This document shows, piece by piece, positions 1 through 33,548 of a stretch of DNA of 33,548 bases. Source of the stretch: Methanobacteriota archaeon. Its GTDB lineage: Archaea; Thermoplasmatota; Poseidoniia; Poseidoniales; Thalassarchaeaceae. Where the stretch lies: contig PATC01000031.1 in the NCBI GenBank assembly GCA_002712285.1, positions 1 through 33,548 on the forward strand, in the 5' to 3' direction. Within the stretch, counting starts at the first letter, position 1; each line of letters starts with the position of its first letter. A model generated the notes under the pieces. The model was not told the DNA's origin, ran no database searches, and saw only the letters and a program-made list of their open reading frames with translations. The position numbers were made by a program, and so were the translations under genes.

Positions 1-266
1 ACGTGAGGGGCCTTTCGGACCACCTCCTGAAGGACCACCGCGTGAGGGACCCTTGGGGCCACTTGGTGGACTGCCACGTGAGGGGCCTTTCGGACCACCT
101 CCTGAAGGACCACCGCGTGAGGGACCCTTGGGGCCACTTGGTGGACCGCCACGTGAGGGGCCTTTCGGACCACCTCCAGAAGGACCACCCCTTGAGGGAC
201 CCTTGGGGCCACCGGGTGGGCCGCCCCGCGAGGGTCCTTGTGGACCACTTGGAGGTCCGCCACGCG
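1..266. repeat. 75-bp tandem repeat inside the zinc-ribbon protein tail
   Basis: Units begin at 1, 76 and 151 with the same opening (acgtgaggggcctttcggac). A degenerate fourth unit runs from 226 to about 266. Units 1 and 2 are almost identical and unit 3 carries several substitutions. The period is 75 bases, exactly 25 codons, so copy-number change keeps the minus-strand frame. Each unit encodes two Gly-Pro-Lys-Gly-Pro-Ser-Arg blocks separated by Gly/Pro/Ser spacers. The array continues past the left edge, so the copy number is unknown. Confidence 0.9.
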
Positions 267-1311
267 CAGGGGTTGGTTCAGGATCTTCCTCTTCATCCTC
301 AAATTCTGCACCACAAGTTGGACATACGGAATCACTATCTCTGACGAGGCCCCCACATGCACCACATTCGAATAATTCTTCATCATCAGCAGCTGGTGCT
401 GCAGATTCGGGTTCATATCCCCAAGCGAACTCCACATCTCCGTCTTTGCTACGGAAAAGAGAGACATCGAGAACTACATCATATCCCTTCAAACGAATTT
501 CAGTATCAATAGCATGCTCAAATGCAGAGTGGAGTTCAGGGGGATTGTCTAGAATTCGCCCATCGTCTATGTACGTGACATTCGCTCTAACTGAACTACC
601 GTCAACCTTCACCTGCGGGGATTCAGTACCAACACCTCGTTTCCTACCAACTCGTCGGACAGCTACTTCCACCATTCGACGAACAAGTTGCTCATTAGGA
701 AGACCACTTGAAGATGATTGATTACGAGGTCTTGGTGCCTCAATAGGCTCAATCTCATCAAGAGAGCGTGTTCCACGGTCAATAGATGGAGAACTCTGAA
801 CGGCACCTACAGCATTCAGGAAATCACTAGCACTTTGCTGATTCATAGAGAGCCAAGCAGAGCGAGCATTTGCCTTCTTCTCACGATCGGCTTCTGCAAT
901 CGCATCTACAACCATATCTGAAGGAGAACGTACACCCTGTGGCGATGGTTCATCTTGAGGGACTGGATTACCCCCCTCAATCTCTGCAGCAAGAGAACTA
1001 AGAAAACTCGTTGAGATGACTTCGGGATCTAATCTTTCTTCAGGAGTTTGTGATATAGCATTGGAATCCATGGCAGGCGTCATACCTCCGATTATGGGGC
1101 TACCCATCTGTCCAGGATTAGGCATGGGATCTACAGGCGGAAGATTGGCAGGAGTATGGGCGTGATTGGGAGTTGGAGCAGTTGCGGTATTGAGTCCCAT
1201 TCCAGAGGAGACACCCGGAGTTTGGCGTGCTCCACACTCAGGACAAAACAGAGAATCGCTCGGAATCTCCTCCCCACACGAACCGCACTGCATAACTACC
1301 GCTGGACCCAT
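1..1311 (-). CDS. zinc-ribbon protein with Gly/Pro/Lys/Arg repeat tail (partial, C-terminus off window)
   Basis: The minus strand is open from an ATG at 1311 to the window edge (437 codons, no stop seen). Residues 9-26 form a zinc ribbon (C9-x2-C12, C23-x2-C26). A Pro/Asn-rich linker and a roughly 90-residue mixed alpha/beta region (about 220-310) follow. A second ribbon is at 316-333 (C316-x2-C319, C330-x2-C333), then an acidic run, then a low-complexity tail of GPKGPSRGG-type units from about residue 349 on. An in-frame ATG six codons downstream (1293) is an alternative start. No signal peptide or membrane segment is visible, so it is probably cytoplasmic. The basic Gly/Arg/Pro tail could bind nucleic acid or mediate assembly, but that is inference. 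I do not recognise the family. The gene is divergent from the prenyl synthase at 1435. Confidence 0.8.
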   Translation of the reverse strand, partial: MGPAVVMQCGSCGEEIPSDSLFCPECGARQTPGVSSGMGLNTATAPTPNHAHTPANLPPVDPMPNPGQMGSPIIGGMTPAMDSNAISQTPEERLDPEVISTSFLSSLAAEIEGGNPVPQDEPSPQGVRSPSDMVVDAIAEADREKKANARSAWLSMNQQSASDFLNAVGAVQSSPSIDRGTRSLDEIEPIEAPRPRNQSSSSGLPNEQLVRRMVEVAVRRVGRKRGVGTESPQVKVDGSSVRANVTYIDDGRILDNPPELHSAFEHAIDTEIRLKGYDVVLDVSLFRSKDGDVEFAWGYEPESAAPAADDEELFECGACGGLVRDSDSVCPTCGAEFEDEEEDPEPTPARGGPPSGPQGPSRGGPPGGPKGPSRGGPSGGGPKGPSRGGPPSGPKGPSRGGPSGGGPKGPSRGSPPSGPKGPSRGGPSGGGPKGPSR

Positions 1312-1434
1312 GGAATCGGAACCTATTGATTAAGCCGTTCCCGGGTAGATACAGTCAGCAATACAGTCTGAGAAATCCTACCACCCCACAGGGTCAAGAA
1401 CACAAGCCTCCAGTATTCGGTTAGAGGTGGCCGA

Positions 1435-2439
1435 ATGCTCATTGATACTGAAGCGGACCGGCTCCTTGAAAATACATCACGTTCCTTCTTTCTGACTCTG
1501 AAAGTATTACCTCATTCAATAAGAAAGCAAGTTGGATTACTCTACCTTCTTGCAAGAGTTGCTGACACAATCGCTGATTCAAAAACCGGCCGTGTGGAAG
1601 TTCTTCTAGAGGCTCTAGAAGCGTGGGATAGAGCGACGAGTCAAAATGATGTACCAATGAATGACCTTTCTACACTAGCAGATCTACAATCTGATCCAGC
1701 AGAAGAGACTCTGCTGAGAAATGTAAGTATCCCTCTTGAAGCATTATCTTCAATCTCTGAAAACGACCTAATCCATATTCGCCGATGCCTTGGTATAATT
1801 ATCGGCGGACAAACACTGGACTTGAAGCGGTTCGGACCCGCAAACGATTCGCAAGGTATCTCGTCGCTAAACAATGACGACGAGTTAGATGATTATGCAT
1901 ACAGAGTCGCAGGCTGTGTTGGAGAATTCTGGACTTCGATGACCCTAGCACATCTAGTTACTGCGGATGGACCTACTAGTGAGCAGATGTTCGAACTAGG
2001 TATACGATTTGGTAAAGCGCTACAGATGATTAACATCCTCCGAGACATACCTGAAGACCTCAGATTTGGACGTTGCTACATCCCTGAAACCCGCCTTCAG
2101 GCAGTGGGTTTGAATCCAGACGAACTTACCGACCCAAATCAATATGAAAAATTTAGAATTGTGCACAATGACCTTCTTGATATCACACAAGGTCACCTAA
2201 ATGCAGCTAGTCGATACATCCTCATGCTACCTTCAAATCAGCGACGACTGCGTATTGCATGTATGCTACCCGTCATCATCGGTCAGCAAACTGTCGATAT
2301 GTTACGTGTAAACAATGTTCTTGATAGAAATACACGGATTAAGGTTCCAAGAAAAGAGATTAAGCGAATCATGAGAAAGTGTGTAATCGCAACTCTGCTA
2401 CCGGGTGGTACACGGCGACTACTTATGCGGAGCCGATGA
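1435..2439 (+). CDS. squalene/phytoene synthase family protein (squalene synthase-like)
   Basis: A 334-residue head-to-head prenyl synthase that would condense two prenyl diphosphates (FPP or GGPP) at the membrane face. The first aspartate-rich motif is at residues 41-48 (RVADTIAD) and the second at 200-217 (NILRDIPEDLRFGRCYIP, with D204, E207 and D208). The N-terminal SRSFFLTLKVLP segment also fits the family. Length is normal. The ATG at 1435 is supported by a Shine-Dalgarno GAGGTGG at 1424-1430. The next gene (2525) belongs to the same superfamily but is clearly divergent, so the two are likely different activities or partners, as with bacterial HpnC/HpnD. Substrate and product cannot be read from sequence alone. 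No desaturase or oxidase gene lies in the window. Confidence 0.85.
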   Translation: MLIDTEADRLLENTSRSFFLTLKVLPHSIRKQVGLLYLLARVADTIADSKTGRVEVLLEALEAWDRATSQNDVPMNDLSTLADLQSDPAEETLLRNVSIPLEALSSISENDLIHIRRCLGIIIGGQTLDLKRFGPANDSQGISSLNNDDELDDYAYRVAGCVGEFWTSMTLAHLVTADGPTSEQMFELGIRFGKALQMINILRDIPEDLRFGRCYIPETRLQAVGLNPDELTDPNQYEKFRIVHNDLLDITQGHLNAASRYILMLPSNQRRLRIACMLPVIIGQQTVDMLRVNNVLDRNTRIKVPRKEIKRIMRKCVIATLLPGGTRRLLMRSR

Positions 2440-2524
2440 ATAATCGAAAAGGACTGAAACGGCATCTTCGATGCCCGCATCCCTCCACTTGATATAGGGC
2501 CGAGAGTTCGTAAAGCATGATACC

Positions 2525-3757
2525 ATGTCGGAGACGCGAATCAAGGAATCGACTGTAAAGGTCGAATCTATTCGCTCTACCGATAACAGCGAGCAAAAAA
2601 TTGCTAGTTTTCGGGCCGCAGTTGAACTTACTTCTGATGCAGTTCGTGCCGTTAGTGTGACCGCAGTGGACGCACTAAAGGCATCAGCCAGATTCATGGG
2701 TGTAGTGAGCAAAGAAGAAAATTTAGCAAATCCCTTCGATAACATCGATGCTCCAGTTTGGTCTGAGAAAGATATTCCCCCATTCATACTGAACACTGCT
2801 TACGATTACTGTGAAGCACTCACTATTCGTGAAGCTGCTAACTTCTATCACTCGTTCAAGTATCTACCTGATGAACAACGAAGAGCAATGTGCGCGTACT
2901 ACGCTTTCTGTCGAAGAGCAGACGACATTGCAGATGGAGATTATCGAGATTTATTTCCCGGTTCATCAGGTCCAAAAGACGAAGAAGCTCTCGAATATAT
3001 TGATCGGATTGAGGAAATGATACAACGCGTCCCAGTTGTCGACCGTACAAGTTTCATTGACAAAATGTCACAACTATTTTTCTTCCGTAAAAAACTCTCA
3101 ACCGCTTACAATGATCTTGCTTCAACTGATCCAATCTTCTTGGCTCTCAAAGATACTGTCCAGAAGTACCATATTCCTCGAATTCACCTTGATGATTTAA
3201 TCGCAGGCATGGAAGATGACTTCTTCCAAGACAGGTATGAGACGTTTGAAGACCTCTATCGATACTGCTACAGAGTCGCTTCAACCGTTGGGCTTGTCTG
3301 CATTGATATTTATGGATACGAGAACCCTAAAGCCCGTGATCATGCAGAAGCCTGGGGCGTATTTATGCAATTGGTCAATATCCTTCGAGATGTACAAGAA
3401 GACGCTGATAGAGGCAGAATTTACCTTCCTATCGAGGACCTAGCGCGCCATGGAATCAAGCCAGAGGATGTGCTTGAAGGGCGTCTCCAAAAACATCCAG
3501 GATGGGAACCTTTTGTTGCAGAATTTATTGAAAGAATAGAGGTTTATCGAGACCGCGCCCTAGATTTATTGCCTATGCTGAAACCAAAGATGCGCTTCAG
3601 TCCAGCAATTATGATGGGATTCTATCGATCTATATTGAAGAAAATTCACCGAAATGAAGGGGATGTGTTCACTCATAGAGTGAAACTGAACAAAATCGAG
3701 AAGTTGACACTTGCTCTATCGATATACATCCGGCACCGTTTCTTGACGTTCTTCTGA
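2525..3757 (+). CDS. phytoene synthase-like (CrtB/HpnD type) with N-terminal extension
   Basis: A 410-residue squalene/phytoene synthase. The first aspartate motif is at 130-137 (RRADDIAD). The second is at 285-302 (NILRDVQEDADRGRIYLP, with D289, E292 and D293). It resembles phytoene synthase more than the upstream paralogue does. About 85-90 residues precede the normal family start. This extension is charged and Ala/Val-rich, probably helical, and has no signal peptide. The C-terminus ends in a hydrophobic patch (IYIRHRFLTFF) that could touch the membrane. It lies 85 bases after the upstream synthase and is probably co-transcribed, although a TATA-like gatatag at 2491-2497 could give it a short-leader promoter. 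The likely reaction is 2 GGPP to phytoene; squalene-pathway use is possible. Confidence 0.85.
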   Translation: MSETRIKESTVKVESIRSTDNSEQKIASFRAAVELTSDAVRAVSVTAVDALKASARFMGVVSKEENLANPFDNIDAPVWSEKDIPPFILNTAYDYCEALTIREAANFYHSFKYLPDEQRRAMCAYYAFCRRADDIADGDYRDLFPGSSGPKDEEALEYIDRIEEMIQRVPVVDRTSFIDKMSQLFFFRKKLSTAYNDLASTDPIFLALKDTVQKYHIPRIHLDDLIAGMEDDFFQDRYETFEDLYRYCYRVASTVGLVCIDIYGYENPKARDHAEAWGVFMQLVNILRDVQEDADRGRIYLPIEDLARHGIKPEDVLEGRLQKHPGWEPFVAEFIERIEVYRDRALDLLPMLKPKMRFSPAIMMGFYRSILKKIHRNEGDVFTHRVKLNKIEKLTLALSIYIRHRFLTFF

Positions 3758-3816
3758 ACGATTCTAGGCAACCTTAGCGGGTAATTACCAATAGCGAAGA
3801 CAAAGGAGAATAGAAA

Positions 3817-5583
3817 ATGCGTGTAGCAGTCTTGTTGGAAGACCGGTGCGCGCCCAATATGCCTGCATTTGCATATCTTCAGAAGTATGCAGGAATGTGC
3901 GGTAGTGAATGTATACAGGTAGTCGATAACAAATGCAAGATACTGGAAACGGCTTGTCCCGTGTGTTTGAATAGAGCAAAACATTGTCCAGGTGATGCTG
4001 TAATTCTAATCAATTTACCACAAGAACTTGAAAGCGACATGACTCATTGTTTCGGAGAAAATGGATTCAGAGTTTTTCGCCTCCCTACACCAAGGGAAGA
4101 AGCAGTAGTTGGAATCCTTGGTCAGAACGGAATGGGAAAATCCACTGCAGTTCAGATTCTCTCAGGATCTTTACGTCCAAATCTTGGGGATTGGGATGAT
4201 GAAAAGGAATGGGATGAAATTATCGAGAGTTACCCCAAAGGGGAACTCAGAGATTACCTAGAGAAAGTCGCATTATCCGGAGTTAGAATTGCAGTTAAAC
4301 CACAATATGTGGACAAACTTCCGAAAATTTTCGACGGACTAGTAAGTGAACTTCTAGCAAGGGTAGATGACCGCGAAGAAATCGAAAAATGGACCGAAGA
4401 GATGGGTATTATTCACCTAATGGAACGCAAATTAGGAGAATTATCAGGAGGAGAACTCCAAAGAGTTGCTATATGTGCCACACTTCTAAAGGATGCAGAT
4501 GTTTATTTCTTCGATGAAGCTACATCATATCTCGATATTCATGAACGAATGAGAGTCACTAAGATCATACAAGCATTGGCTGAGATGGGGAAACGAGTTC
4601 TAGTTGTTGAACACGATTTAGCAATTCTAGATGTTTTATGTGACCAAGTACACATTGTCTATGGTGAAAGAGCAGGCTATGGGATATTCACTCCTGCAAG
4701 AACTACCAGAGTCGCCATCAATGCATATCTCAATGGCCACCTTGTTGAGCAGAACATGCGAATTCGAGATAAACCGATTAAATTCCATACAGGAAGAATA
4801 AGATCGGAAGAAATCGGTGAACCTATACTACAGTGGGGAGGACTAAAGAAATCATTGGGCGAATTTACCCTTAATTCCAAGGAAGGAACCGTTCATTCAG
4901 CTGAGGTTGTTGGCATAGTTGGCCCAAATGCTACGGGAAAGACCACGTTGGTCCGTATTCTTGCAGGAGAATTAGAATCTGACGAAGGTTGGACCACTAT
5001 GGATGCGAAAGTATCCTACAAACCACAACATGTCAAAGCAACCTTCGATGGAACAGTAAGAGAATGGCTGGATACCGAGTTAGGTAGAGCATGGCATTCA
5101 GGTGAATTTCAAAGTAAAGTAGTCAGACCATTAAATGTAGATCAATTGCTTGAATTACAGGCTCGGAAACTATCAGGAGGAGAACTCCAAGCAGTTTGGA
5201 TCGTTCTTTGTCTTGGTAAAGATGCAGATATCTATCTCTTGGATGAACCTTCAGCGCATCTTGATGCGAATGCGAGAATGGAAGCTGCAAAAGCAATCAG
5301 AAGAACAATGCTTGCTAAAGAAAAAGCAGCCATGGTAATTGATCATGATATCTACTTCATCGATATCGTAAGTGATTCATTACTTGTGTTTGAAGGCGAA
5401 GGTGGGGTCGAAGGGAATGCTGTCGGACCACTACATCTTCGACAAGGAATGAATCGCTTCCTGAAAAACGTTGGAATCACGTTCCGTCGTGATCAAGATA
5501 CAAAGAGGCCACGAATCAACAAGCCAGACAGTCGTAAAGACCGAGAACAGAAGGCTTCAGGGGAGTATTTCTACACCAAATAA
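3817..5583 (+). CDS. ABCE1/Rli1 ribosome-recycling ATPase with degenerate Fe-S domain
   Basis: A 588-residue twin-ATPase protein that splits post-termination ribosomes. An N-terminal ferredoxin-like domain (1-68, ending INLPQEL) leads into NBD1 with Walker A at 102-110 (GQNGMGKST), signature LSGGELQR near 209 and Walker B FFDEATSYLD near 230. NBD2 has Walker A near 366-374 (GPNATGKTT), signature LSGGELQ near 452 and Walker B YLLDEPSAHLD. Length and hinge match ABCE1. The Fe-S domain is unusual. Cysteines occur at 11, 28, 32, 40, 47, 50 and 57, and three of the four cluster-I ligands plus the third cluster-II ligand appear missing. NBD2 reads LSGGELQAV where QRV is usual. The start has a Shine-Dalgarno ggag eight bases upstream. 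Two nuclease genes follow 13 bases downstream. Confidence 0.93.
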   Translation: MRVAVLLEDRCAPNMPAFAYLQKYAGMCGSECIQVVDNKCKILETACPVCLNRAKHCPGDAVILINLPQELESDMTHCFGENGFRVFRLPTPREEAVVGILGQNGMGKSTAVQILSGSLRPNLGDWDDEKEWDEIIESYPKGELRDYLEKVALSGVRIAVKPQYVDKLPKIFDGLVSELLARVDDREEIEKWTEEMGIIHLMERKLGELSGGELQRVAICATLLKDADVYFFDEATSYLDIHERMRVTKIIQALAEMGKRVLVVEHDLAILDVLCDQVHIVYGERAGYGIFTPARTTRVAINAYLNGHLVEQNMRIRDKPIKFHTGRIRSEEIGEPILQWGGLKKSLGEFTLNSKEGTVHSAEVVGIVGPNATGKTTLVRILAGELESDEGWTTMDAKVSYKPQHVKATFDGTVREWLDTELGRAWHSGEFQSKVVRPLNVDQLLELQARKLSGGELQAVWIVLCLGKDADIYLLDEPSAHLDANARMEAAKAIRRTMLAKEKAAMVIDHDIYFIDIVSDSLLVFEGEGGVEGNAVGPLHLRQGMNRFLKNVGITFRRDQDTKRPRINKPDSRKDREQKASGEYFYTK

Positions 5584-5596
5584 TCGGGGAATATAC

Positions 5597-7363
5597 ATGC
5601 CCGTAAATCAACCTCCATTCGGTGGCGCAGGAAGAAGACGTAGAAATCGATTGAGTGGAAGTTCAATCGTTTCATGGGAACGATGCCCAAGAGGTTGGAT
5701 GGTGAGTCGCCGACTAGGACTTAGGGGGCCTGTCCGGCCATCGATGCTTCTCGGTATCTTGCTAGAGGACGCAGTTGTGAGCTTACTAATGGAATCTCCA
5801 CCAAGTGACGGTACATCACCGAAAGGATATGCAACTTGGTTGGATTTTATGGGAGCTCCCGATTATGAAAACGTGGATACTAATCCTATCGATTCGATTG
5901 AAGGAATTCATGATTGGCTACATTCCTTGGTGCCTGCAATGGCAGAACATGTTCACAAAGTTTTGATTCAACAGTGGAAAGAAACACCTTGGAAAACTGA
6001 TGAAGATGATATTGAAAAAATTCAGCAGGTCAATATCAGGAAACAAATTCGGTCAGGTCTACGAATGCAGATCAATGAAGCGAAAAATTGTCTTGAGAAT
6101 GGAGGTGGACCTCATCTAGGATTGTATCGCACTACAGGCGACCCACATAACCCACCTGCGCCGCGTTGGGGATCAACTCCAAGCAATAACAATCCAATAG
6201 ATGGATTCCAAGAAGTCGGACAACCAATCAATTGGTGGGAAGCATGGGAAGTGGCTAGACCTTGGATGAAGGATCCTCGTATTATTGAACCACAGCGTCT
6301 CCATCACCCAGAAGGTTGGGCATCTGGAGAGATGGATGTCGTTCATCGATGGAGAGAAAATGCAACTATTGTAGACATCAAGTCAGGGCTCCATGGTGGA
6401 CGTCCTCAGCCAAATTTGGAAACACAATTAAGATTCTACCGTTGGCTTTGGCATCAAACTCGTGAAGGACAATCACAGAAGGTAGATCGTCTTGAGGGTT
6501 GGTTCCTCCTCGACACCCAAGTTCACTGTATCGATGCTCATTCAGATGAGGTGATGAATCAGGAAACTAAGCGCTTAGAGAACATTCGAGATCAGATGAG
6601 CAAAGTTGCTGAACAGGATTGGTCTTGGATGGATGAAGACGGCACTCCAGAAAGTCACCCACTACATTGCCCACATTGCAGTGGCACACAAATCTGCGGA
6701 TATTCATCAAAACCTGAAAATCGTGCTCTTCGAGAATTTCTTCCTAAACTCAAAAACATCGATATTTTACAAACACAATCAGATTCTTCACTAATCTCCG
6801 ATTTACCCAGTCGAATCAATGTAAAGGGGATAATCGATGGAGGATGGACCGAGAACGAAAATCCGTATGGAGAAACTGTTCGTGTCGCTAATCTTAGAGT
6901 TGGCAACACACACGTAACAATTGAGGAAACAGAGGCAGGAGTAGTGAATCCGGAAACGTGGCGTGGAGATGTTGCGATAGTAAATGCGAACCCAGGACAT
7001 CACCGTGATAGAGCACGACTTTTCCTAGACTCTCGCAGTCATCTAGTGCCACAAGATTCACAAGAACAGTGGACTAGACTAGGACTAATCCCATCTCGTG
7101 CCACTGTTTCGGGCGAAGTCGTTTCTGTAAATTCAATGGAAGGAGTATCACAAAATGGTAGACCATGGACAATCAGGACCCTGCACCTATGGGATGGCAG
7201 CGGAGTAGTCGAAATCGCGGCCTTTGGTTCAAATCGTTCTCGAACTTTTGATTCCATCAGAGTCGGTGACAAAGTTACTGTCAAACATGGTGAATTAGGA
7301 TGGCGAGAAGGATCACCTCAGATTAAGATTGGAAGGGCAACGATAATCCAAACCATCTCATAA
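5597..7363 (+). CDS. Fe-S PD-(D/E)xK nuclease (RecB/Cas4-like) with C-terminal OB module, copy A
   Basis: A 588-residue protein. The first Cys is at C30 (WERCPRGW), followed by a G-x3-E helix (E57). The nuclease core is GEMDVVHRW (D247) and IVDIKSG (D260-x-K262), followed by a Q-x3-Y-like segment (TQLRFYRWLW). The terminal cysteines are C358-x2-C361-x5-C367. One early plus three late cysteines is the 4Fe-4S arrangement of Cas4, AddB and Dna2 nucleases. The last 90-100 residues look like an OB fold (SGEVVSV, then VGDKVTVKHGEL). No helicase motifs are present. The ATG at 5597 lies 13 bases after the ABCE1 stop; an upstream in-frame start at 5471 would overlap ABCE1. The likely role is single-stranded DNA processing in repair or recombination, an inference from fold. 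It has a tandem paralogue directly downstream. Confidence 0.8.
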   Translation: MPVNQPPFGGAGRRRRNRLSGSSIVSWERCPRGWMVSRRLGLRGPVRPSMLLGILLEDAVVSLLMESPPSDGTSPKGYATWLDFMGAPDYENVDTNPIDSIEGIHDWLHSLVPAMAEHVHKVLIQQWKETPWKTDEDDIEKIQQVNIRKQIRSGLRMQINEAKNCLENGGGPHLGLYRTTGDPHNPPAPRWGSTPSNNNPIDGFQEVGQPINWWEAWEVARPWMKDPRIIEPQRLHHPEGWASGEMDVVHRWRENATIVDIKSGLHGGRPQPNLETQLRFYRWLWHQTREGQSQKVDRLEGWFLLDTQVHCIDAHSDEVMNQETKRLENIRDQMSKVAEQDWSWMDEDGTPESHPLHCPHCSGTQICGYSSKPENRALREFLPKLKNIDILQTQSDSSLISDLPSRINVKGIIDGGWTENENPYGETVRVANLRVGNTHVTIEETEAGVVNPETWRGDVAIVNANPGHHRDRARLFLDSRSHLVPQDSQEQWTRLGLIPSRATVSGEVVSVNSMEGVSQNGRPWTIRTLHLWDGSGVVEIAAFGSNRSRTFDSIRVGDKVTVKHGELGWREGSPQIKIGRATIIQTIS

Positions 7364-7404
7364 TTAGCGTCGTATTCAATACCCCTCGCACTGAATAGCA
7401 AACC

Positions 7405-9267
7405 ATGCCAGTCACTCTGATTGATCCGGCCAACATTAAGGTCGCCGGATGGGATCGTTTGTCTGCCTCTAAGGTAGGCATCTGGCGAAGCTGCCCAAGA
7501 CAATACTGGATGAATTATGTTCTCAAACTAAAGGAGCCCGCCCCAGTTGCAGTAGTTCGTGGAATCGCTGTGGAAAACTGCATCTCAAGAGTACTGAGAG
7601 AAAGTCCTGCTCTGATTGGAGATGGTATGCCAGATCGCATCTTAATATCACCTCTAAACGAAGACGGTTCCCTCGCAATGGAAAGCATTGAGGGTTGGCC
7701 AGGACCAACCCTGAATGGTATTTCTGTAGAAGACAGACCTGCAACTCTTGAACACTTGAGGCAATGGGCATTCGCACGTGTTGATGCACATTTCTCACGT
7801 TGCACAGAAGAGGCTCTACTAAATTGGGAGATGAATCCAAATCGCGTCGGTGAGAGAACGGATCTAGATCCTGAAATCGTCAGAGATATGTCGAAAGCAG
7901 GAATTGACTTGCATTTACAAGAAGTCATTCGATGCAAAGAAAAATTCAGTGATGAGCAATTAGCCCTATGGCGTGCAGGAATTTTACGTCCAAAGTGGCC
8001 TTCACCTGATGGATTCCCCTGGAAGGGAGAAAAATTTCCACCTATAGAAGCAGATACTGAGGAGATTAAATGGACGGAAGCATGGGCAATATCTCGACCT
8101 TGGTTTGTTGATCCAGATGCGCCCAGTTTCTCCATGAATAGTATCCATCCAAATCATTGGTTTCAAGGCGAATATGATCTTGTCTACCGATGGGACGGAC
8201 AAATCCGAATCATTGACCTCAAAGCATCCTTGGGCAATACAGATCGTTCTCGCCTCTATCCTGAACAACTTCGAATGTATGCTTGGCTATGGTGGGAAAC
8301 GCATGGTCGTTCGGAAACAATTGACGGGCTAGAAATATGGTACCTAGGGGACGGAGGCCATCGGAAAACAATACATCCCCCTACAGAAAAAGAACTCAAT
8401 GAAATATCTGAAGAAATGGCTGCAATTCATTCGATCCTATCCAATATACAATCTGATGAAGATACACCAACTGAACCATCTCCTGTAATACGATTTGCAC
8501 CAGGAGGAGTAGAGATTGAAACACATCCTGACACGAATGCAAGGTGTAAAATCTGCCCCTATATGGCATTGTGCCCAAATGGCGACTATGATGCTCAATT
8601 ACCAGCTGAGAGAACTACAGAGGCATTCTCCCGTTCAGTGCCTGTGACTTCTATCAGTAACATCGAACCGCGTGTAACATTAGAAGGAGAGATTTTCAGT
8701 ATGATTAAACCACCTACGCTCAAAGATGGGGGGGTTATATTCTCCTTCATATTACGCCAAGGACACGATGAAGCCGAGGTGAAAAATGCCTTCCGTACAG
8801 CGCCTAGGAACGTTACACGAGGACTCCAAAAAGATGCACGAGTACGTATCCGAGGGGGCATTCCGGGACTATGGAGAGGTCGAATGCAGATTGAAATTGA
8901 TGATTCTGCAAGTATCGAACTATCAGAAGGTCCACAGGAGAAAGATCTTGATCTGATCGATATTCACCCAAGAGTAAACGCAATTGGAAAGGTATGGGCA
9001 GTTGAATTGAAGCCAGGGATTCAGGCAGATGGATCAAATCAAACAACTTGGAAAATCAAAATGGCTGATTCAAGTGGTGTTCTGACCGTGATTGGATTCA
9101 AGATGAATGTCCCAGAAAAAGCTCGGGGTGTAGAACGCGGGGATGTTATCGCAGTCATCAATGGCCAACCTGGAGAATTTGGGGGTCAGAAACAGATTAA
9201 ATGCATTCGAGATACAAGTATAATTCTCATTTCATCCTCTGAAAAATCCACAAGTTGGAATCTATAG
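7405..9267 (+). CDS. Fe-S PD-(D/E)xK nuclease (RecB/Cas4-like) with OB modules, copy B
   Basis: A 620-residue paralogue of the upstream gene. C30 (WRSCPRQYW) and E57 (RGIAVE) fall at the same residue numbers. The shared block W-x-EAW-x3-RPW precedes the catalytic GEYDLVYRW (D258) and IIDLKAS (D271-x-K273), then EQLRMYAWLWW. The late Fe-S cysteines are C381-x2-C384-x5-C390. The C-terminus is longer than copy A and seems to hold two OB-like segments, roughly 415-510 (LEGEIFSM to GRMQIEID) and 520-610 (AIGKVWAV to KQIKC). Catalytic and cluster residues are intact in both copies, so neither is a decayed duplicate. They may form a two-nuclease complex, as AddA/AddB do, but that is inference. The start is the first ATG after a 41-base gap; no strong Shine-Dalgarno is seen. 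Confidence 0.8.
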   Translation: MPVTLIDPANIKVAGWDRLSASKVGIWRSCPRQYWMNYVLKLKEPAPVAVVRGIAVENCISRVLRESPALIGDGMPDRILISPLNEDGSLAMESIEGWPGPTLNGISVEDRPATLEHLRQWAFARVDAHFSRCTEEALLNWEMNPNRVGERTDLDPEIVRDMSKAGIDLHLQEVIRCKEKFSDEQLALWRAGILRPKWPSPDGFPWKGEKFPPIEADTEEIKWTEAWAISRPWFVDPDAPSFSMNSIHPNHWFQGEYDLVYRWDGQIRIIDLKASLGNTDRSRLYPEQLRMYAWLWWETHGRSETIDGLEIWYLGDGGHRKTIHPPTEKELNEISEEMAAIHSILSNIQSDEDTPTEPSPVIRFAPGGVEIETHPDTNARCKICPYMALCPNGDYDAQLPAERTTEAFSRSVPVTSISNIEPRVTLEGEIFSMIKPPTLKDGGVIFSFILRQGHDEAEVKNAFRTAPRNVTRGLQKDARVRIRGGIPGLWRGRMQIEIDDSASIELSEGPQEKDLDLIDIHPRVNAIGKVWAVELKPGIQADGSNQTTWKIKMADSSGVLTVIGFKMNVPEKARGVERGDVIAVINGQPGEFGGQKQIKCIRDTSIILISSSEKSTSWNL

Positions 9268-9292
9268 AACGTTTAACTGAATTAAATTTAGG

Positions 9293-9375
9293 CGCCGAGA
9301 GAGGGATTTGAACCCCCGCGTCCAAAGGACAGTGGATTTCGAATCCACCGCAATACCGGGCTATGCGATCTCGGC
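9293..9375 (-). tRNA. tRNA-Ser (anticodon CGA)
   Basis: On the minus strand a class II tRNA folds cleanly. The acceptor is GCCGAGA/TCTCGGC with discriminator G. The D arm has a 3-bp stem (GCA/TGC). The anticodon stem GTGGA/TCCAC encloses the loop TTCGAAA, giving anticodon CGA. A long variable arm (TCC/GGA stem) follows, then a T arm GGGGG-TTCAAAT-CCCTC. The long variable arm and G discriminator are serine features. CC but not A follows the discriminator (9291-9292), so CCA is not fully encoded. No intron is seen. It reads UCG codons. Confidence 0.95.
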
Positions 9376-9451
9376 CGTGTGACTACGTATTGTCTCACCG
9401 TCATAAGCACTCCCTGCCTCAATCAAGAATAGCAAAGCATGAATCCCAGAG

Positions 9452-9667
9452 ATGATTCGACAAAACATGCGCATCTCAATTGATGTAGAAGGAACAGTGC
9501 ATGAAGTTGACATGGAACCCGGTTCCTCAATTCAACAAATTCTCGACTCAGTGGGTATCTTACCTAGTACTGTTCTAGTGACCTACGACGGACGAATCCT
9601 TCCGAGTACGACGAAAATCAATGAATCCATCATGCTTGAGACAATCATAGTATCTTCGGGTGGATAA
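9452..9667 (+). CDS. ubiquitin-like small modifier / sulfur carrier (MoaD/ThiS/SAMP-like)
   Basis: A 71-residue beta-grasp protein ending in SSGG, the C-terminal Gly-Gly that E1-like enzymes adenylate in MoaD, ThiS, Urm1 and archaeal SAMPs. The body fits the fold: ISIDVEG, then a helix QQILDSVG, then LVTYDGRIL. A second in-frame Met at 9467 (MRISIDVEG) would give a more typical 66-residue protein and may be the true start. It could carry sulfur for tRNA thiolation or molybdopterin, or be conjugated to proteins. Its stop codon abuts the stop of the convergent PAC2 proteasome-chaperone gene, an interesting neighbour because SAMP tagging and proteasomes are linked in haloarchaea. No E1 gene is in the window. 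Confidence 0.8.
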   Translation: MIRQNMRISIDVEGTVHEVDMEPGSSIQQILDSVGILPSTVLVTYDGRILPSTTKINESIMLETIIVSSGG

Positions 9668-10429
9668 CTAGACGTAGAACTCAGGTGATGGTTCAGATGT
9701 TTCAAAGAGGCGATCAAGTTCACTGGTGTCCATCGCAATCTCTTTCCTAATTCGCTCAGCAGTTTTCTCAGTGGTATCAACACTAATGGCAAGAGGAATC
9801 CCGAGACTTTCTTCTATCCAATTGGCAATTCGCTGCCCTGTGATTACATCGACAGTAGAACCAAGTGTTTCAGCGACAATACAGGCAGATGCGAGTGAAT
9901 GTAATGGCGCCATACTTGCTAGCAACCCCGCCATCCCAATCATGCCTGCTTCGGGAGCATCATTAGATGCTTCAATTCCGCGTGCTGAAAACGCATCTCT
10001 AGTATCTTCATCAGAGCATACGAGATGCACTGAGTCATCTTCTACATCAGCTGCGAGTCCTGCAAGAATGAACATTATCTCCGACTTTGCTTCAGTGAAT
10101 ATCTCTAGCAACCGCGTAGACAATTCAAACTGCCCTGTGGGAGTCAATGGCTGCGCATCACCTGTAACAATTAGTATAGGCAATCCAACAGGAAGTTGAA
10201 CAAGATGGATTTCAACTCTAGGAGGCCGCAGTAAACCATCGACCAATGTTGCATGTGGAGGTAAATCGGGATGCATCACCCAAGCGATTAGATCGCTAGA
10301 GTGCTCTTCGATTATGGCATCGACGAGAACCTTGCCTACATTTCCTACTCCCGGGAGAGCGAGTAAGATGACCATCTCTTGAGGAATTTCCTTAGAATCA
10401 CTGAGCCAATGAATCATTGAACGGTTCAT
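9668..10429 (-). CDS. PAC2-family proteasome assembly chaperone with C-terminal HbYX motif
   Basis: A 253-residue PAC2 protein. The N-terminus has the family beta-alpha core (VILLALPGVGNVGKVLVDAI), followed by GLLRPPRVEIHL, LPILIVTGDAQP and the GMAGLLASMAPLH segment. The last residues are PSPEFYV, matching the hydrophobic-Tyr-X (HbYX) tail with which assembly factors and ATPases dock into 20S alpha-ring pockets. Archaeal PbaA has such a tail and PbaB binds it. The gene is the last in the eL42-eS27-aIF2alpha-Nop10-PAC2 operon and its ATG overlaps the Nop10 stop (ATGA), indicating translational coupling. The role as a proteasome chaperone or adaptor is inferred from family and tail. Confidence 0.85.
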   Translation of the reverse strand: MNRSMIHWLSDSKEIPQEMVILLALPGVGNVGKVLVDAIIEEHSSDLIAWVMHPDLPPHATLVDGLLRPPRVEIHLVQLPVGLPILIVTGDAQPLTPTGQFELSTRLLEIFTEAKSEIMFILAGLAADVEDDSVHLVCSDEDTRDAFSARGIEASNDAPEAGMIGMAGLLASMAPLHSLASACIVAETLGSTVDVITGQRIANWIEESLGIPLAISVDTTEKTAERIRKEIAMDTSELDRLFETSEPSPEFYV

Positions 10430-10641
10430 TCCTCTTCACCTCGAGGATCAAGAGTAGGTAGAAGAGCCGCCCAAGTGCCCGAACCAACCTGTCTTCTCTC
10501 TCTTCGACGTTCGCCCTGCTTGTCCTCGGGGGAGAACTTGATGGGTGCAGCAGCAATCATAGGACCTCCACATTCATTGCATTCCTTGCCTAAACCATAC
10601 TGGCCACAAGATTGACACTTCTGAAGTCGACTTCGAGCCAT
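10426..10641 (-). CDS. nop10: H/ACA ribonucleoprotein subunit Nop10
   Basis: A 71-residue zinc-ribbon protein. The N-terminus has C9-x2-C12 and C21-x2-C24 (KCQSCGQYGL, ECNECGG), followed by the diagnostic Nop10 block APIKFSPEDKQGERRRERR. Nop10 bridges Cbf5 and the guide RNA in archaeal box H/ACA particles that make pseudouridine in rRNA. The C-terminus is about ten residues longer than many archaeal Nop10 proteins. The gene lies between aIF2 alpha (73 bases upstream) and PAC2 (4-base overlap), the order common in archaea. Confidence 0.95.
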   Translation of the reverse strand: MARSRLQKCQSCGQYGLGKECNECGGPMIAAAPIKFSPEDKQGERRRERRQVGSGTWAALLPTLDPRGEEE

Positions 10642-10714
10642 AATGAATCACCTATGCATCCAAGTGCTTGCAACCGGGTTCAAGAACCATCCGGGAAAAG
10701 AGAACGAACTGAAC

Positions 10715-11503
10715 TTACTCTCGATGAATTTCAAATCGACCGCCGGCTTTCTTAATTTCAGAAGAAGCCAGATCTCTGGCTTGCTCGTAAGCCTTCTCAG
10801 CTGACTTATAATCTGGCGCAACAACCTCGATTCTGTACTCAGGTGCACCGTCATAATAGCAATCAATCTCCACTTCTTCCATATCCTTCGCAACATCTTC
10901 AGCTGCGGCTAGAGCAATTCGGATTGCTTCTACGCCTTTTTCGGACCAAACCTCAATGTGAAAACGGCCACGAATGGTAACACTTGCTGGGACAATATTC
11001 TCTAATGCAATCTCAACAAGCATTGGAATCCAATCCCCTTCAAATCCGAAATCGGCAAGAGATTCTGGAGTTGCAGCTGCTGCCTCAAATGCAGCATAGA
11101 GACCGCCAAATGTATCAGATAACTGGATACTCATTGACTCATACTCTTCCTCGGGCCAACCCACACGCTCGGAGATGATCCGAAGTAGCTGACTAGCCCT
11201 CTGTTCATTCTTCCAATCTTGGAGTGTTTCGCGCCTACGCTCGTCAGAAACAGACTTGATTGAAACATCAACACTGCGCTTATCCTTTCGAACTCGAGTG
11301 ACACGAGCGACCGTTCTCTGCCCTTCTCGCAAGTGATCTCGAACGCGAGCAACCCATCCAGAACTGACTTCTCCAATGAACACAAAGGCACGGATATCGT
11401 CAGAGTATCCCTGAAGGGAAAGGTAGGCTCCGTTCTTCTCAATTCCTTGAACATTGACTACTACAAATTCTCCTTCTTCAGGATATTCAATTTCGTCAGA
11501 CAT
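10715..11503 (-). CDS. translation initiation factor aIF2 subunit alpha
   Basis: A 262-residue aIF2 alpha, which together with the beta and gamma subunits delivers initiator tRNA to the small ribosomal subunit. The N-terminal S1-type OB domain is clear (EGEFVVVNVQGIEKNGAYLS, FVFIGEVSSGWV, EGQRTVARVTRV, SVDVSIKSVS). A helical domain and the C-terminal alpha/beta domain (VTIRGRFHIEVWSEKGVEAI, EYRIEVVAPDYKSAEKAYEQ) follow. The ATG at 11503 is preferred, preceded by a GGGGGG run about nine bases upstream. A GTG at 11524 would extend it by seven residues into the eS27 stop. It is the third gene of the eL42 operon. Confidence 0.95.
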   Translation of the reverse strand: MSDEIEYPEEGEFVVVNVQGIEKNGAYLSLQGYSDDIRAFVFIGEVSSGWVARVRDHLREGQRTVARVTRVRKDKRSVDVSIKSVSDERRRETLQDWKNEQRASQLLRIISERVGWPEEEYESMSIQLSDTFGGLYAAFEAAAATPESLADFGFEGDWIPMLVEIALENIVPASVTIRGRFHIEVWSEKGVEAIRIALAAAEDVAKDMEEVEIDCYYDGAPEYRIEVVAPDYKSAEKAYEQARDLASSEIKKAGGRFEIHRE

Positions 11504-11520
11504 TCTTGGAAGCCCCCCGA

Positions 11521-11691
11521 TCACTCGAGGGCTTCCTGAATTTCACAGCCAACAAGCTTAGCCTTGCCACCCGCTGGCTCTGCTAAGAGGGCACCACATA
11601 CTCCACAATTGATTATGGTGGAAGCACGCTCGAAAATTACAGTCTCGTTCCCACAGTCCTTGCAGGATACTCGAAGGAAACGCTTGACCAT
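11521..11691 (-). CDS. 30S ribosomal protein eS27
   Basis: A 56-residue small-subunit protein with an intact zinc ribbon: C10-x2-C13 (VSCKDCGNE) and C29-x2-C32 ([10 protein letters not shown]), ending in the typical [15 protein letters not shown] stretch. Start ATG 11691 follows a GAGGGTG Shine-Dalgarno; an in-frame GTG at 11706 would only add five residues overlapping the eL42 stop. It sits 11 bases after eL42, so the two are co-translated from one message. Confidence 0.95.
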
Positions 11692-11702
11692 GTTTGACAC
11701 CC

Positions 11703-11987
11703 TCACTTATCCACTAGCTCGAACTTCTTAGCCCGCTGACCTGCTGGAGAGTGGGCTTTTCCAGTTTCAGTGCAACGGTAGATGAGATTAATCCGCTTGG
11801 TCGGCTTTTCGCGACCTTCAGGCTTTGGACGTGGGAAACCGCGGTAACCCGCAGTGACGCGCCTGAAACGACGTTGCCCCCACTTGAGTTCGGATGCACG
11901 TCGCTTCTTGACCCGCTCAACGGTGTGCTCAGTGTGACGACCAGCAGCAGGACTGTATCGCATGACCTTACGCGGCATCTTGACCAT
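11703..11987 (-). CDS. 50S ribosomal protein eL42 (L44e) lacking most zinc ligands
   Basis: A 94-residue protein containing the highly conserved eL42 core: [33 protein letters not shown] and the C-terminal [10 protein letters not shown]. In the ribosome eL42 lies near the E-site. The usual archaeal first ligand pair CPxC near residue 12 reads [10 protein letters not shown] here, and the second CxxC reads [10 protein letters not shown], so only one of four zinc cysteines remains. The sequence is otherwise well conserved, which argues against a pseudogene. Start ATG 11987 is set by a strong GGAGGGG five bases upstream. Longer in-frame extension to 12197 lacks family similarity. It is the first gene of the operon. 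Confidence 0.95.
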
Positions 11988-11992
11988 ACATT

Positions 11993-11999
11993 CCCCTCC
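11993..11999 (-). promoter_or_regulatory. Shine-Dalgarno site of eL42
   Basis: The minus strand reads GGAGGGG five bases before the ATG at 11987. This fixes the start of eL42 and rules out the long in-frame extension upstream. Confidence 0.75.
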
Positions 12000-12124
12000 G
12001 TAGCGTTTCGGCGACCATCGGCCCCTATTTGAGCGTGTCGTGACGTAGCCAGATGCTGGGCTGTGCGTTCGACGACCTTGATGGGCATCAACGTTCATTG
12101 CATTGGTTGCTCGGTCACATATAC

Positions 12125-12886
12125 ATGGACGTCCATGCAGCAGCGTTCTGGACGCTTCTCTTCGTTGGACTTCCTGGCACCCTAATGCTCTGGACACATC
12201 GATCCAATAGTATCCAAAGAATCGGTTTTCAGCCCCTTACTTTACTAGTATTGATTGGATTAGGGATTACGGCGACCAGTTCAATTGGACAATACCCTGC
12301 AATCGTTGCCGAGATTGGACTGTTCACTTCTTTCATTATCGGAATTCTTGCTATGGGGACCTATCTCATGGTCTTCGGCGGTGTTACACCAGTAGGCCCG
12401 GTACCAAGAGGTTGGAGGGCTTCGGGAAGTCTGCTTTTGTTGTCTACTGTAGTAATCCTAGGTTTACTCACCACTGGACCTGAATGGTTGTTTCTCTCAG
12501 CACCTCAAGGCTGGCCGTCATTCGCAGCCTCTGGAGTAGTCGGACTAGTGTCGACATCGATTTTTGGAATTGTAATCGTCTGGATATATGGTGATGGCCG
12601 TTGGATTACACTAATCGGTCTAATCCTTACCTCATCGCTTGGCTTAGCAGGATCGCTTCTTTGGATTGAATCAGGAGTAATTTCAACCACTGAGATTAGC
12701 AACGCCCTTACCACTGCGATTGGTAGCCTTCTAGGGATTATACTTTCTGCCATGATCGCCATCGCCCTAATGGTACAGATTGAATCAGGAGCCACTGTTC
12801 CTAAGATTTCTGAACCTCTCAGCGATAAAGAAATCGAGCGGATGAAGGAGATTATCGAAGTCAATCTTGGAGGTGAAGAAGAATGA
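12125..12886 (+). CDS. polytopic membrane protein of unknown function
   Basis: A 253-residue protein from ATG 12125, with about seven hydrophobic segments (FWTLLFVGLPGTLMLW; LTLLVLIGLGITA; IGLFTSFIIGILAMG; LLLLSTVVILGLLTTG; VVGLVSTSIFGIVIVW; ITLIGLILTSSLGLAGSLLW; IGSLLGIILSAMIAIALM). It has a short charged cytoplasmic tail (SDKEIERMKEIIEVNLGGEEE). An upstream in-frame ATG at 12053 would add 24 residues that do not look like part of a membrane protein. I recognise no family. It overlaps the next gene by four bases (ATGA), so the two are translationally coupled and probably form one complex. It is divergent from the ribosomal operon. Confidence 0.75.
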   Translation: MDVHAAAFWTLLFVGLPGTLMLWTHRSNSIQRIGFQPLTLLVLIGLGITATSSIGQYPAIVAEIGLFTSFIIGILAMGTYLMVFGGVTPVGPVPRGWRASGSLLLLSTVVILGLLTTGPEWLFLSAPQGWPSFAASGVVGLVSTSIFGIVIVWIYGDGRWITLIGLILTSSLGLAGSLLWIESGVISTTEISNALTTAIGSLLGIILSAMIAIALMVQIESGATVPKISEPLSDKEIERMKEIIEVNLGGEEE

Positions 12887-13311
12887 GTATGCGTAGATTA
12901 GCGGGTGCAGGCCTTGGTGCTGCTATCGTAGTCATTACCCTATTCACCATGGTTGAAGGAGAGGCATCCCCAGTGTTCGATGAACGACTACTTTCCATTG
13001 CTGTGCAAGCACTCTGGACTGCGATGATGGTATGGCTCATTCTCGCAGGATCTATGCTAGGCCTAATCATGAGAGGACGTGCACCGTTGCTCCAAATTTT
13101 CGGACTCCTATTCCTTTCCCTCTCAACTTTAGGTATCTTGGCGATAATTGGTGAAATTCCAACTGAAGAGACCCTCGCCACACTAACAATCCAATGGGCA
13201 GGATTAGCTACCGGGGCGTTCATCGTCTTCGGCTATACTCTTTCTACACTCACCGCATCTTTGGAAGAAGAGGAAGACCCCCTTCTAATTCTTGGCCGTA
13301 AACAGAATTGA
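12883..13311 (+). CDS. small membrane protein coupled to the upstream membrane protein
   Basis: A 142-residue protein with four hydrophobic segments (GLGAAIVVITLFTMVEG; LWTAMMVWLILAGSMLGLIM; IFGLLFLSLSTLGILAIIG; WAGLATGAFIVFGYTLSTL) and an acidic tail (LEEEEDPLLI). Its ATG overlaps the stop of the upstream gene. No recognisable domain or catalytic motif is present. The arrangement, a large polytopic protein plus a small one in fixed overlap, suggests subunits of one membrane complex, which is inference. It converges with the RCC1 protein gene with only two bases between the stops. Confidence 0.75.
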   Translation: MSMRRLAGAGLGAAIVVITLFTMVEGEASPVFDERLLSIAVQALWTAMMVWLILAGSMLGLIMRGRAPLLQIFGLLFLSLSTLGILAIIGEIPTEETLATLTIQWAGLATGAFIVFGYTLSTLTASLEEEEDPLLILGRKQN

Positions 13312-13313
13312 AC

Positions 13314-15287
13314 TCAGAATTTGCGATCAGGATTATTTCGTCCACGGAACTTAGGGGTAGTTGCTCCGTCTGCCGAATCCTTCCTGGTCCATACTCGAAT
13401 GAACATAACTACGAAGAGAAGGAAAAGAACTGCCCCCGCGGGTGCTAAAATCATCAATGTAGAGGGCGAATTGGATTTACTAGCATCATAAGGATAGAAA
13501 TCGGCCCTATCACCTACACCATCTGAATCTGAATCCTTCCATTCAGTTGGATCAATTGGGAACGCATCGCTGTTGTCTCCAATACCGTCACCATCGCCAT
13601 CCAAGGTCTCGGATGAATCATCAGGGAATACATCAGAATTGTCTCCTACTCCATCGCCATCACGATCCGAATTTTCATCGGGATTATCTGGGAAAGCATC
13701 CTCTGCATCTACAACGCCATCCCTATCTGAATCTACACCAATAATTTCGATTACGTTATTCATGGAAATTGTCTTCCTAGTTCCATCAATCATCATTAGA
13801 TTGAGTTCAAGACCATAGTTCCCAAGCGGTGTATCTTCAGGCAGAGGTATGCTAAGATTCCATACATTACCCTCATCCTTTTGCATTTGACCCCGCAAAC
13901 CTTCGTTGACCCATATGGAGGGAGGAGCTGCTCCTGAGGGAGCCGCAAATGGAGCAGATGACCAATCCAATTCGTTTGGCGTATTTCGATCACCAGAATG
14001 TCCCAATCCTAGTTGGCCTTGTTTATTGAAGCCCCAACATAGTATCGTTCCATTTCGATTCAAAGCACAGGTGTGCCATTCATCAGCGTCGATTGCTACG
14101 ACATCTTCCGCACCGACTACATGCTGAGGAGTATGTAATTCACCGCCAGTAAAACCTACACCTAAGCGACCCTTGTTATTGTGCCCCCAGCAATATACTG
14201 AGCCATTTTCTATTACTGCGCATGAGTGATGAATTCCTAAAGCCAAATCTACTGCAATAGATCCATTTGGGAGATGCGAGATTAACGGGGTAATAGAATT
14301 GCTAGTGGTGTTGTCTCCAAGCATTCCATCCGTGTTAAAGCCCCAACAAGACACCTGTCCATTGTCAAGAATAACACATGAATGAAAATGTCCTACAGCC
14401 AAGTGAACTGCGGCTCTCCCATCAGGCAATGCTACATTGGAAGAGGCAGAATATGTGGTTGATGAAGTGCCTCCATCGCCATTCTGACCAACATGATCTC
14501 TCCCCCAGCACATAACGCCACCATCTGTGAGAAGGATACAGGTATTTTGCTGCCCTCCACCAACTGATTTTAGGGTCCTACCATCAGGAACTGGCACCTG
14601 AACTGGCTCATACTGAGCGGACGTCTCAGCATCCCCATTTCCAAGAATACCCCATGAATCTGAGCCCCAACACATCAGTGATGAATCATCTAGAATGGCA
14701 CAAGTGTGACTACGGCCCATTCCAACAGTTTCAACGGTGCGGTTAGAAGGGATTTTGACAGGATTTGTTGGAGACTTGTAGGTATTCGTCGTACCATCTC
14801 CAGATTCACCATTAGGATTGTACCCCCAACAGTACAGATGGCCTTCAAAAGTCAGAGCGCAAGTGCGATGATATATAGCAAATATAGACTTGAATGGGGA
14901 TCCATCAGGAGATGATATGTGGTTCGTGGGGCGAACATACTTGTCTGAACTCCCTCCATCTCCCAACTGCCCGTGTGGATCGCTGCCCCAACATATTGCT
15001 GAGCCATTTTCTAAAATCCCACAACTATGTTGAACACCTACACTGAGAACTGATTCTGAAGCAGGGTTTGACTCGCCATCAATAATATACTCAAATCGAA
15101 GTGAAGATGCCCCAGGTATTGCACTAAGATCAATCTGGCAATTTACTTCTTGGCCTGCGTTAACAATCTCAGAATCACAATCGATAGAATCAGATGTCAC
15201 CTCTGCGGTAGCCGAGGATGATAACGATTGAAGGGAAAGCAGCAAGAATATAACCGCGACTAGGATAGCCCCACGATGGTTAGTCAC
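13314..15287 (-). CDS. surface protein: signal peptide, seven RCC1-like repeats, TSP3 calcium repeats, C-terminal TM anchor
   Basis: A 657-residue protein starting at GTG 15287 (GAGG five bases upstream; an in-frame stop lies further up). Residues 1-28 form a signal peptide (GAILVAVIFLLLSLQSLSSS). Seven RCC1-type blades follow, each with H-[ST]-C-x-[IL] then CWG about 12 residues later (for example HSCGILENGSAICWG). The paired cysteines would form disulfides outside the cell. A linker of about 80 residues leads to four DxDxDGxxD thrombospondin type 3 repeats (about 519-607). A membrane helix (about 608-629) and a basic tail (RKDSADGATTPKFRGRNN) end it. It is anchored by the C-terminus with the propeller outside. 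The role could be adhesion or binding of extracellular substrate; the ligand is unknown. Confidence 0.9.
   Translation of the reverse strand: MTNHRGAILVAVIFLLLSLQSLSSSATAEVTSDSIDCDSEIVNAGQEVNCQIDLSAIPGASSLRFEYIIDGESNPASESVLSVGVQHSCGILENGSAICWGSDPHGQLGDGGSSDKYVRPTNHISSPDGSPFKSIFAIYHRTCALTFEGHLYCWGYNPNGESGDGTTNTYKSPTNPVKIPSNRTVETVGMGRSHTCAILDDSSLMCWGSDSWGILGNGDAETSAQYEPVQVPVPDGRTLKSVGGGQQNTCILLTDGGVMCWGRDHVGQNGDGGTSSTTYSASSNVALPDGRAAVHLAVGHFHSCVILDNGQVSCWGFNTDGMLGDNTTSNSITPLISHLPNGSIAVDLALGIHHSCAVIENGSVYCWGHNNKGRLGVGFTGGELHTPQHVVGAEDVVAIDADEWHTCALNRNGTILCWGFNKQGQLGLGHSGDRNTPNELDWSSAPFAAPSGAAPPSIWVNEGLRGQMQKDEGNVWNLSIPLPEDTPLGNYGLELNLMMIDGTRKTISMNNVIEIIGVDSDRDGVVDAEDAFPDNPDENSDRDGDGVGDNSDVFPDDSSETLDGDGDGIGDNSDAFPIDPTEWKDSDSDGVGDRADFYPYDASKSNSPSTLMILAPAGAVLFLLFVVMFIRVWTRKDSADGATTPKFRGRNNPDRKF
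13467..13733 (-). repeat. four thrombospondin type 3-like calcium-binding repeats
   Basis: Within the RCC1 protein, the minus strand encodes four imperfect units of the form D-S-D-x-D-G-x-x-D-x-x-D-x-F/Y-P-x-D. The first three are about 23-24 residues each and the last is truncated. Aspartates at alternate positions are the Ca2+ ligands in this family. The repeat lies between the propeller and the membrane anchor, so it probably works as a calcium-rigidified stalk. Confidence 0.85.
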
Positions 15288-15406
15288 AACCTCAACAATG
15301 AGTTCAAGGCTTCAAACACTTCGGAAATGAGTGTGTATTTTGCCTCAATTCGCTTCGGCAAGCCTCATAAGAAGATGCAAAGTCGCGAGGTTGCTGAGGT
15401 GAGCGA

Positions 15407-15589
15407 ATGAGCAAAGGCACTCCATCCATGGGTAAGCGTCAGAAGATCGTTCACTTCAGGTGCCGGCGCTGCGGCCGTCACTCCTACCACAAGCAGAAGC
15501 GCGCCTGCTCCGCATGCGGATATGGCGTGACTGCTCGCCGACGCAAGTACCGATGGTCCAAGCGAAATCGTCTCATTGGTAGCAAGTAA
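15407..15589 (+). CDS. 50S ribosomal protein eL37
   Basis: A 60-residue protein, MSKGTPSMGKRQKIVHFRCR onward, with the intact eL37 zinc ribbon (C19-x2-C22 and C34-x2-C37; FRCRRCGRHSYH, CSACGYG) and the basic C-terminus ARRRKYRWSKRNR. Its Shine-Dalgarno TGAGGTGA lies at 15395-15402, four bases from the ATG. It stands 60 bases before purF, a pairing common in archaea. The Sm-like gene that often precedes eL37 is absent here. Confidence 0.96.
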   Translation: MSKGTPSMGKRQKIVHFRCRRCGRHSYHKQKRACSACGYGVTARRRKYRWSKRNRLIGSK

Positions 15590-15649
15590 GCAGCATCTTG
15601 GCCCACTCAATGTCCATAAGGCGGCCGCACGACAACAAGTTGAGGACCC

Positions 15650-17185
15650 ATGTGCGGCATCATTGGGATTCTCGCTCCGTCTGGCCAACAAGCCAGGCAG
15701 CAAATTTACGACGGATTACTAGTCCTACAACATCGTGGTCAAGATGCAGCAGGGATTGTTACCTGCGACGGTGAACGATTCCACCAGAGAAAATCCAATG
15801 GTTTAGTCGGCGATGTATTTCGTCAGAGCCACATGGATCTTCTTGGCGGCCCCATGGGTATCGGCCATGTCCGCTATCCAACTGCGGGTGGATCATCTTC
15901 CGCAGAGGCACAACCATTCTACACAAATTCCCCCTATGGGATGGCATTAGCTCACAATGGTAACTTAACAAATGCTCAAGATTTGCTACATGATTTGATT
16001 CACCACGATCGGCGTCATGTAAACACAAATAGCGACTCGGAAGTTCTACTCAATGTCCTTGCCACTGAACTTGAACGCGCGCATGCGACCCGAATAGAAG
16101 GTGAAATTTACCTTGACTGCGGAGACCTATTTGATGCCGTTGAACGTGTCCATGCTCGAGTAGAAGGTTCGTACGCAGCGGTGACTGTCCTGTCAGGGTA
16201 TGGTATTCTCGCCTTCCGCGATCCTCTTGGAATCCGCCCCCTAATTCATGGCGTAAGGGAAGACGAGAATGGTTCAACACATGTTTTCGCATCTGAAAGT
16301 GTTGTTCTTACAGCACTTGGATGTGAAATCGTAAGTGATGTCGCTCCTGGAGAAGCTGTCTTTGTCGATGAAAATGGCAGAGTACTTCGTCGAGTTTGCC
16401 ATCCTAAACCCCGTCTCAGCCCCTGTATCTTTGAGCACGTATATTTCGCTCGTCCGGATTCAGTCATTGATGGGATATCAGTATACGAATCCCGAATCCG
16501 GATGGGTGAACGCCTCGCAAAGCAAATTCTGGCAAAATACCCCCACCATGAAATCGACGCAGTTATGCCGATTCCAGATAGCGGAAGAATCGCTGCAATG
16601 GAAGTTGCACGAACCCTGGGTGTAGAATATAGAGAAGGGTTCGTCAAAAATCGATATGTTGGGCGTACTTTCATTATGCCAGGTCAGAAGATTCGACAAG
16701 ATAGTGTAAGGAAGAAACTCAACCCTATACCTCACGAATTTGCTGGAAAACGTGTACTTCTCGTGGATGATAGCATCGTTCGTGGAAATACCTCTAGGAA
16801 AATTGTACAACTCGCTCGCGATGTGGGTGCCAAAGAAGTATTCTTTGCAAGTGCTGCACCACCCGTACTCTATCCAAATGTGTATGGCATAGACATGCCA
16901 GCAAAGCAAGAGTATATCGCACACGGGAAAACAAATCAGGAAATCACCGAAGCCATTGGAGCAGATTGGCTCATCTATCAAACTTTAGAGGACCTCGAAG
17001 CCGCCGTAATCGATGCAGGGGGGGGCAGAGTTACTCGATTCGATACTTCTTGCTTCACTGGGAATTATGTGTGCGGGACCATCACAACGGAGTATCTCGC
17101 TGCAGTAGAATCCATTCGAAATGATGGAGCAAAGAAATCACCATCTTCAACCGATGAAACCCTCGATATTCATAATCAAGAATGA
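15650..17185 (+). CDS. purF: amidophosphoribosyltransferase PurF (E. coli-type)
   Basis: A 511-residue enzyme making phosphoribosylamine from PRPP and glutamine, the first step of purine synthesis. It begins MCGIIGI, so Cys2 becomes the N-terminal nucleophile with no propeptide. The glutaminase domain shows LQHRGQDAAGI, GIGHVRYPTAGGSSS and AHNGNLTNA. The PRPP loop VLLVDDSIVRGNT is at about 369-381. The sequence follows E. coli PurF closely (YVGRTFIMPGQ, PNVYGIDMP, C-terminal LDIHNQE). The Bacillus-type Fe-S ligands are largely missing (PNVYGID where that type has PCFYGID; no CxxC before FTG), so no cluster is expected. The gene sits beside eL37 as in other archaea, although the enzyme type looks bacterial. 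Confidence 0.97.
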   Translation: MCGIIGILAPSGQQARQQIYDGLLVLQHRGQDAAGIVTCDGERFHQRKSNGLVGDVFRQSHMDLLGGPMGIGHVRYPTAGGSSSAEAQPFYTNSPYGMALAHNGNLTNAQDLLHDLIHHDRRHVNTNSDSEVLLNVLATELERAHATRIEGEIYLDCGDLFDAVERVHARVEGSYAAVTVLSGYGILAFRDPLGIRPLIHGVREDENGSTHVFASESVVLTALGCEIVSDVAPGEAVFVDENGRVLRRVCHPKPRLSPCIFEHVYFARPDSVIDGISVYESRIRMGERLAKQILAKYPHHEIDAVMPIPDSGRIAAMEVARTLGVEYREGFVKNRYVGRTFIMPGQKIRQDSVRKKLNPIPHEFAGKRVLLVDDSIVRGNTSRKIVQLARDVGAKEVFFASAAPPVLYPNVYGIDMPAKQEYIAHGKTNQEITEAIGADWLIYQTLEDLEAAVIDAGGGRVTRFDTSCFTGNYVCGTITTEYLAAVESIRNDGAKKSPSSTDETLDIHNQE

Positions 17186-17232
17186 GATCAAAATACGGAC
17201 ATTGCTAAATCCCCTCAGCAATAATTCAGACT

Positions 17233-18912
17233 ATGCCCCACCGGATTAAGCCGATTCGCCGAATCCCGTGCGAATCAAGGGTTCGTGCATGTGACCTGAG
17301 TTCAGATGGTTCGATACTCCATTGGACAGACGACGATTCAATGCTGACCTTAATACCTACAATGGATAATGATGTTGAGCCAACAAAGATACGGCTCGAA
17401 GAAGAAGGAGATCACATTGTAGCGCTAACTGATGGAGTTTCTATCGTTGGACTCGTCTCAAATGATGTAATCTGCATCGATAACGAAGGGAACGAAAGTT
17501 GGCGTGTAAATGCAGCAGGAGGAGTGGACATCCTCGCTCACACGCCAGATAAGACCCGATTTCTCGTGATTGATGGGATTCGACAGGCTACTCTCTTTGA
17601 TTCTCAAGGTGTGACACAAACCAAGCAATCACGCGGTGAAACTTGTATTGCAGCTCTTAGGGACGATGGTGGTGCATTCGCAATTGCCGACGATGAAGGT
17701 ACGATCCATCTCATCGACGCTAGTGGTGAAAACATAGCGACAATTGGACCACGGACAGAACAATCTGATAGGATCACGCAAATGACTTTCAAGCCCGACG
17801 GCATACTCGTCGTATCATCAGAATGTATTGGTTTGACGGACTCGGAGACGCCGCAGACCGTGATTCAATGCTTCTCTGAATCTGGACAATTAATCCATAC
17901 AACTGAAATCGATTCACCTGCCACCTCTCTATTTGGGACCCTCACCGGAGTCCTAGCAGGTCTTGAAAATGGTGATGTCATCGAATACCAAGTTGGTTCC
18001 GATGAAGGGATAAAATGGGCACAACTTGGATACGAAATCAAAGATGTCCGTGTTCATGACGACGATCTTCTCATCGGGGCGTGGTTTCATCTCCGAAGAT
18101 TCATGGCACCCATGGAAGAGGCATGGGCTGTAGAACACCCTGGACTAATCGATCGAACCGTCTCAGACATAGGTGGGAGATTGATTGCAATCTCTGGTGA
18201 TAATCGGAACGATTACACACGAATAAACCGGATTGATCTCTATGATCCTGATGCTGAACGTATTGAAGTTGATGATAGTGATATAGATGGCATGCTAGAT
18301 GAGGACCCTGATTTGTTTGGAGGTGCTCTAAGCGGTACAGGGTCGATGGATATCGCTGATGCCCTCGAAAGCACCTCTGTAGCTTCGAGTGAGGAATTTG
18401 AAGAAATTGAAGATATCCTTACTCATGAAGAAATGGAAGAATATGCACATTCTGCGACGACAGATGTCCAATTAGAGGACCTCTTGTCCGATCTTGAAGA
18501 TGAAGTAGGTGTTGAAAAAGAGGAAGTAAATGAAGGATCAGATGAGAATGAACTTCTTGAAAATATCATCGATGAAGATGTGTTTAGTGCACAGCCGCCT
18601 ATTGTTGATTCAGGCGAGGACCGCGAAGTCGAACCAACTGATGATGGTACAGTAACTGTCACATTAGATGGAAGAAGTTCGCAAAGTGTGGATGGAAGTA
18701 TAGTCCGTTGGGAATGGAGAGATGAAGAAGGGAGGCCAATTGGTGATACACCCGCGATTAAAGTACGATTGAAGTCTGGTCACCATTCATTCACACTGAC
18801 GGCCGAGACAGATCGAGGAACGGCAGCGTCAGACACTGTAACCATACACGTTCTAGGAGAAGACAATGATGATGATGTCTTGGATTTACTTGATAATAAC
18901 TCAGAGGGATGA
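17233..18912 (+). CDS. beta-propeller protein with acidic linker and PKD-like domain
   Basis: A 559-residue protein. Residues about 10-340 contain repeated propeller-type strands (SSDGSILHWTDDD, DNEGNESWRV, RDDGGAFAIADDEGTIHLID, FKPDGILVVSSE), so WD40/PQQ-like blades. A long Glu/Asp-rich linker (about 345-455) includes the stretch LEDLLSDLEDEVGVEKEEV. The last about 100 residues look like a PKD/Ig-like domain (VTLDGRSSQSVDGSIVRWEW, HSFTLTAETDRGTAASDTVT). No signal peptide or membrane helix is visible, unusual for a PKD-like domain. A TATA-like ctaaat at 17205-17210 lies about 25 bases before the ATG, fitting a leaderless transcript. The last 12 bases overlap the convergent etfA. The function is unknown; a protein-binding scaffold is the simplest guess. 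Confidence 0.8.
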   Translation: MPHRIKPIRRIPCESRVRACDLSSDGSILHWTDDDSMLTLIPTMDNDVEPTKIRLEEEGDHIVALTDGVSIVGLVSNDVICIDNEGNESWRVNAAGGVDILAHTPDKTRFLVIDGIRQATLFDSQGVTQTKQSRGETCIAALRDDGGAFAIADDEGTIHLIDASGENIATIGPRTEQSDRITQMTFKPDGILVVSSECIGLTDSETPQTVIQCFSESGQLIHTTEIDSPATSLFGTLTGVLAGLENGDVIEYQVGSDEGIKWAQLGYEIKDVRVHDDDLLIGAWFHLRRFMAPMEEAWAVEHPGLIDRTVSDIGGRLIAISGDNRNDYTRINRIDLYDPDAERIEVDDSDIDGMLDEDPDLFGGALSGTGSMDIADALESTSVASSEEFEEIEDILTHEEMEEYAHSATTDVQLEDLLSDLEDEVGVEKEEVNEGSDENELLENIIDEDVFSAQPPIVDSGEDREVEPTDDGTVTVTLDGRSSQSVDGSIVRWEWRDEEGRPIGDTPAIKVRLKSGHHSFTLTAETDRGTAASDTVTIHVLGEDNDDDVLDLLDNNSEG

Positions 18913-19818
18913 GAACGCGTCTTTGAGGGCGGGGAGAGCATCTTCCCAGTTCGCTACAATACCGTAATCAGCTACACCAAAGATGGGTGCGTCTGCATCC
19001 TTATTTATTGCAACAATGTATTTCGACGAACGCATGCCAGCAAGATGCTGAATTGCTCCAGAGATGCCCACTGCGATGTAGAGAGTAGGTGTCACGACTT
19101 TACCAGTCTGGCCAACTTGGATACTATGGGAGAGACCCCATTCATCGACTACTGCTCTGGATGCCCCCACAGCGGCACCAATCTGGTCTGCGACCTCTTC
19201 AAGAGCGGACCAGTTGTCGATACTACCCATACCACGGCCACCTGAAATTACAATATCAGCTTCCGCAACATCTAGCCGAGCACTTGCCTTGGCAATAGCC
19301 TCCTGAACTGTGACGTTCACATCAGTAGAGTGATTCACGGTAGATACAGATGCTGAACCACCAGAGCCTGCGGCCGGGAATGCGTTAGGTCGAATGGTCA
19401 CAACACAATCTCCGTCAACCTTGACTGTCTCCATAGCCTTGCCAGAGTAAATTGGGCGCTGAATGGTCAAGCCATCACTGATCTCTGTAGCGTCTTGTAA
19501 TACTGGGATACCGCGTGAGGCTGCCATCCTCGCAGCGATTTCACGACCGTTCGGAGTAGCAGCAGCAAAAACAGTTCCTGAACCGGATGCGCTGTTAAGC
19601 GAAGTCGCCCAAGACCCACCATCAAATGATGCAAAGCAATCACCCTCCACTGAAATCACTGAACCTACGCCCTCTATGCTAGCGGCTGAATCTGATCCTA
19701 ATCCCCCAGGGCAAAGGACTGTTGGTGCAGCTCCTATTTTGACAGCGGCCGTGACCATTTGTGCAGTCACAGGGTGAATCCCGTCTTTGTTAGCCTCAGC
19801 AATAATTGTAACATCCAT
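18901..19818 (-). CDS. etfA: electron transfer flavoprotein subunit alpha
   Basis: A 305-residue ETF alpha. The N-terminal domain begins MDVTIIAEANKDG. The C-terminal FAD domain has the family blocks VISGGRGMGSIDNWSALEEV, GAAVGASRAVVDEWGL, QVGQTGKVVTPTLYIAVGIS, GAIQHLAGMRSSKYIVAINK and PIFGVADYGIVANW. The ATG at 19818 follows a strong GAGGAGG (19827-19833). The longer in-frame opening to 19998 overlaps etfB and is not protein-like. With EtfB it takes electrons from acyl-CoA dehydrogenases and passes them to a quinone reductase. A likely donor is the dehydrogenase at 27198-28373. No ETF:quinone oxidoreductase gene lies in the window. Confidence 0.96.
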   Translation of the reverse strand: MDVTIIAEANKDGIHPVTAQMVTAAVKIGAAPTVLCPGGLGSDSAASIEGVGSVISVEGDCFASFDGGSWATSLNSASGSGTVFAAATPNGREIAARMAASRGIPVLQDATEISDGLTIQRPIYSGKAMETVKVDGDCVVTIRPNAFPAAGSGGSASVSTVNHSTDVNVTVQEAIAKASARLDVAEADIVISGGRGMGSIDNWSALEEVADQIGAAVGASRAVVDEWGLSHSIQVGQTGKVVTPTLYIAVGISGAIQHLAGMRSSKYIVAINKDADAPIFGVADYGIVANWEDALPALKDAFSSL

Positions 19819-19826
19819 CTTCCATA

Positions 19827-19833
19827 CCTCCTC
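19827..19833 (-). promoter_or_regulatory. Shine-Dalgarno site of etfA
   Basis: The minus strand reads GAGGAGG eight bases before the ATG at 19818. It overlaps the etfB stop codon (19832-19834), so EtfA translation is probably coupled to EtfB. It fixes the etfA start against the longer in-frame opening. Confidence 0.7.
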
Positions 19834-20593
19834 AGAGTACCTTAGCCTCATTACGTAACTTCTGAACAACATCATCCACGTTCGAAGCACCCTCAAACAT
19901 CTGACCAGGAGCCTTCTCTGCTGGAGGTGCATGGGATGCAATATTTGCTGTAGACCCGGAAACGTCAACCCCAAGTGATGCAGCATCGTGAGAGCCAATG
20001 GCCTTCTTTTTGGCCATCATGATACCCTTCACATTAGGACGGCGAAGCTCTGAATCTGTCTTGTCAAAGGTAAGCACACAAGGAGCGGATAGAGTGACGC
20101 GTTCAGCACCTCCGGAAGTTGTTCGAAGTGCAGATAGGCCTGAATCATCGGCTCCGACCTCAGTCACGCCAGTGATACATGCTGCTCCCATCAATTCAGC
20201 CACACCGGGACCTGTACTACCTGCATTCGTATCTGCTGCCTGCTTCCCACAGAATACGATAGATGCACCAGTGTTCTGAACAGCAGCAGCAAGGAGTGCC
20301 TGCATCTTAGTTGAATCCAATGAAGTCAAATCATCTATGGCGACATGCACGAGGGCATCGGCGCCGACAGCAGCAGCATCTCGAAGTCCCTTCTCCGATC
20401 TACTAGGACCACAGGTGATTGCTGTTACACTAGCCCCAGCGGACTCTTTTATACTGAGTGCAGCTTCCAAAGCATATTCATCGAATGGGCTGATTGACCA
20501 CTTGCTAACTGCACTCTCATTCACTCGATCACCACTGACAGTAATCTTAGCAGTCGAGTCAGGAACGTATTTGATTAGAACAGCAATATCCAT
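19832..20593 (-). CDS. etfB: electron transfer flavoprotein subunit beta
   Basis: A 253-residue ETF beta: MDIAVLIKYVPDSTAKITV at the start, then the family pieces NESAVSKWSISPFDEYALEA, VTAITCGPSRSEKGLRDAAA, VGADALVHV, IVFCGKQAADTNAGSTGPG and the late LRRPNVKGIMMAKKK stretch. The subunit binds AMP and makes the dimer with EtfA, which follows after 13 bases in the usual beta-alpha order. ATG 20593 is chosen because the family begins here; the in-frame opening extends to 20647 without similarity. The gap of 72 bases to the gene at 20666 suggests the promoter lies there or further upstream. Confidence 0.95.
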   Translation of the reverse strand: MDIAVLIKYVPDSTAKITVSGDRVNESAVSKWSISPFDEYALEAALSIKESAGASVTAITCGPSRSEKGLRDAAAVGADALVHVAIDDLTSLDSTKMQALLAAAVQNTGASIVFCGKQAADTNAGSTGPGVAELMGAACITGVTEVGADDSGLSALRTTSGGAERVTLSAPCVLTFDKTDSELRRPNVKGIMMAKKKAIGSHDAASLGVDVSGSTANIASHAPPAEKAPGQMFEGASNVDDVVQKLRNEAKVL

Positions 20594-20665
20594 CTTTACA
20601 CCCGGGTAATCTTTGCCAATGGGATGTCCTCTATCAAGATTCGGCATGAACCATGATGCTCAAGA

Positions 20666-21325
20666 TTACGATTCTTCATCATCCGGATCCCAACCTAAAC
20701 CAGGAGGACGGATATGTTTGGCCACAATATCCCCTGCCTCAAATGAATCGATCTCATGATCGACAATGAGATGTCGGACCAATAGGTGACGTGGCATTGT
20801 TTGGTCGCAAATAGGACAATCTGTAATCGGCATATGCCTTCGTCCTACAAACTCATTTCGTCCATCTTTAGTCAACAAACGACGGAATGTTCGAAGTATT
20901 ACAAACATAGATACGAAGAAGAGGAAGCAGCCACCACAGGCGAATCCACCGATTACACTGGACGTTCCTTCGTCACCCAGGAGGGTAATGTCATGACGTT
21001 GTTGTCTTTCCCCTTGGCCCTCGGAAGAATTCCAATCGATTGTGAAAATCGAAGCCTGTCCTGAGACGGTTATGTATAGCTTTGAATCTGCATCTGACTC
21101 TTCGACATCTAGTGTTAAACGATAACTTCCGGCGAAATCAGTCATTGTCTCTAAGCCGTCGTTTCGCTCGCAAACATCACTCCCTACACATTGAATTTGA
21201 AGTGGCTCGTAAGCCACTGCAGTATTACGAGATGTTGTTACAGTCCCATATACGGTATAATCCTCAGCGGTAACTACTGGAACCAACAGTAGAACTAGCC
21301 CGATTAGAATGAGGGGGGCCCGCAT
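20666..21325 (-). CDS. membrane-anchored protein with extracellular beta domain and cytoplasmic C2H2-like zinc finger
   Basis: A 219-residue protein. Residues 1-20 are a signal peptide ending VVTA. Residues 21-115 look like a carboxypeptidase-regulatory-like (Ig-type) beta domain (YTVYGTVTTSRNTAVAYEPL, TDFAGSYRLTLDV) with a likely C46-C52 disulfide. A membrane helix at about 122-145 (GGFACGGCFLFFVSMFVIL) is followed by basic residues. The cytoplasmic tail carries a zinc-finger-like motif, C170-x2-C173-x11-H185-x4-H190 with an extra H180. The topology follows from the signal peptide and the positive charges after the helix. I recognise no full-length family. It may link an external signal to an internal nucleic-acid or protein partner, which is speculative. 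It may share a transcript with etfBA. Confidence 0.75.
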   Translation of the reverse strand: MRAPLILIGLVLLLVPVVTAEDYTVYGTVTTSRNTAVAYEPLQIQCVGSDVCERNDGLETMTDFAGSYRLTLDVEESDADSKLYITVSGQASIFTIDWNSSEGQGERQQRHDITLLGDEGTSSVIGGFACGGCFLFFVSMFVILRTFRRLLTKDGRNEFVGRRHMPITDCPICDQTMPRHLLVRHLIVDHEIDSFEAGDIVAKHIRPPGLGWDPDDEES

Positions 21326-21341
21326 GTGACTAAATTATTCT

Positions 21342-22082
21342 TCAAGCACTTGAATGAATGTCAATTGACCTAAATGTGGATTGTCTAAGCATTAGCACTG
21401 AACCATAGAGCCCTAAAGCACCCCCGGTAACCAAATCGAATATGTGGTGCTGTTTTGTCGTGAGAGTGGAGAAGATAATCAGAAGTAGGAATGTACCATA
21501 TAGGACACGAAGGAAATCTGGGCGCCCACTATGTATCATCCATTGCCGGCCTGCTGCCCATATGATTACGCAGTGAGAAACGTGTAATGAAGGCCAAGAT
21601 GACATCGGTTGATCTACACTATACTTTGTCTCAATAACGGAGGAGGTAAACGAATCGGTATGAACTAATGCAGCAATCATTTGATCTCGTAGGTCTACCT
21701 CTGCCGGAGCTAAGAAAAAAATCATGATACTGATAACTTCCACTATTAATAGGGTTTAAAGCGTTGTAATGAGCGACTTGACTCCGGCTTGAGTTTTAGG
21801 AACAAGAAGAAGTAGAATCGGATATGCAAACCAGAATAAACCAAGGTAAATCCAAACTGATTCTGGAATAGCAGGGATCTCTCGGTCTAGTCCAATTTGG
21901 GGATTCATCACAGAACGACCAATCCATACTTGCATCCAATTTGTAAGGCCATAGAGTGGCAGCATTGTGATAATTGTTAGAACAGAAATACGCACAAGAG
22001 AAGACCTTACGCCCCCATTAGCAGGAAGGAGGCGGTCCCAGATTGGCCAAGGAGAGAGGAGGCGAGTCTCCAATGAAGACAT
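21342..22082 (-). pseudogene. PAP2-superfamily membrane phosphatase gene interrupted by one in-frame TAA
   Basis: Two openings (22082-21756 and 21743-21342) lie in the same frame, separated by one stop, TAA at 21758-21756. Joined, they give about 245 residues matching the PAP2 (Aur1-like) family: an N-terminal half with DREIPAIPESVWIYLGLFWF, and a C-terminal half with the catalytic motifs SSWPSLHVSH and STLTTKQHHIFDLVTG. The stop falls inside a membrane helix (SLITTL-stop-TLLIVEVISIMIFFLAP), and the codons on both sides continue the helix. No frameshift or other stop is seen, so the loss is very recent, a sequencing error, or the codon is read through. The intact enzyme would dephosphorylate a lipid phosphate or transfer a head group. 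It is divergent from the gene at 22186. Confidence 0.8.
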
Positions 22083-22158
22083 ATTACCCGGTTAGACTAC
22101 AGGCATCTGAACCTTCGTAATATTGCTGTGCAGGATTTAGCAAATACGGAATAATGCG

Positions 22159-22163
22159 TATAA
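22159..22163 (+). promoter_or_regulatory. TATA-like box for the gene at 22186
   Basis: The TATAA in gcgtataacc is centred 25 bases before the ATG at 22186, which is where an archaeal TATA box sits when transcription starts at or next to the start codon. There is no Shine-Dalgarno before this ATG, so a leaderless transcript is likely. This also argues against the in-frame GTG at 22168. Confidence 0.5.
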
Positions 22164-22185
22164 CCTAGTGTCCACACGGTTGAGT

Positions 22186-23508
22186 ATGGCCGAACAGGAA
22201 TCGATGGTTCCTGTTGCTGCAATTGTCTACTTTTTGCTAGGTGTTACAAGCCTCATTCTTCTCAATCGATCAAAAAATCGAATGTGGATGGATCGCCTTG
22301 CAGGATATATGTTAAGCTGGGCTCTAATTTTCTTTGGATTACGTTATGCGGCCGTTTCAGTAAGAGACACATCTTGGTGGGAGAATATGGGTATAACATC
22401 GCAATTCGATATTTTTCAATACTTATTCTTTTCATTCAGCATAGCAGCATTTGCTATTGCTGCAATTTTTCCCTTCATTTACCCATACCCAGTATTTCAA
22501 AAATCTTCAACAATCAAACTTGTTGCTCCTACAACCTTCCTTGTGAGTTTGGCGATCATAATTTCGATGATGTTAACGGAATACAAATACGTTGGATTTT
22601 GGCAAATCCTATTGGCCCCATCCTTCATCATCTTGATTCCAATTTACTTTCGATTCTTGTCCGAAGAAATGTTGGAGGGAGATGACACTGCACGACGAAT
22701 GTCTCTAGCAGCAGGAACCATGCTCATAGCTTTCTTCGGACAACAAATGACATGGTGGTTAGCACAACTCCTTTCAATTAACGATGAATTTGTTGCTAGG
22801 TCTGCCATCGAAGCAGGAGTTGGATCTTATTCTTACGTCCCAAACTGGATAGGTTATACAGTAGTTAATTCATTGGCAACTATTGCAATTTTATCGTTAG
22901 CTGCTGGAGAGACTTGGAGAGCTAACACTAAAGGAATCAATGGATTTACGATTGTTATCTTCCTAATCCTTGGAGTTGGCCTAATAAGTGGGATTGCTGA
23001 CTATGCTGTTCTGGATATTGTAGATAGTTGCATGTACACCGTATGCGAGAGTTTTCCTGAAAGTTACAATATTTGGTACAAATTTACTACAGAAGCTCTA
23101 TTGTTACTTTTTGCCCCATTGATGGTCATGTACGTTCTTCTTCATTTCGATGTAATCGATTCTGAAGCAGAGCAGAATCAGTGGATGACAAGGATCATTG
23201 TCATACTAATGCTACTAATTGTTTCATCGACGATGATTGAATTACTACAATCGTTTTTGCCTGTTTCCTCGATGATTTCTTCAGCAATATTGGCGATGGT
23301 TGTTGCTATCTTCATAGGTTGGGAAGAACGAATTATGAATGCGCTGATTGGTGAAGGTGAGAGTATTTCTAAGAAATTGAGCTCTCTAAATGAACTACAC
23401 GAACCAGATATCAGCGAAAATGAAATCCAACTTTTTTCTAAGTCGATGGGGGTATTGACTGCAATTATCGTCATCCTATGTTTCCTATATTCTTCTATTG
23501 TGAGTTGA
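22186..23508 (+). CDS. polytopic membrane protein of unknown function (about 12 membrane segments)
   Basis: A 440-residue protein with about twelve hydrophobic segments spread evenly, from MVPVAAIVYFLLGVTSLIL to the last GVLTAIIVILCFLYSSIVS. Charged loops are short, apart from one between segments 8 and 9 containing two cysteines (IVDSCMYTVCESF) that could form a disulfide outside, and a cytoplasmic stretch IGWEERIMNALIGEGESISK near the end. It looks like a transporter or a membrane scaffold, but I see no family signature. The start ATG 22186 is chosen from the TATA box at the leaderless distance. The partner gene begins four bases after its stop. The codon choice seems more AT-rich than in the flanking genes by eye. 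Confidence 0.75.
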   Translation: MAEQESMVPVAAIVYFLLGVTSLILLNRSKNRMWMDRLAGYMLSWALIFFGLRYAAVSVRDTSWWENMGITSQFDIFQYLFFSFSIAAFAIAAIFPFIYPYPVFQKSSTIKLVAPTTFLVSLAIIISMMLTEYKYVGFWQILLAPSFIILIPIYFRFLSEEMLEGDDTARRMSLAAGTMLIAFFGQQMTWWLAQLLSINDEFVARSAIEAGVGSYSYVPNWIGYTVVNSLATIAILSLAAGETWRANTKGINGFTIVIFLILGVGLISGIADYAVLDIVDSCMYTVCESFPESYNIWYKFTTEALLLLFAPLMVMYVLLHFDVIDSEAEQNQWMTRIIVILMLLIVSSTMIELLQSFLPVSSMISSAILAMVVAIFIGWEERIMNALIGEGESISKKLSSLNELHEPDISENEIQLFSKSMGVLTAIIVILCFLYSSIVS

Positions 23509-23512
23509 TTGA

Positions 23513-24208
23513 ATGAGTTCTAATGGCGATTTAACTGAGGTCATGTCTAACATTACTTCCAACAATGCTGGCAATAAATTCACGATTGTATCATTTATTG
23601 CAGCTCTGATATTACTAAGTTACACTGGCTATGATACTGTCATTTACAGGACGGATGTAATATCCGATTTTGCAGAGGATAATCAATACAGGATTACATT
23701 CTCAACCATGAATGAAACTATGCAGTCAGTACAGACACTACAAGACGATGAAACGACAAATATTCAGTTCGATTTGAGTGATCTAAGTATTAGCGATGGA
23801 TACTCAATAGGAATAATCGAAGTAGTTATCACATCCGAAGAAGAAGAAGGCGTTTCAGTTCAATGTGATTCTGTTGCAGGTGACATTATCGAAAATGATC
23901 TCACTGCTCAATGGAACGACACATCCAATGACCTTTCAGGACAAGACAGTAGTTGCCAGCCCATCTACCTCAAATTGAGAGTATATCCAAATTACGACGG
24001 GGAGTCAGTTACTGTTTTCTCAACCAATGAGTATCAAGCACTCCAAAACTGGTCTCAAACAGGTTGGGGATTGGGTGCCTTGTCCCTAGATTTGGATCTT
24101 GATGTCAACTCCCCTCTAGGCTTCGACCCTATTGGCCAAGATTCTGATGAAGAGATTACAGTGGATGTTACCGTGGTAACGTTTTCAGTTTCAATTCAAG
24201 AAACCTAA
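23513..24208 (+). CDS. single-span membrane protein with extracellular beta domain
   Basis: A 231-residue protein. It has a 20-residue polar N-terminus, one membrane helix at about 23-40 (FTIVSFIAALILLSYTGY), and then an acidic, Thr/Ser-rich beta-type domain outside the cell with two cysteines (VQCDSVAG and SSCQPIYLKL) that could pair. No enzyme motif is visible. The gene follows the 12-segment membrane protein by four bases, so the two are surely co-translated and may form one complex. I do not recognise it. Its high Asp/Glu content is usual for exposed proteins of marine archaea. Confidence 0.75.
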   Translation: MSSNGDLTEVMSNITSNNAGNKFTIVSFIAALILLSYTGYDTVIYRTDVISDFAEDNQYRITFSTMNETMQSVQTLQDDETTNIQFDLSDLSISDGYSIGIIEVVITSEEEEGVSVQCDSVAGDIIENDLTAQWNDTSNDLSGQDSSCQPIYLKLRVYPNYDGESVTVFSTNEYQALQNWSQTGWGLGALSLDLDLDVNSPLGFDPIGQDSDEEITVDVTVVTFSVSIQET

Positions 24209-24215
24209 ATGCTGA

Positions 24216-24686
24216 TTATCCATTCAGAACCGATACTTTGTCTTCAGGACATACTGAAGCCTCTGTCAAAACCCTTGCGTACCACCTAGACCAACCAGGA
24301 TTCTTCTTCTGAGATATTCTCGAATAATCGCCTTCATTAAACGAATTTTTGATTGTCCTACAGGGTGGAGCCGAGCCTGTAATCTCAATCAATGCATCTC
24401 CAACATTCAACTGAGAACCTAGACGAATAAGGTTCCAATCTAAACCAGATATTGTCAGGTTCTCCCCCACAGAACCGGTCTCAATTGGATGCCCTTCAGC
24501 CCTCAAATCTTCGATTACCTCGCTAGAAAAGAGACAAACCGCACGATTTGGACCGCCATGGTGCTTCATATCGTTCTGACGGTCCCCCTCAACTCCACTC
24601 TTGCGAAGGAAAGCAGAATCAACAGGATACTTGGGGACTCCACCTTCAGGATTTACGTTTACAGCTTTGACGACTGCAGAACCCAC
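24216..24686 (-). CDS. MOSC-domain protein
   Basis: A 156-residue stand-alone MOSC domain (molybdenum cofactor sulfurase C-terminal type). Family features are GVEGDRQNDMKHHGGPNRAV, GSVGENLTISGLDW, LRAEGHPI and the conserved cysteine in GSAPPCRTI. Stand-alone MOSC proteins such as YiiM bind molybdenum cofactor and reduce N-hydroxylated compounds. The GTG start at 24686 directly follows the upstream stop (24687) and has a GGGGGG run close by. It is the last gene of the run with the subtilase and methyltransferase. Whether it acts as a reductase or as a cofactor carrier cannot be seen. Confidence 0.88.
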   Translation of the reverse strand: MGSAVVKAVNVNPEGGVPKYPVDSAFLRKSGVEGDRQNDMKHHGGPNRAVCLFSSEVIEDLRAEGHPIETGSVGENLTISGLDWNLIRLGSQLNVGDALIEITGSAPPCRTIKNSFNEGDYSRISQKKNPGWSRWYARVLTEASVCPEDKVSVLNG

Positions 24687-26450
24687 CTAATCCCCCCAAT
24701 ATGCCTCTCGAATTGCTTGGTTAGCTTCCATACAAGCCACAACGTCTGCGGGTCTATCAGGCATATTCTGTATACCTGCTAGATGTGCATGAATCGGCTC
24801 GACGTTTGACATGTTAACTACACCCCAACCAACCTGTGTACAAGGCGCAACAGGAGAGATGGGTAATGTTCCAGTTGATGGATCCCATGTCGAAAAGGAG
24901 GGATACCATGCAGAGAGGTTCAATGCATCACGAAGATCCGAGTTCGAAATACTAAGATTAGTTCCATTGACAAGTAGACCCCCACGTTCAACGGAAGCAC
25001 CAGAACCCATGTCCTCCACATCTTCTCTGAGCATTGTCAGAACAAGGCTGAGAATACCAGCAGTTCGAGGAGTCGCGAATGAGGTTCCAGAGGTCTCATG
25101 ATATCCTGATGTGTCATCGTGATTCGGCAACATCTGAGTCCAATCAGCGGCCATATCAGGATAGGAGCCACTCATCGTCTCTTTCTGGTCATCCTCCTCC
25201 TCTGCATAGCCTGAAACACCGATTGACCAAGGAGGGCCCGCAGTAGAATCCTGAACTGCGGGGGAAGGTGTGTTGTCTGAAGCACCAGTGTGTACCTTGT
25301 GATTCTCGACTACGGCGACCCTTGTCGCATCCTCAATCCCAGGAACAGGGACTGAACCAATGGGGCCAAACGATGTCGTAATGATATCGACTAGTGGTTG
25401 GTCTGCAGCTGCTAGAACTGCAGCATCTGTAAATCCCTCTACAAAGAAGATTATCGCATCCGGATTCGCATCAAGAACCGCTCCGGTTACAGCTGTCCCA
25501 TGACCATCTGCAGGATCATCTAAAATTGGAATGTCAGTATTGTCATCGGGCGTTGTTCCAATAATTCGAGTACCTGGGAAGTAGACAATGTCTGAAGAGG
25601 TGATGATATCCCAGCAAGATTCTTGATCTGCCTCGTAACGCTCCTGCCAAGTACCTTCAAGGGTCAAATTACACCACATTGTAACTCCAAGACCATCTAG
25701 TAACCAATCAGGAAGGGTCTCATTAAGGATAAAACGCTCATGATAGACATTGATTCCAGTGTCAATTGGAGCAACTACTGAGTAGGGTCGCCAATCATCT
25801 TCTTCAACGGATATACCAGCCTCTAATCCATCAGATGAATTAGCAACGGCATAGACAGATAATGTAGAAGTGAGAATTAGTAAAATCGCAACACTTACTG
25901 ATGCTAATAATCGATTATGAGTATACTCTCTGCTAGAGAAAATTGAATCAATAATATTAGTTTCGACCGGAGCGGTAAATAACGCTGTAACTGATAGTGA
26001 GAATATCAAAAATTTACCAAACAATTCGAGTTCACCGGTAGCGATAAAAGTTAGACTCAATGGTATGAAGGGATAAATTCCAGCATAAATCAAGACCCAT
26101 GGTTGATTGCGGAATAGTAACATACATGCTATACTGATATCAATTAATCCAACCCCAATTAGTACAGCGGGAGCGAACTCTGTAGGGAATATTACCGATA
26201 CAACAGGGATGTATTTCTCAGTCACCATCAAGGCCTTGACACCATGTTTTGCAAACATCCAAAATAAATACAACACAGATAACGAATATACCAGTCTTCT
26301 CACTGAAAATCCTCTTGCCCAATCAAGAGAAATCATGTTAATTTTGAAATGAGTAAGTAATTGAATAATTGAGGAGTTGGTATCAATATCAACATCATTA
26401 TCCAAATTGGTAAGAAGAACTGCCTCGGGTAACTTTGGCTGTCCGTCCAT
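24687..26450 (-). CDS. subtilisin-like serine protease (S8) with N-terminal multi-span membrane domain
   Basis: A 587-residue protein (ATG 26450; an in-frame ATG at 26336 would drop 38 residues). Residues about 50-200 hold five hydrophobic segments (LVYSLSVLYLFWMFAKHG, FAPAVLIGVGLIDISIACML, and others), DoxX-like in spacing. The subtilase domain follows: Asp230 in VAPIDTGINV, His317 in DGHGTAVTGAV, a candidate oxyanion Asn393 in TGASDNTPSP, and Ser457 in GTSFATPRTAGILS. All triad residues are present. There is no ordinary inhibitor propeptide; the membrane domain takes its place. The protease domain should face outside after the last helix. Peptide scavenging or processing of surface proteins is likely. 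It lies between the methyltransferase and the MOSC gene. Confidence 0.9.
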   Translation of the reverse strand: MDGQPKLPEAVLLTNLDNDVDIDTNSSIIQLLTHFKINMISLDWARGFSVRRLVYSLSVLYLFWMFAKHGVKALMVTEKYIPVVSVIFPTEFAPAVLIGVGLIDISIACMLLFRNQPWVLIYAGIYPFIPLSLTFIATGELELFGKFLIFSLSVTALFTAPVETNIIDSIFSSREYTHNRLLASVSVAILLILTSTLSVYAVANSSDGLEAGISVEEDDWRPYSVVAPIDTGINVYHERFILNETLPDWLLDGLGVTMWCNLTLEGTWQERYEADQESCWDIITSSDIVYFPGTRIIGTTPDDNTDIPILDDPADGHGTAVTGAVLDANPDAIIFFVEGFTDAAVLAAADQPLVDIITTSFGPIGSVPVPGIEDATRVAVVENHKVHTGASDNTPSPAVQDSTAGPPWSIGVSGYAEEEDDQKETMSGSYPDMAADWTQMLPNHDDTSGYHETSGTSFATPRTAGILSLVLTMLREDVEDMGSGASVERGGLLVNGTNLSISNSDLRDALNLSAWYPSFSTWDPSTGTLPISPVAPCTQVGWGVVNMSNVEPIHAHLAGIQNMPDRPADVVACMEANQAIREAYWGD

Positions 26451-26555
26451 GAAACGCCCATGAGGTCCGAGACATAATAATCACGGATTGAATAATTGTC
26501 AATATTTTTCATATCCTTCGACAAAAAAAACATGACCATTTTGAGGCTAGAATCA

Positions 26556-27185
26556 TCAATTTGATACTCGAGCAACGAAGGAGAGTGTACCTGGCCAATC
26601 ACCGCTTGGGGCGGCTCGAAAACATCGTAATATATCGAATCCGGCCGTTTCAACGATTGTCTTCCACTCATTCTCCGAGTGTGTAGTCATTCGAACGCCT
26701 ACCTTATCGGACCAAGTGAGACTCTCCTCATTCTCCGCATAATGGTCTACACCAAAGGCGAGAATACCCTCAGATGTGAGCCACTTCTCCTTGATGATTC
26801 GAAGCATATCCGGGATATCTTTGAGATAGTAGAAAACCTCCATGGAATGGACAATATCTACTGGTTCAGATGGACTCCAATCCATTAGATTAGCACAGTA
26901 ATACATCCCATCCGGATCTGATGCCAATGCGTTTGCAATCATTGACGGAGCACCATCAACACCTATCGCAACAGAACAATCGTTACGTTCAGAGAGCATT
27001 CGAACAACCCAACCATTACCACAACCAGCATCTACTGCCGTAAATCCACGTTCAAGAATACTCGAATCCATCTCTTTGAAGGCAGCCGATAGGATTTCAT
27101 TCACAGCAGGTGCATGGCCACTTTCCATGCCAGCATCCTTACCTGCATCCGCCCATTCACTAAAAACATCGACCGCAGGCCGCAT
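26556..27185 (-). CDS. class I SAM-dependent methyltransferase
   Basis: A 209-residue Rossmann-fold methyltransferase. Motif I is VDAGCGNGWVVRML (about 50-63), the acidic loop GVDGAPSMI follows motif II, then CANLMDWSP and the motif IV-type DIVHSMEVFYYLKD, with a late FDILRCFRAAPSGDWPGTL. The length and motifs suit small-molecule or protein methylation. It is 12 bases after the acyl-CoA dehydrogenase and 105 bases before the subtilase, so it may be part of the same operon. The substrate is unknown. Confidence 0.85.
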   Translation of the reverse strand: MRPAVDVFSEWADAGKDAGMESGHAPAVNEILSAAFKEMDSSILERGFTAVDAGCGNGWVVRMLSERNDCSVAIGVDGAPSMIANALASDPDGMYYCANLMDWSPSEPVDIVHSMEVFYYLKDIPDMLRIIKEKWLTSEGILAFGVDHYAENEESLTWSDKVGVRMTTHSENEWKTIVETAGFDILRCFRAAPSGDWPGTLSFVARVSN

Positions 27186-27197
27186 CCGAACATCTCC

Positions 27198-28373
27198 TCA
27201 GAGACTACGAGTGAAAGACTGAATTCCAGTAATATGTCGAGCCAGAATGAGATTGTGAATATCGTGTGTACCCTCATATGTCTTGACCGATTCAAGATTG
27301 TTCATATGTCGCATAATCGGGTACTCATCCGTAACACCGTTAGCACCGTGAATGTCACGAGCAACTCTAGCAATCTCAAGAGCGATGTCTACATTATTCA
27401 TCTTCGCTAGACTGATCATCTCAGGGAACCAATCGTCTTCGTCGACGCGGCGACCAAGGTGATAGGCGAGAAGTTGCCCCTTCGTAATCTCACGGAGCAT
27501 CGTTGCCAGCTTCATCTGAATCAATTGATAAGCCGCAATAGGATGATCAAACTGGATTCGCTCCATAGCATAATTCTTGGCTGCATCAAAACAAGCCTGG
27601 GCGGAACCTATGGAACCCCATGCGATACCATAACGCGCACGGTTAAGACAGGAGAAAGGACCACCTAGACCCTTAGCTCCTGGCAAATATCGGTCCTCTG
27701 GAACAAAGACATCCTGCAACACGAGTTCAGAGGTAACAGATGCACGGAGTGAATGTTTGCCCTTCTGCTCAGGAGCGGTGAAACCTTCGTCGTCCTTCTC
27801 AACAATGAAACCACGTATGACGCCGTCGAGTTTGGCCCATACAATTGCAAGATCCGCAATAGTGCCGTTGGTAATCCACATCTTTGCACCATTCAGAATG
27901 TATCCCCCATCGACTTTCTCAGCCTTCGTCACCATTCCTCCGGGGTTGGAACCGTAATCTGGCTCGGTGAGTCCAAAGCATCCAATGATCTCACCTTTAG
28001 CCATACCTGGCAGATACTTGTGCTTCTGCTCCTCTGTTCCGAACTTGTGAATAGGATGCATAGATAGAGAGCCCTGGACACTGCAGAAAGAACGTAAACC
28101 GGAATCTCCCCGCTCAAGTTCTCGGCAAACGACTCCATAGGCTGTGTAAGACATGCCCGCACAACCATACTCTTCGGGGACAACCATACCAAGGACACCC
28201 ATCTCACCTAAATCACGAATCCACTCGTCAGGGAAGTATCCACCGTTGTATGCATCCTCAATATTTGGAATGACCTTCTCATCAACCCAATCACGAACCA
28301 TATCCCTAAGCATAACTTCCTCTTCGGTAAGCATCCTGTCAACATCGTAGAAATCCAAGGCTTCGTATGCCAT
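27198..28373 (-). CDS. acyl-CoA dehydrogenase, glutaryl-CoA dehydrogenase-like
   Basis: A 391-residue FAD enzyme that oxidises an acyl-CoA and passes electrons to ETF. The family blocks are present: VVPEEYGCAGMSYTAYG, CFGLTEPDYGSNPGGM, KMWITNGTIADLAIVWAK, RYGIAWGSIGSAQACFDAA, RIQFDHPIAAYQLIQMKLA and DIHGANGVTDEYPIMRHMNN. The catalytic base is Glu367 in VKTYEGTHDIH. The glutaryl-CoA dehydrogenase subgroup fits best (FCSVQGSLSMHPIHKFG). The ATG at 28373 follows an AAGGAG Shine-Dalgarno; a GTG nine bases earlier is within that spacing. Likely role: lysine/tryptophan degradation through glutaryl-CoA, with EtfAB encoded at 18901-20593 as acceptor. The substrate assignment remains an inference. Confidence 0.92.
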   Translation of the reverse strand: MAYEALDFYDVDRMLTEEEVMLRDMVRDWVDEKVIPNIEDAYNGGYFPDEWIRDLGEMGVLGMVVPEEYGCAGMSYTAYGVVCRELERGDSGLRSFCSVQGSLSMHPIHKFGTEEQKHKYLPGMAKGEIIGCFGLTEPDYGSNPGGMVTKAEKVDGGYILNGAKMWITNGTIADLAIVWAKLDGVIRGFIVEKDDEGFTAPEQKGKHSLRASVTSELVLQDVFVPEDRYLPGAKGLGGPFSCLNRARYGIAWGSIGSAQACFDAAKNYAMERIQFDHPIAAYQLIQMKLATMLREITKGQLLAYHLGRRVDEDDWFPEMISLAKMNNVDIALEIARVARDIHGANGVTDEYPIMRHMNNLESVKTYEGTHDIHNLILARHITGIQSFTRSL

Positions 28374-28447
28374 CTGAACCACTCCTTGATTCCCTGCCGA
28401 TGTCCGAGCCGCTTGAACCTTACCGCACGGCGACCCCTAGTTTCAAG

Positions 28448-29680
28448 TCAAGATTCACGCTTTCGACGACGCTCTTCTCGACGATCTTTCAATGAGGGCT
28501 CGATCCCTTTTCGGCGCCGACGCCAACGATTGTATGAAGCCTGCATTGAAGGGCTATTCATGAAAATCAGACCCAAGACAATCCCTGGAACACTGATTAC
28601 GATAACTACAGTCAAGGCATAACCAACTATGCTGCTTACCAGTGGATTGTCAATCTCATTATCAGGAACAAAACGTGCAACTCTGCCACGGTCATTGAGT
28701 ATCCAGCCATCATCAATTCCAGTCCCCCAACTGCAAGTAACTTGACGAGTTGCAATCTCGTCCTCAGTAGAAGCGATGTCCGCATGATCTAACCACGGAA
28801 AACTATCTTCCTTGGTTACATCGTGTTCGATTAAACCGAACGGAACCATCGCTATCATCAACCGATCTGAACTATGGGCACAAATGTGGGTGAATTCGCC
28901 ACCTGCTTCGGTCAAGACAACTGCATCCATGGAAGAACCTCCGTCAATTGAATCATCCAGATGAATTGTCGCAAGATTCTGATTAGAACCAACAGCGATG
29001 CATTCAGGGTTGTTACCAAAAGCACACTCGACATCAGTCCAAATCACTGATGAACCACCAATCCAGGATATCTGATGATCCGCATCGATTAACGCAATAC
29101 CGTCTGATTTCGTTACTACCACGCACAATCTGATGATAGAATGGCAATCAATTGCCTGCACTGTACTAGATTTAGTGTTCTCTATTGGTACCATCTCGCT
29201 ACCTTCAACCAATGATCGAAATCTCCAGATGAGGCCATTGTCAGATGCAATGTAAGCCCAAGCCCCGTTTGTATTCCAAGAAACGGCCGTTAGTGTGCTG
29301 AGTTCTACGGCTCCAGCCCCACTAACGTTCGAAAGGCGACGGTCTTGATGATCATAACGAATTATCTCACCTGACTCGCCAACTATCAGAGCATTTCCTG
29401 CTGGATGGAAATCTACGGCAAGGAGATCCTCATCTGTGATTGGAACCAATGTTTCTGTTCCCGATGGTTGCTCAGGAGGAATTAGTAGAACTACTCCGTC
29501 GTCTCCAATGGCAAGTACGTTTGACTCATCAGAATCTAGAGCATTGAGGTAAACAGTCTCATCCGTAAGCTGAATAATCTCGTCAATTTGTACAGCTGAT
29601 TGAGCCGCAACAGGATTCAGTGAAAATGAAATCAAAACTAGAACCAAGCACAAAGCACGAGCAAAGTGGCCTGAATCCAT
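28448..29680 (-). CDS. exported beta-propeller protein with C-terminal TM anchor
   Basis: A 410-residue protein. A signal peptide covers residues 1-26 (ALCLVLVLISFSLNPVAAQ). The body (about 30-340) shows repeated propeller strands (ESNVLAIGDDGVVLLIP, HPAGNALIVGESGEIIRYDH, NTNGAWAYIASDNGLIWRFR). Cysteine pairs (IDCHSIIRLCVVV; VECAFGNNPECIAVG) probably form disulfides. A membrane helix lies at about 354-376 (YALTVVIVISVPGIVLGLIF), and a strongly basic tail (RWRRRRKGIEPSLKDRREER) keeps the C-terminus inside. It belongs to the same broad class as the RCC1 protein at 13314 but has a different blade type. The function is unknown; display of a binding propeller on the cell surface is likely. Confidence 0.85.
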   Translation of the reverse strand: MDSGHFARALCLVLVLISFSLNPVAAQSAVQIDEIIQLTDETVYLNALDSDESNVLAIGDDGVVLLIPPEQPSGTETLVPITDEDLLAVDFHPAGNALIVGESGEIIRYDHQDRRLSNVSGAGAVELSTLTAVSWNTNGAWAYIASDNGLIWRFRSLVEGSEMVPIENTKSSTVQAIDCHSIIRLCVVVTKSDGIALIDADHQISWIGGSSVIWTDVECAFGNNPECIAVGSNQNLATIHLDDSIDGGSSMDAVVLTEAGGEFTHICAHSSDRLMIAMVPFGLIEHDVTKEDSFPWLDHADIASTEDEIATRQVTCSWGTGIDDGWILNDRGRVARFVPDNEIDNPLVSSIVGYALTVVIVISVPGIVLGLIFMNSPSMQASYNRWRRRRKGIEPSLKDRREERRRKRES

Positions 29681-29772
29681 GGCCTTCCGAGAACCTTGGC
29701 CTTCATGATGTGACCGGTCTACAGAGAATGTACACAGAGAGGATTCAAGTCCTACCTTGCCACCCCAGTGAT

Positions 29773-30288
29773 ATGGAGCGGTTCGCGGTCAAGAGAGGAT
29801 TGGTTAAACAAGTGACAGCAGATGGAGGATTGGGCAAGTTAGCTCAAGACTTCTTTGACGATGTTACCTCAACAGGAGATAACGCATTCACTGGCTCACA
29901 TGGTATCATGTCTAGCATTAAGGCTCACTATGAGGGAGATGCTCTGATTACCGATGTTGTGAACGAAAGACCGAACTTCGATGACAGGGAAGCCATGAAG
30001 GCAGCCCAAGATGACAGGCGTCGATTCACCACTTTCCTTGATGAAGCAACAGGATACAACTCCAAACAGCGTGGCGACAAGGCAAAGGAATGGGTGAAGA
30101 AGGCCTCTAAAGCGAAGTCCGCCATATCTGGAGCCCAACATTTCATGTCAATGGCCAAGTCCATGAGTGATGAAAAGCGAGAGATGGCAAAAGCACTCAT
30201 TGCTGAGATCGAGGCCGCTCTAGAAGCGGGTGATAACACTAAGGCAGCTGGCCGTGGTGAGAAACTCTCCAAGATGTTGAATCAATGA
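29773..30288 (+). CDS. small helical protein of unknown function upstream of tyrS
   Basis: A 171-residue soluble protein, mostly helical and rich in Lys, Ala, Asp and Glu. Notable stretches are KRGLVKQVTADGGLGKLAQD, FDDREAMKAAQDDRRRFTTF and the C-terminal MSDEKREMAKALIAEIEAAL, with few aromatic residues. No cysteines, signal peptide or membrane helix occur. Start ATG 29773 is a choice among several in-frame ATGs; the frame extends upstream to 29620, overlapping the divergent propeller gene, so the shortest reasonable start was taken. Its stop is ten bases before tyrS, so they share a message. I do not recognise the family. Confidence 0.7.
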   Translation: MERFAVKRGLVKQVTADGGLGKLAQDFFDDVTSTGDNAFTGSHGIMSSIKAHYEGDALITDVVNERPNFDDREAMKAAQDDRRRFTTFLDEATGYNSKQRGDKAKEWVKKASKAKSAISGAQHFMSMAKSMSDEKREMAKALIAEIEAALEAGDNTKAAGRGEKLSKMLNQ

Positions 30289-30298
30289 GGCGAATCTG

Positions 30299-31435
30299 AT
30301 GTCTAGCGCAGAGGAATGGATCTCTGCAAGTAATGGCTCGGAAAATCTTGATGCTACATCCCATGAACGACTCATTACGATGCTTGGTGGCGTCCAAGAA
30401 GCAGTCGGTCTCGACCATATTATTGGAATTCTTAACGGAGGCAAGAGCCATTCCGGGGATGATGTAATCCGCAGCTATGTTGGATTCGAACCCAGCGGTA
30501 AGGCCCACATTGGTTGGAAGGTTATTGCTAATCTACTAAGGCGACTGCTTGATGCTGACACCAACGTCTTGATTTTTCTTGCAGATTGGCACGCATGGAT
30601 AAATGATAAATTTGCAGGGAATATGGAATCTATCCAACTCACTGCTGACTACATGGAAGATGTATTCCGAGCACTTCTCGACCATCCAGAGGAGGGGGAT
30701 GGACCTGGCCAGTTACGTTTCCTCCGAGCCAGCGAACTCATGGAAAACCCAGATTACTGGGCGAGGATGCTTAGATGTGCCAAGAATCAGAGTTTGAATC
30801 GTGTTCGACGAACATTTAGCATCATGGGTAGAAGCGAAGACTCATCCGACGATGACCTCTCAAAATTCTTCTATCCTGCAATGCAGGCAGCAGATATATT
30901 CGAACTCAAAATCGACATCGCAATTGGAGGAATGGATCAGCGCAAGGCACACATGTACATGCGAGGAGTTGCCGACTCACAGGGCTGGACAAAGGCAACA
31001 TGTCTCCATACCCCCATACTATCGGGGCTCAAGACTAGCGGCGCACGCATGGAATCTTTTGATCATAAAATGAGTAAATCTGATCCTAGTGGAGCAATAT
31101 TGCTTCATGATGGAGCAAAGAAGCTCAAGAAGAAGGTAAATGGTGCTTATTTCGTTCCAAATGATTCTGAATCTCCAGTTTACGAGCTCATAGAACATGT
31201 AATTCTACCTGAATTTGGAATCCTTGAAGTTCGACCTGACCCAAAATACGGTGAACCTAGTGACTGGAAGGATATCGATTCTATTCGAAACGCAATTGGT
31301 CTAGGAACACTTCATCCACTCGACCTGAAAATTGCTGTAGCCGAAATGCTCCACAAAGGCCTATCGAAATTAAGTGAGTACTTCGAGAAAAATCCTGATA
31401 ATCTACGTGCTGTGGAAAAATTGTTGGATATCTAA
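30299..31435 (+). CDS. tyrS: tyrosyl-tRNA synthetase (archaeal type)
   Basis: A 378-residue class I synthetase. HIGH motif: AHIG at 69-72, preceded by YVGFEPSGK with Tyr60. KMSKS is at 257-261. Other pieces are NVLIFLADWHAWINDKFAG, RCAKNQSLNRVRR, YPAMQAADIFELKIDIAIGG and MDQRKAHMYMRGVA, which fit the TyrRS specificity pocket and not TrpRS. It is about 40-70 residues longer than many archaeal enzymes, mainly at the N-terminus (residues 1-40 before the Rossmann fold). The ATG at 30299 follows GAGG with eight bases spacing. The preceding helical protein is co-transcribed. Confidence 0.95.
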   Translation: MSSAEEWISASNGSENLDATSHERLITMLGGVQEAVGLDHIIGILNGGKSHSGDDVIRSYVGFEPSGKAHIGWKVIANLLRRLLDADTNVLIFLADWHAWINDKFAGNMESIQLTADYMEDVFRALLDHPEEGDGPGQLRFLRASELMENPDYWARMLRCAKNQSLNRVRRTFSIMGRSEDSSDDDLSKFFYPAMQAADIFELKIDIAIGGMDQRKAHMYMRGVADSQGWTKATCLHTPILSGLKTSGARMESFDHKMSKSDPSGAILLHDGAKKLKKKVNGAYFVPNDSESPVYELIEHVILPEFGILEVRPDPKYGEPSDWKDIDSIRNAIGLGTLHPLDLKIAVAEMLHKGLSKLSEYFEKNPDNLRAVEKLLDI

Positions 31436-31508
31436 ATCACACCTATATCCAACAATACTGGTAATGGTTTGAAATGGAGAAATGTGGCCCACTGGCTCAG
31501 GGATGCAC

Positions 31509-33056
31509 ATGGACGTAGGTATCGATGATATTGCGATTCACTTTCCTCGCCTATTTTTTGACATGCGAGATTTCGCCGCCTTTCGCGGTGCAGATTATGA
31601 CAAACTAAACAAGGGCCTCGGCCTAAATGCAATGGCAATTCCCGATGCTCACGAAGACACTGCAACAATGGGAGCCAATGCCGTCGCTCGTCTAATCGAT
31701 CGTAATGGACTTGATCCTAAATCCATCGGACGCATATATCTCGGTACTGAATCCGCGCTCGATGGAGCAAAACCCACTGCAACCTACATCATCGATATGC
31801 TCCAACAGCGTTACACTAGAGATCATGGCGATGATTGCTTCAGAAACTGCGATGTTGTAGACATGACGTTTGCATGTATTGGGGCAGTAGATGCCCTCCA
31901 CAACACTCTGGACTGGGTTGCTAGAGGTGGCGAAGATGGAGACCGCATTGGAATCGTAGTGTTTAGTGACAACGCGAAGTACGAAATGGAATCATCTGGA
32001 GAATACACCCAGGGTGCAGGAGGCGGAGCAATGTTAGTACGCATGAATCCACGACTGCTAGTTATTCCAGACCATTGGGGCGTCTCCACTACCCCGGTAC
32101 ATGATTTCTTCAAACCCCGTAGAGAAGTCCCTGTCCGAAGCGTAATTGACCGTGTTCTTGCTCTAGCACGCGAAGCGGGACAAAACCTTCGCTCTGGACT
32201 AAGCGACAGGATGATGAGGACACTACGTCGATCTGAAATGACTAACGACGAACTCTTTGCTGAAGAGACCCTGAAAATACATAGAGATACACCTGTATTC
32301 GATGGACAATTCTCTAACCGTTGTTACATGGAAGCTGTGAAAGAGGCTTTCATCAACTTCCATGGCAAGGTGGTTCGAAGCGGGCGTCATGACCCCGAAA
32401 ATGACCCGATTCTTACTGAACAGTGGAAACGTATCATCGTCCACCTCCCATATGCATTCCAAGGTAAGAGAATGTTTCCTGATGTGTTTCGACACGATCG
32501 CAGAGGCACAGAAATCTGGAATCAAATCGTCGAACAAATCGGCGAGGAGCCATTACCAGAACACTTCGATGATACGCCTGAAGGCTTGGCAGAATTCGGC
32601 CGTCTAAACGATAGTTATCGGAGGGCTATCTCCAAGACGGATGAGTTCAAACAATTTGCTAACGAAAGAATAGAACGTGGCCAACGTGCTTCAAGTCTTA
32701 TTGGAAATCAGTATACTGGTTCGATTTTTCTTGCACTTATGTCGACCATGGAATGCGACTACAACGAGAATAACCCAATTGAAGGCAGGCATATCGGACT
32801 CTGCGGCTATGGATCAGGTGCAAAGGCGAAGGTTTTCGAAGGCATTGTCCAACCACAATGGAAAGAAATTGCATCTCGATTCATGCTTTTTGAACGTCTA
32901 GATGGCCGCTACCCAATACAAAGCGAGGACTACGAAGCTCTGCATAGAGGAGTACGAACCGACTCAATTGTAGAACCCAAGGAGGAATTCATCCGTGTCA
33001 AAACCCCTGATTCAGAGGGGCTTCCAGGTGAACGTCGTTATCGTTGGGTAGACTAG
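31509..33056 (+). CDS. hydroxymethylglutaryl-CoA synthase (bacterial/eukaryotic-like) with large insertion
   Basis: A 515-residue HMG-CoA synthase, condensing acetyl-CoA and acetoacetyl-CoA in the mevalonate pathway. It begins MDVGIDDIAIHFPRLFFDM. The catalytic residues are visible: Glu81 in LGTESALDG, Cys123 in DMTFACIGAVDAL and His312 in VHLPYAFQGKRM. Short archaeal enzymes are about 350 residues, while this one resembles the MvaS type (VGID start, EYTQGAGGGAML, HDFFKPRRE). It carries about 85-100 extra residues between the FFKPRRE block (about 201) and the His block. ATG 31509 matches the family start; the frame also opens at 31482 and 31503. Fate of the product: isoprenoids for membrane lipids, carotenoids or squalene. 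Confidence 0.92.
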   Translation: MDVGIDDIAIHFPRLFFDMRDFAAFRGADYDKLNKGLGLNAMAIPDAHEDTATMGANAVARLIDRNGLDPKSIGRIYLGTESALDGAKPTATYIIDMLQQRYTRDHGDDCFRNCDVVDMTFACIGAVDALHNTLDWVARGGEDGDRIGIVVFSDNAKYEMESSGEYTQGAGGGAMLVRMNPRLLVIPDHWGVSTTPVHDFFKPRREVPVRSVIDRVLALAREAGQNLRSGLSDRMMRTLRRSEMTNDELFAEETLKIHRDTPVFDGQFSNRCYMEAVKEAFINFHGKVVRSGRHDPENDPILTEQWKRIIVHLPYAFQGKRMFPDVFRHDRRGTEIWNQIVEQIGEEPLPEHFDDTPEGLAEFGRLNDSYRRAISKTDEFKQFANERIERGQRASSLIGNQYTGSIFLALMSTMECDYNENNPIEGRHIGLCGYGSGAKAKVFEGIVQPQWKEIASRFMLFERLDGRYPIQSEDYEALHRGVRTDSIVEPKEEFIRVKTPDSEGLPGERRYRWVD

Positions 33057-33092
33057 TTGAGCCGATTTTAACCTTAGAGAAAATACATCGCT

Positions 33093-33100
33093 TCATATGC
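33093..33100 (+). promoter_or_regulatory. weak TATA-like element before the gene at 33121
   Basis: The AT-rich tcatatgc is centred about 24-25 bases before the ATG at 33121, the leaderless distance. No Shine-Dalgarno is present between it and the start. The match to a TATA box is only partial. Confidence 0.3.
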
Positions 33101-33120
33101 ACATAGTATTCTCTTAAACC

Positions 33121-33348
33121 ATGGAGTGCAACCTAGATGCCCGAGGTAAGGCAACTCGTCTGGTGAGTGGAACTCTCGGAGTATTGTTTGGTATAGTACT
33201 TGGTTTGCTTTTCCTGTTTGATGTTACATCCTGGCATCTACTACCATACATCATTGCAGCATCCATCTTTGGAGGAGGATTTGCAATTTTTGAAGGATGG
33301 TCAGGATGGTGCGTTGTTCGGGCAATTGGTATCCGCACGCCACTTTGA
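33121..33348 (+). CDS. small DUF2892-like membrane protein
   Basis: A 75-residue protein with two hydrophobic segments (LVSGTLGVLFGIVLGLLFLF and LLPYIIAASIFGGGFAIF) and the end GWCVVRAIGIRTPL, which matches the GWCPxxxLGI(R)TPL signature of DUF2892 (YgaP-type) proteins. It begins with the LDARGKATRLVSG stretch that fits the family start. Its function is unknown; it is a common small inner-membrane protein of bacteria and some archaea. It converges with the EF-hand gene 26 bases further on. Confidence 0.75.
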   Translation: MECNLDARGKATRLVSGTLGVLFGIVLGLLFLFDVTSWHLLPYIIAASIFGGGFAIFEGWSGWCVVRAIGIRTPL

Positions 33349-33374
33349 ATCTGAATTTCCACTCACGATTCTTG

Positions 33375-33548
33375 CTACTCTTCTTCAAGAACGGCAGAAA
33401 GCTCTGCTAGGTCGATTCTCTTGTCATCATTCTTATCTAACGCATTGATAATCATTGAAATTTGATCTGGAGAAAGACGATCTCCGATATGTTCGATTAA
33501 TCCCTTGTATAATTCTGGGCCGTTGATTTTACCATCATCATTCTCATC
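33375..33548 (-). CDS. EF-hand calcium-binding protein (partial, N-terminus off window)
   Basis: The minus strand is open from the right edge to a TAG at 33375-33377, giving 57 residues. Two canonical 12-residue EF-hand loops are present: DENDDGKINGPE (ligands D1, N3, D5, I8 core, E12) and DKNDDKRIDLAE (D1, N3, D5, I8, D9, E12), separated by about 25 residues of helix (LYKGLIEHIGDRLSPDQISM). That is a full EF-hand pair. The Gly at loop position 6 is Lys in the second loop. It ends in EEE. It could be a small calmodulin-like sensor or the tail of a larger protein; the start lies outside. Confidence 0.88.
   Translation of the reverse strand, partial: DENDDGKINGPELYKGLIEHIGDRLSPDQISMIINALDKNDDKRIDLAELSAVLEEE

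Follow-up and report, generated by a model that had tools for sequence, protein, structure and literature searches.

Behind the ABCE1 gene, the 33,548-nucleotide stretch of archaeal DNA analyzed here (the window) encodes two paralogous proteins, P1 and P2, in which a Cas4/AddB-type nuclease is joined to two RPA-like OB domains. The pair was previously undescribed and represents a new architecture of a known kind of nuclease, without fitting a characterized family. Both open reading frames were found where a sequence-only reading of the window had placed them (Table 1).

Table 1. Features of the P1-P2 locus (coordinates are positions in the window)
Feature	Coordinates	Strand	Remark
ABCE1, ribosome-recycling ABC ATPase	3817..5583	+	two ABC_tran domains; opens apparent ABCE1-P1-P2 operon
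P1, 588 aa, PD-(D/E)xK nuclease and tandem OB domains	5597..7363	+	dispensable paralog
P1 C30, first cluster cysteine	5684..5686	+	invariant, 34/34
P1 E57 of G-x3-E motif	5765..5767	+	invariant, 34/34
P1 catalytic core E245-x-D247...D260-x-K262...Q277-x3-Y281	6329..6439	+	invariant, 34/34
P1 C358-x2-C361-x5-C367	6668..6697	+	C367 not conserved across both families
P1 OB1	6794..7066	+	AF2 model, Foldseek
P1 OB2, RPA-like, invariant W524, W532, F543	7079..7360	+	Pfam PF01336, RPA41 profile match (joint alignment), conservation
P2, 620 aa, PD-(D/E)xK nuclease and tandem OB domains	7405..9267	+	order-wide paralog
P2 C30, first cluster cysteine	7492..7494	+	invariant, 61/61
P2 E57 of G-x3-E motif	7573..7575	+	invariant, 61/61
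P2 catalytic core E256-x-D258...D271-x-K273...Q288-x3-Y292	8170..8280	+	invariant, 61/61
P2 C381-x2-C384-x5-C390	8545..8574	+	invariant, 61/61
P2 OB1	8647..8934	+	AF2 model, Foldseek tandem-OB match
P2 OB2	8962..9240	+	Pfam PF01336, AF2, Foldseek
tRNA-Ser(CGA)	9291..9375	-	convergent boundary of the operon
S27e-aIF2alpha-Nop10-PAC2, convergent to P2	9668..11706	-	S27e and Nop10 named by eye

The N-terminal half of each protein, approximately 400 residues, is a PD-(D/E)xK domain of the Cas4/AddB type. The model PDDEXK_1 (PF12705) matched P1 with 41.6 bits and P2 with 61.1 bits (Pfam cut-off, 22), which places both in the superfamily, and it matched 27 of 27 members of the joint alignment (E<=0.01). 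In matching order and register, P1 and P2 both carry C30, E57, W-x-EAW-x3-RPW (residues 213-223 in P1 and 223-233 in P2), GE-x-D...D-x-K, Q-x3-Y, and C-x2-C-x5-C, bearing out the shared motif order recognized in the sequence-only reading (C30, E57, the tryptophan block, D...DxK, and the three clustered cysteines). A long helical insert in the nuclease half carries a further invariant cysteine (C165 in P1, C177 in P2). Matches to Cas4 models were weak but repeated: TIGR00372 gave 18.6 and 21.2 bits against an equivalog cut-off of 65, so the proteins do not qualify as Cas4, and when the nuclease half was compared with the PDB by sequence, a weak match to a Cas4 (4r5q, E=0.007) was the only one. 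As anticipated, neither protein clearly matched a characterized single-subunit family.

One N-terminal cysteine together with C-x2-C-x5-C, the Fe-S staple layout of AddB, Cas4, and Dna2, was present in P2 in all 61 sequences and in P1 in all 16 sequences of the window's family. In Poseidoniaceae, P1 C367 was retained in 0 of 18 rows, and all 18 have an extra cysteine upstream of C358. The earlier statement that every catalytic and cluster residue was kept is therefore correct for the two window proteins and fails for the P1 orthologs. The four-cysteine layout of P2 is also described for Cas4, whose member Sso0001 is a 5'-3' ssDNA exonuclease, and zinc is used with these cysteines in DUF3799 (PMC3466216). 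Judged by its sequence, the metal staple of P1 and P2 is probably of the Fe-S rather than the Zn type.

In AlphaFold2 monomer models (pLDDT 83 for P1 and 88 for P2), two beta barrels follow the nuclease half of each protein. The Pfam OB domain was matched with 29.6 bits in P1 and 29.4 bits in P2 (cut-off, 27). The best Foldseek matches were RPA70 (rank 1 for P2, rank 2 for P1) and other tandem-OB proteins; HIN domains were also among the top fold matches. OB matches took up the Foldseek lists, leaving the nuclease fold without a separate ranking. By sequence, the best match of the C-terminal half was that of OB2 to the archaeal RPA41 profile (E=7.5e-9, joint alignment). These data confirm the OB-like modules that had been proposed for each protein and show, for the C-terminal half only, the tandem OB arrangement of RPA and SSB proteins. 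Tandem OB pairs are found in dsDNA- and RNA-binding proteins too. Four aromatic residues are invariant across the P1 OB domains (W417, W524, W532, and F543). Conserved aromatics are scarce in the OB domains of P2, which weakens the argument that this protein binds ssDNA strongly. A HAN or RecJ-type nuclease was rejected: the weak HAN_nuclease match spans the OB region 502-580 alone, and there is no DHH domain.

Like the solo-Cas4 and Cas4 family (COG1468, TIGR00372, PF01930), P1 and P2 have a RecB-type PD-(D/E)xK core with an N-terminal cysteine plus C-x2-C-x5-C, no tie to CRISPR, and vertical inheritance. In contrast to Cas4, they are about three times longer, carry the tandem RPA-like OB domains and the helical insert, and have G-x3-E instead of G-x3-H. 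The ssDNA-acting C-terminal nuclease domain of AddB is likewise a RecB-type nuclease with a four-cysteine staple. However, no AddA/AddB helicase folds were found in P1 or P2, setting them apart from AddAB, and the same genome has a separate AddAB-like helicase-nuclease pair on another contig, as do 12 of 12 Poseidoniales tested. The earlier remark that a helicase is missing thus applies to the pair and its operon, where none was found, but not to the genome. Eukaryotic Dna2 and bacterial Bad also join an Fe-S-stapled nuclease to OB or RPA handling; unlike them, P1 and P2 contain no SF1 helicase, and their OB domains are C-terminal and RPA-like, whereas Dna2 carries an N-terminal OB domain with no DNA binding (PMC4716839). 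The tandem OB fold resembles archaeal RPA (Pyrococcus RPA41) and DBD-A and DBD-B of RPA70, but RPA has no nuclease. Of two solo relatives compared with the nuclease half, the nearer was P0003, a PDDEXK_1 nuclease of approximately 390 aa from the same genome (hhalign probability 95.9, E=5e-9, versus 2.6 for P0004). P0003 was present in 16 of 16 Poseidoniales genomes searched; unlike P1 and P2, it has no RPA-like tandem and has G-x3-H at the E57 position.

P1 and P2 are paralogous far beyond chance. They are 24% identical over their whole length (BLASTP E=2e-40), and profile-profile comparison gave a probability of 100 and E=4e-84 over 578 columns, establishing the duplication suspected earlier. 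This duplication is ancient and predates the split of the two Poseidoniales families; the P1 and P2 trees are mirrored (support 100/100). Profile searches detected the nuclease-OB fusion in one order alone, Poseidoniales (Marine Group II). The joint profile matched 215 of 295 Thermoplasmatota genomes. Outside this order, the matches within the phylum were to RPA genes alone; inspection of individual matches in a set of non-Poseidoniales genomes placed nearly all of them in RPA-type OB regions and revealed no fusion.

P2 is the core member of the pair: it occurs throughout the order, and its catalytic residues and cysteines do not vary (61/61). The catalytic residues of P1 are kept in 34 of 34 sequences, but P1 itself is missing, with P2 intact, in 32 of the 97 Poseidoniales genomes sampled. 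P2 stands alone in seven genera (g4 and g6-g11), which form one clade (support 99/99) with smaller genomes, and P1 was lost once, in this clade. The two genes thus do not always co-occur in relatives, a point that the sequence-only reading had proposed to check; one copy is missing from about one third of the genomes, by a single loss, and not from most.

Constraint on the two proteins is asymmetric, acting on nuclease and staple in P2 and on the OB domains in P1. Mean pairwise identity was 51% in P2 versus 46% in P1 for the nuclease core, 40% versus 19% for the staple, and 27%/27% versus 43%/50% for OB1/OB2. This asymmetry suggests a division of labor. Such complementary patterns, the mirrored trees, and the adjacency of the genes in nearly all genomes carrying both would fit a dedicated heterodimeric single-strand nuclease, similar to the two nuclease subunits of AddAB minus the helicase. 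We regard this as doubtful: tandem duplication explains the adjacency, and intact P2 without P1 in seven genera makes a heterodimer at most facultative. Because P2 stays intact where P1 was lost, an obligatory heterodimer is excluded. Of the proposed "housekeeping heterodimeric single-strand nuclease," vertical housekeeping inheritance stands, and a heterodimer could only be an optional one.

The pair begins 13 bases after ABCE1 in the window, and ABCE1 was directly 5' of P1 at every P1-bearing locus among the 20 loci compared. The S27e-aIF2alpha-Nop10-PAC2 genes are the usual downstream neighbor of P2; with L44e (named by eye) just upstream of the S27e set, they correspond to the archaeal LSIN cluster, whose usual neighbors are replication genes (PMC2643942). 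The ABCE1-P1-P2 order facing this cluster is conserved, and P1 and P2 are vertically inherited, synteny included. In the P1-less clade, P2 instead lies behind radical-SAM and PdxT genes; a substitute gene for P1 at these loci was rejected. An operon that opens with ABCE1 and faces L44e-S27e-aIF2alpha-Nop10, all translation genes, might point to an RNA-processing or ribosome-linked nuclease. We consider this improbable, as the ABCE1 link is lost in the P1-less clade, the LSIN cluster usually adjoins replication genes, and DNA is the established substrate of Cas4/AddB-type domains (PMC3466216).

The window contains neither a CRISPR-like array nor an Rfam CRISPR RNA; its sole tandem repeat spans 1-264 and its sole RNA is a tRNA. 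The neighbors of the pair are housekeeping genes, without cas1/cas2 or CRISPR nearby, in agreement with the earlier reading. A defense nuclease against viruses or plasmids, resembling a solo Cas4-like nuclease or the Druantia-like DruK, is very improbable. PADLOC Cas4 and DruK models did match, weakly, and solo-Cas4 genes have been suggested to act in defense or repair (PMC5704561), but P1 and P2 are order-wide, vertical, and at a fixed housekeeping locus, no defense genes were seen among their neighbors, and searches of phages, plasmids, and viral contigs returned no relatives.

NurA was not detected by profile search in any Poseidoniales genome. The same profile also failed to detect it in most Marine Group III genomes, which have no AddAB-like gene either; this weakens the view of the pair as a simple replacement of HerA-NurA. 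A membrane-spanning Cas4-like nuclease is co-distributed with P1 at the genus level (14/14 versus 0/7 genera). The genera without P1 belong to one clade with smaller genomes, so each loss there counts as a single event, and we did not infer a joint pathway from this pattern.

Retention of P2 throughout the order and loss of P1 in one branch suggest a housekeeping enzyme for repair or replication, not a machine that requires both parts. We find it fairly probable that P1 and P2 are self-tethered ssDNA nucleases that act alongside the AddAB-like helicase-nuclease and trim ends or flaps during replication or recombination repair; the ssDNA substrate, the P1-P2 cooperation, and the pathway are what we infer from the sequences. 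The RPA70-like OB pair would hold ssDNA, or compete with RPA for it, and would then feed an end or flap to the nuclease active site. P2 would be the general-purpose enzyme. P1, with its constrained OB domains and drifting staple, may have specialized after duplication towards DNA gripping or RPA handling while its catalytic residues stayed in place. In genomes that have P1, the two proteins probably share substrates and work together, perhaps as an optional heterodimer.

The processing of broken or flapped DNA in Marine Group II archaea was not described in the literature searched. A bolder and rather unlikely scenario is that this group rebuilt its DNA-end processing: with no detectable NurA or HerA-NurA pair, it would rely on the AddAB-like helicase-nuclease and the nuclease pair with RPA arms, P2 cutting and P1 mainly gripping single strands or clearing RPA. 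P2 and P1 would divide a Dna2-like function between them with no helicase, and one branch would have dropped P1 and the membrane-spanning Cas4-like nuclease. The P1-less clade offers a natural test of any need for joint action by the pair, and the relocated P1 cysteine is a natural experiment on staple flexibility. The fusion of a Cas4/AddB-type nuclease to RPA-like arms makes it testable whether RPA-type domains can stand in for a helicase in setting polarity and substrate.

The two open reading frames proposed by the sequence-only reading, P1 and P2, were found at the predicted positions in the window (see the table). They are real and lack an earlier description in the papers searched. ABCE1 and P1 are separated by 13 bases, and P1 and P2 by 41 bases. 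The proposed origin by duplication was confirmed: the proteins are paralogous end to end (BLASTP, E=2e-40; profile-profile comparison, E=4e-84), and each is the only full-length relative of the other within this 74%-complete genome. The order ABCE1-P1-P2, followed by convergent PAC2-Nop10-aIF2alpha-S27e-L44e, is common across P1-bearing genomes. In archaea, the L44e-S27e-aIF2alpha-Nop10 ('LSIN') cluster usually neighbors PCNA, primase, and GINS genes (PMC2643942), a weak hint of a link to replication.

Locations of P1, P2, and other features
Feature	Location	Description
P1	window 5597-7363	588 aa
P2	window 7405-9267	620 aa
ABCE1	window 3817-5583	upstream of P1
Squalene/phytoene synthase genes	window 1435-3757	two side by side, upstream of ABCE1
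RCC1-type protein	window 13314-15287 (-)	archaeal, 657 aa, beta-propeller repeats
Tandem repeat	window 1-264	unit 75 bases, 93% matches; apparently inside coding region at window edge
AddAB-like helicase-nuclease pair	L162:5800-14396 (G000 contig C23)	same genome as P1/P2
P0003	L159:6692-7858 (G000 contig C14)	solo Cas4/AddB-like nuclease, ~390 aa
P0004	L153:6402-7610 (G000 contig C41)	Cas4-like nuclease

Both proteins contain a PDDEXK_1 domain exceeding the Pfam cut-off and a Pfam OB domain. AlphaFold2 models of P2 and P1, built from 21 and 14 orthologues (pLDDT 87.6 and 83.4, respectively), show two beta barrels C-terminal to the nuclease half. Tandem OB proteins were the top PDB matches in Foldseek: RPA70 (4gop_C) was the best match of P2 and, after a HIN domain, the next best of P1. 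The top PDB sequence match of a joint P1/P2 profile was archaeal RPA41 (E=7.5e-9), covering OB2 alone.

Residue conservation was counted over 61 P2 and 34 P1 sequences. Invariant in all of them are the catalytic residues, C30, the G-x3-E57 motif, the first two cysteines of C-x2-C-x5-C, and one more cysteine, located within the helical insert (C165 in P1, C177 in P2). The third cysteine is invariant in P2 (C390); its P1 equivalent, C367, is present in 16/16 Thalassarchaeaceae rows and 0/18 Poseidoniaceae rows. Thus, the earlier claim that every catalytic and cluster residue was kept holds for the two proteins in the window and fails at C367 among P1 orthologues. All 18 Poseidoniaceae P1 rows have a cysteine 2 to 7 residues upstream of C358, so that this staple still comprises four cysteines, with one ligand relocated. 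By analogy with Cas4/AddB, the cysteines probably form a metal site; in that precedent, such a layout can hold zinc (PMC3466216).

P1 and P2 occur together in Poseidoniaceae and in Thalassarchaeaceae genera g1, g2, g3, and g5, and P2 occurs without P1 in genera g4 and g6 to g11 (32/97 of the Poseidoniales genomes sampled). In a maximum-likelihood tree, P1 and P2 were separated with 100/100 support, groups within P1 were largely mirrored within P2, and the P1-less genera formed a single clade (99/99), showing that duplication preceded the family split and was followed by a single loss. P2 is the core protein, and P1 is dispensable. In the P1-less locus, radical-SAM and PdxT genes precede P2 in place of ABCE1. 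The P1-less genera retain all catalytic and cluster residues of P2, so the heterodimer suggested earlier is unsupported as an obligatory one.

Mean pairwise identity was compared over the same 14 genomes, whose pairs are not independent. For P1 and P2, respectively, it was 46% and 51% in the nuclease core, 19% and 40% in the cysteine tail, 43% and 27% in OB1, and 50% and 27% in OB2. OB2 identity was higher in P1 in 99% of the (non-independent) genome pairs. The P1 OB domains carry invariant aromatics (W417, W524, W532, and F543); those of P2 have few. In P2 selection acts on the half that cuts, and in P1 on the half that grips; this pattern is the best evidence for specialization. Such asymmetric constraint would suit cooperation, without being evidence for a physical complex.

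A named record, marine euryarchaeal MAG SAT164, is 74% identical to P1. Together with gene content, it points to Marine Group II (Poseidoniales) as hosts, with f1, f2, and f3 probably corresponding to Thalassarchaeaceae, Poseidoniaceae, and Marine Group III. In a phylum-wide single-sequence search, P1/P2 relatives were limited to f1 and f2 (97/295 genomes). The joint-profile matches examined in other Thermoplasmatota were nearly all OB regions of RPA-type genes, and a 97%-complete Marine Group III genome (G061) had zero matches. No relatives were found in the phages, plasmids, and viral contigs searched.

The AddAB-like pair comprises a 1644-aa UvrD helicase-PDDEXK protein and a 1232-aa PDDEXK protein; its AddA model match (E=6.5e-39) scores far under the equivalog cut-off. 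AddAB-like genes were detected in 12/12 Poseidoniales, 0/6 Marine Group III, and 0/2 other Thermoplasmatota genomes tested. NurA was undetected in every Poseidoniales genome searched, with a profile matching 7/14 controls (Rad50 hook, 4/14), so that absences are weakly based. NurA adjoins HerA in G061 (contig C13), and NurA, HerA, and a Rad50 hook lie inside ~5 kb in a different Thermoplasmatota genome (G059 contig C19). Because the profiles are weak and most Marine Group III genomes also lacked detected NurA, a swap of resection machinery in Poseidoniales is a lead.

P0003, which is closer than P0004 to the nuclease half of P1 and P2, was present in 16/16 Poseidoniales genomes searched. At the position of E57 it has the RecB-type metal-binding histidine. 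P0004 shares the genus distribution of P1 and lies in a conserved block beside two CARDB-bearing (surface-type) genes. Three hydrophobic stretches between its N-terminal Cys motif and catalytic core are probably membrane spanning. Several copies (G013, G023, G033, G204, and G046) contain one in-frame stop within the matched stretch, possibly reflecting decaying genes or match ends overrunning the stop in draft genomes.

P1/P2 represent a new architecture of a known kind of nuclease. Most likely, they would act on single-stranded or flap DNA held by their own RPA-like arms, in repair or replication, with P1, where present, serving as a specialized helper.
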